Assembly: GCA_018649725.1 (NCBI GenBank)
Contig: JABIHH010000009.1
Coordinates: 1-64,000, forward strand
Length of the DNA stretch: 64,000 bases
Origin: Rhodospirillaceae bacterium
Lineage (GTDB): Bacteria; Pseudomonadota; Alphaproteobacteria; Rhodospirillales; UBA2165
Reading direction: 5' to 3'
A program made the translations under genes and the position numbers. The notes beneath the pieces were generated by a model, which was given only the letters and a program-made list of their open reading frames with translations, searched no databases and was not told the DNA's origin. This document shows, one piece after another, positions 1 to 64,000 of this stretch. Numbering within the stretch: position 1 is the first letter of the stretch; each line of letters opens with the position of its first letter.

Positions 1-2
1 AA

Positions 3-93
3 TGGAAGAGGGGAAGGGATTCGAACCCTCGATACGCTATTAACGTATACACGCTTTCCAAGCGTGCGCCTTAAACCACTCGGCCACCCCTCC
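3..93 (-). tRNA. tRNA-Ser (anticodon GGA)
   Basis: Read on the minus strand the sequence folds as a class II tRNA. There is a GGAGGGG acceptor strand, a D-arm, a 5-bp anticodon stem CACGC/GCGTG with loop TTGGAAA (anticodon GGA, serine UCC/UCU codons), a long variable arm (ATACG/CGTAT) and a T-arm with TTCGAAT. The CCA end is encoded. Two details are odd. The first acceptor pair reads G1-U72, and the discriminator before CCA reads U rather than the G usual in bacterial tRNA-Ser. The anticodon and long variable arm make the serine identity secure. Whether the acceptor end is fully functional is less certain. Confidence 0.93.
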
Positions 94-235
94 ACAACAT
101 CTCACAAATATCCCGCAAACATCATTGTCGGATTTGAAGAGCGGCGAACCTACTAAACCAGACCCCTCATCGCAATAAATTTTTGCGCAAAAAATGGTAT
201 TTGTTCGTTAAGGGCACGCCTGTTAGACTGACACC

Positions 236-748
236 ATGCAGATGGGCAAAATTATTGGTTGGATGTTGCTGGCACTGGCGATTGGCTTTGCGGCGGTAGA
301 GACCGGGGCGCAAGGGGTCGCCAAGCAGTACGGCATTATGAGCGCCTATACGGTGCTCCATACTTTGGTGCCGGGTGAGTTGGTCCAGACCCGTATATTT
401 ATCGAAAAATCGCTGCATCCTGTGCTTTGGGATCCGATCATTCGCTCGCTTTTATGGTTGCCGGGGTGGCTGCTGTTGGGGATGCCGGGTGTGTTTTTTG
501 CCTGGAAGTTTCGTGACCGCCGGTCTGCGGAGGATCGGGCGGATGATGACATATTGGTCTCATCCTACGACGATATCCTCGCTGCTGCCGAAGAGTTTGA
601 TGAGCATATCCACAATGAGGATGATTCGGCGCCGTCAAAATATGGCCACTTAAGCGATTTTGACCCGGCTGCGAATCACGCCCAAGAAGATGGCCTGGAT
701 GCCTTTAAGCTTGAGCCCAAACATGTGGCAAGGCCGAAGAAAAAATAG
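236..748 (+). CDS. small membrane protein of unknown function
   Basis: I do not recognise this 170-residue protein. It has a hydrophobic N-terminal segment (about residues 5-25), a second hydrophobic segment near residues 68-90 (LLWLPGWLLLGMPGVFFAW), and then a charged, acidic cytosolic-looking tail ending in KPKKK. An in-frame ATG two codons downstream is an alternative start. The gene converges on lepA with only two bases between the stop codons, which supports its being a real gene fitted to its neighbour. Codon use resembles the surrounding genes. No function is proposed. Confidence 0.6.
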   Translation: MQMGKIIGWMLLALAIGFAAVETGAQGVAKQYGIMSAYTVLHTLVPGELVQTRIFIEKSLHPVLWDPIIRSLLWLPGWLLLGMPGVFFAWKFRDRRSAEDRADDDILVSSYDDILAAAEEFDEHIHNEDDSAPSKYGHLSDFDPAANHAQEDGLDAFKLEPKHVARPKKK

Positions 749-750
749 CG

Positions 751-2553
751 CTAATCGTCACTCATTTTGAGCGCCGCCAAGAAGGCGGATTGCGGGATTT
801 CAACCTGGCCGAATTGGCGCATTTTCTTCTTACCCTTTTTCTGCTTTTCGAGCAGCTTGCGTTTTCGGGTAATATCACCGCCGTAACATTTTGCCGTAAC
901 GTCTTTACGCATGGCTGAAATGGTTGAGCGTGCAATAACCTTGCCGCCGATCGCCGCTTGAATGGCGATCTTAAATAATTGGCGGGGGATAAGATCTTTG
1001 AGACGTTCACAAATCGCCCGGCCGCGTGATTCCGACTGGGTCTTGTGCGACATAAAGGATAACGCATCAACCAGTTCCAGATTGACCAGGATAGAGACCT
1101 TAACCAGATCAGATTGTTTGTAGTCATCCATTTGATAGTCAAAGCTCGCATAGCCGCGTGATATGGATTTCAGGCGATCATAAAAATCAAAAACGATCTC
1201 GTTTAAAGGCAGACGATAAACCGCCATCGCCCGATTGCCGGCATAAGTGAGCTCAATTTGCTCACCGCGCCGCTCGGTGCAGAGCTGGAGCACGCCGCCC
1301 AGATGTTCATCCGGCACCATGATGGTCGCTTTGATCCAGGGCTCTTCAATATATTCAATTTGTGTCGGCTCAGGCATGTCGGCTGGATTATGCAGTTCTC
1401 TTTTGCTGCCATCGGTCATGTGCAAGCGGTAGACCACGCTGGGAGCTGTGGTAATGAGATCGAGATCGAATTCCCGCTCCAGGCGTTCCTGGACAATCTC
1501 CAGATGCAGCAGGCCCAAAAAGCCACAGCGGAAACCAAAGCCCAAGGCAGCCGAGCTTTCCGGCTCATAGACAAAGCTCGCATCATTGAGGCGCAGCTTG
1601 GCGAGGCTGTCACGCAGCTCTTCAAATTCGGCGGCATCGGTTGGAAAGAGGCTTGAGAACACCACCGGCACGGACGGTTTAAAGCCAGAGAGCGGCTCGG
1701 CGGTCGGGTTCTTCTCATCGGTAATCGTGTCGCCCACATTTGTTTCGGCAACCGATTTAATCGATGCGGTGAAATAGCCAACATCACCCGGTCCGAGCTC
1801 GTCCAATTTTGTTGTTTTTGGCAGGAACTTACCAACCTGATCGATTTGGTGTACTTCACCGGACGACATCAGTTTGACCTTCATACCCCGGGCCAGCTTG
1901 CCGTCCTGGATGCGGACCAGGATCATCACGCCGAGATAGGGATCGTACCAGCTATCAACCAGCAGGGCCTTCAAGGGCGCATCGGCCTCGCCTGAGGGAG
2001 CGGGTAGGCGCTCAACGATGGCCTCCAAGACATCATCAACGCCCATGCCGGTTTTGGCGGAAATATTAATGGCATCAGCGGTATCCAGGCCAATCACGTC
2101 TTCGATTTGGGCTTTAATACGGTCGGGCTCGGAGGCCGGCAGGTCGATTTTATTGAGGATGGTGACAATTTCGTGGTCGGCATCCAAAGCGAGATACACA
2201 TTGGCGAGGGTCTGGGCTTCAACACCTTGGGTCGAATCGACCACCAAAAGCGAGCCCTCGCAGGCCGCTAAAGAACGACTGACTTCATAGGAGAAATCGA
2301 CATGGCCGGGTGTGTCCATCAGATTAAGCTCATAGATCTCGCCGTTCTTGGCTTTATAGTCGAGGCAGACGGTCTGTGCTTTGATGGTGATGCCGCGCTC
2401 GCGCTCAATATCCATTGAATCGAGCACTTGCTCCTGCATCTCGCGGTCGGACAAGCCACCACAGAATTCAATCATGCGGTCAGCGAGCGTCGATTTGCCA
2501 TGATCAATATGGGCAACGATCGAAAAATTTCTTTTATGGGCGAGGTCGGTCAT
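751..2553 (-). CDS. lepA: elongation factor 4 (LepA), back-translocating GTPase
   Basis: The protein is 600 residues, the normal length for LepA/EF4, a ribosome-associated GTPase that acts on stalled or mis-translocated ribosomes. The P-loop AHIDHGKS lies at residues 14-21, the switch II motif DTPGH at 80-84, and NKID follows near residue 134. The C-terminus contains the LepA-specific region ([18 protein letters not shown]), which distinguishes it from EF-G. The start at [10 protein letters not shown] matches family starts. It is transcribed alone on minus, with the NnrU gene about 50 bp upstream on the same strand. It is a standard housekeeping copy with nothing unusual. Confidence 0.98.
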
Positions 2554-2605
2554 GGTGTTTGATATAGCCTTGAATTAGGCCGCGTATCTAGCACTCCCCG
2601 TAGAA

Positions 2606-3304
2606 TTAATCAAACAGCCCGGAGACCCAGGACATCGGTGCGATGCCAAAAAAAGTTTCGTGCAGGATCAGCAATACCAAATAGACGGCAAATCCAATGA
2701 TCACGGGCAGCCAGCCTATTTCTGAAGCCTTGAATTCCGTGCGTTTTTGGAAGATTGCAGCAAATGGAATGTTGGAAGTTTGGGCTGCCGCGCGTTGCCA
2801 CTCATCGCCCAATGTCAGCGCTTTGCGGCGGTCGCCGAGATGGGTGCCGATAATCGCTAAAAAGCTAAACCCGCTAAACAATATTAAGGCTGCGCCATCG
2901 CCATTGCCAAGAACGTGCAAAATGCCCCACAACGCCGTGCCCCACATCATCGGATGGCGCGTGATGCGAAAAATGCCGCGGGGGCCATTGACATCTGGGG
3001 CCTCAAGATTTTTACGCGCATTGACGGTGCCGGCGACAATACAAATCGTCGCCACGGGCATCAAGCTGAGTGAGAGATGTTTAAACGCGGTATGCGGCTC
3101 CCAGTAGACAATATCAGGCGCCGCTCTATAAGCCATGACGATCCAAATCATACCGGCCAGGGCAATTAAGGAATAAAGCCCGGCAAAAGCTTTGTCGCCA
3201 ATTTTGGTGATGACAGGGGTTCTGATCGGTAGGCTCGACAAAACAAAATGACTACCAACAAAAAACAGCATCGCAGCAGATAGGTGAGTTAGGGATCCGA
3301 TCAT
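2606..3304 (-). CDS. NnrU family membrane protein (copy 1)
   Basis: This is a 232-residue multi-pass membrane protein with an N-terminal ISPs-like GSHFVLSS segment, a central ITRHPMMWG motif and about six hydrophobic segments. These are typical of the NnrU family (related to the isoprenylcysteine methyltransferase-like fold). NnrU was named from nitrite/NO reduction clusters, but its biochemical role is not settled, and no nir or nor genes are visible here. A second NnrU-family gene lies at 4277-4921, with a solute-binding protein gene between them. The two copies are clearly diverged, so this is not a recent tandem duplication. Confidence 0.85.
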   Translation of the reverse strand: MIGSLTHLSAAMLFFVGSHFVLSSLPIRTPVITKIGDKAFAGLYSLIALAGMIWIVMAYRAAPDIVYWEPHTAFKHLSLSLMPVATICIVAGTVNARKNLEAPDVNGPRGIFRITRHPMMWGTALWGILHVLGNGDGAALILFSGFSFLAIIGTHLGDRRKALTLGDEWQRAAAQTSNIPFAAIFQKRTEFKASEIGWLPVIIGFAVYLVLLILHETFFGIAPMSWVSGLFD

Positions 3305-3471
3305 CGCAAATACAATATTATTCCAGGCAAAATAATGGCAAAAATTGATAATAATTTATACTCTTTCAATTGAAAAAATAGAAATGAAACTTATATCTAA
3401 GGTTATAGAATGACGCTCTCTCGGATTATTTTTGGCTGAGATCGAGACGTGATTCTCAAGCGAGGGCGGAA

Positions 3472-4257
3472 ATGTTGGCGAGACTAAGTTGTCTTTTGAT
3501 CAGTGTTTGTGTTGGGATTTCATTCCTTTCAACGCCAGCCTTGTCTATACCTCTGGATCAAGCAGCCAAAAAGCTTGAAGCATTTAAATGGTATGTCGAG
3601 GAATACCCGCCCTATAATTTTAAAAATAAAGCGGGTGAAACCACCGGCATGGCGGTGGATATTCTGATGGCGGCCTTTCGGAAAATTGGCATTGGACTTC
3701 GGCCGAAAAATCTGGAGATCGCGCCTTGGAACCAAGCCTACAAAGCTATTCAAATGAAGCCCGGCACTGCGCTATTCAGTATGACCTACACACCGGAACG
3801 CCAGCAGATAATGAAATTTGTCGGGCCATCAGTTCCGTCGAATATATCAATCATCGCGGCGAGAGCGAAAAAACTATCCAACATAGATACCGCGCAATTG
3901 GCGGGTCTCAAAATCGCTGTCGTGCGGGATGATATCGGTGATCAATTGATGCGGAAATTCGCTCTAAGCGATGATGTTATGTGGAAAAAAAATTCTCTGA
4001 AGCAGGTGCTTGATCTGCTTTTCACGGAGCGGGTGGATGCTGTGGCCTATGCGGTAGATGTTTTCAACTGGGCGACTAAGGCAGCTGGTGTGCAACCGGC
4101 CTTGTATGAAGAGATAAAGGTATTAAAAAAAGGGCAGTTGGGATACGCCTTCCATAACTCAACCAATCCAGAGATTTTAATTCCGCTGCAAAAGGCCGTT
4201 GACGCCTTACGCGCTGATGGCACGATTGATAAGATAATAAAAAAATATGGCAAATAG
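3472..4257 (+). CDS. periplasmic amino-acid-type solute-binding protein (family 3), orphan
   Basis: The 261-residue product starts with a signal peptide (about residues 1-25, ending near TPALS). It continues with a family 3 solute-binding fold: WYVEEYPPYNF, GMAVDILMAAFRKIG, and a hinge-like segment AGLKIAVVRDDIGDQLM. Proteins of this type bind polar amino acids or similar small ligands in the periplasm and hand them to an ABC permease. No permease or ATPase gene is adjacent. The protein may therefore serve a distant transporter or act as a sensor or ligand-binding protein. The gene stands alone on plus between two minus-strand NnrU genes, and the ligand cannot be predicted from this sequence. 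Confidence 0.85.
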   Translation: MLARLSCLLISVCVGISFLSTPALSIPLDQAAKKLEAFKWYVEEYPPYNFKNKAGETTGMAVDILMAAFRKIGIGLRPKNLEIAPWNQAYKAIQMKPGTALFSMTYTPERQQIMKFVGPSVPSNISIIAARAKKLSNIDTAQLAGLKIAVVRDDIGDQLMRKFALSDDVMWKKNSLKQVLDLLFTERVDAVAYAVDVFNWATKAAGVQPALYEEIKVLKKGQLGYAFHNSTNPEILIPLQKAVDALRADGTIDKIIKKYGK

Positions 4258-4276
4258 ATAAGACTCGCATTTTTTC

Positions 4277-4921
4277 TTAGGGTAAAGGCGAGACGCCAAG
4301 GACCCATTCGTGGGCCCAGAGCAGCAAAAAATAGAACGCTCCACCTCCAATTATCCCAATCAACCAACCATTCGAGCCTCTAAGCGTGCCTCTTGAAGCG
4401 GCTAAATGCTGCCAGGCCGCTTCGCCCAATTGTTGTTTTTTACGCTTGTTGATGGTGTAGGGGCCATAAAAGCTTAAGCCCGTCAAAAGACCAAACATGA
4501 GGACAGAGGCAACATCGCCATTTGGTGCGAGATGAACAAGGGTCCAAAGCGCAAAAGCCATTATGACCGGGTGGCGAGAGAGGCCGATCAGGCCCGGCCT
4601 AGCGGGATCAAAATCCGCTTTGCTGATGCTGAGTGACAGCGGGTTTGAAGCCCAAAAGCCACCGATAAATAGAACACATCCAACGGGCATGCCGAGCAGC
4701 GGCACCCAGCGCGTCCAGGCGGGTTGACCCCAAAGCTCGATATAGGGGGCATCGATGAAAGCAAAGCCGAGCCACACAACGACGACGACACTTAGAGCTG
4801 AATAGAGCGCGATATAGAGGCGCTTGCCCAACAAATTGATCAAGCCTTGGCGACAGGGTCCATAGGCCGGAATAACGTGGCTCAGGATAAAGACGGCGAT
4901 GGCGGCAATGAGTTCGATCAT
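4277..4921 (-). CDS. NnrU family membrane protein (copy 2)
   Basis: This 214-residue integral membrane protein has about five or six hydrophobic segments and the LSRHPVIMAFALW motif that corresponds to ITRHPMMWG in the copy at 2606-3304. Overall architecture matches the NnrU family, whose biochemical role is undefined. It ends 19 bp from the convergent solute-binding protein gene. It starts 5 bp after the stop of the aldolase-family gene upstream on the same strand, so those two are probably cotranscribed. Confidence 0.84.
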   Translation of the reverse strand: MIELIAAIAVFILSHVIPAYGPCRQGLINLLGKRLYIALYSALSVVVVVWLGFAFIDAPYIELWGQPAWTRWVPLLGMPVGCVLFIGGFWASNPLSLSISKADFDPARPGLIGLSRHPVIMAFALWTLVHLAPNGDVASVLMFGLLTGLSFYGPYTINKRKKQQLGEAAWQHLAASRGTLRGSNGWLIGIIGGGAFYFLLLWAHEWVLGVSPLP

Positions 4922-4926
4922 GAGCG

Positions 4927-5709
4927 TTATTTCAAATTTCTGAGTTCCGTCACGCGCTGCTGCCCGGCGCCGGCTAATAGCCCGGTATCAGATCCAGCTA
5001 AGATAAATTGCACGCCCATGGTGATAAATTTTTCTGCGTGCTCATTATTCATCACGCCGCCCATGCCCGACCATTTTCCATGTTTTTTGCAGGCTGTCGT
5101 CAAACTTTCAAAAGCGGCAACAAAATCATCATGGCCGGATTGGCCGGGAATCTCCATATTCGTGCTGAGATCGTTGCCGCCGATCATACCAACATCAACG
5201 CCCTCAACGGCCGCAATGGCATCGACATCGGCAATGGCTTCGGGGGTCTCAACCATGACGACGGTAAGCGTCGAGGCGTTAAACATCTTTGCCATATCTT
5301 CGGGTTTGCGGGGTGTGTAGCCGGTGTGAACAGGCGGGCCGCCGACATTCCGGAGACCGATGGGGCGAAACTTGGTCACCTCAACCAATTGGCGGGCTTC
5401 CTCAGCAGATCTGACATCCGGCATAACAATACCAAGGGCACCGCCTTCCAAGGCTCGAGTCGCCAACCAATGCTGGCCGGGCGGCACACGGACAAGGGGC
5501 GCAATGCCAGCATCAAGCGCCGCGGCTGAAATTTGCGCACAAGATTCGATTCCCAGCTGACCATGCTCCAAATCAATAAACAGCCAATCAAAGCCAGCCA
5601 CCGCCATCGCCCGGCCGATCGTCGTCGAATTCGTGATGCGAATACCAAGGCCCAGCGAGAGATCGCCAGCTTTGAGACGGTCGAGCGCAGTATTGGTTAA
5701 TTCTGTCAT
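4927..5709 (-). CDS. HpcH/HpaI aldolase / citrate lyase family protein
   Basis: The protein is 260 residues, the usual size of class II pyruvate aldolases of the HpcH/HpaI family, which cleave or form 2-keto-hydroxy acids using a divalent metal. Visible family marks are DLEHGQ (acid-base region), the PPGQHWLATRALEGGALGIVMPDV segment including the metal-binding region, and GLRNVGG. The usual partner genes of aromatic meta-cleavage (hpaBCDEFG) are absent, so the substrate is unknown. It lies between a GST gene upstream and an NnrU gene downstream on the same strand, with short gaps, and these may form a small operon. Confidence 0.88.
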   Translation of the reverse strand: MTELTNTALDRLKAGDLSLGLGIRITNSTTIGRAMAVAGFDWLFIDLEHGQLGIESCAQISAAALDAGIAPLVRVPPGQHWLATRALEGGALGIVMPDVRSAEEARQLVEVTKFRPIGLRNVGGPPVHTGYTPRKPEDMAKMFNASTLTVVMVETPEAIADVDAIAAVEGVDVGMIGGNDLSTNMEIPGQSGHDDFVAAFESLTTACKKHGKWSGMGGVMNNEHAEKFITMGVQFILAGSDTGLLAGAGQQRVTELRNLK

Positions 5710-5734
5710 TTGGGCGTCCTTTTATTGTCTTGCT

Positions 5735-6355
5735 TCAAGGCATTGGTACCATGACATTCTCCGAGAATGCGGGCCGGTCTTGCAGTCTTTGATAATAAGC
5801 CTCGAGCTTGGGCAGAGCAGGCCGGTCAATCGGTAGGGCATAGAAGCGATGAACAGCGGCGCCTAGGGGGATATCGCCCATTGTCAGTGCATCACCGGTG
5901 ATAAAATCTTTGTCCCCCAATTGAGCGTCGATAAATTTAAAATCCTGAGCCAAGGCAGTGATGCCTTTGGCAACTTCCTCATCGTTCCGTTCTTCGGGTG
6001 GGACACGGAACAAGTTCCAAAAGACGGCGACAACATTGCGCCAATTATCGGAAGCCTGCCAATCCATCCAGTAATCCGCTTCGGCGGCGAGGCCAGCATC
6101 GCTCGGCCACAGGTTTCCCTGGCTGTAGGTGTGAGCAAGGTAGCGGACAATCACATTAGATTGACGTATGAGGTTACCGTCATCTTCTAAAGTCGGCACG
6201 CGCATCTGCGGATTGAGCGCTGCGTATTCAGGTGTTTCCAGCCCACCCGGTTTGTCCTCCTTATAGATCCAGTCAAAGGCGAGGCCCAGCTCGCTGAGCG
6301 TCCACGAGACTTTTTGCACATTAATGGAGGTCTTTCGCCCGTATAATTTACGCAT
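5735..6355 (-). CDS. glutathione S-transferase family protein
   Basis: An N-terminal thioredoxin-fold GST domain is visible (KLYGRKTSINVQKVSWTLSELGL, then MRVPTLEDDG and RQSNVIVRYLA). A helical C-terminal domain with GDALTMGDIPLG follows, the usual N-capping region of GSTs. I place the start at the internal ATG giving MRKLYGRKTS (206 residues). The longer track ORF adds only MAIRIDGI, which is not part of the fold. Residue Ser in KTSINVQKV is the likely catalytic-site residue. The substrate is unknown. It lies upstream of the aldolase-family gene with a 25-bp gap. Confidence 0.87.
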   Translation of the reverse strand: MRKLYGRKTSINVQKVSWTLSELGLAFDWIYKEDKPGGLETPEYAALNPQMRVPTLEDDGNLIRQSNVIVRYLAHTYSQGNLWPSDAGLAAEADYWMDWQASDNWRNVVAVFWNLFRVPPEERNDEEVAKGITALAQDFKFIDAQLGDKDFITGDALTMGDIPLGAAVHRFYALPIDRPALPKLEAYYQRLQDRPAFSENVMVPMP

Positions 6356-6433
6356 GATCCCGTCGATCCTTATAGCCAACCTTTTCGGTCAGGCGTTATC
6401 TCGGAGCAAGTATAGACCCGTTTGGGAGAATGT

Positions 6434-7327
6434 CTAAACTTCAGGTACTTCCAGGTCGTTCTGCGCGCAGGCGGCGGTGACGGTGTTTTGTAGCAGACAC
6501 GCAATGGTCATTGGGCCGACGCCGCCAGGCACCGGTGTGATGGCACCGGCGACTTCTTTGGCTTCGTCGAAATCAACATCGCCGCACAGCTTGGATTTGC
6601 CTTCGGCATTTGGCGGTAGGCGGTTCATGCCAACATCAATGACGACCGCTCCTTCTTTGACCCAGTCGCCTTTGACCATCTGAGCGCGCCCGACGGCGGC
6701 AACCAGAATATCGGCACGGCGGGCTTCGCCTGGAAGATCGGCAGTGCGCGAATGAGCAATCGTCACCGTGCAGTTTTCTTTCAGCAATAACGCGGCCATT
6801 GGCTTGCCGACAATATTTGATCGACCAATCACCAGCGCTTGTTTGCCGGAGAGGTCGTCACCCAATTGATCCTTAATCATCATGATGCAGCCGAGCGGTG
6901 TGCAAGGCACTAGGCCATCGGAGCCGGTCGCGAGCTTGCCGGCATTGTAGACATGAAAGCCATCGACATCTTTGGTCGGATCAATTTTGGCGAGAACGGC
7001 CTGTTCGTCAATTTGATCGGGCAGCGGGAGCTGCACTAAGATACCGTGGACTTCGGGATCACTGTTGAGGCCTTCGATCAGGGTCAGAAGTTCTTTCTGC
7101 GAGGTTTCGGCGGGCAGGCGATGTTCAAAGCCCTTCATGCCGGCTTCAAGCGTCATCTTGTTTTTATTACGGACATAAATTTGACTGGCAGCGTCCTCAC
7201 CAACAAGGACAACGGCAAGGCCGGGCGTGAGATTGTGATTTTCTTTCAACTCGCGCACTTGATCGGCGACACGGTTTCTCAGGCCTTCGGCAAATGCCTT
7301 GCCATCGATGATCTTTGCTTCAGCCAT
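6434..7327 (-). CDS. folD: bifunctional methylene-THF dehydrogenase / methenyl-THF cyclohydrolase
   Basis: FolD interconverts 5,10-methylene-, methenyl- and 10-formyl-tetrahydrofolate, supplying one-carbon units for purines and formyl-Met. The 297-residue length is normal. Visible signatures are YVRNKNK with the catalytic Tyr and Lys, [16 protein letters not shown], the Rossmann motif [10 protein letters not shown] for NADP, and the C-terminal [10 protein letters not shown]. Downstream on the same strand lies the GST gene. The DUF167 and YggT genes that follow to the right also read minus, so this may be one transcription unit. Confidence 0.98.
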
Positions 7328-7366
7328 ATTATTTATTCTCCCCCGCTTTAACGAAAGCCCGTAAAT

Positions 7367-7714
7367 CTAGATGTCAGGGCACGCTTTAATCGATGCGCGC
7401 ACTTTATCGATTTCGCCAGCGATCTCAATCGTTTTTCTTGTGTTGGTTTGACCGCGACTAATTGTGATTTGAGATTTGGCGATTTTCCATTCTCCAGCTA
7501 GCAATTTAATTAAGGCCGTATTGGCTTTACCTTTCTCCGGCACGGCAGTGACAGAGGCTTTCAAATAAGCAGAGCCATCCGCATCACGGGCCACGCCGGT
7601 GATCGCATTTTGCTTCGCTTTTGGTGTGAGTTTAAGGTCGAAACAGAGCGCACCCTTCTCTACCTTAAAAAGAGAAGGTGGATAGCCAGTCTTTTTAGAC
7701 GAGGCCGCCGCCAT
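7367..7714 (-). CDS. DUF167 (YggU-like) family protein
   Basis: This small protein shows the DUF167 pattern: LTPKAKQNAITG, then YLKASVTAVPEKGKANTALIKLLA and ITISRGQTNTRKTIEI. The family has a solved fold in other bacteria but no assigned activity. I choose the internal start MAAASSKK (115 residues) over the track start because it overlaps the end of the upstream yggT gene by only 20 bp. The YggT-DUF167 pairing is common in proteobacteria and supports both calls. Confidence 0.88.
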   Translation of the reverse strand: MAAASSKKTGYPPSLFKVEKGALCFDLKLTPKAKQNAITGVARDADGSAYLKASVTAVPEKGKANTALIKLLAGEWKIAKSQITISRGQTNTRKTIEIAGEIDKVRASIKACPDI

Positions 7715-7982
7715 ATTCTCTGAGCAGATTGCGGCCAAAAACCAGAAGCAAGATCAAAACAACAGGGGAGACATCGATGCCGCCGAGATCTGGAATCCAT
7801 CGTCTGATGGGGCGCAGCGCCGGCTCGGTGATGCGATAGAGGAAATCATAGACTTGGTAGACAAATCTGTTCTGCGTATTAATGACGTTGAACGAGGTCA
7901 GCCAGCTCATCGCAACAACGATGATAAGGCACCACATATATATGCCGATGACTTGATCGATGAGAAACAGCAAAGATTGCAT
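7695..7982 (-). CDS. YggT family integral membrane protein
   Basis: The product has 95 residues, two hydrophobic segments (LIDQVIGIYMWCLIIVVAMSWL near the N-terminus and VSPVVLILLLVFGRNLL near the C-terminus), and the family motif YRITEPALRPIRRWIPDLGGIDVSP between them. YggT proteins are membrane proteins of uncertain function, linked in other bacteria to membrane or cell-division processes. The 3-prime end overlaps the start of the DUF167 gene on the same strand, indicating translational coupling. Confidence 0.92.
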   Translation of the reverse strand: MQSLLFLIDQVIGIYMWCLIIVVAMSWLTSFNVINTQNRFVYQVYDFLYRITEPALRPIRRWIPDLGGIDVSPVVLILLLVFGRNLLREYGGGLV

Positions 7983-8112
7983 AAAAGGTCACTATTCCCT
8001 GTAGTTATTTCCGGTGGTTTTTTTAGCTTCAACAAGCTGAACCCTAGCGGTCCGGCTTTCCTATGGCAAGAGCCTGACTTCTATTTAGAACATTTCAGTA
8101 GCTATTCAAGGG

Positions 8113-10113
8113 CTAGCTTTTGACTTTAACGTAACTTCCGGGAGCCGCTTCGATAACTTTTAGTTTGCCAGCCCCTGGATTTCGGGCGGCGACTTTGGCG
8201 CCGGATTTTTTGGATAACCACTTATGCCAATCCGGCCACCACGAACCAGGCGTTTCAGTGGCACCTTTGAACCAGTCGTCAAACTCAGCCGGTATTTTTT
8301 TCGCGCTGTTTGTCCAGAATTGATACTTGTTTTTATGCGGTGGATTAATGACACCTGCAATATGGCCCGATCCAGCCAAGACAAATCTATTTTGCCCAGA
8401 ATATAATTTGGTAGCCTCAAATACCGAGGCGGCAGGCGCGATATGATCTTCTTTGCTGGATAGGATATAGGTCGGGATGGTGATGTTGCGGAGGTCTAAT
8501 CTCTCGCCCATCAATTTCAAACCGCCTGGTTTCGACAGAAGATTGTCCTGGTAGAGATTGCGTAAATAGTCGAAAAGCATGCGATAGGGAAAGCGGGTGG
8601 AATCTGAATTCCAGAAAAGCAGGTCAAAAACCGGTGGTTCTTTACCCATCAAATAATTGTTAATGACAAAATACCAAATCAAATCATTGGCCCGGAGTGC
8701 GTTGAAGGTCGCGGCCATTTTTGCCCCATCCAGGTAGCCCACTTCTTTTACGTCTCGTTCCAACATGGAAATTTGCGCTTCATCGGAAAATATCAGGAGC
8801 TCTCCAGCCTTGGCAAAATCCACTTGGGCAGCAAAAAATGTTACCGCCGAGATACGGTCATCTTCGGTTGCTGCCATATAGGCCAAGGTTGCTGCCAAAA
8901 GGGTGCCGCCAATACAATAACCGATGGCGTTGACCTTGCGCTCGCCGGTGGCTTCTTCGATGGCCTCAAGAGCAGCAAAAATACCCCCGGCAACATAATC
9001 GTCGAAGGTTTTGTCGGCGAAAGTTTCATCCGGATTAACCCAGGAAATTACAAAAACCGTATAGCCTTTGTCTACCGCCCAGCGGATAAAGGAGTTGTCT
9101 TCACGCAGATCGAGAACATAAAATTTATTGATCCAGGGCGGCACGATCATCAGCGGCTTTTTATAGACCTTCTCGGTCGTCGGCTTATATTGGATGAGCT
9201 GCATATAGGGTGTCTCAAAGACCACGGAGCCCTCAGCAGTGGCAATATTTTCACCCACTTTAAAGGCATCCATATCGGTTTGGCGCGGCCGCATCATGTC
9301 GTAGCCGTCTTTCAAATCTTCGATATAGTTCTCAAAGCCTTGTACCAGGTTTTGGCCCTTGGTCTGCATAATCTCGCGAACCACCATTGGATTGGTATAG
9401 GCGTTGTTGGTGGGTGCGAAGGCTTCGGTGATAAGGCGGGTGTAGAGTTCAATTTTAGCGCGGCCCAGCTCATCCAGACCGTCAATATCATCAACGACTG
9501 TGTGCAGCCATTTTGTATTTAGGAGATAGGATTGCATGATGAAATTGAATATCGGGCTCTCGGTCCATTCTGAGTCCCTAAACCGATAATCGTCAGAAGC
9601 CGGTTCAATATCGGGCTCCTTGATTTCCTGGCCCAGCATGCGTTGGGTGGTGTTGAGCATCAGATTTTGATAACCCTGCATCAGTTCCAGCTGCGCTGAA
9701 AACATCGTCGCCGGATCCGGCAGAGGTAGCGTGGAAGCTTTCATTTTTTGTGAATTTTCCAAGGCTTCCGAAAAATCAAAAGCGCCTAAATTCATATTAG
9801 CCATTCCGGGTATTTCGGGCATGGCTGGAAATTCAGGCATTTTGAAATTCTCGGCGATTTTTTCGGGATCAAAAAAGGCCTTGGGGTCTAGTTCCGTTTT
9901 CCCCCCGGCAAAGGCATCGGCCATTGATTTCGACCAATTGGCGACCCAGTCACTCATATTTGTGTTCATCTGATCCGTCATTTGTTTGGTCATTTGATCA
10001 GCAAATTGTTGGGTGAACTGCTCAGAGACCTTTTGGGCCATTTCTTCAGCCATGCTTTGAGCTTGCGCGAGAAAATCCTGCGGCGTGTTTCCAGAAGTAT
10101 CAGCCTTTGACAT
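8113..10113 (-). CDS. phaC: class I poly(3-hydroxyalkanoate) synthase
   Basis: PhaC polymerises (R)-3-hydroxyacyl-CoA into PHA granules. The 666-residue protein has the alpha/beta hydrolase core with the lipase-like box GYCIGG (nucleophile Cys400), the general-base Asp556 in SSKEDHIAP and His584 in GSGHIAG. The N-terminal part is about 80 residues longer than in the well-known Ralstonia class I enzyme. It contains a Gln/Met-rich amphipathic stretch (FTQQFADQMTKQMTDQMN) that resembles phasin-type helices. The phasin gene lies 115 bp upstream on the same strand, and phaR and phaJ lie beyond it on plus, so this is a compact PHA cluster. Granule association is inferred. Confidence 0.96.
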   Translation of the reverse strand: MSKADTSGNTPQDFLAQAQSMAEEMAQKVSEQFTQQFADQMTKQMTDQMNTNMSDWVANWSKSMADAFAGGKTELDPKAFFDPEKIAENFKMPEFPAMPEIPGMANMNLGAFDFSEALENSQKMKASTLPLPDPATMFSAQLELMQGYQNLMLNTTQRMLGQEIKEPDIEPASDDYRFRDSEWTESPIFNFIMQSYLLNTKWLHTVVDDIDGLDELGRAKIELYTRLITEAFAPTNNAYTNPMVVREIMQTKGQNLVQGFENYIEDLKDGYDMMRPRQTDMDAFKVGENIATAEGSVVFETPYMQLIQYKPTTEKVYKKPLMIVPPWINKFYVLDLREDNSFIRWAVDKGYTVFVISWVNPDETFADKTFDDYVAGGIFAALEAIEEATGERKVNAIGYCIGGTLLAATLAYMAATEDDRISAVTFFAAQVDFAKAGELLIFSDEAQISMLERDVKEVGYLDGAKMAATFNALRANDLIWYFVINNYLMGKEPPVFDLLFWNSDSTRFPYRMLFDYLRNLYQDNLLSKPGGLKLMGERLDLRNITIPTYILSSKEDHIAPAASVFEATKLYSGQNRFVLAGSGHIAGVINPPHKNKYQFWTNSAKKIPAEFDDWFKGATETPGSWWPDWHKWLSKKSGAKVAARNPGAGKLKVIEAAPGSYVKVKS

Positions 10114-10139
10114 ATCAGACCTATCGTTAATCCAAATTT

Positions 10140-10171
10140 TTGGGCGTCAAACCAATTAGTTCAACGCCCAA
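10140..10171. other. inverted repeat between phasin and phaC
   Basis: TTGGGCGT and ACGCCCAA form a perfect 8-bp stem with a 16-nt loop in the 115-bp gap between the phasin gene and phaC. Neither strand has a clear U-tract after it, so I do not call it a complete terminator. It could reduce readthrough from the strongly expressed phasin gene into phaC, stabilise the phasin mRNA 3-prime end, or be a protein site. Confidence 0.4.
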
Positions 10172-10228
10172 GTATGAAAGTCAATCACTTGATGGCACTT
10201 GGTGATGTGCCTTCAGAAAAGAGCCAAT

Positions 10229-10765
10229 TTAGTTGGCAGTGAAGCCTTCGAAGTTTTTTTCCATCTGTTCTTTAACCGGCTGCGCTGCTTTTGCTGCAGT
10301 TGATTGAACGATGCCGTTTAATTTGCTGGACTGACCAGAGATGCGGTTCGCTGCCTTATTGGCAACTTCGCTGCTTAATTGGGTGAACTCTTCTGGTGTT
10401 TTTGCTGCGGCAAATTTCTCGGCCATGACCATGTTCTCAGCAAAGGCCTTTTTAGTGTAATCCATAATCTGCTGTGAATAAGCATCCCAGCCTTTGGTGG
10501 TTTCTTTAGCCACTTTAAAAGCTACGTCAAGATTATCCATTGCCATATCAGTTGCTTGCGTATAGCCCGACTGAAAAGCCGATGATTGATCTTTAACGTA
10601 AGAGCCGGTCTGCTCGAAGCCATCCTTAATTGCTTTTTCGCTGGTTGAAAGCGCTGCATCGACAGCTTCAACGCTTTTGGTTGCCATTTCTTCCGCCGCA
10701 TTTAATACAGTATTGATCGCCTGCTCGGCGGCTTTTTGCGGTTTGGTTGCTTTTTCTGTTGCCAT
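10229..10765 (-). CDS. phasin (PHA granule surface protein)
   Basis: This 178-residue, Ala/Lys/Glu-rich, helical protein has the phasin_2 pattern: a central GYTQATDMAMDNLDVAFKVAKETTKGWDAYSQQIMDYTKKAFAENM segment (quoted only in part in family descriptions) and EKFAAAKTPEEFTQLSSEV. Phasins coat PHA granules and control their size and number. It sits between phaC and the divergently transcribed phaR. The intergenic region upstream carries three matching operator-like sites, as expected for a PhaR-repressed phasin gene. Confidence 0.93.
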   Translation of the reverse strand: MATEKATKPQKAAEQAINTVLNAAEEMATKSVEAVDAALSTSEKAIKDGFEQTGSYVKDQSSAFQSGYTQATDMAMDNLDVAFKVAKETTKGWDAYSQQIMDYTKKAFAENMVMAEKFAAAKTPEEFTQLSSEVANKAANRISGQSSKLNGIVQSTAAKAAQPVKEQMEKNFEGFTAN

Positions 10766-10814
10766 TGTCTTGTGTCCTTTACGTTACAAATAGGGGGCAA
10801 ATATTAAACATATA

Positions 10815-10900
10815 TTTTGCATTGCAAAAGAATAGGTAATCAGCAGCCGAATGTCAACAAATATTTTGCAACGCAAAATTGCTTATTTTGCACTACAAAA
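10815..10900. promoter_or_regulatory. three PhaR-operator-like inverted repeats
   Basis: Three 15-bp inverted repeats of the form TTTTGnnnnnCAAAA lie in the divergent promoter region: TTTTGCATTGCAAAA at 10815-10829 (perfect palindrome), TTTTGCAACGCAAAA at 10864-10878, and TTTTGCACTACAAAA at 10886-10900. The last two start 22 bp apart. PhaR regulators in other alphaproteobacteria repress phasin genes and their own gene by binding short TGC/GCA-type inverted repeats, so autoregulation and phasin control are the natural reading. Assignment to PhaR is inferred from position. Confidence 0.7.
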
Positions 10901-10986
10901 TATCAATAAATCGTGTTATAAAGCAAATAAGCAGCGTTTTTAGCGCTAAAAGAGCGGATTCTACTGATTTTTAGGGAAAATGAATT

Positions 10987-11583
10987 TTGGCAAAAGACGA
11001 TAAAGATCCAACCGGGCCCATTATCATTAAAAAATATGCCAATCGTCGACTGTATAATACGGCGAGTGGAAATTTTGTCACTTTGGCGGATTTGCATGAA
11101 TTGGTGAAGCAAGAAGTTGCATTTGTTGTCCAGGATGCCAAATCAGGCGATGATTTGACGGCATCGATATTGGCGCAGATTGTCGCTGAGGAGGAAAACA
11201 AAGGTAACAATATGTTTTCCCCGGATTATCTTCGCCAAATCCTGAAGTTATACGGTGACGGTACACCGCCTGAACTGGCCGCTTATTTGGAGCAGAGCAT
11301 TTCTTATTTTAACGAAAATCAGGATCAAATGACCAAGCAGTTCAGCGATATGCTCGATGGATCAAATAGCATGGAAAAATGGGCTGAGATTGGTCAGCAG
11401 AATGTGGCGATCTTTCAAAAATCGATGGAGGCCTTTAGCCAGGACACGCAAAATGAAGATATCCCGCCAAAACCCGAGAGCGGTGAGCCAGATACTGGCA
11501 ACGATGAAACAGAAATTGAGAAATTACGAAAAGAGATGGCCGAAATGCAGGCCCGTTTAGATGGTCTCTCAGCGAAAAAATAA
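10987..11583 (+). CDS. phaR: PHA synthesis repressor PhaR
   Basis: The product is 198 residues with the PHB/PHA accumulation regulator N-terminal DNA-binding domain (IIIKKYANRRLYNTASGNFVTLADLHELV) and the following DDLTASILAQIV and GNNMFSPDYLRQILKLYGD segments. A Glu/Pro-rich linker and a short coiled-coil-like end follow. PhaR senses nascent PHA granules and represses phasin genes. The start is TTG at 10987 with AGGGA nine bases upstream. An ATG at 10980 is out of frame, too close to that RBS, and opens only a 7-codon ORF overlapping the start. phaJ follows after 32 bp in the same direction. Confidence 0.94.
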   Translation: MAKDDKDPTGPIIIKKYANRRLYNTASGNFVTLADLHELVKQEVAFVVQDAKSGDDLTASILAQIVAEEENKGNNMFSPDYLRQILKLYGDGTPPELAAYLEQSISYFNENQDQMTKQFSDMLDGSNSMEKWAEIGQQNVAIFQKSMEAFSQDTQNEDIPPKPESGEPDTGNDETEIEKLRKEMAEMQARLDGLSAKK

Positions 11584-11615
11584 TCCTGCCTTTTAACTCT
11601 ATAGGAACCCTAACA

Positions 11616-12059
11616 ATGAACGACCAATCAACCGCGCCTATGGTGCGTTATTTTGACGAAATTTCCGAAGGCATGTCTGGTGAGTTTAGCAAGACCGTCA
11701 CCGAGCAGGATGTCACCACGTTTGCTGAAGTGACCGGTGATAAAAACCCCATTCATTTGGATGCTGATTATGCCGCTTCATCGATCTTTGGTCAGCGCAT
11801 CGCGCACGGCATGTTGGCAGCTGGATATATCTCCGCGGTCTTTGGCTATAACTTTCCGGGACCAGGCTGGATTTATGTTAATCAAACCTTGCAGTTTAAG
11901 GCGCCAGTTTTTTTTGGCGATACGATGACAGCCGTGGTCACGGCAACCAAGCTCATACCTAAAAAGCAAATGATCGAATTTGATACGATAGTGTCGGTTG
12001 GAGACAAAGTTGTTGTTGAGGGTGTGGCAACGCTGATGTCACCGAAGCGGCCAGATTAG
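11616..12059 (+). CDS. phaJ: (R)-specific enoyl-CoA hydratase, MaoC family
   Basis: The 147-residue hot-dog fold protein has the hydratase 2 motif: Asp42 and His47 in GDKNPIHLD, followed by FGQRIAHGMLAAGYIS. PhaJ hydrates trans-2-enoyl-CoA from beta-oxidation to (R)-3-hydroxyacyl-CoA, the direct substrate of PhaC. Its place directly after phaR and near phaC and the phasin gene supports this role over a generic MaoC dehydratase. It converges on the next gene with 5 bp between them. Confidence 0.9.
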   Translation: MNDQSTAPMVRYFDEISEGMSGEFSKTVTEQDVTTFAEVTGDKNPIHLDADYAASSIFGQRIAHGMLAAGYISAVFGYNFPGPGWIYVNQTLQFKAPVFFGDTMTAVVTATKLIPKKQMIEFDTIVSVGDKVVVEGVATLMSPKRPD

Positions 12060-12064
12060 ATAAG

Positions 12065-13645
12065 TTAGTTTACCAATAAATCGGCGGGCACGCTTTTAGC
12101 GAGATATTGTCGCTCAATCATATTGGCATCGGCATAGAGCACGCTGAAGATGTTGTGATCGTCGGAGACAGGCTTGGAATCGGCGTAGATTTCAGGTGCG
12201 ATTCGCCGAGTTTGTGAGATCGCATGGCGTACCAAATCAGCAACTTTCCGAGGAATTCTGGATGTTGGCACGTAAAGGTTTTTTGGTGTCTCTCCGGCTG
12301 TTCCAACAACGAAGATATTGCCGCCGTCAATACCGGCCAAGTATAATTTAGGGAAGGAGGCGCCGATGGTGGCCAAGAGGCGCTTATTGTTGTCGCCGTT
12401 ATTGTCGTCAAAAAAAGCGTTCATCACGACCGAGCCGCCGGGCCGGATGCAGCGTTTTAGATCGCTGAAAAATTCCTGGGTGAGAAGGTAGTCTGGAATA
12501 TTATCGCCCAAAAACAAATCAACAACGGCAACATCAAAACTGTGGCGGCAGCGCCGGACGAAGGTTCGGGCATCTTCAAGGTGGATGTTAATGCCCGTGG
12601 CGTCAAAGCCAAAATGCTCGGTCGCGGCTTGTAAGGCTGAGTGGTTAATCTCAACCACCGAGACGTTGAGATTTTTGCGTTTCAAATTAAGCGGCACGGC
12701 TCCTGCACCCAATCCCAATACTAAAGCGTCTTTGGCCTCTGGCTCGAATGAGCGCGCGAAAGCTTCTAAGACATATGTGTACATCGAGAGAGAGTTGTTC
12801 TTTAAGTCAGTGCGATTCTGAATAAGTCCGTCCTGGAGGAAGAATTTTTCAGTCCCGCCGGTGCCGTCACGGCGAGTTACTTCGGCGACTTTTATATTGC
12901 CGAACATTGAGGTGTATTCAGCGACCACCCGAAAAATATCCCGATGGGCTGAATAGCTATTGAGGATTCTAAGGTAGTTTTCCTTGGCGAAAGACAAGCC
13001 TGCTGTGGCCAGTGCGATGACAAGGCTGGCGATAACCAGATTGCGCTTGTGACTGGCGGTTTGGGTCGGGGCGAGGCCTACCAAAATCAGGCTGGCGACG
13101 CATAACAACAGGCCGAGCAAAAGAATCGCTCTGAAGTTTGTTATGTTTGGGATAAAGACAAAGGCGGTTAGCAGAACGCCGGCAACCGAGCCGACCGTAC
13201 TGATGAAAAAGATACGGCCCGCACCGGAATCACCTTCATTCGAATAGGCCCGTTGTAAGCCGATCAGCAGGGGATTCATGGCAGATAAGGCAATCAACGG
13301 CAGCGCCAGAAACAATGTCGCGCCAACAAAGCTCCCCAATATCAAATTAATCTGCGATAGGGCAGGAAAGGCAAAAGGATAGATGATGGCTGCCAATCCG
13401 ATGGCAGCGGCAGAGGCAACCGGCATTGCCAAGATCAAAGTTTCCAATTTTTCGCTGGATAGCTTGGCCGATAAATGTCCACCCCAGCGATAGCCGACAG
13501 CCAGGAAAGTGAGGGTAATCGATAAAATTCCCGACCAGATATAGAGGCTGACACCAAAATACGGCGTCATGATGCGAGAGGCTAAAACTTCTAGGGCAAG
13601 CGTAATGGCACCGGTGACAAAAATCAGAATCTCATATTTCTTCAT
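12065..13645 (-). CDS. membrane-anchored spermidine-synthase-like protein
   Basis: The N-terminal half of this 526-residue protein contains about seven or eight hydrophobic helices. The C-terminal half is a spermidine-synthase-type Rossmann methyltransferase fold: LVLGLGAGAVPLNL (glycine-rich SAM/dcSAM loop), VSVVEINHSAL, and DVAVVDLF. Fused membrane/spermidine-synthase-like proteins of this layout are widespread, but few are shown to make polyamines, so substrate and activity are open. It reads minus just after the yhhQ-like gene. Confidence 0.85.
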   Translation of the reverse strand: MKKYEILIFVTGAITLALEVLASRIMTPYFGVSLYIWSGILSITLTFLAVGYRWGGHLSAKLSSEKLETLILAMPVASAAAIGLAAIIYPFAFPALSQINLILGSFVGATLFLALPLIALSAMNPLLIGLQRAYSNEGDSGAGRIFFISTVGSVAGVLLTAFVFIPNITNFRAILLLGLLLCVASLILVGLAPTQTASHKRNLVIASLVIALATAGLSFAKENYLRILNSYSAHRDIFRVVAEYTSMFGNIKVAEVTRRDGTGGTEKFFLQDGLIQNRTDLKNNSLSMYTYVLEAFARSFEPEAKDALVLGLGAGAVPLNLKRKNLNVSVVEINHSALQAATEHFGFDATGINIHLEDARTFVRRCRHSFDVAVVDLFLGDNIPDYLLTQEFFSDLKRCIRPGGSVVMNAFFDDNNGDNNKRLLATIGASFPKLYLAGIDGGNIFVVGTAGETPKNLYVPTSRIPRKVADLVRHAISQTRRIAPEIYADSKPVSDDHNIFSVLYADANMIERQYLAKSVPADLLVN

Positions 13646-13689
13646 ACTTCTGCCCTGTCGGTTATGCGGAATTTTTCGTCGGTTAGGTT

Positions 13690-14259
13690 TTAAGCGTTGG
13701 CCTCTCTAAGCGAGGCGGGATAATAATTTACCAAGAACCTAAAGATTGGCAAAAGCGAGGCAGCCATAAAGAGCTTGGCGCCAAAATCGCCGATCGCCCA
13801 AGTTACCCACGGCAATTGTGATCCGGCAAAAGCGATACTAAAGAATAAGGCCGTATCGATGGCAGAGCCGAGGACGGAAGAGACCAATGGCGCTTTCCAC
13901 CAGCTTAAATTTCTCAAGCGATCAAATACTGAGATGTCCAGCAATTGCGCAACCAGGAAGGCTGAGCCAGAGGCAATGGCAATGCGGGGATTGATAAAGG
14001 CAGATAGAATGACGCCGAGGGCAAAGCCGACATAGACGACCCGGCGGGCGGCCTGAGCCTTGAACAGCCGGTTGGTCATATCGGTAACCAGAAAGCTCAA
14101 CGGATAGCTAAATGCCCCCCAGGTCAGCCAATCATTAATGGGATGATTAACCAGCTCATTTGAGGCTACGATCACCAGGCTCATTGCGGCGATCGGCACC
14201 AATAGAATGCGTATTGAACCCCATTGCATCGCAGGGCCGGCTGAGTTTTCTGTGTTCAT
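13690..14259 (-). CDS. VUT family (YhhQ-like) queuosine-precursor transporter
   Basis: This 189-residue protein has about six hydrophobic segments and the VUT-family signature SYPLSFLVTDMTNRLFK near residue 55, then AQLLDISVFDRLRNLSWWKAP and an IDTALFFSIAF helix. E. coli YhhQ imports preQ0/preQ1, precursors of the tRNA base queuosine. No queuosine synthesis gene lies in the window. The annotation follows the family, and the substrate here is inferred. Confidence 0.88.
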   Translation of the reverse strand: MNTENSAGPAMQWGSIRILLVPIAAMSLVIVASNELVNHPINDWLTWGAFSYPLSFLVTDMTNRLFKAQAARRVVYVGFALGVILSAFINPRIAIASGSAFLVAQLLDISVFDRLRNLSWWKAPLVSSVLGSAIDTALFFSIAFAGSQLPWVTWAIGDFGAKLFMAASLLPIFRFLVNYYPASLREANA

Positions 14260-14431
14260 TTGTCTCTATCCGTCAAAATATCGTTGTTTACCGTTGGACT
14301 TGGCGAAGGGACATAAAGACTTTGGCACAAACATGCAAGTTTTGTCGCCTATTATACATGAATTAGCTGTTCATTTAAGCGCTGATAGGATAAGCAACGA
14401 GCTGTATTCAACAGTTTTTAAGATCATAAAT

Positions 14432-14833
14432 ATGACTGACACGATGCCAAAATATTCGTCGATTATGAGGCGCGGGTTACGCCGTCGCTGCCCGCAATGT
14501 GGTGAGGGCCGTATATTTAATGGCTATTTATCAATTTATGATGAATGCCCGGTCTGTCAGGAATCTTTGCGCGGCATTCGCACCGATGATGCAGCGCCGT
14601 GGGCGACAATATTATTGGTCGGGCATTTGGCCGCACCGATTGTCCCGATTGCTGTTAAGTTTGATATCGCGACCGTGCCGCTGACGATCCTTATGGTGGG
14701 ATGGGTACTGTTCCTGGCGCTCAGCATATTGCCGGTAATGAAAGGCGTGTTTGTTGGCCTCAATTGGCGCTTTAATATTCGGGATGGTAAGCCGGACATT
14801 GAAATCCCGACGTCGATCAGCGCAAAGACTTAA
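14432..14833 (+). CDS. DUF983 family zinc-ribbon membrane protein
   Basis: A zinc-ribbon with two CxxC pairs (CPQCGEG and CPVCQES) is followed by two hydrophobic segments (ATILLVGHLAAPIVPIAV and LTILMVGWVLFLALSILP). This is the DUF983 layout common in alphaproteobacteria. The track ORF begins at 14207, but conserved sequence starts at MTDTMPKYSS, so I use ATG 14432 (133 residues). The stop overlaps the stop of the convergent MscS gene by 4 bp. No specific function is established for the family. Confidence 0.86.
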   Translation: MTDTMPKYSSIMRRGLRRRCPQCGEGRIFNGYLSIYDECPVCQESLRGIRTDDAAPWATILLVGHLAAPIVPIAVKFDIATVPLTILMVGWVLFLALSILPVMKGVFVGLNWRFNIRDGKPDIEIPTSISAKT

Positions 14834-15684
14834 AGCTCAGAGCTGGAATTTTCGGTATAAATCGTCTGCGTCGGATAGGGAATAGAAATACCATTTTCAT
14901 CCATCGCCAGTTTAATTGCTTTGGTAAGGTCAAACCTGACCGGCCAATAGTCACCATTGGCAACCCAAACTCTGATGATTAAATTAACCGAACTATCGGC
15001 TAATTCACCAACCACGACAAAGGGCTCTGGATCGTTGTTAATCCGGGCGTCTTTAGCAATCGTATCTTGCAGGACCTGTATCGCTTTTTCGATATCATCA
15101 TCGTAGGAAATTCCGGCAACCAGATCGACCCGGCGTGTTGGATTGGCAGAATAATTTTTGAGCGCGCCACCCCAAATTTCATTATTTGGCACGGTTATGC
15201 GAACATTGTCGCCCGTCGCCATTTCGGTGAAAAAAAGATTGAGTTCCTTAATCGTTCCAGCCTGACCTGCGACTTCAACAAAATCCCCGGCTTTGAAAGG
15301 GCGGAAGAACAACAGCATAACGCCGGCTGCGACGTTGCTAAGCGTACCCTGAAGCGCCAAGCCGATGGCCAGACCAGCGGCACCAATGACTGTCAGTAAG
15401 CTTGCGGTCTGGACACCAAATTGGTTGAGGACGGCAACGACAGTGATAACAATGACCAGATATTTGACGAAGCTCGAAAAGAAATTTACCAGCGTGTCAT
15501 CTATTTTGCCGGATTTTCTCAAAACCCGGGAAATCATTTTTGCGGCCCGGCCAGAAAACCACAGGCCGATGATCAAGATGACAACAGCGCCCACGATATC
15601 CATGCCATAGGTCGCTAGAATGTTGACGACTTCCTGAATTACAGTTGTGAGATGATTTTGAATTTCGCCTGCAGAATTTTCCAT
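14830..15684 (-). CDS. small-conductance mechanosensitive channel (MscS family)
   Basis: This 284-residue protein has three N-terminal hydrophobic segments, the pore-lining Gly/Ala-rich helix (VIGAAGLAIGLALQGTLSNVAAGVMLLFFRPF) and the beta domain (FVEVAGQAGTIKELNLF, VPNNEIWGGALKNYS). This is the minimal E. coli MscS architecture. It releases solutes on hypo-osmotic stress. It reads minus, ends inside the stop of the convergent DUF983 gene, and lies 22 bp downstream of the DHH gene on the same strand. Confidence 0.95.
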   Translation of the reverse strand: MENSAGEIQNHLTTVIQEVVNILATYGMDIVGAVVILIIGLWFSGRAAKMISRVLRKSGKIDDTLVNFFSSFVKYLVIVITVVAVLNQFGVQTASLLTVIGAAGLAIGLALQGTLSNVAAGVMLLFFRPFKAGDFVEVAGQAGTIKELNLFFTEMATGDNVRITVPNNEIWGGALKNYSANPTRRVDLVAGISYDDDIEKAIQVLQDTIAKDARINNDPEPFVVVGELADSSVNLIIRVWVANGDYWPVRFDLTKAIKLAMDENGISIPYPTQTIYTENSSSEL

Positions 15685-15706
15685 CTGGAAATTATCCCTT
15701 TATGGA

Positions 15707-16639
15707 TTAGCTTTCAGAATTGATGCGCTCAATCAGATGGATCAAAACCTCGTCGGCTTGGTCATTGCTAACCTGACAAGTGCCAACGGCTTCGTGGCCG
15801 CCGCCGCCTTGCTCAAGCATAAGCAGGCCGATATTGGCTTTAGATGCCTTGTTCAAGATTGATTTACCAACTGCGAAAAGCGTCTTGGTATCGTCATCGC
15901 CCGGGAAAATATGAATGGAAACCTGAGCGGCGGGGAAAAGCCCATAAATCAAGAAACGATTACAGGCATAAATTTTTTCTTCACCACGTAAATCAGCAAT
16001 CACAATACTGCCATCGATTGACGCGCAGCGCTTTAGCTGCAGCTCTGCATATTCTTCATGTTCTTGGAAGACATGTAGGCGTTGCTCGACATCGGGGATC
16101 AGTAATATTTCTTCGACCGGATGATGTCGGCAATAAATCATCATATCCTTCATGAGTTGCTCATGTGGGATATCAAAATCTTCAACGCGTGATAATCCAG
16201 TCCGAGGATCAAGCAAGAAGTTCAAAATGGTCCAGCCTTCTGGCGCCAGAATTTCACTCTCGGAATATTGAGCGGAATCTGCTTTGTCGACAGCGTCCAT
16301 CATTTCTTTGGATATTTTTGGAAACCCAAGCTCACCACCAAAATAGTCATAGACGACGCGTGCCGCTGATGGCGCGTTCGGATCGATGATATGATTTTTG
16401 TCGCCGTTAACGCGTACGGTTTCGCTCAGATGATGATCAAAACACATATGGACGCCTTCAACATAAGGCAAATTTGTCGTTACATCATTACTGGTGATAT
16501 CGATTTTGCCCTGCTGTACTTCGCGCGGCTCGGCGAAGACGATTTGATCGTTGATCATGTCGCGCTCAATGAGTAATCCCCCGGCGACAACACCATCAAA
16601 ATCTGCCCGTGTGACCAGGCGGTATTTTTGTTCAGACAT
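15707..16639 (-). CDS. DHH-family phosphoesterase (exopolyphosphatase-like)
   Basis: The 310-residue protein shows DHH-superfamily motifs: VTRADFDGVVAGGLL near the N-terminus, FDHHLSE (the DHH motif) near residue 68, VDKADSAQYS with further metal ligands, and a C-terminal DHHA1-like glycine-rich GGGGHEAVGTCQ loop. Members cleave phosphoester or phosphoanhydride bonds in substrates such as c-di-AMP, nanoRNA or polyphosphate. The name exopolyphosphatase-like is a family label, and the true substrate is not determined by sequence. Confidence 0.85.
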   Translation of the reverse strand: MSEQKYRLVTRADFDGVVAGGLLIERDMINDQIVFAEPREVQQGKIDITSNDVTTNLPYVEGVHMCFDHHLSETVRVNGDKNHIIDPNAPSAARVVYDYFGGELGFPKISKEMMDAVDKADSAQYSESEILAPEGWTILNFLLDPRTGLSRVEDFDIPHEQLMKDMMIYCRHHPVEEILLIPDVEQRLHVFQEHEEYAELQLKRCASIDGSIVIADLRGEEKIYACNRFLIYGLFPAAQVSIHIFPGDDDTKTLFAVGKSILNKASKANIGLLMLEQGGGGHEAVGTCQVSNDQADEVLIHLIERINSES

Positions 16640-16742
16640 AGTTTTCCTATCGCATGCTTCCTGAGCCGAAGATATTGCACTTAGACTGAGATGCCAAGCT
16701 GCAACATGTTCATATATATGGTTTAATCAGTTATTTTTCTAC

Positions 16743-17570
16743 CTATTTTAACTGATCATCGTTAAGTCGATTACGCAAAATACCGACACCCTCTACTTCT
16801 ATCTCCACAACATCGCCGGCTTTCATGCCGCGTGTGCTGCCCGGTGTGCCGGTAAATATCAAATCTCCCGGTACGAGCGTAAAGTATTTGCTCGCCCAGC
16901 TGACCACTTTGTCGACGCTGTGGATCATGTTTTTGGTGCGCTCCGATTGACGGACTTCGCCATTGAGTCGAGTTTGCACCAGGAGATCATTATAGTTCAG
17001 CCCGGTCACGATAAAGGGGCCGACCGGTCCAAAACCGTCGGAAGCCTTACCGCGAAGCCATTGTAAATCAGAGGATTGCCAACTTCTCTCACTGACGTCG
17101 TTACCGGCAGTTACGCCAAAGATGTATTTATGGGCATCTTTTTGTGAAACATTCTTTGCCGTTTTGCCGATCACAATCACCATTTCCCCTTCATAGTGAG
17201 GGTTTCCGGCATCTCGCGGGATAACGATATTTTTGTTATGCGCTAAAAGTGTGCTGGGAAATTTTGCAAAGAGTGGGGGGTTGCCGGAAGAAGAAGCGTG
17301 ACTGGCGTAATTCATGCCGACGGCTAATATTTTGCTCGGCGTAGAGGGTATGAGAATTTCAATGTCAGACAGCTGTAATTTTTTGCCGGTTGTTTGATGC
17401 TGTTCAAAAATCGAGCCCCGGAGTTCATGCACTGTCGTGCCACGGACAAGCCCATATGAAATTTTTCCGCCCTGCGCATAACGGACATATTTTTTGCTAA
17501 CTTCATTTTGGGCACCAACCTGGCCGCTCACCAGTAAAAGGCTAAAGAGTACCAGACTTAAAAATCTCAT
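16743..17570 (-). CDS. fumarylacetoacetate-hydrolase-fold protein with signal peptide
   Basis: The FAH domain is complete: KILAVGMNYASH, the metal-binding YEGEMVIVIG (Glu-x-Glu), NDVSERSWQ, DGFGPVGPF and DLIFTGTPGSTRGM. The family opens 2-keto acid or acylpyruvate substrates and is normally cytosolic. Here a typical signal peptide precedes the domain (MRFLSLVLFSLLLVSGQVGA, cut likely after GA). The start is fixed by a 4-nt ATGA overlap with the ccmI stop, so the hydrophobic N-terminus is not an artefact of a wrong start. Its location at the end of the cytochrome c maturation operon suggests a periplasmic role, but none is known to me. Confidence 0.85.
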   Translation of the reverse strand: MRFLSLVLFSLLLVSGQVGAQNEVSKKYVRYAQGGKISYGLVRGTTVHELRGSIFEQHQTTGKKLQLSDIEILIPSTPSKILAVGMNYASHASSSGNPPLFAKFPSTLLAHNKNIVIPRDAGNPHYEGEMVIVIGKTAKNVSQKDAHKYIFGVTAGNDVSERSWQSSDLQWLRGKASDGFGPVGPFIVTGLNYNDLLVQTRLNGEVRQSERTKNMIHSVDKVVSWASKYFTLVPGDLIFTGTPGSTRGMKAGDVVEIEVEGVGILRNRLNDDQLK

Positions 17571-18682
17571 TTTGTCAGCTCCCGGATGCGTGCCTCCGCT
17601 TCAGCAGCTTTTTCTTCTTCTCCCAAGACGCGGTAAGCCTGGGCCAGGCGTCGCCATCCCGCGAGATCACCAGGCTCAGATTTAAGGCGCTCGGCTAATC
17701 GTTCGACCATTGAGCGGATGAATGCTTGGCGATCTTTACCCGACATTTCCTGGGCGGCTTTAACATCTTCTTGTGTTGGACCTGGGGCTGGTCCCATAGC
17801 CGGCCGAGGCGGTGCTGTTAGGCGTGGCTTGATGTCTGAAATTTTAATTTTTTCGCTTTCAGCGATAGCGGCCAGACGTTGGCGGACGATTTCCAACCAA
17901 GGCGCATTGGGAGGTGAAATGGCAATCAAGTCGATCCAATTTTGCATCGCTTCCCGGTACTTTTTTTGCTCTGCCAAATCAAGACCGAGATAATAGAGCG
18001 CCTTATGTTCACCGGGGTTGAGTTTTTGCGCGGTCTGAAAATATCGCCGCACTTCTGGCGTGAATTCTCCGCCTTCTGCCATAAAGCCGGTTTCACCTGC
18101 TGAGGCGGCTATATCGGCGCGGTTGGGATCGACTTGAAAGGCGCGTCTGAACGCCTCTGAAGCATCTTTGAAACGCTCGAGGCTGACCAAAGAGCGGCCA
18201 AGCAATAGCCAGCCTTCAATTTTATCCGGGTTTTCCTCCATCCGTGCCTTAAGCGCATTGACCAGGCGCTCCATCTCAGCGTTCGCCGCTTTCACCGGGG
18301 CGGCAAATTTACGTTTCGCAAAAGGCAAATCCGGCTTTTGCGGTGAGCCTAAATGCTGGTAAAGGCCAAGCGCCGCGAGGGGGATCACGACGATAATGGC
18401 AATTGCCATGGCAAGTCGAAGGCCGCTTGTTTGGCTCGGTGTCGCTGCTGTTTTTTCAAGGCTGGTTTTATCGAGGCGCCGATTAATTTCGGATTTAAGG
18501 GCGGCAGCTTCGACCTCGTTCAGCAAGCCACGTTCCACATCGCTGTCAATTTCCGTCAGCTGATCTTGATAGACGATGGCATTGTGATCAGATTGAGCGG
18601 CAGCCTCTTTTCGCAGCAGTGGCAGAATAATGACCAGCAAGGAAATCAAGACGAGGGCGGCGATGGCGATCCACAGGGTCAA
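17567..18682 (-). CDS. ccmI: cytochrome c maturation protein CcmI
   Basis: The 371-residue protein has two N-terminal membrane helices (residues about 3-23 and 93-113), an intervening leucine/Glu-rich cytosolic loop (NEVEAAALKSEINRRL), and a periplasmic TPR region (AFQVDPNRADI, LYYLGLDLAEQKKY) with a C-terminal helical repeat. CcmI chaperones apocytochrome c to the CcmF/H haem ligation complex. It overlaps ccmH and the FAH-like gene by 4 bp at each end, consistent with one tightly coupled operon. Confidence 0.93.
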   Translation of the reverse strand: MTLWIAIAALVLISLLVIILPLLRKEAAAQSDHNAIVYQDQLTEIDSDVERGLLNEVEAAALKSEINRRLDKTSLEKTAATPSQTSGLRLAMAIAIIVVIPLAALGLYQHLGSPQKPDLPFAKRKFAAPVKAANAEMERLVNALKARMEENPDKIEGWLLLGRSLVSLERFKDASEAFRRAFQVDPNRADIAASAGETGFMAEGGEFTPEVRRYFQTAQKLNPGEHKALYYLGLDLAEQKKYREAMQNWIDLIAISPPNAPWLEIVRQRLAAIAESEKIKISDIKPRLTAPPRPAMGPAPGPTQEDVKAAQEMSGKDRQAFIRSMVERLAERLKSEPGDLAGWRRLAQAYRVLGEEEKAAEAEARIRELTK

Positions 18683-19101
18683 TTGTCGGTCTCCTTGGCT
18701 AACTCCTCAGTGTATTTTTTCTGGCGGCGGAAGAACAAAATCAGTCCAGTTAGACCGCTCAGCGCAATGATGATTGGGCCAAACCACAGAACCAAAGTGG
18801 CGGCTTTGAACGGTGGGCGGAGCAAAACGAAATCGCCATAGCGCGACACAACATAATCGACGACCGCTTGATCACTGTCGCCAGCGGTCAGGCGCTCTCT
18901 CACCAGAACGCGGAGATCGCGCGCCAGTTGGGCATCGGAATCATCAATCGATTGGTTCTGGCAGACAACGCAGCGCAAGCCCTTGCTGATCGAGCGGGCA
19001 CGTTTTTCCATAAGCGGATCATTTAAGATCTCGCTGGGGTCAACCGCCTGGGCTGATACGGGCAATAACAAAATCAGACATAAGATAAAAAGGGTCTTCA
19101 T
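18679..19101 (-). CDS. ccmH: cytochrome c maturation protein CcmH (CycL)
   Basis: The 140-residue protein has an N-terminal signal sequence (LFILCLILLLPVSAQA), the conserved redox motif RCVVCQNQSIDDSDAQLARDLR, and a C-terminal membrane anchor (VLWFGPIIIALSGLTGLILFF). CcmH reduces the apocytochrome CxxCH disulfide in the periplasm together with CcmG. It overlaps ccmG and ccmI by 4 bp each. Confidence 0.96.
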   Translation of the reverse strand: MKTLFILCLILLLPVSAQAVDPSEILNDPLMEKRARSISKGLRCVVCQNQSIDDSDAQLARDLRVLVRERLTAGDSDQAVVDYVVSRYGDFVLLRPPFKAATLVLWFGPIIIALSGLTGLILFFRRQKKYTEELAKETDN

Positions 19102-19634
19102 TCTTTGCGCAGCCTTTCCAGAATGGGTTTCAGTGTGCGGCTCCAGTTTTGCGCGGTTATCGGGCCCATATGTTTGTAGCGAATGAGACCGTTTTTATCG
19201 ACAAAGAAGGTTTCGGGGGCCCCGGTTACACCAAAGGCGATGGCACCTTTGCTAATCGGGTCATCGCCGATGAGGGTATAGGGATCACCATATTTTTTCA
19301 GCCATCTCGGTCCGGCTTTTCGGTCGGGCTCTCGCCAGTCGATGCCGTAAACCGGCACGATATTTTTTTCCTTCAAATCCATAAGAAAGGGATGCTCAAC
19401 CCGGCAGGCGACGCACCAGGAGCCAAAGACATTAACCAGAACGACTTGGTTTTTAAGGTCGGTGTTGGACAATCCCTTGCTCGACCCCGCTATAGGAGGC
19501 AGAGAAAACTCAGGCACTTTCTGATCAATTAGAACAGACTCAAGTGACTTCGGATCGCGACCGAGACCGGCGGCAAAATAGACAGCAAGGATGCCCAGCA
19601 GGACAAGCGGAATGTAATAGGCGAGACGGTTCAT
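19098..19634 (-). CDS. ccmG: thiol:disulfide interchange protein CcmG/DsbE
   Basis: The start MNRLAYYIPLVLLG (ATG at 19634) makes a 4-nt ATGA overlap with the ccmF stop. The track start 40 codons earlier reads through ccmF in another frame. The 178-residue protein has an N-terminal membrane anchor and a periplasmic thioredoxin fold with WCVAC in VNVFGSWCVACRVEHPF, then YGIDWREP and GVTGAPETFFVD containing the cis-Pro. CcmG keeps CcmH and apocytochrome cysteines reduced. Confidence 0.96.
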   Translation of the reverse strand: MNRLAYYIPLVLLGILAVYFAAGLGRDPKSLESVLIDQKVPEFSLPPIAGSSKGLSNTDLKNQVVLVNVFGSWCVACRVEHPFLMDLKEKNIVPVYGIDWREPDRKAGPRWLKKYGDPYTLIGDDPISKGAIAFGVTGAPETFFVDKNGLIRYKHMGPITAQNWSRTLKPILERLRKE

Positions 19635-21616
19635 TCGGCCGGCGCTCCGCCTGACACCAATTTGCTTTTCATCGGTGCACCAACGCGGTGGCGGCGATCG
19701 CTCAAGCTGACGGCCGCACCTAATACCATGATCATCGCGCCGACCCACATCCACGGGACGAGAGGGTTAAAGTAAAGCCGGGTGATATAGCCGCCGCTTT
19801 TTTCATCTTTGTCACCGACCACGGCATAGAGATCGCCCAAGAAGGTTGGATGGATCGCCGCCTCGGTGGTTGGCATGGCGCGAACCGTATAGACGCGTTT
19901 TTCCGGCTCAAGTGTGAGCTTAAAATCATCTCCCTTGGTGACAATAAAGGTACCGCGGGTGCCTTTATAATTGGGGCCCTGGAATTCGTTCACGCTTTTA
20001 AGGGTATAGGTGTAGCCAGCAACATTTACCTGATCGCCAAACTTCATTACCTGAATGCTTTCAACTTTCCAGGCGCTCGAAGCAGTTATGCCCGCAATGG
20101 CAATTGCCAATCCACCATGAGCCAAAGTCATACCCCAACTGGCACGGGGTTGGCGAAAGAGACGGCTTAAGCTGTCAGCCAACGGCACTTGGAAAAGCTT
20201 GATGCGTCCGGCCAATTCCGTCAGCGTTGCGGCAAACAACCAAATCGCCAAGGCGATGCCAAAGGCGGCAAAGGCACTGGCCCGGTCGATCAAAGCCCAG
20301 GTCAGCAGCCCGCCGATGATTGTGGCCAGTGCCGCAAATTTCAGCTTTGCCGATGCACTAGAAAAATCGCCGCGTTTCCATTTCAAAAAAGGCGCAATGC
20401 CCATGACCATGATCATTGGGATCATCATCGGTACAAAGACGCTCTCAAAATAAGGTGCGCCGACCGACACTTTGCCGAGTTCCAGCACATCAATAAACAA
20501 AGGATAAAGGGTGCCGAGCAGCACAGAAGCCGCCGCGACGGTGAGTAGGAAATTATTCAATAGCAATCCGCCCTCGCGGGAGACCGGCTGAAACAATCCG
20601 CTGCCTTTAAGTTGCGGGCCACGCCAGGCAAACAGCGCAAAGGCCCCGCCGATGGTGATCACCAGCAGCAACAATATAAAGACGCCGCGGGTCGGGTCAG
20701 ACGCAAAGGCATGCACCGAGGTAATGACGCCGGAACGCACCAGGAAGGTGCCGAGCAGGCTCAGACCAAAAGCGATGATGGCGAGAAAAATCGTCCAGCT
20801 TTTAAGGCTGTCGCGTTTTTCAGAGACGATCGCCGAGTGCAACAAAGCGGTTGCAGCCAGCCACGGCATGAAGGATGCGTTCTCGACCGGGTCCCAAAAC
20901 CACCAGCCGCCCCAACCGAGTTCATAATAAGCCCACCAGGATCCAAGCACGATGCCGGCGGTCAGGAAACACCAGGCAGCTAGAGTCCAGGGCCGCACCC
21001 AACGGGCCCAGGCGGCATCGACGCGGCCTTCGATCAAGGCGGCGACAGCAAAGGAAAAGGTGATGGAAAGCCCGACATAGCCCAAATAGAGCAGGGGCGG
21101 ATGAAAGGCGAGACCGGGATCTTGTAACAGCGGATTAAGGCCATTGCCGTTCACCGGCGCTGGATCGAGCCTTAAAAAGGGATTTGATGTCAATAATATG
21201 AAAGCGAGCACGCCAGTGGCGATCAAAGACTGTACGCCCAAAACACGTACTTTTAAGGACGGTCTGAGATTGTTGCCAAATGCTGCAATGGCGGCACCGT
21301 AAGCCGCTAAGATTAATGCCCAAAGTAACATCGAGCCTTCATGATTGCCCCAGACGCCACTGATTTTATACAGCATCGGCTTGGCGGTATGAGAGTTGGA
21401 GGCCACGTTCATGACGGAAAAATCGGATGTTACGAAAGCATAAGTGAGGGCGGCAAAGGCGCCGACGATCAGGGCGAATTGGATAAGAGCCGCGGGCGCT
21501 GCAATCGCCATCAAGGATTGATTTTGCCGATGGGCGCCCACCATCGGCAACGTGCCTTGCAGCGCTGCCACAAACAGCGACAAGATCAGGGCAAAATGAC
21601 CAATTTCTACAATCAT
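19631..21616 (-). CDS. ccmF: haem lyase CcmF
   Basis: This 661-residue polytopic protein carries the WWD haem-handling motif GWGGWWFWDPVENASFMPW and about 14-15 hydrophobic segments. The length matches full CcmF. It attaches haem from holo-CcmE to apocytochrome c together with CcmH/I. A 133-bp gap holding a short palindromic repeat separates it from ccmE upstream, while downstream it overlaps ccmG. Confidence 0.97.
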   Translation of the reverse strand: MIVEIGHFALILSLFVAALQGTLPMVGAHRQNQSLMAIAAPAALIQFALIVGAFAALTYAFVTSDFSVMNVASNSHTAKPMLYKISGVWGNHEGSMLLWALILAAYGAAIAAFGNNLRPSLKVRVLGVQSLIATGVLAFILLTSNPFLRLDPAPVNGNGLNPLLQDPGLAFHPPLLYLGYVGLSITFSFAVAALIEGRVDAAWARWVRPWTLAAWCFLTAGIVLGSWWAYYELGWGGWWFWDPVENASFMPWLAATALLHSAIVSEKRDSLKSWTIFLAIIAFGLSLLGTFLVRSGVITSVHAFASDPTRGVFILLLLVITIGGAFALFAWRGPQLKGSGLFQPVSREGGLLLNNFLLTVAAASVLLGTLYPLFIDVLELGKVSVGAPYFESVFVPMMIPMIMVMGIAPFLKWKRGDFSSASAKLKFAALATIIGGLLTWALIDRASAFAAFGIALAIWLFAATLTELAGRIKLFQVPLADSLSRLFRQPRASWGMTLAHGGLAIAIAGITASSAWKVESIQVMKFGDQVNVAGYTYTLKSVNEFQGPNYKGTRGTFIVTKGDDFKLTLEPEKRVYTVRAMPTTEAAIHPTFLGDLYAVVGDKDEKSGGYITRLYFNPLVPWMWVGAMIMVLGAAVSLSDRRHRVGAPMKSKLVSGGAPAE

Positions 21617-21690
21617 AAATCTAACTCCACTTCTCTAAAATCTCGGGCCATGGGGTCGATCTTTAGTCTGAGAACTTGCAACCAGCATTT

Positions 21691-21712
21691 CCTCCCCCTC
21701 AAGGGGGGAAGG
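21691..21712. repeat. CCTCCCCCTCAAGGGGGG-type palindromic repeat
   Basis: A 22-bp GC-rich near-palindrome sits in the ccmE-ccmF gap. Its first 19 bases recur at 31444-31464 inside a repeat cluster, so it belongs to a dispersed intergenic palindrome family. It could form a hairpin in the ccm transcript between ccmE and ccmF, but has no T-tract of its own. Confidence 0.7.
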
Positions 21713-21749
21713 GGCGATAGCGGGAATTTTGCTCTCTCTCATAAAATCT

Positions 21750-22211
21750 CTATTTCTTTTTCTCTGCCGGTTTCCATTGGCCGGATTTTTTCAAGGCTTC
21801 GGCGACTTCGGGCGGCATGTAGGTCTCGTCGTGTTTGGCGAGAACCTCACGCGCGGTAAAGATCGCATTGTTGTAATGTCCTTCGGCCACGATGCCTTGG
21901 CCTTCCCGGAATAGATCGGGCAGCAATCCTCTGAACTCTACCACAACGGATTTATTGAGATCGGTCACTTTGAAGCGAGTGGTCGCGCCATCGGCGGTTT
22001 TCGAGACACTGCCTTCCTCGACCAGACCACCAATGCGCAGGCGCTGTTCGGGCCGGAGCTCGTGCTTGGCAAATTTTTCGACAATTTCGGTTGGGCTGTG
22101 GAAGAAGACGATGTTGTCTTCAAAAGCGGTCAGGATGAGGGCCGCAGCGGCAGCTAAGACCAAGATGCCGAGGGCAACAAAGGAAAGGCGGCGATGTTTA
22201 CGTTTCATCAT
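21750..22211 (-). CDS. ccmE: haem chaperone CcmE
   Basis: The 153-residue protein has an N-terminal membrane anchor after a basic MMKRKHRRLS start, an OB-fold (FVALGILVLAAAAALILTAF, then RIGGLVEEGSV) and the covalent haem-binding histidine in LAKHDETYMPP near the C-terminus. It binds haem delivered by CcmABCD and passes it to CcmF. Its 5-prime end overlaps ccmD by 14 bp. Confidence 0.96.
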   Translation of the reverse strand: MMKRKHRRLSFVALGILVLAAAAALILTAFEDNIVFFHSPTEIVEKFAKHELRPEQRLRIGGLVEEGSVSKTADGATTRFKVTDLNKSVVVEFRGLLPDLFREGQGIVAEGHYNNAIFTAREVLAKHDETYMPPEVAEALKKSGQWKPAEKKK

Positions 22212-22362
22212 TTTGATCCGGTTGAAGCGCGTCTAATTCGGCTTTCGAGGCTTTTAGAAAACGCTGGCTTTGCACTAAAAGACCGACCAGCACGACAGTG
22301 GAAAGTCCGAAAGCCGCCCAGATGAAAGTGCCATATCCGCCCATTGATAAAAATTCAGACAT
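22198..22362 (-). CDS. ccmD: haem exporter accessory protein CcmD
   Basis: The 54-residue protein MSEFLSMGGYGTFIWAAFG... has one membrane helix preceded by the family-typical GGYGTFIW and followed by a charged tail. The track ORF extends 36 codons further upstream inside ccmC, which is not plausible. ATG 22362 lies 4 bp after the ccmC stop. CcmD helps release holo-CcmE from CcmABC. Confidence 0.93.
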   Translation of the reverse strand: MSEFLSMGGYGTFIWAAFGLSTVVLVGLLVQSQRFLKASKAELDALQPDQNDET

Positions 22363-22366
22363 CGGG

Positions 22367-23089
22367 TTAGCCCTCCGCTTGGCGAATACGAAGCGCGCGC
22401 ACTTTGTTGGCGTTAAGCTCGGCGCGGGTGCGAATAAAGAGAATCCAGAAATAGAGCGCGGTATAGCCAACCGCCATCAAAAGCAGCGGTGTCAGCATGC
22501 TCGGATGAACGGCGGGACCGTCCATTTTAACCACACTGGCAGGCTGGTGCAGGGTGTTCCACCAATCAACACTGAATTTAATGATCGGCACATTAATCAC
22601 GCCAACGATGGAGAGAATGGCCGCTGCGCGCGCACCGCGGGTCGGCTCATCAAAAGCGTTATAGAGCACCATATAGCCGAGATAGAGAAAAAACAGGATC
22701 AGCACCGAGGTCAGGCGCGCATCCCACACCCACCAGGTTCCCCACATTGGCTTGCCCCAAAGCGAGCCGGTGGCAAGTGCCAGAAAGGTAAAACAAGCAC
22801 CGATGGGGGCCGTTGATTTGGCGACAATATCGGCCACCATATGACGCCAGATGAGAGCGACAGCGCTGGAACACGCCAAACCCACATAGCAAAACATCGC
22901 CATCCAGGCGGCCGGGACGTGGACATACATCATGCGCACGGTCTCGCTTTGCTGGTAATCCGGCGGAGATTTGAACAGCGCATAATAAAGTCCGGCACCA
23001 ATGGTCAGGATCGTCACCACCATCGCTATCGGCTGCAACTTCGAGATCAGCCGAAGATATCGGGTTGGGTTGGCAAAATAGTTAAACAT
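22367..23089 (-). CDS. ccmC: haem exporter membrane protein CcmC
   Basis: This 240-residue protein has six hydrophobic segments and the WWD motif WGTWWVWDARLTS, flanked by conserved His residues (YVHVPAAWMAM). CcmC presents haem to CcmE. The gap of 122 bp to ccmB upstream is the only sizeable gap in the first half of the operon. Confidence 0.97.
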   Translation of the reverse strand: MFNYFANPTRYLRLISKLQPIAMVVTILTIGAGLYYALFKSPPDYQQSETVRMMYVHVPAAWMAMFCYVGLACSSAVALIWRHMVADIVAKSTAPIGACFTFLALATGSLWGKPMWGTWWVWDARLTSVLILFFLYLGYMVLYNAFDEPTRGARAAAILSIVGVINVPIIKFSVDWWNTLHQPASVVKMDGPAVHPSMLTPLLLMAVGYTALYFWILFIRTRAELNANKVRALRIRQAEG

Positions 23090-23211
23090 GTTCCTAAGCG
23101 TTTTTTAGTTAGTCCTAAAGTATGTCATGGATATAGCCTATTTCGGCTAGATGCAAATTGATCTTACTCAACCTGACATCAAAGTTAAGTTAAAAATTGG
23201 TAATGAATCTC

Positions 23212-23889
23212 TTATTCAACAGCTTGGCGAAGGGCGGCGGCACTGGCCCAGGGACACAGCGCCAGACCGGCCAGCAATAGGCCGCTTAAAATCAGCAATT
23301 GCGGCTCACTCGGCAGATCGGTCAGCGCCGCATCGACGGCGCTCACACCAAAAATAAGTGTCGGGATAAACAGCGGCAGAATCAACAGCGACAATAAAAC
23401 ACCGCTGCGGCGGGCACCTAGTATAAGTGCTGCCCCAATCGCGCCGATCAAACTCAGCGTCGGTGTGCCGAGGGCGAGTGCTGCCAGCAACACGCCATAG
23501 CCCGACGCTTCCATATTGAGCAGCAGTGCCAAAAGCGGTGAGACAATAATCAGCGGTAGGCCGGTGGTCAGCCAATGGGCAATGGTTTTGGCCAGCACCA
23601 GCAACTCTAACGGCTGCGGGGTGAGGACCAAAAGATCGAGACTACCATCTTCGTAATCGGTCTGAAACAAACGGTCCATCGAGAGCATGGCGGAAAGCAG
23701 GGCGGCGACCCAAATTACGCCGGCGCTGATGCGGGTCAGGATGCCGGGTTCCGGGCCGACGCCAAGCGGGAACAGGACGACCACCAGCACAAAGAACATC
23801 ACCACCATCCAACTATCCGCGCCGTGGCGAATGGCGAGACGCAGCTCGCGCTTAATGAGAGAGTTAAAGACCTGGAAGAATGGGCTCAT
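23212..23889 (-). CDS. ccmB: haem exporter permease CcmB
   Basis: The 225-residue protein has about six hydrophobic segments and the CcmB-typical LLVLTPQPLELLVLAKTIAHWL motif. It forms the membrane part of the CcmAB ABC complex. The start overlaps the ccmA stop by 4 bp. Confidence 0.95.
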   Translation of the reverse strand: MSPFFQVFNSLIKRELRLAIRHGADSWMVVMFFVLVVVLFPLGVGPEPGILTRISAGVIWVAALLSAMLSMDRLFQTDYEDGSLDLLVLTPQPLELLVLAKTIAHWLTTGLPLIIVSPLLALLLNMEASGYGVLLAALALGTPTLSLIGAIGAALILGARRSGVLLSLLILPLFIPTLIFGVSAVDAALTDLPSEPQLLILSGLLLAGLALCPWASAAALRQAVE

Positions 23890-24527
23890 AAGGCGCCTCT
23901 ATTGGAGCTGGTAAATTCCGAGATATCCAAGATATTACTGTCAGACACCAATTCTTCGTGCGTCGCGACCGCGACCATGCCGCCTTTGTCTTGATGGGCG
24001 GCGATGGCATGGCGAAGCGCAACGACGGAATCTGTATCTAGCGAATTGGCGGGCTCGTCCAGCAACCAGAGCGGCGCAGCGCTGGCACAAATGCGGGCTA
24101 GATTGAGCCGTTTGCGCTGACCCGCCGATAAAAACCGGGCCGGTAGGGCCGCCAGATGGGTGAGCGAGAAAGTCTTGAGCGCGTCTCTGACCAGCCGTTT
24201 TTCCGGCTCTGCGCCACTCATCTCTGCCCAGAAAGTTAGATTTTCTTCCACCGTCAGAGCGGTCTTTACCGCATCTTGGTGGCCGACATAATGCAAGCGG
24301 CCGCGAAAAATTTCTGGATCATCGCGGGTGTTCTCACCGCCCCAAAGGAGCTCGCCACTAACCGGGCGCAGCAATCCGGCCATCAGGCGCAGCAGGGTTG
24401 ATTTGCCGCTGCCGTTTGGGCCCTGCAAATAGAGCACTTCACCTTCATCAATCGAGAATGCGAGCTTGGAAAACACCACCCGCTCGCCCCGAATACAGGT
24501 CAGATCTTGTCCAGTAAACTCAGCCAT
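23886..24527 (-). CDS. ccmA: haem exporter ATP-binding protein CcmA
   Basis: This 213-residue ABC ATPase has Walker A GPNGSGKST, an LSAGQRKRLNLAR signature and Walker B LWLLDEPANSLD. CcmA drives release of holo-CcmE from the CcmCDE complex. It is the first gene of ccmABCDEFGHI, and the Rieske gene lies 43 bp upstream on the same strand. Confidence 0.96.
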   Translation of the reverse strand: MAEFTGQDLTCIRGERVVFSKLAFSIDEGEVLYLQGPNGSGKSTLLRLMAGLLRPVSGELLWGGENTRDDPEIFRGRLHYVGHQDAVKTALTVEENLTFWAEMSGAEPEKRLVRDALKTFSLTHLAALPARFLSAGQRKRLNLARICASAAPLWLLDEPANSLDTDSVVALRHAIAAHQDKGGMVAVATHEELVSDSNILDISEFTSSNRGAL

Positions 24528-24570
24528 CCCTCATACCTATCCGAGGAAGTTTGAAGAGACAACAGATTCT

Positions 24571-25731
24571 CTAGAAACCAAGTTCCGGTTCCACCGTCAT
24601 GGGTGACCAACTTGTCGTCGGCTCACCACTAGCGACAGCTAACATCTCCCGCTCAAAAACCTTCCGCATGGCGGCAATACCGATATCGGTTCGGCCCAAT
24701 AGTTCCTGGGAGCGGTCAACTATCTGCTCTTGCCCGGCCTGGGCCAGCCCATCTTCAAGCAGTAAAAGATGCGGGTGATCAAGATAGTCATTGATGTGGC
24801 CTTTGCCGGCCAAAATCTCATGGGTCAGCTCATGAATAGGTGGATATTTTTTGACCTTCTCGTTAAAGCGCTCATACATAGCGTGATAGGCGTCCATATC
24901 CTTTTCATCGATATGAACATTCATCGTGAAATAGACCCGGTGATTTTTATCATCCATCGGCACCAGAATAATATTGGTATCGCGCCAGCCGCCGACTTCC
25001 ATCAAATCGTTAAACGTCGGGATCATAATCCGCATGATATTGGGCAGCACGTAGTGAACTTTACGGGTCTTGCCGCCGCTTACTTTAGATTCGCGGATCA
25101 TGCCGTAATCGGTTTCATAAAAATTCATTTCCGGCAGCTCATAACGTCGCCCTAGTTTGTCATGGGAATCGCCAAAGGTATGAACGAAAGCAATATGAGT
25201 TTCATCAAAATGATTTTCCATGGTTTGAAACCAATTGCAGGGAAAAATCGTCGCATGATTTTCAATCACACCAATATCTTCATATTTTTTGAAAGGCGGG
25301 AAATGCGGCGGCTCGCCGTCACCGAAATAGGCATATATGAGGCCCAGAAATTCCTGTACGGGATATCCCGGGATATCGGCTTGGGGGAACGCTCCAGTGT
25401 TTTTTTCGCCCGGCCGTTCAACACAACAGCCGTTGCCGTCGAATTTCCAACCATGATACATGCATTGGAGGGTGTCGCCCTTGACCCAGCCGGTTGAGAG
25501 CTGTGCCGAGCGGTGGGAGCATCTATGGCCGACGACATGCGCCGTGCCCGTCTCACCCCGAAACAACGTGAACTCTTCATCCATCACTTGAACCGGCAGG
25601 GCTTGGCCGTTGGCGATTTCGCTCGATAGTCCGACGGGTTGCCAAAATTGCCGGAGGTATTTTCCGCCAATCGTGTCTGGTCCCGAGGCGACATAATCTG
25701 CCCAGCGGTCTTTGCCGTGTACTTGCTCCAT
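24571..25731 (-). CDS. Rieske [2Fe-2S] aromatic-ring-hydroxylating oxygenase, large subunit
   Basis: The Rieske ligands are CSH (in GHRCSHRSAQ) and CMYH (in LQCMYHGWKF). The mononuclear iron site reads ENHFDETHIAFVH, with Asp and two His. This matches phthalate-dioxygenase or vanillate-demethylase type enzymes of one polypeptide (about 386 residues). The start is the ATG at 25731, which has AGGA seven bases upstream. The ATG at 25737 is too close to that site, and the long track ORF runs into the structured RNA-like region. No reductase partner gene lies nearby, and the substrate is unknown. Confidence 0.87.
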   Translation of the reverse strand: MEQVHGKDRWADYVASGPDTIGGKYLRQFWQPVGLSSEIANGQALPVQVMDEEFTLFRGETGTAHVVGHRCSHRSAQLSTGWVKGDTLQCMYHGWKFDGNGCCVERPGEKNTGAFPQADIPGYPVQEFLGLIYAYFGDGEPPHFPPFKKYEDIGVIENHATIFPCNWFQTMENHFDETHIAFVHTFGDSHDKLGRRYELPEMNFYETDYGMIRESKVSGGKTRKVHYVLPNIMRIMIPTFNDLMEVGGWRDTNIILVPMDDKNHRVYFTMNVHIDEKDMDAYHAMYERFNEKVKKYPPIHELTHEILAGKGHINDYLDHPHLLLLEDGLAQAGQEQIVDRSQELLGRTDIGIAAMRKVFEREMLAVASGEPTTSWSPMTVEPELGF

Positions 25732-25886
25732 ATTCATATCCTGCCTGCTCGCTTTATTTTGGGAAGTTGATTTTACACTAAAAATATCTTGGGAACCAAT
25801 GAGGATAGGCCATTTAAATTTTAACCTTGAGATGCTCGGCCAACCGAATGGCGAGAAGCGGTGATTTAATACGAGAGGAAAAAGCC

Positions 25887-26025
25887 AAAAAAAGCGGCTG
25901 GAAAGAGGTGTCTCAGGGGAGGGACGCTTTCCAGCCGTTAGTTTTTGGCAGTCGAGCCTGCCTATAGGGGGTAAGAGAGCCAAAAGGGTTTTGGTACTCT
26001 CTTGGTATCAGGAGGCCTGATGCGA
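25887..26025 (-). ncRNA. candidate small RNA with C-rich loops and intrinsic terminator
   Basis: No ORF is convincing in the 494 bp between the Rieske gene and acnA. Read on minus, four perfect or near-perfect hairpins follow one another: ATCAGG/CCTGAT (26007-26021), AAGAGAGCC.../CTCTCTT (25973-26003), GGCAG/CTGCC (25947-25962) and an 11-bp CGGCTGGAAAG/CTTTCCAGCCG stem (25895-25937). The last is followed by T7 (25887-25893), making an intrinsic terminator on minus. Loops and linkers are C-rich on this strand (CCTCC, CCCCCTAT, CCCTCCCC), as in C-rich-loop small RNAs known from other alphaproteobacteria. It is either an independent sRNA or a terminated leader of the Rieske gene. The remaining 200 bp (26026-26225) presumably hold the acnA promoter. 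Confidence 0.6.
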
Positions 26026-26225
26026 AACAGTAAAGCGCCCAATTGTGTCGAGAATAAGCTGATATTGTAACGATTTTGTGTTTAATTATTTCCGATTTAG
26101 CTTAAAAATAATCGCAAAAGCCCTTTCTGGGCTGGAAAATACCCACTTCTTAGTGTAGGCAAGGCCTCAATTCAGTAAACCCATTATAAACCGCATTTAA
26201 ATCACCAAATTTGGAGGAGAGCCGT

Positions 26226-28907
26226 ATGTCGAAAGTCGGCCAGGACACCCTAAACACCCGCCGCACGTTAAGTGCCGCTGGTAAAGACTATGATTATTTT
26301 AGCCTGGAGGCTGCTTCAGAAGCCGGCCTCGGCGATATCTCCCGTCTGCCGTTTTCCTTAAAAGTTCTGCTGGAAAATCTGCTGCGCTATGAAGATGGCA
26401 ATACGGTCACGGTGGATGATGTTAAAGCGCTTGGTGCCTGGCTTGAAAGTAAAAGCTCGGACCGCGAAATTGCCTATCGTCCAGCGCGTGTTTTGCTGCA
26501 GGATTTCACCGGCGTTCCGGCCGTGGTTGATCTGGCCGCGATGCGCCAAGCCATGAAAGACCTCGGTGGTGATCCACAAAAAATTAATCCGCTGAGCCCG
26601 GTTGATCTGGTGATCGACCACTCGGTGATGATCGATAATTTTGGAACTGAAGAAGCATTTGACGCTAACGTCGAAAAGGAATTTGAGCGCAACCAGGAAC
26701 GCTATGAGTTCCTCCGCTGGGGTTCTGTAGCGTTTGATAATTTCCGTGTTGTGCCGCCCGGAACCGGCATTTGCCATCAGGTGAATCTCGAATTCCTATC
26801 GCAAACCGTTTGGACCGATGAAGTTGACGGCAAGACGGTTGCTTATCCGGATACGCTGGTGGGTACCGATAGTCATACCACCATGGTCAATGGCTTGGCT
26901 GTCCTGGGCTGGGGTGTCGGTGGTATCGAAGCCGAAGCGGCTATGCTGGGACAACCCGTTTCCATGTTGGTGCCCGAAGTTATTGGCTTCAAGCTGACGG
27001 GAGAGATGAAAGAAGGCACCACTGCCACGGATCTCGTGCTGCGTGTTGTGCAAATGCTGCGTGAAAAAGGTGTGGTTGGTAAATTCGTCGAATTCTTTGG
27101 CCCGGCTTTGGATAGTCTCAGCCTGCCGGATCGCGCGACGCTCGCCAATATGGCGCCGGAATATGGTGCGACGTGCGGCATCTTCCCCATCGATGAAGAA
27201 ACCATTCGCTTCTTGAAATTCACCTCCCGTGATGCCGATCGGGTGGCCTTGGTTGAAGAATATGCCAAAGCCCAAGGCATGTGGCGGGATGCCTCAACAC
27301 CGGATCCTGAGTTCTCTGATACCTTGGAGCTTGATATCTCTGGCGTTGAGCCCTCAATCTCGGGTCCAAAGCGGCCGCAAGATCGTATTGCGCTTTCCGA
27401 TGCCGCACCGGCTTTCCAGGAAACCTTGGATGCTGTTGGCCGCGGCAAAGGTCCGCAAGATGCCTCAGGTGAAGACTACAAAGTCCAGGATGGCGATGTT
27501 GTTATTGCGTCGATCACTTCTTGCACCAACACATCTAACCCCAGCGTTTTGATGGCTGCGGGTCTGGTGGCGCAAAAAGCTAATGCGCTTGGCCTTAAGC
27601 CAAAGCCCTGGGTTAAAACTTCGCTCGCTCCCGGTAGTCAGGTGGTCTCGGATTATCTCGAACATGCCGGCTTGCAAGGCGATCTTGATGCACTTGGCTT
27701 CAATGTCGTTGGTTATGGTTGCACGACGTGTATCGGTAACTCCGGTCCATTGCCGGAGCCGGTCGATCAAGCCATCACCGAGGGTGACCTCACGGTCTGT
27801 GCGGTGCTATCCGGTAACCGGAATTTCGAGGGCCGGATTCACGCCCAGATTAAAACCAATTACCTCGCCTCACCGCCGCTGGTTGTCGCTTATGCGTTGG
27901 CCGGCTCTATGACCCGCGATCTCTATAATGATCCCTTGGGCAAAGACAAGGACAGCAATCCGGTTTATCTCAAAGACATCTGGCCGACCAATAAAGAGGT
28001 CAGTGATGCGGTGATGAACCACATCACGCCGGACATGTTTGCAACCCGCTACGGTGATACGGTTTGGCAAGGTCCACAACAATGGCAGGATATTCAAGCC
28101 GAAGGGTCTGAGACCTATGATTGGCAGGAAGCATCCACTTACGTCAAATACCCAAGCTTCTTTGAAGGCATGGAAGATGAGCCGGGTGACTTCTCAGATA
28201 TTGAAGGCGCGCGGCAATTGGCTGTACTGGGCGATTCAATCACGACCGATCACATCTCTCCGGCCGGCGCGATCAAAGAGGATAGCCCTGCTGGTTCCTA
28301 CCTCACCGATCGTCAGGTGCGGACCCAAGACTTCAACTCTTTTGGCTCACGCCGGGGTAACCACGAAGTTATGATGCGCGGCACGTTTGCCAATATCCGT
28401 ATCAAAAACGAAATGGCGCCGGGGACCGAAGGTGGTGTGACCAAACATCAGCCTTCCGGTGAGGATATGTCGATCTATGACGCGGCGATGAAATACGCCG
28501 ATGAAGGCGTGCCGTTGGTGATTATTGGTGGCTCGCTTTACGGCAATGGCTCATCGCGTGACTGGGCAGCCAAAGGCACAACATTGCTTGGCGTCAAAGC
28601 GGTCATCGTTGAAAGCTTCGAGCGCATCCACCGCTCCAACCTCGTAGGCATGGGCGTTCTACCGCTGCAATTTAAAGAAGGTCAGAGCCGCCAGACGCTT
28701 AAACTCGATGGGTCGGAAGTTTTCGACATCACCGGTATTAAAGACGGTATTGATCCGCGCATGGACGTGCCGTGCAAGATCACTCGGGCTGATGGGACTA
28801 GCGAAGAAATTTCTTTGCTGTGCCGGATAGATACCGCAGATGAGGTTGAATACTACCGTCACGGCGGTATTCTTCAGTATGTTCTGAGGAATCTGAAAGC
28901 AGCCTAG
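26226..28907 (+). CDS. acnA: aconitate hydratase A
   Basis: The protein is 893 residues, with the three [4Fe-4S] Cys ligands in [11 protein letters not shown] and [11 protein letters not shown], the swivel-domain [17 protein letters not shown] motif, and [14 protein letters not shown]. It isomerises citrate to isocitrate. The ATG at 26226 (MSKVGQD) follows GGAGGAGA, so the track start (TTG, five codons earlier) is rejected as lying in the RBS. It is monocistronic and followed by an intrinsic terminator. A structured RNA-like locus lies upstream on the other strand. Confidence 0.98.
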
Positions 28908-28953
28908 ATCGGGATTTATAACTGAATAGTTATATTCCTCACGCGATTGTTAA

Positions 28954-28983
28954 CAAAACGCGGCTCAAATGGGCCGCGTTTTG
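28954..28983 (+). terminator. intrinsic terminator after acnA
   Basis: CAAAACGCGGC and GCCGCGTTTTG form an 11-bp stem with an 8-nt loop, with the T-run inside and just after the 3-prime arm. It ends acnA transcription 46 bp after its stop. The A/T ends make it usable on both strands. Confidence 0.9.
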
Positions 28984-29050
28984 TCATATTGAGCACTTGC
29001 TCACTACCATGTGATTGGGAATGCGCCGGGCCTTAAGCTATCTCTGGTGT

Positions 29051-29797
29051 ATGAAGTATATAACAAAAATTAGCTTTGCTGTTTTGCTCTTAATCCTTTC
29101 TGTTGGATTGGTTGAGGCGGCAGACAACACAGCCAAACGCGGCCCAACCGTGGTTGAGCTCTATACCTCGCAAGGCTGTTCTTCCTGTCCGCCGGCCGAT
29201 GCGCTTTTGGGTGAGCTGGCGCAACAGAAGGGTGTCTTGGCGTTGTCGTTTCATGTCGATTACTGGGATTACATTGGTTGGAAAGATCCCTTTGCGGCAC
29301 CGATTAATTCTCAGCGCCAGCAGGAATATTCCCGCATTTTCAGAAAATCCTACGTCTACACACCACAGATTGTCATTCACGGTATGGCCGAGACCACCGG
29401 TTCGAACAAAGCTGCGATCCGGGCCAGTATCCAGCATGCGAAATTAGCGCCCGATGTGCCGATCAAACTAGAGCGCCAATCTTCTGGTGAGTTAAAAATC
29501 CGTATTGCCCGTGGGCGCCAACCAGGGCAGGCCTCGGTGTGGTTGGTTTACTATGATCCCTTGCATCAAACAAAAATTCGCCGCGGCGAGAATCGGGGCG
29601 AGGAGATTAGCAATTATAATGTCGTCCGGGTTTTGAAAAAGATCGGCGACTGGCGTGGCAAACGATTGGCCCTGACAGTCTCGGCGGCTGAAATTAAAAA
29701 GCATAAGGGACAGGGCTGCGCGGTTTTTCTGCAAAACGCTCAGAAAGGGCCAATTTTAGGGGCAGCGTCGTTGCAATTGGCTAAAATTATAAATTGA
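29051..29797 (+). CDS. DUF1223 secreted thioredoxin-like protein
   Basis: The 248-residue protein begins with a signal peptide (MKYITKISFAVLLLILSVGLVEA). A thioredoxin-fold DUF1223 domain follows, with CSSC in ELYTSQGCSSCPPADALL, then FHVDYWDYIGWKDPFA and YTPQIVIHG. I take ATG 29051 as start: the longer track ORF places 12 residues before the signal peptide. DUF1223 proteins are common in alphaproteobacteria, and their redox partners are not known. Confidence 0.88.
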   Translation: MKYITKISFAVLLLILSVGLVEAADNTAKRGPTVVELYTSQGCSSCPPADALLGELAQQKGVLALSFHVDYWDYIGWKDPFAAPINSQRQQEYSRIFRKSYVYTPQIVIHGMAETTGSNKAAIRASIQHAKLAPDVPIKLERQSSGELKIRIARGRQPGQASVWLVYYDPLHQTKIRRGENRGEEISNYNVVRVLKKIGDWRGKRLALTVSAAEIKKHKGQGCAVFLQNAQKGPILGAASLQLAKIIN

Positions 29798-29809
29798 TTC
29801 CAAGTCATG

Positions 29810-29837
29810 GAATTTTTGGGAATTTTTAAGAATTTTT
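29810..29837. repeat. three GAATTTTT repeats phased at 10 bp
   Basis: GAATTTTT occurs at 29810, 29820 and 29830, exactly 10 bp apart, ending one base before an 18-bp palindrome. T-tracts repeated every helical turn are the classic pattern for intrinsically bent DNA. The position suggests a promoter-upstream element for the small RNA candidate at 29866-30018. It could also influence the 3-prime end of the DUF1223 gene. Confidence 0.75.
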
Positions 29838-29855
29838 ATTGATCGATCGATCAAT
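29838..29855. promoter_or_regulatory. 18-bp perfect palindrome
   Basis: ATTGATCGATCGATCAAT is an 18-bp perfect palindrome immediately after the phased T-tracts and before the small RNA candidate. It looks like an operator for a dimeric regulator. The GATC-rich core also overlaps several Dam- or CcrM-unrelated GATC sites, so a methylation-linked role is possible but not indicated. Confidence 0.6.
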
Positions 29856-29865
29856 TAGTATTGTA

Positions 29866-30018
29866 AAGGGGGGATTCATCGGTAATAATAAGCCACACTT
29901 TACAGAGTTACCCCAGAGGTGATCCGGAAATTCTGCATGCTCTTCCCCCCATTTTGAGCGAAGGAAATGGATCACCCTTTGAGCGGCTTGGCCTTTTGGT
30001 CAAGCCGCTTTTTTTTTG
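29866..30018 (+). ncRNA. candidate small RNA with C-rich hairpin loop, ending in intrinsic terminator
   Basis: This 333-bp gap between the DUF1223 gene and pgk has no ORF. A GGTGATCC/GGATCACC stem (29918-29925 with 29969-29976) encloses a smaller GCTC/GAGC hairpin (29939-29942 with 29956-29959) whose 13-nt loop is TTCCCCCCATTTT. A strong terminator follows: AGCGGCTTG/CAAGCCGCT (29982-30009) and T10. A GGGGGGA stretch at 29868-29874 can pair with TCCCCCC of the loop (29944-29950), giving an alternative fold. The 5-prime end is estimated. The alternative is a pgk leader, but the terminator lies 113 bp before the pgk start. Confidence 0.62.
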
Positions 30019-30130
30019 GCATGAATTAATCCTCACATAAATTCAATAAATAATATTGGCGCACACTTGCGCTAGTTTTCTGGCCCTATATATTGCGGCC
30101 AATTCCAACCAATGAAATGTTTTGGAGACG

Positions 30131-31306
30131 ATGCCCACTTTTAGAACCCTTGATGATCTCGATCTGGCTGGCAAGCGGGTGCTGCTCCGGGTCGATATGA
30201 ACGTGCCGATGCGGGATGGTGCTATCACCGATACTGCGCGGATTGAAAAAATTATTCCGACGATCACCGAGATCTTGTCCAACGGGGCAGGCATTGTTTT
30301 GGCGAGCCATCTCGGTCGTCCCAAAGGCCAGGCCGTGCCAGAGTTCTCGCTCGAGCCTTTGGCGCCGGTGTTAGGGTCCCTCTTGCCGGACCGTGAGGTA
30401 ATTTTTTCTGCTGATGGCTCGCACCAGGCTGCCCCCGGCGAAATTGTGCTACTTGAAAATCTGCGTTTTAATCCTGGCGAAGAAGGCAATGACCCGGCCT
30501 TCGCAAAATCTCTGGCAGCGCACGGCGACATCTATGTCGACGATGCCTTCTCCTGTGCCCACCGGGCCCATGCTTCGATTGACGGCGTCGCGCGATTGCT
30601 GCCCGCTGCTGCCGGTCGCCTGATGCAGCAAGAACTGGACGCGCTCAATAACGCGCTCGAAAATCCTGCCCATCCGGTCGCTGCCCTTGTCGGCGGCAAC
30701 AAAATCTCCACCAAGCTCGGTGTCTTGGAAAATCTCATTACCAAGGTCGATCATCTCATCGTTGGTGGCGCGATGGCCAACACCTTCCTTTATGCGGGTG
30801 GTGTCGCGGTCGGCAAATCCCTGTGTGAAGAAGAGATGGCTGATACAGCGCGCGACATTGTCGCCAAAGCAAGCGATGCCGGTTGTACCATCCATCTGCC
30901 GGTCGATGCCGTTGTGGCGGCAGGCCTTGAAGAAGGGATTGCATCTGAGACCGTCGCCATCGATGCCGTGCCGGAAGATCAGATGATTTTGGATGTCGGG
31001 CCCGAAACGGCGGCTCAAATCACCAGCTTGCTGGAAGGCTGTAAAACCCTGGTTTGGAACGGTCCCTTGGGCGCGTTTGAGTTCAAGCCATTTGATGACG
31101 GCACCAACGCCGCCGCTCTAGCTGCCGCCAAACTCACCGAAGCCGGCGCCCTGCTCAGCGTCGCCGGTGGCGGTGATACCATGGCCGCGATGGAAAACGC
31201 CGGCGTCACGGAGACATTTTCCTACATCTCATCCGCCGGCGGTGCCTTTCTCGAATGGCTCGAAGGCAAAACCCTCCCGGGTATTGCGGTTTTGATGGAA
31301 AAGTAA
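30131..31306 (+). CDS. pgk: phosphoglycerate kinase
   Basis: The 391-residue protein carries the N-terminal [15 protein letters not shown] substrate-binding motif, SHLGRPKG, and the C-terminal nucleotide-binding segments ([13 protein letters not shown]-like, [12 protein letters not shown]). The gene makes ATP from 1,3-bisphosphoglycerate in glycolysis/gluconeogenesis. The start is ATG 30131 behind GGAG; the track start TTG 30122 is three codons upstream. It is monocistronic here, with a repeat cluster after it. Confidence 0.98.
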
Positions 31307-31310
31307 GAAG

Positions 31311-31678
31311 GTTCACCACAAAGAACACGAAGAAAAAGAAAGCCGCAGCATCACAACCCCACCGTCATCCCGGACTTGATCCGGGATCCAGCTTTGCGCG
31401 TCCGCGGAAATTCCATTGCATTTAGTAGACCCCCCTCCTTGATCCTCCCCCTCAAGGGGGGAGGAAAATTTGTTGCAGAACTCGTCTCCTTTTAACGAAG
31501 GTGAGTTTTTTTGTCTTCCTCTGTGTTCTCTGTGCCCTCTGTGGTTCATACAAAGGGCGACTTAACCGGCTGTCGGCAGAAAAGACTGGATCCCGGATCA
31601 CGTCCGGGATGACGGTTGGGGGAGATGGAGAAGGGAGGGGTCTGTTAAACGCTAACCGCTAATCCCTAACCACTAACT
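31311..31678. repeat. nested cluster of dispersed palindromic repeats
   Basis: This 373-bp gap has no real gene. Its minus-strand ORF (31313-31549) reads NHRGHREHRG and WIPDQVRDDG, translations typical of well-known intergenic repeats. Pieces seen: an outer inverted pair (TTCACCACAAAG near 31313 and CTCTGTGGTTCA near 31537); CGTCATCCCGGACTTGATCC at 31363-31391; its inverted copy at 31586-31614 (CTGGATCCCGGATCACGTCC); the CCTCCCCCTCAAGGGGGG repeat at 31444-31464 shared with 21691; and CTAAC-type near-repeats at 31649-31675. It is best read as repeats inserted next to or into each other after pgk. Confidence 0.8.
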
Positions 31679-31679
31679 T

Positions 31680-33671
31680 CTACTCTCTTGCCTTGGGCTG
31701 GGAGGTTGTTGGTGCGCCGCTATCTACTTTGCCGAGGAGGTTGTCGAGCATGCTGCGGAGGTCTTCGGATTGGCGCAGCAGCTCGTTCGCGGCTTCGAGG
31801 GCTTCTTTAGAGGCGGTGGTTGAGAAATCTTTGGCGACTTCATTGACGTCATTGATGGTTGAGCCGATGGTTTGCACGGCTTTGATGGCGCGTTTGGTGC
31901 CGCCTTGAATGGTTTCGATGCGGTCGTTGACCGACTGGCCGGGGCTGGTTTTAGACCCGGCTTTCCGTTTGCCGCGCTTCTCATCGAGATGGATGAGATT
32001 TTCAGCATCGCTACCGCTTTCGCTTTCGAGCAAAGCAGTTTGTACGGCGAGCAGGCTCATCTGGTCGCTGATGCCAATCATCAAAATTTCAATATCGGTG
32101 ATTTTCTCGGCTGCATCATCCAGACCGCTGACCATTTTCTCGGTGCGCTCGGCTTCCTCGGCAGCGTTTGAGGCACTTTGGCTGGTTTCGGTGAGTTGGT
32201 GACTGATCTCGGTGATGGCGCTTTTGCCGATCGGCAGCTGGGGAGAGCTTAGCTCGTCTTCCGCTTCCTCTGGTGTCGCTTGCTCGGTCACGCTCGGCAA
32301 ATTGTGTGAGTTTGGAATAAGGCCGCGGCCGGGTGTTATAATTTCCTCAACCATCTCTTCGGCGGTAAGCTCTTCAGCAGCGAGCTCTTCAGCGGTTTCT
32401 AATTTTGGCGCCGCCTGCAAAGCGATGTTTTCCTTGAGGGCCAGCTCCAGGTCTTTGCGCAGCCGATCCGCTTGCAGCATGTTCTCGCGGAAGATAGTCA
32501 GCGTATTAGAAAGCTCGCCGGTCTCATCAAAATTACCGAGATAGGGGATTGGTGCACTGACATTGCCATGTGCCAGCTCCATTGCAATTTCTGCAATCTG
32601 CCCGGTCGGCTTGGTAATACTCCGCATGAGCAATGCCCCTAGAAATATCAGCACGAACAAGATGCCGCCACTGCCCCCGGCAATTATCTTGCGGATGAAG
32701 TCTTGGGTCATTTTGCTTTCCTGGCGGGTCAGGAGAGTAAAATTACCGGTGTAATTGATCAGCGCATCGAGGCTCGGTGCCATATAAGTGTTAATCTCGC
32801 CAAGCCGAGAGGTCTCCTTGGTGTAAGTGATGCGGGTGCGGCCCAGCTGGGTGATGTCGCTGCGGTGAGATTGCAGCAAATTCATCAATGTTTTCTTTTC
32901 ATCATCCGGCAAGGACGATGAGACCAGGGCTTTATTGAGCAGCCCGATGTCAATTTGAATTTTTCGTAGATTCTTGGGTGTTGGGTTTTGGCTCAACTGT
33001 AGCTCGCTGTTTCTGACAATGCTGAGCGGGCCGATAATTTCACCTTCTTTAAGGCTCGCCGCCAATTGGCCGAGCCGATTTTCAAGTGCCACCAAAGACG
33101 CCGCTGCATTGCTGGCGATACCGATTTTCTTGTCAAAACCAAGCAGCGTTTGAATTTTAACGATGTTAGAGAATTGCGCGGCATGTTGCGCGACGCCGTC
33201 ACTTAAGGTCGTCGCCATTTTCTGGCCATCCAAAGCGGCCGGATCTTCGATCAATAATCTGAGATTGCCGGCCAAGGCGGTCGAGCGCCTTATATAATTC
33301 TCGGCATAACGCAAATCTTTGCTTTCGATGAAGTTGCGGCTGTCACTGTTGAGCGCCAATGTTTCAGACTCGATCTTTGACACCAAGCTGGCGACATGGC
33401 TGGCTGCTCGGATTTGGTGGAGCGATTTCGACAGCAATTGGTCAGCGTGATAAAGCAGGGCCGCCATGCTGCAAATGGCAACCAGACTGAAAACCATAAA
33501 TAAAGAGTGCCGGGTGGCAAAACGCGAAGCCCCCATGAAGGAGCGATGGTTGGGATCGTCACGCGACGGGTCACCCTTAATTACGGGTGCTAAATCTGGA
33601 AAGACATCTTTTGAAATTTCCCGCGCACTATCCGGCTGCAAAGTAGATTGCGTTGGCTCGCCTTCACTCAT
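31680..33671 (-). CDS. methyl-accepting chemotaxis-like protein with degenerate signalling tip
   Basis: The 663-residue protein has a cytosolic N-terminal region, a first membrane helix (LFMVFSLVAICSMAALLY, about residue 60), a long helical periplasmic sensor region, a second helix (GGILFVLIFLGALLM), a HAMP domain (ITKPTGQIAEIAMELAHGN) and a coiled-coil signalling region. The hairpin tip, normally near IANQTNLLALNAAIEAARAGE, reads ISDQMSLLAVQTALLESESG here and is followed by a charged insert (KRGKRKAGSK). Key Glu and Arg residues for CheA/CheW contact are not evident. No che genes are nearby. It may signal through another partner or be a non-chemotactic relative. Confidence 0.8.
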   Translation of the reverse strand: MSEGEPTQSTLQPDSAREISKDVFPDLAPVIKGDPSRDDPNHRSFMGASRFATRHSLFMVFSLVAICSMAALLYHADQLLSKSLHQIRAASHVASLVSKIESETLALNSDSRNFIESKDLRYAENYIRRSTALAGNLRLLIEDPAALDGQKMATTLSDGVAQHAAQFSNIVKIQTLLGFDKKIGIASNAAASLVALENRLGQLAASLKEGEIIGPLSIVRNSELQLSQNPTPKNLRKIQIDIGLLNKALVSSSLPDDEKKTLMNLLQSHRSDITQLGRTRITYTKETSRLGEINTYMAPSLDALINYTGNFTLLTRQESKMTQDFIRKIIAGGSGGILFVLIFLGALLMRSITKPTGQIAEIAMELAHGNVSAPIPYLGNFDETGELSNTLTIFRENMLQADRLRKDLELALKENIALQAAPKLETAEELAAEELTAEEMVEEIITPGRGLIPNSHNLPSVTEQATPEEAEDELSSPQLPIGKSAITEISHQLTETSQSASNAAEEAERTEKMVSGLDDAAEKITDIEILMIGISDQMSLLAVQTALLESESGSDAENLIHLDEKRGKRKAGSKTSPGQSVNDRIETIQGGTKRAIKAVQTIGSTINDVNEVAKDFSTTASKEALEAANELLRQSEDLRSMLDNLLGKVDSGAPTTSQPKARE

Positions 33672-33919
33672 GGTGGTTCCTCATACTTAAATCCTGGCCC
33701 GACGTTTCTTATAAGGTGTTGGTTTTATTGGCTTGTCGCGCGCAATTGGTCCCTATGTTACCCATATATTAGGGGGCTAGGCAAAATTTAAATCAAAAAT
33801 AATGAGCCGCGTTAGATTCCGTTAACTCTTTTCGGGCATTATGAGGCGGTTAAAAAAAAGCGTGAAAAAGGGTGTCAAAAAGATGCCTACAAATCATCAA
33901 GCCAGAAGTAGAGCTATAA

Positions 33920-34165
33920 ATGAGCGATGATATAAGAATGGTGGGTGCCGCGGTCCAGCCTCTGAAACATTCAGGGCAGTTCCGCCAACAAGCACTTTCA
34001 GGATATGAAGCGTCAAAAGAGGTCGACCGGCAGGCTCGGATTACCAAGCCGATGGATGAGCCCGCTTTCCGCCGGGCGCTGGATAAACTAAATCAGACCC
34101 TCGATAACAACAAACCGCTGCGCGACGATGTGCCGCGCGGCTACTACCTCAACATCCGCGTCTAA
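33920..34165 (+). CDS. small hypothetical protein (81 aa)
   Basis: This short Arg/Asp-rich soluble protein (MSDDIRMVGAAVQPLKHSG... RDDVPRGYYLNIRV) is not one I recognise. Its codon pattern resembles the neighbours. It stands alone on plus between two minus-strand genes, and ends 9 bp before the convergent ftsY stop. No membrane segment or cysteine pair is visible. The preceding sequence has only a weak GAGC-like RBS. The call as a gene rests on the ORF and its fit between neighbours. Confidence 0.55.
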   Translation: MSDDIRMVGAAVQPLKHSGQFRQQALSGYEASKEVDRQARITKPMDEPAFRRALDKLNQTLDNNKPLRDDVPRGYYLNIRV

Positions 34166-34174
34166 TGTAATACT

Positions 34175-35110
34175 TTAGCTGTCGAGCCCCATCAGGGAGC
34201 GGGCGAAGTCTTGGGCTTGGAAGGGGCGCATATCGTCGACTTGCTCGCCGACACCGATGGCGTGGACCGGCAGGCCGAATTTTTCTGCGAGTGAGACCAG
34301 CACACCGCCTTTAGACGAGCCATCGAGTTTGGTGACGATCAGGCCGGTGACATCGACCATTTCAGCAAAAATCTCAACTTGTGAATGAGCGTTCTGGCCG
34401 GTTGTGGCATCCAGCACCAGCAGACAGCTATGCGGTGCGGTGTCGTCTATTTTACGAATAACGCGAATGATTTTCTCAAGCTCAGCCATAAGCTCTTTGC
34501 GGTTTTGCAAGCGGCCTGCGGTATCGATCAACAATATATCAGCAGCCATGGCTTTTGCTTGCTCAAGTGCGTCATAAGCGAGGCTCGCGGCATCTTTACC
34601 GAGCTCAGTCGCGATCACCGGGCAATTGGTGCGCTCACCCCAGACTTTTAACTGCTCAATGGCGGCAGCGCGGAATGTATCCCCGGCAGCCAGCACAACT
34701 TTTTTGCCGGCTTGGCTGTAATTTTGCGCGAGCTTGCCGATGGTGGTTGTCTTGCCGACACCATTGACGCCGCAAACGATGATGACATGCGGCGCATGCG
34801 TGCTATCGGGTTCCAGCGGTTGGGCGATGGGCTCTAATATTGTCGCAATCTCTTCCGCCAAAGCGCCTCTGATTTCTTCCGCGCTGACTTCTTGGTCAAA
34901 CCTTGATGCGGCAATGGATTGAGTGAGGCGCGCTGCTGTGGCGACGCCAAGATCCGAAGTGATTAAAATCTCCTCGAGCTCTTCGATCGCTGCGTCATCC
35001 AGCTTGCGCTTGGTGAAGAGATCGTTGATGCCTTGGGTGAGGGCGGAGGAGGAACGACTGAGGCCATCTTTCAGGCGTGATAACCAGCCGCGTTTTGCTT
35101 CATCAGTCAT
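34175..35110 (-). CDS. ftsY: signal recognition particle receptor FtsY
   Basis: The 311-residue protein has an N domain (KRGWLSRLKDGLSRSSSALTQGI) and a G domain with GVNGVGKTTTIGKLA (P-loop), DTAGRLQN, and TKLDGSSKGG. It lacks the long acidic N-terminal A domain of E. coli FtsY, as in many alphaproteobacteria. It docks the SRP (Ffh-RNA) at the membrane. mtaB and dapF lie immediately upstream on the same strand, and the ffh gene is 4.5 kb away on the opposite strand. Confidence 0.96.
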   Translation of the reverse strand: MTDEAKRGWLSRLKDGLSRSSSALTQGINDLFTKRKLDDAAIEELEEILITSDLGVATAARLTQSIAASRFDQEVSAEEIRGALAEEIATILEPIAQPLEPDSTHAPHVIIVCGVNGVGKTTTIGKLAQNYSQAGKKVVLAAGDTFRAAAIEQLKVWGERTNCPVIATELGKDAASLAYDALEQAKAMAADILLIDTAGRLQNRKELMAELEKIIRVIRKIDDTAPHSCLLVLDATTGQNAHSQVEIFAEMVDVTGLIVTKLDGSSKGGVLVSLAEKFGLPVHAIGVGEQVDDMRPFQAQDFARSLMGLDS

Positions 35111-35115
35111 ATAAT

Positions 35116-36381
35116 TTAATCTGCCGATATTTGGGCGGTGAGGCCGTCTGGTGAAGCGCTGGTGATCAGCGCCGAAACGATCGAACCCTGCTCAAAATTA
35201 TCGTTCAGGCGAACCGGCGCATAGGTTTCGGTGTAGCCGCGCCCGTCGCGCTCGACCAGGACTTCAGCGGTCTGGCCATTGAGTAAGTCAAAATAGGCGA
35301 GCTTTGCTTGTTCACCTTTTTGGCGAAGGGCAGCGGCGCGGGCTTTGCGAATTTTCTCATCAATTTGCGGCATATTGGCCGCCGGTGTATCTGGCCGCGG
35401 CGAATACGGAAAGACATGGAGATAGGTGAGGCCCGCGTCATCAACGAGGCGCAACGTATCTTCAAACATGTCGTCGCTCTCGGTTGGAAAGCCAGTAATG
35501 AGATCCGCGCCAAACACGACGTCCGGGCGAAGCTCGCGAATGCGTGTGGTTAACTCGATCACGTCTTTGCGGTTATGGCGGCGCTTCATGCGCTTTAGTA
35601 TGAGATCGCTGCCGGCTTGTACACTGAGATGGAGATGCGGCATCAAGCGGGGCTCGGTCGCAATCAAATCCATCAACTCGTCATCAATGACAGCGGGGTC
35701 GAGCGAGCTGAGCCGCAGGCGTTTCAGATCTGGCGCCAAAGCGAGCAAGCGGCGCACCATTTGTCCGAGCGAAGGCTGGCCCGGCAGGTCGCTGCCATAG
35801 GATGAAATATCAACGCCAGTGAGGACAGCCTCGTGATAGCCTTGCCCGGTCAACTGATTGACCTGGTCGACAATGTGGCCGATCGGTACCGAGCGGGAAT
35901 TACCGCGGCCATAGGGAATGATGCAAAATGTGCAGCGATGGTCACAGCCTTGTTGAACTTGAACAAAAGCCCGGCTGTGCGATTCGAAGCCGCTGATCAA
36001 ATGACCGGCGATCTCTTTGGCCTGCATGATGTCGGAGACTTGAATTTTTTGCTTCTCAGGTGAGGGCAGATAGCTTTCCAGCTGAAGTTTTTCCTCATTG
36101 CCGAGCACGAGATCAACTTCGGGCATTTCATCAAATTTTTCCGGCGCGATTTGAGCAGCACAGCCTGAGACAATGATCCGCGCGTCAGGCCGCTCGCGGC
36201 GGAGCTTTCGGATCTGGCGGCGGGCATCGCGCTCGGCTTCCGTGGTGACGGCGCAGGTGTTAAAAATCACCGTGTCGTTTAGGCCGGCTGCTTTGGCATG
36301 GTCGCGCATAACTTCGGATTCGAACGCGTTCAAGCGGCAGCCCAAGGTGACAACTTCAGGAGCGGCGTCTTTGCTCGTCAT
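35116..36381 (-). CDS. mtaB: tRNA t6A37 methylthiotransferase MtaB
   Basis: The protein (about 421 residues) has the UPF0004 domain with N-terminal Cys in TLGCRLNAFESE, the radical SAM motif CDHRCTFCIIPYGRG (CxxxCxxC), and a C-terminal TRAM domain (NGQTAEVLVERDGRGYTETYAPV). MtaB makes ms2t6A at tRNA position 37. I use the ATG at 36381 (MTSKDAAPE), which overlaps the dapF stop as ATGA. The track start adds three residues. The gene order dapF-mtaB-ftsY is common in alphaproteobacteria. Confidence 0.95.
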   Translation of the reverse strand: MTSKDAAPEVVTLGCRLNAFESEVMRDHAKAAGLNDTVIFNTCAVTTEAERDARRQIRKLRRERPDARIIVSGCAAQIAPEKFDEMPEVDLVLGNEEKLQLESYLPSPEKQKIQVSDIMQAKEIAGHLISGFESHSRAFVQVQQGCDHRCTFCIIPYGRGNSRSVPIGHIVDQVNQLTGQGYHEAVLTGVDISSYGSDLPGQPSLGQMVRRLLALAPDLKRLRLSSLDPAVIDDELMDLIATEPRLMPHLHLSVQAGSDLILKRMKRRHNRKDVIELTTRIRELRPDVVFGADLITGFPTESDDMFEDTLRLVDDAGLTYLHVFPYSPRPDTPAANMPQIDEKIRKARAAALRQKGEQAKLAYFDLLNGQTAEVLVERDGRGYTETYAPVRLNDNFEQGSIVSALITSASPDGLTAQISAD

Positions 36382-37193
36382 AGCACCCAAGTCCCGGTGT
36401 AACTCATTTCGGTCGGACCGGTCATCATGATGCGATTATCGTCCCGCCATTCGATCTCCAGCGTGCCGCCATCAAGCTCAACCTTGGCTTTGCGATCAGC
36501 TAAATCGCGCCGGACAGCTGCTACTAAGGTGGCGCAGGCCCCGGTGCCGCAGGCTTCAGTGATGCCGACGCCGCGTTCCCAGACGCGCAGGCGAATGTGG
36601 CTGCGCGAAATGATTTCTGCCGCCTCAACATTGGTCCGGTTGGGAAACAACGGATGATGCTCCAAGATGGGTCCAACGCTCTCGAGGTTAATTGCAGTGC
36701 AGTCTTCAACAAAGAAAACCGCATGCGGATTGCCAACGCCGACGCCCACGGGATTGCTGAGCGGGCCCTCTGATATATCGAGCGATAAAGTGTCCATCTC
36801 GCTCGCCAACGGGATGTCCTGCCAGTCGAGATAAGCGGGTCCCATATCGACGGTGATGTTGTCGCCTGACCTGGTTGCGGTCAGCACGCCGCTTAAGGTT
36901 TCAATGAGCGCTTGGTCCCGGCCTTTCTCATCCATGACCAGCTTGCCGACACAGCGCGTGGCATTGCCGCAGGCCTCAACCTCGCCGCCATCGGCATTGC
37001 GAATACGCATCTTTAAATCAGCCTCGCCGGGGCTCTCTTCGAGCAAGATTAATTGGTCGCAGCCGATGCCGCGCCGGCGATCCGCAATCGCCTGCGTTTG
37101 GGCCGAATTCAACTCAATCGGCGTGCCCCGACCATCCAAAATAACAAAGTCATTTCCGAGACCGTGCATTTTTATAAATTTCAATGCGCTCAT
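36378..37193 (-). CDS. dapF: diaminopimelate epimerase
   Basis: The 271-residue protein has the two catalytic Cys regions, ACGNATRC (VEACGNATRCVG) and EACGTGACA (ITEACGTGACATLV), and the N-terminal FIKMHGLGNDFVI. It converts LL-DAP to meso-DAP for lysine and peptidoglycan synthesis. It leads a unit with mtaB and ftsY. Confidence 0.98.
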   Translation of the reverse strand: MSALKFIKMHGLGNDFVILDGRGTPIELNSAQTQAIADRRRGIGCDQLILLEESPGEADLKMRIRNADGGEVEACGNATRCVGKLVMDEKGRDQALIETLSGVLTATRSGDNITVDMGPAYLDWQDIPLASEMDTLSLDISEGPLSNPVGVGVGNPHAVFFVEDCTAINLESVGPILEHHPLFPNRTNVEAAEIISRSHIRLRVWERGVGITEACGTGACATLVAAVRRDLADRKAKVELDGGTLEIEWRDDNRIMMTGPTEMSYTGTWVL

Positions 37194-37246
37194 AGCAGGC
37201 GATATAGGCCTGAATGCAGCAGAAGTCCACTATTTTTGAGGGCGGG

Positions 37247-37921
37247 TTATTTGGGGCCAAAGGTTTCAAGAAAAGCCTGTAGATGAAACTCCGCCTGAGC
37301 TGGCTCGTACACGTGTTCTTGGCCGACCGGGCAGGCGCGCCTCGCGAGGCAGCCCTGGCCCATACAAACCTGTCCTTTGGGCTTGGCCAAAAAGCCAACA
37401 CAGGCTTCGACGTTAAAGTCGCCGTCCTTGATGGCCCCCACCGGGCAGGTTGAGAGGCAAGGCTGGTCCGGGCAGGTCTCACAAGGTGAGGGGGGCGTTT
37501 TAATTTTAGGCAGGTCGATTTTTTCGTCCAACAAAAGGACGCCGCGATAAGCATGCCAAAGCCCAAAGTTCGGATGAATGAAAGCACCAAAGGGCGAGGG
37601 ATTAACCGGCTCGACTTTTTGGGCCCAGGTCAAAATTGGAATATAGGGCGGCCCATCGAAGGGAAAAATGACCTCTGCCTTCAAGTCTCTCGCAATATTT
37701 GTCAGAACATCACGCGTCCAGCTTTCAAGCGGATTCGTGTTTTCTGGTCTATTGGTTTCGAAACTTGGCCAAAAATTTGAAGTTTTGCGATTGCCGGCAT
37801 TACCAACAATAAGGACGGTTTTTGTGGTAGCGGAAAAGTCGTCAGAGGGACCTGGATGAAATCCGCCGCAGCATCTCATATCTGCCTGGGCGATACGATG
37901 GTCTATTTCCTGGTAATTCAT
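37247..37921 (-). CDS. ferredoxin-like 2x[4Fe-4S] protein
   Basis: The protein is 224 residues with two [4Fe-4S] clusters suggested by CETCPDQPCLSTCPVGAI and a second Cys group (CVGFLAKPKGQVCMGQGC, ARRACPVG). The N-terminal region resembles parts of the epoxyqueuosine reductase/DUF1730-type proteins, but it is shorter than QueG and lacks the full QueG architecture. The gene lies 53 bp upstream of dapF. Its partner and role are unknown. GTACTATAG lies just upstream of its start. Confidence 0.75.
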   Translation of the reverse strand: MNYQEIDHRIAQADMRCCGGFHPGPSDDFSATTKTVLIVGNAGNRKTSNFWPSFETNRPENTNPLESWTRDVLTNIARDLKAEVIFPFDGPPYIPILTWAQKVEPVNPSPFGAFIHPNFGLWHAYRGVLLLDEKIDLPKIKTPPSPCETCPDQPCLSTCPVGAIKDGDFNVEACVGFLAKPKGQVCMGQGCLARRACPVGQEHVYEPAQAEFHLQAFLETFGPK

Positions 37922-37968
37922 GCGGTACTATAGTCAGGGTTTGGCGGTCAGTAAAATTGAAAAGAGGG

Positions 37969-38379
37969 CTACATATCCGAGTTGGCGACCGATTCTGCCA
38001 GCTGCACCAAAGTCTTTTGCATGTCCCGATTGGGCAGGTCCAAATATGATTCAATAAGACGGCGCACTTCTTTGGCTTGATGGGCGTTGATCTTCAATTC
38101 ACCACCATTCGTAGCAATCTCGGTAAGATCGACAAAAAAGTAACCAGCATCAACGCTAAAAAAATTGCATAATTTATAAATGTTCTCTGCCGTTAAGCTT
38201 TTCCGGCCATCTTCAAGGGCATCAAGCTGTTTAAGCGTCTTGCCGATAATTTTGGCCGCGCGACTACGAGAGATTTTTTTCTCAAGACGTAGAATTTTCA
38301 GGCGGTGACCGATTAGGGGATTAACAAAATCGTATTGGCGAACCCGTTTAGAGGAATTGTTTGGCAATCCATCGCTCAT
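37969..38379 (-). CDS. XRE-family HTH regulator (1)
   Basis: The 136-residue protein has a HTH_3 domain near residues 25-80 (RLKILRLEKKISRSRAAKIIGKTLKQLDALEDGRKSLTAENIYKLCNFFSV), then a C-terminal extension with a FFVDLTEI segment and helical tail. Regulators of this type often bind DNA as dimers and autoregulate. A second XRE gene lies 195 bp further right on the same strand, and the short intergenic regions are AT-rich. Confidence 0.85.
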   Translation of the reverse strand: MSDGLPNNSSKRVRQYDFVNPLIGHRLKILRLEKKISRSRAAKIIGKTLKQLDALEDGRKSLTAENIYKLCNFFSVDAGYFFVDLTEIATNGGELKINAHQAKEVRRLIESYLDLPNRDMQKTLVQLAESVANSDM

Positions 38380-38574
38380 TATATTCTCACTTCAAGTAAA
38401 TACAGAGTACAAATATAAGGTGTATTCAATAATAATTTACAAGTAATGATATAACACGACCAATGGTCAACAAAAAGTGAAAAAAATACAAACTATAATT
38501 GTAAAGTTGGATAACAAAATATATTTTGATTATTTAGACTCGATAGCCGAGTTCCAAATGCCAACCGGGAATAG

Positions 38575-39006
38575 TTAGTCGGTACTTTGCGCCAAGGTTT
38601 TGACAAATTGGGAGAGGCGTTTGCGAACTTCTTCATCTGTCACGCGAAAGAAATTATGCATAAGCTCAATTGCTTCGCGTGAGGCCATGGGGTCTTCTTT
38701 GAACGGCGCTTGTGGAATGTCCGATAAATCCAAATTCTCAATGGCTGATTCCCCAAGGGCTTCTATCCCTTCAAAGAAAAAGGAAACTTCAACGCCAAGT
38801 GTTTTTGAAATTTTATACAAATTGCTGGCACCAATTCGGTTGGTGCCATTTTCATATTTCTGAACTTGTTGAAAAGTGACGCCGATAGCTTCACCGAGCT
38901 TGGTTTGACTTATTCTGAGACCAACGCGTCTCGCACGTACTCTTGAGCCGACATATTTATCGATGGGATCTGGGCCATCGTCTTTAATTGTTCTTCTTCT
39001 GCGCAT
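38575..39006 (-). CDS. XRE-family HTH regulator (2), PraR-like
   Basis: The HTH region (GSRVRARRVGLRISQTKLGEAIGVTFQQVQKYENGTNRIGASNLYKISKTLGVEVSFFFEGI) is a common alphaproteobacterial XRE form, like PraR/PhrR in rhizobia. The start is the ATG at 39006 (MRRRRTIKD), with a GGGAG-type RBS just upstream. The track ORF adds 24 residues. The product is 143 residues. It lies upstream of the other XRE gene in the same orientation, and the 556 bp before ffh are its upstream region. Confidence 0.87.
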   Translation of the reverse strand: MRRRRTIKDDGPDPIDKYVGSRVRARRVGLRISQTKLGEAIGVTFQQVQKYENGTNRIGASNLYKISKTLGVEVSFFFEGIEALGESAIENLDLSDIPQAPFKEDPMASREAIELMHNFFRVTDEEVRKRLSQFVKTLAQSTD

Positions 39007-39504
39007 TTTATCACTCTCCCTCAGGAGTACTATAGAGTTACCAAACAAATAATCGATTAATTCATATGCGTCGAGCAAAAATGAATTCTATTAAATAATT
39101 TAATTATTCTAATTATTAACTTCAAATAGGTACAATCCGCAATAGTGTCAAAAATGATGTTTCTACTTATGCCTTTAAAGTAACGAAAATAAAATTTCCG
39201 CCGTTTCTTGGGGATTACTGTTATCCCCTATAAGTACTATTGCATACTATAATACGCAAGAGCCGCAGGCGAAAATGCTGAAATTAATTGGGATATTTTC
39301 TTAAAGAAAATATTGCTCCTGTCATTTCTTGATCAAACGTCGTGCCGCTCGGCTCATTTGACTAAATCATTTCAAGGATGAGCGAATTGCTTGACTTCAT
39401 GGACTGACATCAATACATTCCGCCACCTTACGAAGACAAAATGTTTCGTGACGTCTCCAATTGAATTATCCGCTCAGGCCTAAATTGAGTTGGTGAGGGG
39501 GCGC
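39007..39504. promoter_or_regulatory. 556-bp gene-free region between XRE regulator 2 and ffh
   Basis: No ORF is plausible here. Seen in order: GTACTATAG at 39027-39035 just upstream of the XRE gene (same 9-mer at 37925-37933 before the ferredoxin gene); a GGGGAT/ATCCCC hairpin (39210-39228); TTGCATACTATAATACGCAA, a 20-bp near-palindrome (16 of 20 symmetric positions) at 39240-39259, operator-like; an ACGAA/TTCGT hairpin near 39432-39452; and then the terminator structure listed next. The ffh promoter must lie in this region. Confidence 0.5.
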
Positions 39505-39539
39505 CGCCAGTCCGCGAGTTTCGCGCACTGGCGTTTTTT
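39505..39539 (+). terminator. intrinsic terminator/attenuator in the ffh leader
   Basis: CGCCAGT-C-CGCGA and TCGCG-C-ACTGGCG form a 12-bp stem with one central bulge pair and a 3-nt loop, then T6. The T-run ends 23 nt before the ffh ATG. There is no room for an ffh promoter after it, so the ffh transcript must pass it. It therefore looks like an attenuator, or the end of a short upstream transcript. Confidence 0.8.
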
Positions 39540-39562
39540 GCTTGTTTATTTTGGACGCTAAG

Positions 39563-40948
39563 ATGTTTGACGGTTTAAGCGATAAGTTTGGCGACATATT
39601 TGATCGCCTGAAGAAGCGAGGAGCTCTGAGCGAGTCCGACGTTTCTGAAGCCATGCGCGAAATTCGTGTCGCTTTGCTTGAAGCCGATGTCGCGCTGCCG
39701 GTCGTCAAAGAATTTATCGATGGCGTCAAAGAACAAGCGGTTGGTCACGATGTCATTAAAAGTGTCACGCCCGGCCAGATGATCATCAAAGTGGTCAATG
39801 ATCACTTGGTCGAAATGCTGGGCCCGGAAGACGCTGAGATTAATTTAGCCGCTGCCGCGCCGGTGCCAATCCTGATGGTTGGCCTGCAAGGTTCGGGTAA
39901 GACGACGACCACCGGTAAGCTGGCGCTGCGTCTCAAAAATCGCGACCGCAAAAAAGTATTGGTTGCCGGTCTCGACGTGGCGCGCCCCGCGGCGCAAGAA
40001 CAATTGGCTCAACTTGCCAAGCAAGCAGAGGTCGAAAGTCTGGCCCCCGTCTTTGGTGAGCAGCCGGTCGGCATTTCAAAACGTGCCATGGAAGTCGGCC
40101 GTAAAGAAGGCTTCGATGTCGTTATTTTGGATACTGCTGGTCGTCTGGCCATAGATCAGGAATTAATGACCGAGGTCGCTGAGATCCGCAACACGGTGGC
40201 ACCGGCAGAAATTCTGCTCGTTGCCGATGCGATGTCTGGCCAAGATGCGGTCAATGTCGCTAAAGAATTTAACGAGAAAATCGGTATTACCGGTATCGTG
40301 CTGACCCGTGTTGATGGTGATGCGCGGGGCGGTGCGGCCCTTTCGATGCGCCAAGTCACGGGCTGCCCGATCAAGTTGATGGGTGTCGGTGAAAAGCTCG
40401 ATGCGTTAGATACTTTTCAAGCCGAACGTATTGCTGGGCGCATTTTGGGCATGGGCGATATTGTCGGCCTGGTCGAAAAAGCCGGTGAGGTCGTTGATCA
40501 GGAAGAAGCCGAAAAAGTCGCCAAGCGGGCGATGAAAGGCCAGTTCACGCTGGAAGATTTGCAGCAACAATTGGCACAAGTGAAAAACATGGGCGATCTT
40601 GGCGGCCTGATGGGCATGTTGCCGGGTGTTGGCAAAATGAAAAAGCAAATCGCCGAGGCCAATATTGATGATAAGATGATTGCCCGCCAAGAAGCAATTA
40701 TATTGTCGATGACGCCAAAGGAACGGCGCAATCCAAAATTACTGAACGCCAAACGCCGGAAACGCATTGCTGCGGGGTCGGGCACCAGCGTTCAAGACGT
40801 CAATCGTCTGCTTAAACAATTTCAGCAGATGGCGTCGATGATGAAGAAAATGGGTAAGAAAGGTATGAAGGGCATGATGCCCGGAATGGGCGGCGGTATG
40901 CCCAATATGCCTGGTGGCATGATGCCGCCACCCGGAATGAAATTTTAG
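39563..40948 (+). CDS. ffh: signal recognition particle protein Ffh
   Basis: The 461-residue protein has N and G domains (MVGLQGSGKTTTTGKLA, LDTAGRLAID, TRVDGDARGGAAL) and a Met-rich M domain that ends in MMKKMGKKGMKGMMPGMGGG. The start is ATG 39563 (MFDGLSDKFG); the track TTG start is seven codons earlier. It is first in the ffh-rpsP-rimM-trmD-rplS order. Confidence 0.98.
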   Translation: MFDGLSDKFGDIFDRLKKRGALSESDVSEAMREIRVALLEADVALPVVKEFIDGVKEQAVGHDVIKSVTPGQMIIKVVNDHLVEMLGPEDAEINLAAAAPVPILMVGLQGSGKTTTTGKLALRLKNRDRKKVLVAGLDVARPAAQEQLAQLAKQAEVESLAPVFGEQPVGISKRAMEVGRKEGFDVVILDTAGRLAIDQELMTEVAEIRNTVAPAEILLVADAMSGQDAVNVAKEFNEKIGITGIVLTRVDGDARGGAALSMRQVTGCPIKLMGVGEKLDALDTFQAERIAGRILGMGDIVGLVEKAGEVVDQEEAEKVAKRAMKGQFTLEDLQQQLAQVKNMGDLGGLMGMLPGVGKMKKQIAEANIDDKMIARQEAIILSMTPKERRNPKLLNAKRRKRIAAGSGTSVQDVNRLLKQFQQMASMMKKMGKKGMKGMMPGMGGGMPNMPGGMMPPPGMKF

Positions 40949-40978
40949 AATTTAGTTTAAAAAGAGGAAAGTAAATCA

Positions 40979-41620
40979 ATGGCAACCAAAATTCGTTTAT
41001 CGCGAGGTGGCGCAAAAAAGCGTCCGTTTTACCGTATTGTTGTGGCAGATAGTCGTTCTCCCCGTGACGGTCGGTTCATCGAACGTGTTGGTACATACAA
41101 TCCGATGGTCGCGAAAGATCACCCGGAACGCATCGTTCTTAAAGAAGAGCGTATCAAACACTGGCTCTCCAATGGCGCTTTGCCGACAAACCGTGTTGCG
41201 CGGTTCTTAGGCGACGCCGATATCATCGAAAAGCCAACTTACGCCGAGCAGACCAAACAACATCTGCCACGTGAAAAGACTTTGGAGAAGATGAGAGAGA
41301 AAGAAGAAGCTCAGAAAGCCGCTCAAGAAGCAGCGGCTCAAGAAGCCGAAGCGGCTGCGGCGGCTCCAACGGAAGCTGAAGCTGCAGAAGAAGCGCCAGC
41401 AGAAGAGGCTGCGGCTGAGGAAGCTCCAGCAGAAGAGGCTGCGGCTGAGGAAGCTCCAGCAGAAGAGGCTGCGGCTGAGGAAGCTCCAGCAGAAGAAGCT
41501 CCAGCAGAAGAAGCTGCGGCAGAAGAAGCTCCAGCGGAAGAAGCTGCAGCAGAAGAAGCTCTAGCGGAAGAAGCTCCAGCAGAAGAAGCTGCGGCAGAAG
41601 AGGAAAATAAAGACGGCTAA
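40979..41620 (+). CDS. rpsP: ribosomal protein S16 with long acidic Ala/Glu tail
   Basis: The first ~85 residues are a normal S16 ([35 protein letters not shown]). S16 is normally about 80-110 residues, but this ORF is 213. From about residue 105 it is an uninterrupted (A,E,P)-rich tail, mainly [10 protein letters not shown] blocks. The underlying DNA has an exact 30-bp unit repeated three times plus diverged copies. S16 sits near the 16S rRNA body, so a tail this acidic would extend from the 30S surface. The start has an AGAGGAAAG RBS. rimM follows after 6 bp. Confidence 0.97.
41401..41490. repeat. three exact 30-bp tandem repeats within rpsP
   Basis: The 30-bp unit beginning AGAAGAGGCTGCGGCTGAGG is identical at 41401, 41431 and 41461, and diverged copies continue to about 41600. 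It encodes [10 protein letters not shown]-type blocks. Identical repeats suggest recent slippage or recombination, so tail length may vary between strains. Confidence 0.95.
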
Positions 41621-41626
41621 GGATTT

Positions 41627-42187
41627 ATGTCAAACTCGCCTCAAAAATCGGCGTCTGACAACCGAATTTGCGTTGGTATCGTGACCGGGCCGCATGGCCT
41701 CAAAGGGGATGTAAAGCTCAAGAGCTATACAGAAAATCCCAAAGATGTCGCAGCTTTCGGTCCGGTTACGGACAAATCCGGTGAGCGACAATTTGATATC
41801 CGCATTCTCAGCGCCAATCAAAAAGGATTGGTTGTTGAACTAAGCGGGGTCAGAGGACGCGAGGCGGCCGAGGCAATTAGAGGGACCGAACTTTATATGG
41901 TCCGAGATTTATTGCCGGAGCTTGAAGAGGACGAGTTCTATTATTCAGATCTGGTTGGTCTGGTAGTTGAAGACATAAATGGCGCAGCTATTGGCACTGT
42001 AAGTTTGGTAGATAATTACGGTGCTGGTGAGATTATCGAGGTTGATTTAAAGGACGGCGGAACTGAAATGTATCCAATGTCTCGGGAAGTGGTTCCGACA
42101 ATCGACCTCAAAAATGGACGGGTTGTGATCAATCCACCGGCTGAAATATTTGCCGATGCCGATCACGATAAAGAGGAAGCAGAGTAA
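41627..42187 (+). CDS. rimM: ribosome maturation factor RimM
   Basis: The 186-residue protein has the N-terminal RimM beta-barrel ([23 protein letters not shown]) and the PRC-barrel C-terminal region ([23 protein letters not shown]). It matures the 30S head near S19. Its stop overlaps the trmD start by one base (TAATG). Confidence 0.97.
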
Positions 42188-42951
42188 TGGCAGGTAATGT
42201 GCCACAAGAGATGTCATCAGAGAACGCACCAGCCGATCAGGCTTGGCATGCGACGGTGATGACATTGTTCCCGGAAATGTTTCCGGGCACGCTTGGGCAA
42301 TCTCTTGCTGGTAGGGCTCTGGATGACGGCCTTTGGGAAATTGACGCGGTGGATATCCGCACATTTGCCGAAGACAAACATCAGACCGTTGACGACACGC
42401 CGTTTGGTGGTGGCGCCGGAATGGTGATGCGGGCCGATGTCATTGATGCGGCGCTAAACTCAGTGGCAACGGACGCACGTCCGATTATTTACCTGTCGCC
42501 CAGAGGCAAGCCTTTGGATCAAGCGCGGGTCAAAGAATTGGCTGCAGCAGAAGGCGTTATTTTGCTCTGTGGTCGCTATGAAGGTGTTGATGAGCGGGTG
42601 ATTGAAGCTTGGCAGTTGGAAGAAATCTCGCTCGGTGATTTTGTGCTCTCCGGCGGCGAGCCGGCAGCGCTCACATTAATTGACGCTTGCGTGCGCTTGC
42701 TACCTGGCGTGATGGGTAATGAGGCGACGCCGGTGGAAGAAAGTTTTGAAGGGGGATTGCTTGAATATCCCCATTATACCCGACCCCGCGAATGGCAAGG
42801 TCGGGATGTGCCGGAAGTTCTGCTCTCCGGGCACCATGAGAATGTAAAGGCTTGGCGACAGGCTGAGGCAGAAAAAATTACGGCTGAGAGGCGGCCTGAT
42901 CTTTGGGATAAATATGTCACCAAGGGCGGAACGGCACCCAGCAAACATTAA
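42187..42951 (+). CDS. trmD: tRNA (guanine37-N1)-methyltransferase TrmD
   Basis: The SPOUT-knot motifs are present: [27 protein letters not shown], and [15 protein letters not shown]. There is a 20-residue N-terminal addition before WHATVMTLF ([11 protein letters not shown]...), supported by the TAATG coupling with rimM. An ATG before MTLFP is the alternative start. The length is 254 residues. It methylates G37 of tRNAs. Confidence 0.97.
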
Positions 42952-42987
42952 AATTTTGGAATTTGAACACTAGTTGAGGAAAAGAAG

Positions 42988-43524
42988 ATGAATCTTTTAC
43001 AAGAAATCGAGCAAGAGCAAATTGCTAAGCTGAGCGCTGATAAAGCAATGCCGAAATTTGCCCCAGGCGATACTGTCAAAGTAAACGTCAAAGTGGTCGA
43101 AGGTACGCGTGAGCGTATTCAGGCTTACGAAGGCGTCTGCATTGCCCGTAAAAACGATGGTCTCCATTCGAACTTTACGGTTCGCAAAATCTCTTATGGT
43201 GAAGGTGTTGAACGTGTGTTCCCGCTTTACTCGCCGAATGTAGATAGTGTCGAGATTTTGCGCCGTGGTGATGTTCGCCGGGCCAAACTCTATTATCTTC
43301 GTGGTCGCCAAGGTAAGCGTGCGCGTATTGCTGAGCGTACCGATGGTTACGCAGCTAAGCTCTCCGCGTCTGATCGCGAAACAGCATTGGTTGAAAAAGA
43401 AGCTAATAAAGCAGCAAGTGCAAAAAAGAAATCAGCGAAAGCAGAAGCGCCAGTAGAGGCTCCGGCCGAAACTCCAGCAGAAGAAGTCGTTGAGGAGCAA
43501 GTAGAAGATAAGACCGAAGATTAA
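42988..43524 (+). CDS. rplS: ribosomal protein L19 with C-terminal extension
   Basis: The L19 core is clear: [30 protein letters not shown] and [41 protein letters not shown]. The usual length is about 115-130 residues, and this one has 178. The last ~50 residues are a Lys/Ala then Pro/Ala/Glu-rich tail ([20 protein letters not shown]...) ending in VEDKTED. S16 in the same operon also has an Ala/Glu tail. A 36-bp gap with GAGGAAAAGA precedes it. Confidence 0.97.
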
Positions 43525-43585
43525 TCTCGGCCTCTTTCTTCCATCTGTTTTTATCAAACCATTAAGTTGAAGTGAGTGATCTCTG

Positions 43586-44992
43586 ATGAGCGAAGCAAAG
43601 ACTCTTTATGACAAACTCTGGGACTCCCATATCGTCGACCAACAGGATGATGGGACATGTCTTATTTATATCGACCGACATCTTGTGCACGAAGTGACGT
43701 CGCCGCAAGCCTTCGAAGGCATGCGGAATGATGGCCGTAGCGTGCGCCGCCCGGAGCTAACCTTGGCGGTAGCTGATCACAATGTGCCGACGACCGATCG
43801 TTCGATTCGGATCGAAGATGATGAGTCGCGCATTCAGATTGAAGCGCTTGAAAAGAACTGCGCTGATTTCGGTCTTGAGCTTTACTCGATGAATGATATT
43901 CGCCAAGGCATCTGCCATGTGGTTGGACCGGAGCAAGGCTTTACGCTGCCGGGCACGACTTTGGTATGTGGAGATTCGCACACGGCAACGCATGGTGCTT
44001 TCGGCTCGATGTCGTTTGGTATCGGCACCTCTGAGGTTGAACATGTGTTGGCAACGCAAACCTTGCTGCTGACCAAATGCCGCAATATGCGGGTGACGGT
44101 AAATGGCGCCCTGCCAGCCGGTGTTACTGCTAAAGATCTGATCCTGGCAGTCATTGGTAAAATCGGCACCGCCGGTGGTACCGGTGCGGCGATCGAATTC
44201 TGCGGCGAAGCTTTCACCTCGCTTTCAATGGAGGGCCGGATGACGGTCTGCAACATGACCATTGAAGGCGGTGCGAGAGTTGGTCTGATCGCGCCTGATG
44301 AAACGACATTTGAGTTCTTGAAGGGTCGCCCCAAATCACCAAAAGCCGGTGCTTGGGAAGCGGCTGTCGAATTTTGGAAAACGCTGAAGACCGATGACGG
44401 CGCTGTGTTTGAAGAGGAAGTTGTCATGGAAGCTTCTGACATCAAGCCGCAAGTGACATGGGGCACCAGTCCGGAAGACGTCACCACGATTGACGGCAAT
44501 GTACCAAATCCAGCGGATGAGCCAGATGAAAATCGCCGCAACAAGATGGAGCGCTCGCTCGAATATATGGGCCTCGATGCGGGTATGGCGATGAAGGACA
44601 TTAAGATCAACACGACCTTTATCGGCTCTTGCACCAATTCGCGCCTGGAAGATATGCGGGCCGCTGCTGAAGTTGCTAAAGGCCGCAAGGTCGCGGACGG
44701 CGTTCAAGCTTTGGTCGTGCCAGGTTCTGGTTTGATTAAAGAGCAGGCCGAACAAGAAGGCCTCGATAAAATTTTTATCGAAGCTGGTTTTGAATGGCGG
44801 GAAGCGGGTTGCTCAATGTGCTTGGCGATGAACGCTGACAAGTTGAAGCCGGGCGAGCGCGCAGCGTCAACGTCGAACCGAAATTTTGAAGGTCGTCAAG
44901 GTCCCGGCGGACGCACCCATTTGGTGAGCCCGGCTATGGCCGCTGCCGCTGCAATCGCGGGTCATTTGACCGACGTAAATGATTTAGATTAA
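43586..44992 (+). CDS. leuC: 3-isopropylmalate dehydratase large subunit
   Basis: The 468-residue aconitase-family protein has the Fe-S ligands in [11 protein letters not shown] and GCSMCLAMN, plus [13 protein letters not shown]. With LeuD it isomerises 2- to 3-isopropylmalate in leucine synthesis. It is the first of leuC-leuD-leuB, directly after rplS, a conserved alphaproteobacterial junction. Confidence 0.98.
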
Positions 44993-45004
44993 GGGAGAAG
45001 AGAT

Positions 45005-45607
45005 ATGGAAAAATTTGATAAACTCACTTCTGTTGCCGCTCCTCTGCCCCTGATCAATGTCGATACCGACATGATTATTCCGGCTAGGTTTTTAAAAACG
45101 ATCAAGCGCACCGGTTTGGGGTCAGATTTGTTTTCGACGCTGCGCTTCAATGAAGACGGCAGCGACCGCGAAGATTTTGTGCTGAATAAGCCAGCCTATA
45201 AAGACGCTGAAATTCTTGTCGCGGGCGATAACTTTGGTTGTGGCTCAAGCCGTGAACATGCGCCCTGGGCTTTGATGGATTACGGCATCAAATGCGTTAT
45301 TGCGCCAAGCTTTGCCGACATCTTTTTCAACAACAGCTCGAAGAACGGTATGTTGCTGATTAAACTGCCGCAGGAACAAGTTGATAAACTAATGCAGGAT
45401 GCCGACCAGGGTGCCAATTCAACTTTCACAGTTGATTTGGAAGCTCAGGAAATTACCGGACCTGATGGCGAAGTCATTAAATTTGAAGTCGATGCTTTCA
45501 AGAAGCATTGCTTGCTGAATGGTCTCGATGATATCGGTCTGACGATGCAAAAAGATCAAAAGATAAACGATTACGAAGAGCGTCAAAAAGCCGCTCAGCC
45601 CTGGTAA
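45005..45607 (+). CDS. leuD: 3-isopropylmalate dehydratase small subunit
   Basis: The 200-residue protein is the swivel-domain partner of Leu[32 protein letters not shown] and [14 protein letters not shown]-like segments. It starts 12 bp after leuC, with a GGGAGAAG RBS. Confidence 0.98.
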
Positions 45608-45654
45608 AATCTGGGTAGATTTTGGGTAATAAATTAGAATTAAAGAGAGAGAAT

Positions 45655-46764
45655 ATGTCTGCAAATAAAAAACTATTGTTGTTGCCGGGTGACGGCATCG
45701 GCCCAGAGATTGTCGACGAAGTTCGTAAAATCATCGATTGGATGGATGAAAAACGTTCGGTCACTTTTGATATTTCAGAAGGCTTAATCGGCGGCGCAGC
45801 CATTGATGAAACCGGCGGACCTCTCCCAGAAGAAACTTTGGTAGCCGCGCGCGCTTCCGACGCTGTTCTCATGGGCGCTGCCGGTGGCCCGAAATGGGAA
45901 TCATTGCCTTTCGAAGTTCAGCCAGAACGCGGCTTGCTTGGTATTCGGAAAGAACTTGGCCTGTTTGCTAATTTGCGCCCCGCACTGGTCTTTGATGCCT
46001 TGGCAGATGCGTCTACCTTGAAGCTCGATATTGTTAAGGGTCTCGATATTATGATTGTCCGGGAATTGACCGGCGGCATCTATTTCGGTGAGCCCCGCGG
46101 TATTGAAGATCTCGGTAACGGCGTTCGTAAGGGCGTTAACACGCTGACCTATACGACACCAGAAATTCACCGCATTGGCCGGGTGGCCATGGATCTCGCC
46201 GCCAAGCGCGACAAGCGGGTTTGTTCGATCGATAAAGCAAATGTTTTGGAAACCACAGTGATGTGGCGGGAAGAAATGATCAAAGTCGGTGAAGAGTATC
46301 CCGACATCGAGCTGAGCCACATGTATGTCGATAACGCCGCCATGCAATTGGTGCGTAATCCTAAGCAATTCGACGTCATTGTGACGACCAATATGTTTGG
46401 CGATATTTTGTCCGATTGCGCCGCAATGTTGACCGGCTCGCTCGGCATGTTGCCATCAGCTTCATTGGGTGCGCCCGACGAAAGTGGTCGCCAGGCGGCG
46501 CTCTATGAGCCCGTTCATGGCACGGCACCGGATATTGCTGGCCAAGGTATTGCCAATCCTCTGGCACAGATTCTCAGCTATTCTATGTTGCTGCGCTATT
46601 CTTTCGATATGTTCGAAGATGCCGACTTCATTGATCAAGCTGTGCAGAACGTGCTCGGACAAGGCTTGCGCACAGGTGACATTATGGGCGAGGGCTCAAC
46701 CCAGGTATCTACCTCGGAAATGGGCGACGCCATTATCAAGGAACTTGATAAACAAGCAGCTTAA
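45655..46764 (+). CDS. leuB: 3-isopropylmalate dehydrogenase
   Basis: The 369-residue protein starts at [19 protein letters not shown], with AAAGAGAGAG upstream. The longer track start (GTAAT..., 11 codons) is not needed. Typical motifs are [23 protein letters not shown] and [20 protein letters not shown]. It gives 2-ketoisocaproate from 3-isopropylmalate with NAD. Confidence 0.98.
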
Positions 46765-46793
46765 ATAAATGCCCCCAGTAATTGGGAAAAATC

Positions 46794-46824
46794 AGAGGGG
46801 GCGTGCATAACGCTCCCTCTTTCT
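46794..46824 (+). terminator. probable terminator after leuB
   Basis: AGAGGGGGCGT and ACGCTCCCTCT pair over 11 bp (one G-U) with a short loop, and TTCTT follows. It would end the leu unit before asd, which starts 25 bp later. A GCCCCC/GGGGGC alternative stem begins upstream. The T-tract is weak, so some readthrough is likely. Confidence 0.55.
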
Positions 46825-46849
46825 TATAAGGGGCAAATGGAGAATTAAG

Positions 46850-47869
46850 ATGGGTTACAAATTTGCAGTTGTCGGCGCGACCGGCAACGTCGGACGCGAG
46901 ATTATGAACATTTTGGCGGAACGGGAAATTCCGGCCGAAGACGTGACGGCTATTGCATCCGCGCGCTCTGTCGGCGCTGAAGTGTCTTACGGCGAAGATG
47001 ACGTCCTTAAAGTGCAAGATCTGGCGGCGTTTGATTTTGAAGGCACTGACATTGTGCTCTCAAGTCCGGGCGCCAAAGTCTCGGCCGAATATGTGCCAAG
47101 AGCGACCGCCGCGGGTGCTGTCGTCATTGATAACACGTCTCAATTCAGGATGGATCCGGACGTGCCTTTGGTCGTGCCCGAGGTTAACCCTGAAGCGATT
47201 GGCGAGTTCCGCAATAGAAACATTATCGCCAACCCTAACTGCTCGACCATTCAGTTGGTTGTCGCTTTGAAGCCTTTGCACGATCTGGCAGGCATCCGCC
47301 GCGTCGTTGTCTCGACCTATCAGTCGGTCTCGGGGGCTGGAAAATCTGCGATGGATGAGCTGTTTAACCAGACCAAAGGCATCTACATGAATGAACCTGA
47401 ATCTAAATTTCAGGAAAATTTTTCTAAGCCGATTGCCTTTAATACGATCCCGCAAATTGACGTCTTTATGGAAGATGGCAATACCAAGGAAGAGTGGAAA
47501 ATGATGGTCGAGACCAAGAAAATTCTTGATCCGGAAATTCGCCTGACCGCGACTTGCGTCCGTGTGCCCGTCTTTGTCGGTCATGCCGAAGCCGTCAATA
47601 TCGAGTTCGAACGCTCGATCTCTACTGAAGAAGCGCGCGAAGCCTTGAAGGCAGCGGAAGGCGTGGTGGTTGTCGATCACCGGGCCGAGGAAGGCTATGT
47701 CACCCAAACCGAATGCGCCGGCGAAGACCCCGTCTATGTCAGCCGCATCCGCGATGATATGACCTTGGAAAATGGTCTAAGCTTGTGGGTCGTCGCCGAC
47801 AACCTCCGCAAAGGCGCAGCCCTAAATACGGTGCAAATCGCTGAAACACTGATTAGAGATTATCTCTAA
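46850..47869 (+). CDS. asd: aspartate-semialdehyde dehydrogenase
   Basis: The 339-residue protein has the NADP-binding VGATGNVGREIM, the catalytic Cys in NPNCSTIQ, and the YQSVSGAGKSAMDEL and RVPVFVGHAEAVNIEF segments. It makes aspartate semialdehyde for Lys, Met and Thr synthesis. It has a GGAGAATTAAG-type leader. A hairpin follows the stop. Confidence 0.98.
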   Translation: MGYKFAVVGATGNVGREIMNILAEREIPAEDVTAIASARSVGAEVSYGEDDVLKVQDLAAFDFEGTDIVLSSPGAKVSAEYVPRATAAGAVVIDNTSQFRMDPDVPLVVPEVNPEAIGEFRNRNIIANPNCSTIQLVVALKPLHDLAGIRRVVVSTYQSVSGAGKSAMDELFNQTKGIYMNEPESKFQENFSKPIAFNTIPQIDVFMEDGNTKEEWKMMVETKKILDPEIRLTATCVRVPVFVGHAEAVNIEFERSISTEEAREALKAAEGVVVVDHRAEEGYVTQTECAGEDPVYVSRIRDDMTLENGLSLWVVADNLRKGAALNTVQIAETLIRDYL

Positions 47870-47882
47870 AGGTTAATTTTTT

Positions 47883-47918
47883 AGTTCGGTGCCATAGTTC
47901 GCTGTCGGGCACCGAACT
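47883..47918. other. hairpin between convergent asd and response regulator genes
   Basis: AGTTCGGTGCC and GGCACCGAACT form a perfect 11-bp stem with a 14-nt loop in the 63-bp gap. No U-tract follows on either strand, since the T-run precedes it on plus. It may still stop or stabilise both mRNAs. I give it as a structure rather than a proven terminator. Confidence 0.6.
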
Positions 47919-47932
47919 CTTACATTAACCTT

Positions 47933-48463
47933 TTAGTCGAACATGGCGTCGATATCGCCCTGAGATTGTTCGTCTGGATCTTTGCGGCGTTCCTGGCCGG
48001 AGTAATATTCGTCTTGTTTGCGGCGGCGGTCGGGACCGAAATAATGTTTTGCTTCGACAAAGGGGCGCGGTCGCTCAATGACGGCTCGGATGCGTGAAAA
48101 AAGTGTCCGAGCAGAAAGCGGCTTAATCAGCATTTCATTGATGCCGGCATCGCGGGCTTGAGTGACTTTGTTTTGCTCTGAATGGCCCGTCACCATAACG
48201 ATCGGCACATATTGGTTCGGACTGTCATCGCCGGTGCGGACCAGTTTGACAAAATCCAGACCGTCCAGCGGCTGCATTTCCCAATCGACCAAAATGATAT
48301 CAGGTTCGAAAGTTTTCATCGCCGAAAAAGCCAGCGCGCCATCTGAGGCTTCGGCCATTTCCAGGACACCCAGCGCGCGCAGCAATTGTTTCAAGATGAT
48401 CCGCATGAACGGATTATCTTCAACAATCAAAAACTTCACATTACTGATATCAAGTCGCGCCAC
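47933..48463 (-). CDS. single-domain response regulator
   Basis: A receiver domain runs from LIVEDNPFMRIILKQLL (acidic pocket E-D) through IILVDWEMQP (phospho-Asp), VTGHSE and IKPLS (Lys). The ~50-residue C-terminal tail has no output domain but contains YFGPDRRRKQDEYYSGQERRKD, basic and repeated in style. This resembles alphaproteobacterial CheY-like proteins with short tails. No kinase gene is adjacent. The 1.4-kb gene-free region lies on its upstream side. Confidence 0.9.
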   Translation of the reverse strand: MARLDISNVKFLIVEDNPFMRIILKQLLRALGVLEMAEASDGALAFSAMKTFEPDIILVDWEMQPLDGLDFVKLVRTGDDSPNQYVPIVMVTGHSEQNKVTQARDAGINEMLIKPLSARTLFSRIRAVIERPRPFVEAKHYFGPDRRRKQDEYYSGQERRKDPDEQSQGDIDAMFD

Positions 48464-48657
48464 GGGGTGGTGAACCTATAGTGATTAAGAAAAAGCGGCC
48501 TAATTAAAAAAGCAGTTCAAATATATATCAGGGAATTAGGCATGTTCGCGTTCAAAAATAAAGCGAAAAAATTTACTGCGGTTGAAAATGGTTCATTTTG
48601 CAATCGTAATATGGGCGTAATATGGGCAAGAAGCGGCCTGAAAAGCAGACAAGTATA

Positions 48658-48745
48658 GAGGCGCCAGGCACGCAAGGCCTGGGATCCTTGTCGTGACGCA
48701 TCGCGGCGGCGATACTCCTGACGCCTCATAGAGCCGGCCAGGCTC
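48658..48745. other. strongly structured element in gene-free region
   Basis: An outer GAGGCG/CGCCTC stem (48658-48663 with 48722-48727) encloses CCAGGC/GCCTGG (48664-48669 with 48677-48682) and ATCGC-GGCG-GCGAT (48700-48713). A GAGCC-GGCCA-GGCTC hairpin follows (48731-48745). Another hairpin, GGTCG-TTGC-CGACC, lies at 48845-48858. This is a multibranch-junction pattern, as expected of a structured RNA or a complex palindromic mobile repeat. I could not match it to a known RNA family, and the strand is not determined. The flanking sequence lacks a clear terminator. Confidence 0.45.
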
Positions 48746-49343
48746 CGAGTACGTTCGATTGTCTTCGACCCCACTTGCTTCCTTACAACGCACCCTTGGG
48801 AGAGAGACAACTGCAATTTCACAAGCTTTATAGGTTTCAAATTCGGTCGTTGCCGACCTAATCCTTCACCCTGCCATATGATGGTTCAGATTAAGGAACC
48901 CAAATGAATGGACCCAATAACCAGATTGCTCACTTTCAAAACGGCACGAACTTCCGGCGAGGTAAAACAGTAATTCCTTGGTCAGGCCACCAATTTTTAC
49001 TCTTTTACAAACCCTTCAGTCATGCGGTGGTTTGGTATTTCCAGAATCGAAATTCCTTCACCCAAGCCATCGCCGACTTTCCGGATCTCCTTCCGCCCGT
49101 CCCGCCAGGGAGACGAGGCAATCCAAAAAACCATCAGCATCTAAAGTTTTCTAAAACCTTCCCTTAAGTCCCGTTCCTTAGCGCGCGCCCCAAGAAGGGG
49201 CCCACCACCAATAGAAACAGCACTCAAGAAAGCGATTTCAAAAAGCCTTTAGTTTAGGCCTCCAACCCAACAAACCTTTTACCGGATCGCTCCGGGAAAT
49301 GGCCTGCTTTGTCGAATATGCTTTCCTTCCTGCCTGTCCAAAC

Positions 49344-49361
49344 TTATCGATAAATCGATAA
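49344..49361. promoter_or_regulatory. inverted repeat TTATCGAT-AA-ATCGATAA
   Basis: Two 8-bp arms with a 2-nt spacer form a near-continuous 18-bp inverted repeat in the gene-free region. The same bases also read as a direct repeat of CGATAAAT. It looks like an operator for a dimeric regulator, but no neighbouring gene is clearly its target. Confidence 0.5.
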
Positions 49362-49475
49362 ATTCGGTGCCAACTCAGTAAGAAAAAGCAGTAAAGACGC
49401 TTTCACGTACGGGAGATATTCTCAACAATTCAAAATAAACATTCAATAATAAAATAGTAAAAAACCAAAGAAATC

Positions 49476-49524
49476 TGTGTATAAATTAACTATATTTACA
49501 CAAATAGCACACAACTTATCCACA
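49476..49524. other. AT-rich patch with DnaA-box-like sites
   Basis: Within AT-rich DNA (about 49430-49620), TTATACACA (as TGTGTATAA, 49476-49484, minus), ATTTACACA (49494-49502, one mismatch) and TTATCCACA (49516-49524, perfect) match the TTWTNCACA DnaA-box pattern, spaced 18-22 bp start to start. The gene-free 1.4-kb context allows either an origin-like locus or a DnaA-regulated site. The usual alphaproteobacterial origin neighbours (hemE, parAB, gidAB, dnaA) are absent, so this is a weak inference. The rest of 48464-49873 holds no convincing gene. Confidence 0.35.
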
Positions 49525-49777
49525 ATTATATCAACATGTAAGTAATAATGTAGTAAAAAAATTATTTATTATAATTATCGCCTAATAAATGAGTACTTGT
49601 TTTTAAGTTTTTGAGTAATTCAGAGATGTGACGGGCATATGCACCTGCTTTACTCCCTTGTTGTTATTTATATGTATCGAATTAGGCGTTACGGGCTGAT
49701 TTAATTGTGTTCGGCGCTTGTCATGAGGCTACGTTGACTTGCCACCATTGAAGGGCTAAACAAAATGAGTTTGTAGT

Positions 49778-49797
49778 CGTAAGACTTTAATCTTACG
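49778..49797. promoter_or_regulatory. hairpin upstream of sdhC
   Basis: CGTAAGA-CTTTAA-TCTTACG is a perfect 7-bp stem with a 6-nt loop, 77 bp before the sdhC start. It may be an operator or a 5-prime leader structure of the sdh operon. There is no T-tract after it. Confidence 0.5.
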
Positions 49798-49873
49798 TAT
49801 AAAATTGTCGTTTAATGGTTGGGGTTAGCGCCTTGGCCAATTGGGTTTACTGAAAATAAGCGAGGCTTGGTCT

Positions 49874-50272
49874 ATGAGTACGGGAAACCGTCCGCTTTCT
49901 CCACATTTACAGGTTTACAAACCGCAATTGACGTCGGTGTTGTCGATCTTGCATAGGATGACAGGGGTTGGCCTCGCGGTCGGCGCTCTGATGTTGGTTT
50001 ATTGGTTAAATGCTGCGGCTTACGGGCCTGAGGCCTTTGAGCGCACGCAAGCGTTTTTGGCCCATTGGTTTGGCAAGTTGCTGCTCTTCGGCTGGACCTG
50101 GGCTTTGTTCTATCACCTCTGTAATGGCATTCGGCATATGTTTTGGGATGCGGGAAAAGGCCTGGAACTGCCGCAAGTCTATTTGACCGGCTGGTTGGTT
50201 TATATCGCCTCGGTGGTTTTGACCTTGCTGGCCTGGACCGCTGGCTATGGCATGCTGGGAGGGTCGTACTGA
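49874..50272 (+). CDS. sdhC: succinate dehydrogenase cytochrome b556 subunit
   Basis: The 132-residue protein has NRPLSPHLQVYKPQLTSVLSILHRMTG (quinone site and family motif) with three membrane helices and the haem-ligand His in LFYHLCNGIRHMFWD. The ATG at 49874 is chosen. The track start is 11 codons earlier without RBS support. The stop overlaps the sdhD start (TGATG). Confidence 0.97.
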   Translation: MSTGNRPLSPHLQVYKPQLTSVLSILHRMTGVGLAVGALMLVYWLNAAAYGPEAFERTQAFLAHWFGKLLLFGWTWALFYHLCNGIRHMFWDAGKGLELPQVYLTGWLVYIASVVLTLLAWTAGYGMLGGSY

Positions 50273-50652
50273 TGAGCTTACGAACTGATTTGGGCCGGGT
50301 GCGCGGTCTTGGCAGTGCCAAGGATGGTACCGCTCATTGGTGGAGCCAGCGGGTTACCGCGGTCGCTCTCATACCACTTAGTCTGTGGTTTATTTATTCG
50401 GCCGTAACCTTGGTCGGCATTGATCGGGCAGGCTTTAAGGTCTGGCTCAATGCGCCGGGTAGCATCTTGCTGATGTCGCTTTTTGTCATCGCGTTGTTTT
50501 ATCACATGCAACTCGGCCTTCAGGTCGTGGTTGAAGATTATGTGCATAACGAGCGAAACAAAATCTTCTTATTGGTTCTTAATAAACTTGTCGCGGTATT
50601 CTTTGCTGTTTCCAGCATCATCGCTATCATCAAAGTTGCCTTCGGAGGCTAA
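50272..50652 (+). CDS. sdhD: succinate dehydrogenase membrane anchor subunit
   Basis: The product has 126 residues from [24 protein letters not shown], then three helices with the [10 protein letters not shown] segment and His of YHMQLGLQ. The one-base overlap with sdhC decides the start. The longer track ORF reads sdhC sequence in another frame. Confidence 0.96.
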
Positions 50653-50660
50653 AAGTCAAA

Positions 50661-52454
50661 ATGACCGAAAATTATGAAATCATCGATCACGTGCATGATG
50701 TGATTGTTGTTGGTGCAGGTGGCGCAGGATTGCGGGCGACGCTTGGCATGACGGCGGCTGGTCTGGATACGGCTTGCATCACCAAAGTTTTCCCAACGCG
50801 CTCGCATACTGTTGCCGCCCAAGGCGGCGTTGGTGCCGCGCTGGGTAATATGCAGGAAGATAGCTGGCAATGGCATATGTTCGACACCGTCAAAGGTGCT
50901 GACTGGTTAGGCGATCAAGATGCCATCGAATATATGTGCCGCGAAGCAGTCCCCGCGATCTACGAGTTGGAGCATTTCGGCGTGCCGTTTTCCCGGACCG
51001 AAGAGGGCAAGATTTATCAACGCCCCTTTGGCGGTCATATGAGCGATTTCGGCGAGGGAGCCCCGGTCGGGCGCGCCGCCGCCGCCGCTGACCGTACCGG
51101 ACATGCTATTTTGCACACGCTTTATCAGCAATGCCTAAAGCACAATGCCGAGTTCTATATCGAGTATTTCGCGATCGATTTGATCATGGATGATGATGGC
51201 TCATGCCGGGGTGTGATGGCGTGGAATTTGGCCGATGGTACGATCCATCGCTTCCTCGGTCATCAAACTGTGATGGCAACCGGTGGCTATGGTCGCAGTT
51301 ACTTCTCCTGCACATCGGCGCATACCTGTACCGGAGATGGCAATGGTATGGTGCTCCGCGCCGGCCTGCCGATGCAGGATATGGAATTTGTGCAGTTTCA
51401 CCCAACCGGAATTTACGGTTCTGGCTGCCTAATCACGGAGGGTGCCAGGGGCGAAGGTGGTTATCTCACCAATTCCGAAGGCGAAGCCTTTATGGAACGC
51501 TATGCGCCATCCGCTAAAGATCTGGCCTCGCGCGATGTTGTGAGCCGTTCAATGACGGTTGAGATCAGGGAAAACCGCGGTGTCGGTGCTGACAATGATC
51601 ACATCTACCTGCACCTCGAACATCTGGGTGCCGAAGTGCTGCACAAACAATTACCAGGCATTACCGAAACGGCGAAAATTTTCTCCGGCGTCGATGCGAC
51701 CAAAGAGCCGATCCCAGTTCTGCCGACGGTGCATTATAATATGGGCGGTATTCCGACCAATTATCACGGCGAAGCCTTGCGTCCGACAGCCGATGATCCG
51801 GAAGCGATCTGCCCTGGTTTGATGGCGATTGGTGAGGCGGCTTGTGTGTCGGTTCATGGTGCTAACCGATTAGGTACGAACTCGCTGTTGGATATTGTGG
51901 TGTTTGGCCGGGCGGCGGCGATTAGAGCATCCGAGACGGTTGATAAGAACAAAACCGTTAAGCCGGCTGACGGCAATACCGGCGAAGCGGCCATTGCGCG
52001 GCTTGATAAACTCCGCCACGCCAAAGGCGGCCAGTCGACCGCTGATGTGCGTCTCGGTATGCAGCGCATTATGCAAAACAACGCTGCCGTCTTCAGAACA
52101 TCAGAAGTTCTCAAAGAAGGTGTTAGCTTGATCGATGACGCAGCTAAAAATTTGTCCGATTTGAACGTTGCCGATCAATCCTTGATCTGGAATTCAGATC
52201 TGGTTGAGACTCTAGAGCTCGAAAATCTGATGGCTTGTGCCAAGGCGACAATGCATGGCGCCGAAGCCCGCCATGAATCGCGCGGTGCGCATGCCCATGA
52301 GGATTATCCGGACCGTGATGACGAGAACTGGATGAAACATACATTGGCCTCGGTTGATGACGATTGGAACGTCAAGCTCGACTATCGCCCGGTTCATGAA
52401 TACACGCTGACCGATGAGGTGGAATACATCACGCCTCGCGCTCGGGTTTACTAG
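50661..52454 (+). CDS. sdhA: succinate dehydrogenase flavoprotein subunit
   Basis: The 597-residue protein has the FAD-binding [14 protein letters not shown], the covalent-FAD His in [11 protein letters not shown], and [21 protein letters not shown] and [12 protein letters not shown] motifs. It oxidises succinate to fumarate. It lies 8 bp after sdhD. Confidence 0.98.
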
Positions 52455-52476
52455 GTGCGGGGTCAAGGAGAAAAAA

Positions 52477-53253
52477 ATGGTTGAATTTAACCTGCCGAAA
52501 AATTCGCGAGTTGTTAAAGGCCAGACCCACAAGGCTCCGGACGGCGCGACAAATATCAAGAAATTCAAAGTCTATCGCTACGATCCCGACCAGGATAAAA
52601 ATCCGCAACTTGATACTTATGAAGTTGATATGGATAGCTGCGGGCCGATGGTGCTGGATGCGCTGATCAAGATTAAAAATGAGATGGATCCGACACTGAC
52701 GTTCCGGCGCTCTTGCCGAGAAGGGGTGTGTGGATCTTGTGCGATGAACGTCGACGGCACCAATACACTAGCCTGCACCAAAGACCTCGCCGAGATCAAA
52801 GGTGATGCGGCGATCTACCCGCTGCCGCATATGCCGGTGATTAAAGATCTGGTGCCCGATCTTTCAACGCCTTATGCGCAATACACTTCGATCCAGCCCT
52901 GGGTGAAGGCCGATACGCCGGCACCGGGCACAGAGCGGCTGCAGTCGCCAGAGGATCGTGAAAAGCTCGATGGCTTGTGGGAATGTGTTTTGTGTTTCTG
53001 TTGCTCGACCTCGTGCCCCAGTTACTGGTGGAACGGTGATCGCTATTTGGGCCCGGCTATTTTGCTGCAAGCCTATCGCTGGATTGTTGATTCCCGGGAT
53101 GAGCGAACCGGTGAGCGTTTGGATGATCTCGAAGATCCGTTCAAGCTTTATCGCTGCCATACGATCATGAACTGCACCAATACCTGCCCGAAGTCGCTTA
53201 ACCCGGGCTTGGCGATTGCCGAAACCAAAAAGCTGATGGTCGAGCGCATGTAG
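52477..53253 (+). CDS. sdhB: succinate dehydrogenase iron-sulfur subunit
   Basis: The 258-residue protein has a [2Fe-2S] site ([13 protein letters not shown]), then [17 protein letters not shown] and [17 protein letters not shown] for the [4Fe-4S] and [3Fe-4S] clusters. ATG 52477 (MVEFNLPKN) follows AAGGAGAAAA. The track start reads the sdhA end in another frame. It is the last gene of sdhCDAB and is followed by a terminator. Confidence 0.98.
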
Positions 53254-53279
53254 CTGAGCGGCACGCTTTATTTTTAAAG

Positions 53280-53309
53280 ATGGTCGCCGGATTTCCTGCG
53301 GCCATTTTT
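53280..53309 (+). terminator. intrinsic terminator after sdhCDAB
   Basis: ATGGTCGCCGG and CCTGCGGCCAT pair over 11 bp with one mismatch and one G-U, a 4-nt loop, and T5 follows. It sits 27 bp after the sdhB stop and 14 bp before the start of the PaiB-like gene. Confidence 0.85.
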
Positions 53310-53322
53310 ATTGGAGGTCAAA

Positions 53323-53931
53323 ATGTATAGTCCTAAGGTTCATGTTGAAGAGCGTTTGGATGTTCTGCAAGACGTCATGCGGATGCATGGTTGGGCGATT
53401 TTAGTTGGGAGTGGTGAGGCGGCTCCGCAAGCGACCCACCTGCCCTTTGTGCTGGATGAGACCCGAGGGCCAAACGGTACGCTCGTCTCGCATATGGCGA
53501 AGGCCAACCCCCACTGGCAAAACTTCGAAAATAGCGGCGAGGCATTGGTTATATTCTGGGGGCCGCACGCTTATATCTCGCCCGGCTGGTACGAAAATCA
53601 ACCTTCCGTGCCAACTTGGAATTATGTCACGGTGCATGCCTATGGTAAGCCGCGTTTGATAGAGGGCGAAGAAGCCATGATGGCGGCGCAAAAGAGTTTG
53701 GTTGAGACTTATGAAGGTGCCGAAGGCTGGAAACTTGAGAGCCAACCGGAGAAATTTATCAAGGGTATGCTGTCAGGTATCATTTGTTTTGAGATTCCCA
53801 TCACCCGGCTTGAAGGCAAATTCAAGATGAGCCAGAATCGCCCTGCGAGCGATCTTCCCGGGATCGTCGAGGGGCTCCGCAATCGCGCTGAAGGTGATGA
53901 TCTCGAAATTGCGGAAATGTTGGACGATTAG
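53323..53931 (+). CDS. PaiB-like FMN-binding protein
   Basis: The 202-residue protein has the FMN-binding split-barrel fold of the PaiB/FMN_bind_2 family: GWAILVGSGEAAPQATHLPF near the N-terminus, then GPHAYISPGWYENQPSVPTWNYVTVHAYG. The name negative transcriptional regulator comes from Bacillus PaiB. Function in other bacteria is unclear. ATG 53323 follows GGAGGTC; the track start (TTG) is the RBS. Confidence 0.88.
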   Translation: MYSPKVHVEERLDVLQDVMRMHGWAILVGSGEAAPQATHLPFVLDETRGPNGTLVSHMAKANPHWQNFENSGEALVIFWGPHAYISPGWYENQPSVPTWNYVTVHAYGKPRLIEGEEAMMAAQKSLVETYEGAEGWKLESQPEKFIKGMLSGIICFEIPITRLEGKFKMSQNRPASDLPGIVEGLRNRAEGDDLEIAEMLDD

Positions 53932-53994
53932 ATTCAAGCTGGCTTTTTGACTCTGATTCCGTTTATCATTTTCTCATAAGCCTGGGAGGCGCAT

Positions 53995-54465
53995 GTGTCG
54001 GGATTTCTGACAAATTTAAAAGAGCAATATGACACGCTGATCGAGCGCCATCATAACCTGCCATTTCTAAAGGCGACGATGGCGGCTTGTGCACTGGTGG
54101 CGACTGCCGACGGTGAGGTGAGTTTCTCCGAGCGCGTCCGGGTCGATCAGATCATCGAGACTTTGGAGCACCTCCAGGTTTATGATCCCCATGAGGCGGT
54201 GAATATTTTTGTCGATTTCTGTGAGGCGATCCAGTCTTCGCCCAGCGCAGGCCACCCGAAAGTCCTAAGTCAATTAGATGTCGTCAAAGACAATCCCGAA
54301 ACCGCGTCGCTGCTCATTCGCCTGTGTCTTGCGGTGGCTGAAGCAAACGGTAAGACCAGTCTGGTTGACCAAATTGAGATTGTCACATTGTGCAGCTATT
54401 TGGAAATTGACCCGGCGCATTTCGGTTTGTATCGGACGGATTTGGTCGACCAATTGCCTGGTTAG
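53995..54465 (+). CDS. TerB-family protein
   Basis: The 156-residue all-helical TerB fold shows ACALVATADGEVSFSERVRVDQII and a second half with RLCLAVAEANGKTSLVDQIEI, each with the metal-binding acidic DGE/NGK motif. The start is GTG at 53995 with GGGAGG five bases before it; an overlapping ATG at 53993 is out of frame. Other ter genes are absent, so tellurite resistance is unlikely to be its role here. Confidence 0.84.
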   Translation: MSGFLTNLKEQYDTLIERHHNLPFLKATMAACALVATADGEVSFSERVRVDQIIETLEHLQVYDPHEAVNIFVDFCEAIQSSPSAGHPKVLSQLDVVKDNPETASLLIRLCLAVAEANGKTSLVDQIEIVTLCSYLEIDPAHFGLYRTDLVDQLPG

Positions 54466-54477
54466 ACAGCTTATCTC

Positions 54478-55152
54478 TTAAGATTCAACCTCTACTCTAT
54501 TATTTTTGATATAGCGAATAAGCCGCGGCAGAAAGACAATGGCTGCCAAGAGGCCAAGCGCGATTAGGGCTATTTCAACCGAGGCGCTGTTTCCCGCAAC
54601 AGCTTCGCGCCCGGCATAACCCAGATAGACATAAGCAATATCGCCCGGGATCATGCAGATGAAAGAGGCTATGACATAGTGAGAGGTTTTAATGCGTGTC
54701 AGACCCAAGGCGTAATTCAAGATATTGTAGGGGAACAGTGGGACCAGTCTGACAAAAGCGACAAACCGCCAGCCCTCAGCCTCAACACCTTCAATGGATT
54801 TGCGGACCCAGCCATCGCCGCTAATTTTTTTCTGAACAAACTCCGAGGCGATATAGCGGGCCACCAAAAATGCCAATAAGGCGCCTATCGTTGAGGCAAT
54901 CAGATTATAGATTGCGCCCCAAAAAGGCCCAAAGGCTACCCCGGCGGCGATTGCCATCAGGCTACCAGGAACAAAAAAGACTGCACCGATAGATCGGCTT
55001 AGAATATAAATAAGTGGCCCTAACACGCCGAAGCCAGCAATCCAGCCGACGATAACTTCGACTTTTAGGCTTTGATGGTTCAGTATCCCCCAAACAATTA
55101 TACTGCCGATGAAGGCGGCTAGAATAATTCGTTTGATCGTCGTGCCTTGCAT
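54478..55152 (-). CDS. TVP38/TMEM64-family membrane protein
   Basis: This 224-residue membrane protein has about five or six hydrophobic segments and the SNARE-associated/VTT motif region (FVPGSLMAIAAGVAFGPFWGAIYNLIASTIGALLAFLVARY, then RLVPLFPYNILNYALGLT). DedA/TVP38 relatives are linked to membrane homeostasis and envelope stress. It is convergent with the TerB gene. The 201-bp gap before zapE holds no ORF. Confidence 0.9.
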   Translation of the reverse strand: MQGTTIKRIILAAFIGSIIVWGILNHQSLKVEVIVGWIAGFGVLGPLIYILSRSIGAVFFVPGSLMAIAAGVAFGPFWGAIYNLIASTIGALLAFLVARYIASEFVQKKISGDGWVRKSIEGVEAEGWRFVAFVRLVPLFPYNILNYALGLTRIKTSHYVIASFICMIPGDIAYVYLGYAGREAVAGNSASVEIALIALGLLAAIVFLPRLIRYIKNNRVEVES

Positions 55153-55353
55153 TAGTACTCCTGGCTATTTCTGCTCACAGTATAGCAATATCAACGGTAA
55201 ACGCCGGGTAATGAATATGTGATCCATTCGAATTTGCGCGATGATTACAGGATATCTAATTGATTTAATTGTTCAATCTGAAATCACACAATTTGGTGTG
55301 TCCGGATGTTAAATCGCTTTACATGGCGGGCTGCCAGTCTTAAGTAGCCTTTT

Positions 55354-56502
55354 ATGACGAACGAAACTAAAGCTCTGCAAGGCCCACTTTTCACCTATCG
55401 TGATCGGGTCCAGGCTGGTGATCTCAATGCGGATCCGGCGCAAGAGTTGTTGGCTGAGAAGCTGCAAAGTCTCTATCGAGCACTCAGTGGCTATCAGCCC
55501 GCCTCAGGTAAAGTTGGCTGGAAAGACCGGTTTGGTCTCAACTCGCAAAAATCACGCCGCCGGGAGGAGCCGCTGCAAGGTCTCTATATCTTTGGCGATG
55601 TCGGGCGCGGTAAATCCATGCTGATGGATCTGTTTTTTGAGACCGCTCCGATTGAGCGCAAACGCCGGGTCCATTTCCACGCCTTTTTGCAAGACGTCCA
55701 TGCCCGTTTTAACGCGTTCCGCAACAACAACAGCGATGGCGGTGATCCGGTGCCAAGCGTCGTTGAGGCTATTGCCGATGAAGCCTGGCTGCTTTGCTTT
55801 GATGAGTTGCAGGTGGTTAATATTGTCGATGCGATGATCCTTGGTCGTTTGTTCGAAGGACTATTGGAGCGCGACGTGGTGATTGTCGCGACTTCCAACC
55901 GACCGCCGGGTGATCTTTATAAAGATGGCCTCCAGCGCGAGAAATTTCTGCCCTTTATCGATCTCATCAGTGCACGTCTCGATATTTTGCAACTCGGCGC
56001 TGCCCGCGACTATCGATTGGAGCGCATGCTGGGGATGCAGGTCTATCACCAACCGTTGGATGACCAGGCGAAAAGCGATCTCGATCGTTATTTCGCCGAA
56101 CTGACCAAAGGCTATACGCCAGCGGCTGACAAGATTGAGGTAAAAGGCCGCATCGTTGAAATCCCTCAAGCGGCGGCTGGCGTTGGGCGCACCAGTTTTA
56201 ACAATCTTTGCGCCGAAGCTTTGGGACCGGCGGACTATCTTGAGATTGCCGAGCGCTATCACACACTGATCCTGGACGATATCCCGCGCATGGGGGAGGC
56301 CCTTAAAAGTGAGGCCCGGCGGTTTATCACGTTGATAGATGCGCTATACGAAAATAAGGTGAATTTCATTTGTTCTGCAGATGCGCCGCCCAAAGAGCTT
56401 TACGTGCTGGGTGAGGGTGCCTTTGAATTTGAACGCCTGGTTTCACGGCTGATGGAAATGCAATCTGAAGCCTATCTAGCGTTACCGCATGGCGGCACAT
56501 AA
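55354..56502 (+). CDS. zapE: cell division ATPase ZapE (AFG1 family)
   Basis: The 382-residue P-loop ATPase has Walker A GDVGRGKSMLMDLFF, Walker B LLCFDELQVV, and the family segments TSNRPPGDLYKDGLQREKFLPFI and FICSADAPPKELY. E. coli ZapE acts on FtsZ. Relatives of yeast AFG1 bind mitochondrial proteins. zapE next to mdh and the suc genes is a known alphaproteobacterial order. Confidence 0.93.
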   Translation: MTNETKALQGPLFTYRDRVQAGDLNADPAQELLAEKLQSLYRALSGYQPASGKVGWKDRFGLNSQKSRRREEPLQGLYIFGDVGRGKSMLMDLFFETAPIERKRRVHFHAFLQDVHARFNAFRNNNSDGGDPVPSVVEAIADEAWLLCFDELQVVNIVDAMILGRLFEGLLERDVVIVATSNRPPGDLYKDGLQREKFLPFIDLISARLDILQLGAARDYRLERMLGMQVYHQPLDDQAKSDLDRYFAELTKGYTPAADKIEVKGRIVEIPQAAAGVGRTSFNNLCAEALGPADYLEIAERYHTLILDDIPRMGEALKSEARRFITLIDALYENKVNFICSADAPPKELYVLGEGAFEFERLVSRLMEMQSEAYLALPHGGT

Positions 56503-58120
<1,618 letters not shown>

Positions 58121-58129
58121 GTATAAACC

Positions 58130-58159
58130 GCGGAACTTGGCAACAAATCCAGGTTCCGC
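58130..58159 (+). other. hairpin between mdh and sucC
   Basis: GCGGAACTTGG and CCAGGTTCCGC pair over 11 bp (one G-U) with an 8-nt loop. No T-tract follows, so it is more likely an mRNA processing or stabilising structure, or a partial terminator, than a full stop for the operon. It lies 10 bp after the mdh stop. Confidence 0.6.
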
Positions 58160-58182
58160 ACTAACTTAAGGGCTAGAGGCTT

Positions 58183-59382
58183 ATGAATATTCACGAGTAT
58201 CAAGCGAAGCAGATTTTGTCGAAATATGGCGTGGCCGTGCTTAAAGGTGGTGTTGCCTATACAGCAACTGAAGCCGAAGCCGTTGCCAAAGATTTGGGCG
58301 GCCCGATTTGGGTGGTTAAATCTCAAATTCATGCCGGCGGTCGCGGTAAGGGTAGTTTCAAAGAAGATACTGCTGGGAGTGCCGGCGGTGTGCGGGTGAT
58401 CAAATCCGTCGAAGAGGTCAAAGAGGCCGCCAATCAAATGCTGGGCGCGACTTTGGTGACCCATCAGACCGGACCAGACGGCAAAGAAGTGAAGCGCGTC
58501 TATATCGAAGATGGCTGTGACATTGATCGTGAACTTTATCTGAGCCTTTTGATCGACCGTGCGACCTCACGCGTGACGGTTATTGCCTGTCAAGAAGGCG
58601 GCATGGATATCGAGGAAGTTGCGGCAGCGACGCCTGAGAAAATCTTGACCATCGATATTGATCCGGCAACCGGCATGAAGGGCTTTCATGCCCGCGAAGT
58701 TGCTTTCGGTCTGGGTCTTTCCGGTGATGAAGTGAAATCGGCGGTAAAGTTTTTGTTGTCGATGTACAAGTTGTTCATTGAGATGGATGCCAGCCAAATT
58801 GAAATTAATCCGCTGGTTGTTACCAAAGGCGGCGACGTGATCGCTCTCGATGCTAAAATGAATTTCGACGACAATGCGCTTTATCGTCATAAAGATGTCG
58901 AAGAGATGCGCGATGAAGATGAGCAAGATGCAGCGGAACTTGAAGCCGAACGTCATGACCTAAATTACATCAAATTGGATGGCAGCATCGGCTGCATGGT
59001 CAATGGCGCGGGTCTCGCCATGTCGACGATGGATATCATCAAGCTGCATGGCGGTGATCCGGCGAACTTCTTGGATGTTGGTGGCGGAGCGACCAAAGAG
59101 CGCGTGACGACAGCGTTTAAAATTATTCTTTCTGATTCCAATGTCGAAGGCATTTTGGTCAATATCTTTGGCGGCATTATGCGCTGTGATGTGATTGCCG
59201 AAGGCGTCATTGCAGCGGCTAAAGAAGTGTCGCTCAACGTGCCCCTCGTGGTTCGCCTCGAAGGCACCAATGTTGAGCTTGGCAAAGAAATTCTGGCCAA
59301 ATCAGGATTGCCGATTATTTCGGGCGATGATCTTGGGGATGCCGCTGAAAAAATTGTTAAAGCAGTTGAGGAGGCGGCATAA
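58183..59382 (+). CDS. sucC: succinyl-CoA synthetase beta subunit
   Basis: The 399-residue ATP-grasp protein has [31 protein letters not shown], and the C-terminal [17 protein letters not shown] and [16 protein letters not shown] motifs. With SucD it makes succinate and ATP/GTP from succinyl-CoA. It overlaps nothing, and sucD starts 1 bp after its stop. Confidence 0.98.
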
Positions 59383-59383
59383 A

Positions 59384-60259
59384 ATGGCTGTTTTAGTAAA
59401 TAAAGATACCAAAGTTATCTGTCAGGGCTTTACCGGCTCACAAGGTACTTTCCATTCCGAGCAAGCGATTGCCTATGGCACCCAAATGGTTGGCGGCGTA
59501 ACGCCAGGCAAGGGTGGCTCTACCCATCTTGATTTGCCGGTGTTTGATACGGTTGCCGATGCGGTCGAGAAAACCGGCGCCAATGCGTCGGTGATTTATG
59601 TGCCGCCGCCCTTTGCTGCCGAAGCCATTCTTGAGGCAATCGATTGTGAGATTCCACTCGCGATCTGTATCACCGAAGGTATTCCGGTTTTAGATATGGT
59701 TGAAGTTAAGCGGGCTTTGGCCGGTTCTTCGACCCGCCTTGTTGGGCCAAACTGCCCAGGTGTGATTACCCCAGGTGAATGTAAAATCGGCATCATGCCG
59801 GGTCACATCCACCAACGCGGCAAAATTGGTGTGGTGTCTCGTTCAGGTACGCTGACCTATGAGGCGGTTGGTCAAACCACAACTGTGGGTCTTGGTCAGA
59901 CGACTTGTATCGGTATCGGTGGTGATCCGGTAAACGGCACCAACTTTATCGATTGCTTGGAAATGTTCTTAGATGACGATGAAACCGAAGGCATTATTAT
60001 GATCGGCGAGATCGGTGGTTCGGCTGAAGAAGAAGCGGCTGACTTCATTAAATCTTCAAAAGTTAAGAAGCCGATGGTTGGTTTTATTGCTGGCGTTACA
60101 GCACCTCCAGGTCGCCGGATGGGCCACGCGGGTGCAATTATCGCCGGCGGTAAAGGTGGTGCGCAAGATAAGATTGAAGCGCTGCGGAGTGCCGGTATTA
60201 ATGTCGCCGATTCACCTGCAGCACTTGGCAGTACCATGCTGGAAACAATGAAAGGCTAA
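59384..60259 (+). CDS. sucD: succinyl-CoA synthetase alpha subunit
   Basis: The 291-residue protein starts [21 protein letters not shown]. The CoA-binding fold and the phospho-His region [17 protein letters not shown] are clear. The track ORF extends far into sucC in another frame, so ATG 59384, directly after the sucC stop, is chosen. Confidence 0.98.
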
Positions 60260-60303
60260 ACACTCGGCCGTTTATTGTTTGGGTTTAATAGGGGTTATTG
60301 AGG

Positions 60304-63225
60304 ATGGCGGATTCGACTGAATCGATTTTTACAGGAGCCAATGCAGCTTTCATTGCTGAATTGTATGATCGATATTTAGCTGATCCAAATTCAGTGGATC
60401 AAAGCTGGGCCGCTGTTTTTGCCGATCTGGGCGATGATCCAACTGACATCCAGGGTGAAATCAAGGGCGCTAGCTGGGCGCGTTCCACGACCAGCGTCAT
60501 TGGCGTCAGTGATCCGGACGAGAAGCCTAAAAAACCAAACGGTGCAACGCCTGCTGTCTCGACTGAAAAAATTAATGAGATTGCCCAGCGCTCTATTCGG
60601 GCACGTATTCTCATTCGGTCTTACCGGGTGCGGGGTCATTTGCATGCGCAATTTGATCCGTTGGGATTGCTCGGTGCCGGTTATCACCGCGAGCTTGACT
60701 ACAAGACCTATGACTTCACCGAAGAAGATTTGGGCAAAGAAATTTATCTCGACACTATGACCAGCATGGCCGGCAAGGAGACAGCGACCTTGCAGGAAAT
60801 TCTCGATACCATGCGGGACTCCTATTGCAGCTCCATCGGTGTTGAATATATGCATATCCAGGAAATGGAAGAACGCGCCTGGATCCAAGAGCATGTCGAG
60901 GGCATCGATTATAAGTCCAAATATTCTCCGGATTTGCGCCGTGCCATATACAAAGATATGGTCGAAGCGGAAGGGTTCGAGACCTACCTCCAGATGAAGC
61001 ACACCGGCACCAAGCGTTTTGGTTTGGATGGTGGAGAAAGTCTTATCCCATTTATGGAGCGGATGTTGCGGACGGCGGCTTATGTCGGTGTCGAAGAGGT
61101 CGTCATCGGTATGCCGCATCGGGGCCGGCTTAATGTTCTGGCCCGCACCATGGGCAAACCCTATGTCGCAATTTTCTCGGAATTTCAGGGTAATTCAGCT
61201 CATCCCGAAGATGTCCAAGGTTCCGGCGATGTGAAGTATCACCTCGGAGCATCGGCGGACCGCGAGTTTACTGAAGGTAAGATGCACCTCTCGCTGACCG
61301 CCAATCCGTCTCATCTGGAATGTGTAAATCCGGTGGTGCTGGGCAAAGTCCGCGCCAAGCAAACCCAACGCGGTAATGAAGAGCGTGACAAGGTTATGGG
61401 ATTGCTGATGCATGGTGATGCGGCTTTTGCCGGTCAGGGCATCGTGCCGGAAAGTCTCGATCTCTCGCAGATCAGGGGCTACCGTACCGGCGGCACAATC
61501 CATGTTGTCGTCAACAATCAAATTGGCTTTACCACCAATCCAATGAGTTCCAGATCGACGCCGTATCCGACCGATGTTGCCAAAGGCATGCAGGCGCCGA
61601 TCTTCCACGTCAACGGTGATGATCCGGAAGCGGTGGTTCGGGTCGCTGATCTAGCGGCGCAGTTCCGACAAAAATTCAAACGTGATGTGGTTGTTGATAT
61701 TTTTTGTTATCGCCGGCACGGCCATAATGAAGGCGATGAGCCGATGTTCACGCAGCCGAAGATGTATACGGCGATTGCCAAACATCCAACGACGCGCGAG
61801 ATCTACCGCGAAAAATTGCTCAAAGCCGGTGAGCTTACTCTCGATGAAGTCGAAAAAATTGAAACCGATTTCCGCGCGCATCTTGATAGCGAGTTTGAAG
61901 CTGCCCCCAATTATAAAACCAATAAAGCCGATTGGCTTGAGGGCGAATGGGTTGGTCTTGCTGCCCTTGAGGGTGAGGAAGAAAAGCGTGATGACGATAC
62001 CTCCGTCGATATTGATGTGTTGAAGGAAATTGGCCATTCCCTGGCGCGCGTGCCGGAGGGGATCAATGTGAACTCCAAACTCTTGCGCCAGCTCAAAGCC
62101 AAAACCAAAATGATGGAAACCGGTGAGAACCTCGACTGGGCAATGGCCGAAGCTTTAGCTTACGGCTCTTTATTGGTTGAAGGTCACCCGGTTCGTCTAT
62201 CAGGCCAGGATTCAGGGCGCGGTACCTTCTCGCACCGCCACGCCGTGATCGTTGATCAGGAGAATGAAAATCGCTATTTCCCGTTGAGTGAAATTCGCCC
62301 CGGCGAGCAGGCCGATTTCGAAGTGATGGATAGCCCGCTCTCTGAATTTGCTGTGCTGGGTTATGAATATGGCTATTCTTTGGCTGAACCTAAAACGCTG
62401 ACCTTATGGGAGGCGCAGTTTGGAGATTTTGCCAATACCGCCCAGGTAATTTTCGATCAGTTTATTTCTTCCGGCGAATCTAAATGGCTGCGCATGTCAG
62501 GCCTCGTGATGCTTCTGCCTCACGGTATGGAAGGTCAGGGCCCGGAACATTCATCTGCTCGGTTGGAGCGCTTTTTACAGCTTTGCGCCGAAGATAATTT
62601 ACAGGTCGTGAACGTAACCGCGCCGGCCAATTTCTTCCACGCGCTTCGCCGTCAAGTTAAGCGTAATTTCCGCAAACCGATGATCGTCATGTCACCAAAA
62701 TCACTGCTGCGCCACAAGTTGAACATTTCAACTTTGGATGAAATGGGACCCGGTACTCATTTCCGCCGTGTATTGCCGGAAGTCGATAAGCTTGTTGCCA
62801 AAGACAAAGTGAAGCGCATCGTTTTGTGCTCTGGAAAAATATATTTTGATCTCCTAGAGACGCGCCGCGAGAAAAAAATCAATGACGTCGCGATCGTCAG
62901 GGTAGAGCAACTTTATCCGTGGCCGCGCATGGGAATTACCAATCAGATTAAACAATATCCAAATGCGGATGTTGTGTGGTGTCAGGAAGAAGCCTCCAAT
63001 CAGGGTGCGTGGCATTTTGCCAGTGATCGTTTGAATTACATTCTCGCTGGCCTGGATAAAAAAGCTAAGCAAGCGCGCCAAGTTATTTACGCTGGTCGTA
63101 AAGCTTCGGCTTCACCAGCAACCGGGTCGCTTAAAGTTCATAATAAAGAGCAAGCGTTTTTGATTGATCAAGCGCTGAGCGGAAAAGCTAAAGACATCGT
63201 GCAACCCTACATGCCTATTCAATAA
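60304..63225 (+). CDS. sucA: 2-oxoglutarate dehydrogenase E1 component
   Basis: This 973-residue TPP-dependent E1 has N-terminal SIFTGANAAFIAELYDRYLADP, the GMPHRGRLNVLARTMGKPY segment, TPP-site GDAAFAGQGIV, CYRRHGHNEGDEPMFTQP and SGQDSGRGTFSHRHAV. ATG 60304 is chosen; the track start is a TTG two codons earlier. It decarboxylates 2-oxoglutarate and passes the succinyl group to SucB lipoyl domains. Confidence 0.98.
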   Translation: MADSTESIFTGANAAFIAELYDRYLADPNSVDQSWAAVFADLGDDPTDIQGEIKGASWARSTTSVIGVSDPDEKPKKPNGATPAVSTEKINEIAQRSIRARILIRSYRVRGHLHAQFDPLGLLGAGYHRELDYKTYDFTEEDLGKEIYLDTMTSMAGKETATLQEILDTMRDSYCSSIGVEYMHIQEMEERAWIQEHVEGIDYKSKYSPDLRRAIYKDMVEAEGFETYLQMKHTGTKRFGLDGGESLIPFMERMLRTAAYVGVEEVVIGMPHRGRLNVLARTMGKPYVAIFSEFQGNSAHPEDVQGSGDVKYHLGASADREFTEGKMHLSLTANPSHLECVNPVVLGKVRAKQTQRGNEERDKVMGLLMHGDAAFAGQGIVPESLDLSQIRGYRTGGTIHVVVNNQIGFTTNPMSSRSTPYPTDVAKGMQAPIFHVNGDDPEAVVRVADLAAQFRQKFKRDVVVDIFCYRRHGHNEGDEPMFTQPKMYTAIAKHPTTREIYREKLLKAGELTLDEVEKIETDFRAHLDSEFEAAPNYKTNKADWLEGEWVGLAALEGEEEKRDDDTSVDIDVLKEIGHSLARVPEGINVNSKLLRQLKAKTKMMETGENLDWAMAEALAYGSLLVEGHPVRLSGQDSGRGTFSHRHAVIVDQENENRYFPLSEIRPGEQADFEVMDSPLSEFAVLGYEYGYSLAEPKTLTLWEAQFGDFANTAQVIFDQFISSGESKWLRMSGLVMLLPHGMEGQGPEHSSARLERFLQLCAEDNLQVVNVTAPANFFHALRRQVKRNFRKPMIVMSPKSLLRHKLNISTLDEMGPGTHFRRVLPEVDKLVAKDKVKRIVLCSGKIYFDLLETRREKKINDVAIVRVEQLYPWPRMGITNQIKQYPNADVVWCQEEASNQGAWHFASDRLNYILAGLDKKAKQARQVIYAGRKASASPATGSLKVHNKEQAFLIDQALSGKAKDIVQPYMPIQ

Positions 63226-63244
63226 AGAGTGAATTGAGGAAATT

Positions 63245-64000
63245 ATGGCTACTGAAATCAAAGTACCAACATTAGGCGAATCCCTAACCGAGGGAACCGT
63301 TGCGACCTGGCTAAAATCGGTCGGTGATGCGGTCGCAGTTGATGAGCCGATCCTTGAGTTGGAGACCGACAAGGTCACAATGGAAGTTAATGCACCGGTG
63401 GCGGGTACGCTAACCGAAATTATTGCGGAAGCGGGTGCCGAAGTTGAAGTTGGCGCGACGCTGGGTGTGATTGGCGATGGTGCGGCTGCCCCGGCACCTG
63501 AGGCTGCCGCTTCTGCTCCTGCAGCTGCTCCGGCTCCTGCGGCAAGTGGTGGTGGCGAAGCGGTTGATATTGTTGTCCCGATGTTGGGTGAAAGCCTGAC
63601 CGAAGGTACGGTGGCGAACTGGCTTAAATCCGTGGGTGACGCCGTTGCTCAAGATGAGCCTTTGCTCGAGCTGGAAACCGATAAAGTCACCATGGAAGTC
63701 AATGCACCAAGTGCTGGAACGCTGACAGAAATTCTGGCAGATGTCGGCAGCGAAGTTGAAGTCGGTGCGATCTTGGGTCGCCTTGGCGGATCTGGCGCTG
63801 CGGCTGCCCCTGCACCGGCGGCGGCCCCCACTGAGGCCCCGACCGTAGCCGCCTCAAGCGATGGTATTCAAATGTCGCCGGCTGTGCGTAAGCTCGTTGA
63901 AGACGAAGGCTATGATGCAACGCAAATCCCAGCGACTGGCAAAGACGGACGTCTGACCAAAGGCGACGTGTTGGCCTATCAGAAGGCGGGCGGTGCACCA
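63245..64000 (+). CDS. sucB: 2-oxoglutarate dehydrogenase E2 (partial), with two lipoyl domains
   Basis: The ORF is open at the right edge (252 codons seen) and is missing from the track for that reason. Two lipoyl domains lie in tandem: residues 2-78 with Lys43 in [11 protein letters not shown] and about 106-181 with Lys147 in the same motif, separated by an Ala/Pro linker. Another linker and an E3-binding domain ([32 protein letters not shown]) follow. The catalytic domain is beyond the window. Most bacterial E2o proteins have one lipoyl domain. The start is ATG 63245 with GAGGAAATT upstream, 19 bp after sucA. Confidence 0.96.

Follow-up and report, generated by a model that had tools for sequence, protein, structure and literature searches.

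Sequence comparison indicates that the minus strand of the window, a 64,000-nt stretch of DNA from a Rhodospirillaceae bacterium, encodes a member of a real and structurally well-supported small RNA (sRNA) family that is absent from Rfam. Relatives across much of the bacterial order retain its four hairpins, its C-rich loops and its switch-like promoter. We consider it probable, at odds of about two in three, that the gene specifies an independent trans-acting sRNA that is activated by ChvG-ChvI and pairs through its C-rich loops with Shine-Dalgarno regions.

A four-hairpin RNA next to acnA

An earlier note, written from the letters of the window, had described four minus-strand stems within 139 nt, the last of them an intrinsic terminator with U7. 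Folding of these 139 nt (minus 26025-25887) gave four successive hairpins with a minimum free energy (MFE) of -48.9 kcal/mol, compared with -29.2 ± 3.5 kcal/mol for 200 dinucleotide shuffles, none of which matched the native fold (z = -5.6). This fold, together with covariation in 91 homologues, bears the description out. Given the predicted +1, the sRNA would be ~135 nt long (Table 1). The stem of the terminator hairpin H4 is built from CGGCUGGAAAG and CUUUCCAGCCG, followed by GC and the U7 tract.

Table 1. Features of the sRNA locus, in window coordinates
Feature	Position	Strand	Basis or remark
Possible third tandem half-site TACAAT	26064..26069	-	Another 11 bp upstream; read in sequence
Activator element AGCTTATTCTCGACACAATT, at -35 position	26041..26060	-	Half-sites CTTATT + CACAAT 11 bp apart; PWM 21.3, best site in the window
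-10 box TTTACT	26029..26034	-	10 nt after GACAC core, 7 nt before the A starting H1 (aligned copies)
sRNA gene	25887..26021	-	Predicted +1 at 26021; covariance model and BLASTN homologues
Hairpin H1 AUCAGG-CCU-CCUGAU	26007..26021	-	Fold; 6/6 pairs with double changes across the family
Hairpin H2, stem AAGAGAG/CUCUCUU, variable apex	25973..26003	-	Fold; 7/7 pairs with double changes
C-rich linker ACCCCCUAUA, unpaired	25963..25972	-	Fold; columns almost invariant in alignment A1
Hairpin H3 GGCAG...CUGCC	25947..25962	-	Fold; 6/6 pairs with double changes
Hairpin H4, intrinsic terminator stem with C-rich loop	25895..25937	-	Fold; 11/11 pairs with double changes
Terminator U7 tract	25887..25893	-	Sequence
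acnA (aconitase), divergent neighbour	26226..28907	+	Pfam PF00330/PF00694
Rieske oxygenase gene, between sRNA and ccmA	24571..25734	-	Pfam PF00355; neighbour comparison
ccmA, positional marker of the sRNA family	23886..24527	-	tblastn

BLASTN found homologues at 78-83% identity in four genomes of the same genus and partial matches in other genera of the family, and acnA-side intergenic regions extracted from relatives showed the same architecture. A covariance model built from six short copies with the window RNA outside the training set (R1) matched the window RNA at E = 2.1e-9 and also reached further families. A second model (R2), trained on 24 sequences including the window RNA, gave a match in the window's genome at E = 1.5e-13. 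Of 317 genomes from the order, R2 matched 99 at E <= 0.01, the weakest of these matches being chance, and a class-wide genome sample yielded few covariance-model matches. Members include 'Rhodospirillales/Rhodospirillaceae bacterium' MAGs and one 'Caenispirillum' MAG. Matches without promoter and expected neighbours were rejected as false positives, both for R1 (L069, L074-L076) and for R2 (L154, L158, L160, L164). At L069, positions 1501-1612, the weak R1 match lies away from acnA/ccmA and marks another candidate RNA, with several C-rich hairpins and a terminator.

MAFFT put H2 out of register when long forms were aligned with short ones, so we worked from the model-based alignments A3 and A6. 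Covariation across relatives, proposed as a check in the earlier note, was found throughout: in 91 model-aligned copies, 92.9% of cells are paired, all 30 base pairs carry at least one double, compensatory change, and all four helices are supported. Double-change cells numbered 503, against 135 ± 11 in shuffled and 45-97 in slid structures; the alignment was fitted to the model and hence leans towards it, with both controls far off. An earlier 24-copy alignment gave the same covariation picture. At gathering score, Rfam 15 returned only a tRNA elsewhere in the window and nothing for 20 order loci and 20 class-level loci, and a permissive scan of the sRNA locus gave only below-threshold miRNA hairpin matches on the opposite strand. 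Among openly readable papers, we found none on an sRNA at acnA/ccmA; the M. gryphiswaldense transcriptome lists a single Rfam sRNA, BjrC80 (PMC9549626).

Across the family, C makes up 48% of the unpaired and 30% of the paired residues, and G 4% of the unpaired ones; in 78 of 82 RNAs, two or more unpaired segments carry a CYCC/CCYC motif. Recurrent among homologues are CCCCC, often in the H2 loop, a linker of the ACCCCCUAUA type and a C-rich terminator loop. H1 in another family reads AUAGAC-CUCCUC-GUCUAU, compared with the AUCAGG-CCU-CCUGAU of the window's family. The C-rich stretches first described are there, with one correction. The ACCCCCUAUA linker is unpaired and CCCUCCCC (25923-25916) belongs to the terminator loop, although the MFE structure pairs part of it weakly; the H1 loop is CCU only and the next CC is in the stem.

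The divergent neighbour had been correctly named as acnA, with Pfam identifying an aconitase. When flanks of 1.5-2.5 kb were inspected at the 91 loci, ccmA was found downstream on the same strand in 73 (tblastn); 28 had acnA upstream, all but one of these in divergent orientation (27). In the window, ccm genes continue beyond ccmA. The Rieske oxygenase gene is not at the sRNA-ccmA gap in the same-genus relatives examined, and because these carry nothing or other genes in its place, the gap accepts inserted genes. The RNA lies on the same strand as ccmA and 140-300 nt upstream of it in most loci, so read-through is possible, and it might be a 5' leader or attenuator of the downstream gene (mostly ccmA, here the Rieske gene) with signal-dependent read-through past the terminator. 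However, a convergent gene of ~204 aa ends at the sRNA terminator in two genomes of the same genus (L058 and L062), the downstream gene is likewise convergent to the sRNA in L049, L110 and L137, and acnA and ccmA stand back to back, without sRNA or promoter motif, in G004, G007, G014 and G021. In addition, no alternative antiterminator pairing was apparent by eye in the folds inspected. A ccmA riboswitch or attenuator was rejected on the convergent next gene and on the retention of ccmA where the RNA is absent, and the terminated leader that the earlier note had allowed for is, in the broader form given here, very unlikely. That the hairpins are chance or a coding artefact can practically be dismissed: a mechanical ORF does extend the Rieske frame to a TTG, spanning 24571-25983, but covariation contradicts such an origin, the promoter is conserved, and the Rieske gene is absent from the locus in relatives bearing the RNA.

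Because the downstream gene is convergent in relatives and the sRNA has been lost with acnA and ccmA kept, we regard the sRNA as a gene of its own. Its own promoter, conserved structure, intrinsic terminator and separability from its neighbours strongly support this assignment, and the original proposal of an sRNA gene is upheld by the covariation, by the conserved dedicated promoter and terminator and by the C-rich, G-poor unpaired segments. The sRNA is also missing next to acnA in G001 and G002. In AT-rich relatives (L299, L300, L303, L304), sRNA and promoter are cleanly gone and acnA adjoins ccmA. The product of the convergent gene in L058/L062 starts with MTTVLVLFHSVTGSTYRLAEAIAAG and appears flavodoxin/WrbA-like by eye.

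A promoter element in common with chvI

Across the family, the promoter is ordered as a GCCAC core, 10 nt, a TNNAAT-like -10 box, 7 nt and the A that begins H1. The tandem element GSCATAAWNYCGCCACAWTY precedes the -10 box by 10 nt in 83 of 91 copies. No TTGACA is found at -35; CATAAW and CACAWT stand there instead, 11 bp apart. Such tandem 11-bp half-sites at -35 are the geometry of promoters activated by the OmpR/PhoB family, and the E. coli Pho box is arranged in this way too. In the window, a site at 26082 that overlaps the possible third half-site scores 5.9 with the position weight matrix (PWM), and similar upstream repeats occur in family members. Promoters of M. gryphiswaldense have a TATaaT box, with transcription beginning at an A 6-9 nt beyond it (PMC9549626), in keeping with the sRNA promoter.

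Because a short exact promoter pattern showed no enrichment in the own genome (8 matches, against 7 for the reversed pattern), we adopted a PWM, built from the sRNA promoters. Its background amounts to 9 sites per 288 kb of strand, known sites included. One match, at 43262 on the minus strand, falls within a ribosomal L19-like gene in antisense orientation and was taken as chance. Elsewhere in the window, a ribosomal protein S16-like gene (40979-41620, +) has a long repetitive terminal tail.

A motif scan of 120 genomes of the order found mostly one site per genome, the sRNA promoter itself, and one site directly upstream of a ChvI-ChvG pair (L210). At a PWM cut-off of >= 8, the element was present upstream of chvI in 20 of 30 genomes, with a rate of 0.5% in shuffles, and in none of 27 upstream regions of phoB-type regulator genes, which served as controls. 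The own genome has ACTATATTTTTGACACAATT at chvI compared with AGCTTATTCTCGACACAATT at the sRNA, both with the GACAC variant. Within the window's family, the chvI element is kept in all 13 other sRNA-bearing genomes (scores 10-22) and decayed in four with confirmed sRNA loss (scores -7.6 to 3.2); two genomes of unknown sRNA status keep it. Among the AT-rich relatives L299, L300, L303 and L304, the three with a chvI match (G004, G007, G014) show this decay. As chvI itself is present in several relatives without the sRNA, ChvI does not require the sRNA, and as the losses fall in related, mostly AT-rich genomes, loss of the sRNA and decay of the chvI element may share one cause.

The element core, GSC-N8-GCC, is consistent with N-GCC-N8-GCC, the consensus for S. 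meliloti ChvI as quoted in PMC9731502, and is unlike the C. crescentus ChvI motif predicted in the same paper, TTGC-N3-GCAA. CenR (TGA-N8-TGA) does not fit the element and was rejected as regulator. Upstream of a gene for a SIMPL-domain periplasmic protein in the own genome (L079, contig C18), the element scores 18.7, making this gene a candidate for the same regulon. With one mismatch, it precedes a small lipoprotein gene (LAGCQNMQD) in another family (f2; L174, L176, L211). These further element-bearing genes have envelope functions, as expected for ChvI.

Judged from these motif matches, the sRNA promoter has a ChvI-type site in common with chvI, and because the same element stands before chvI itself, the regulator is most likely ChvI, whose control of the sRNA we strongly infer. 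Iron or TCA control, suggested earlier, found no supporting signal; the element common to both promoters suggests ChvG-ChvI, a two-component system of the envelope, instead.

A model for sRNA activation and action

In our model, transcription from 26021 would open with H1, pass through three more conserved hairpins and end at the RNA's own terminator. The sigma70-type promoter, which has no -35 hexamer, would very probably be activated by an OmpR/PhoB-family response regulator on two or three tandem half-sites, most likely ChvI, which acts with ChvG in envelope stress. When the envelope is stressed (low pH, osmotic or cell-wall damage), the RNA might then accumulate, and its CCUCC/CCCCC segments might mask the Shine-Dalgarno regions of several mRNAs, which probably encode envelope proteins, and lower their translation. 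Translational repression through Shine-Dalgarno pairing is plausible and would be a natural role for such loops (compare PMC3927594, PMC5869019, PMC12559287). A target prediction across the window was not specific: the segments paired better with translation starts than with coding sequence, but shuffled C-rich segments did equally well in two of four cases, and the starts had partly been chosen by their Shine-Dalgarno sequence.

Both halves of this model have an alternative. The sRNA may be real and the element belong to another OmpR-family regulator that controls both the sRNA and chvI, as tandem 11-bp half-sites suit the whole OmpR/PhoB class, the Pho box included, and the published C. crescentus motif differs. 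Yet the element is found at chvI itself, as autoregulation predicts, is absent at phoB-type genes and agrees with the S. meliloti consensus, which makes a different regulator unlikely, if worth keeping in mind. The RNA might also act as a sponge or protein-binding RNA, its C-rich, G-free loops titrating an RNA-binding protein or another sRNA instead of binding mRNA leaders. Several repeated C-rich loops per RNA would suit this role, and Caulobacter CrfA sponges a family of sRNAs with a CCUCCC core (PMC12559287). However, the loops can pair with Shine-Dalgarno sequences by complementarity, as C-rich loops of alphaproteobacterial sRNAs commonly do, and no protein-binding motif was identified. 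We consider titration improbable.

Known sRNAs and copies beyond the order

Control of an sRNA by ChvI, the reading we favour, has its model in ChvR of Caulobacter crescentus, which acts in trans and depends on ChvI-ChvG for activation. Located upstream of recF, ChvR is reportedly confined to C. crescentus (PMC6237742); the present RNA differs in locus, standing at acnA/ccmA in many families. SmelA075/SmelA099 of the Rhizobiales (PMC3927594) similarly have several hairpins with anti-Shine-Dalgarno C-rich loops and variable stems, but carry a CCUCCUCCC loop in every hairpin, whereas the loops here differ (CCU or CUCCUC, CCCCC and a CCCCCUAU linker). Membership of this type was rejected, as CCUCCUCCC is absent from the window RNA and the Rfam scan was negative. 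The alpha-R8 family (MmgR, SisA-D; PMC12559287) is comparable in being spread across the class Alphaproteobacteria and in combining a pyrimidine core, there UUUCCUCCCU, with a terminator. Unlike the present RNA, it has one weak hairpin plus terminator and usually lies beside an N-formylglutamate amidohydrolase gene; with the UUUCCUCCCU core absent and acnA and ccmA as neighbours, this assignment was also rejected. GsrN (PMC5869019) is stress-regulated and pairs through an exposed C-rich loop with a G-rich mRNA leader, but is controlled by SigT and usually found near the general stress locus; promoter and position differ. The logic proposed here is analogous to that of enterobacterial OmrA/OmrB, sRNAs activated by EnvZ-OmpR that lower outer-membrane proteins (PMC12559287); lineage, structure and seed differ, and we do not claim homology.

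Upstream of ccmA in other orders (L086-L088, L270, L275, L279, L282, L289, L293), we found a promoter-like element, C-rich hairpins and a terminator at the corresponding position. Most of these copies are beyond the reach of R2; position and promoter make their homology with the order's family likely. The diverged copies fit a wider proposal, which we put forward tentatively and hold at somewhat below even odds: that an ancient alphaproteobacterial envelope-stress sRNA at acnA-ccmA, activated by ChvI, silences many envelope mRNAs through several anti-Shine-Dalgarno loops, as a counterpart of the enterobacterial sRNAs controlled by sigmaE or OmpR. Many alphaproteobacteria rely on ChvG-ChvI to control envelope stress, symbiosis and virulence, yet ChvR, reported as confined to one species, is the only ChvI-controlled sRNA in the literature examined. 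A deeply conserved sRNA with a ChvI-type promoter would give that response an RNA arm, mark the ChvI regulon throughout the order and offer a ChvI site open to testing.
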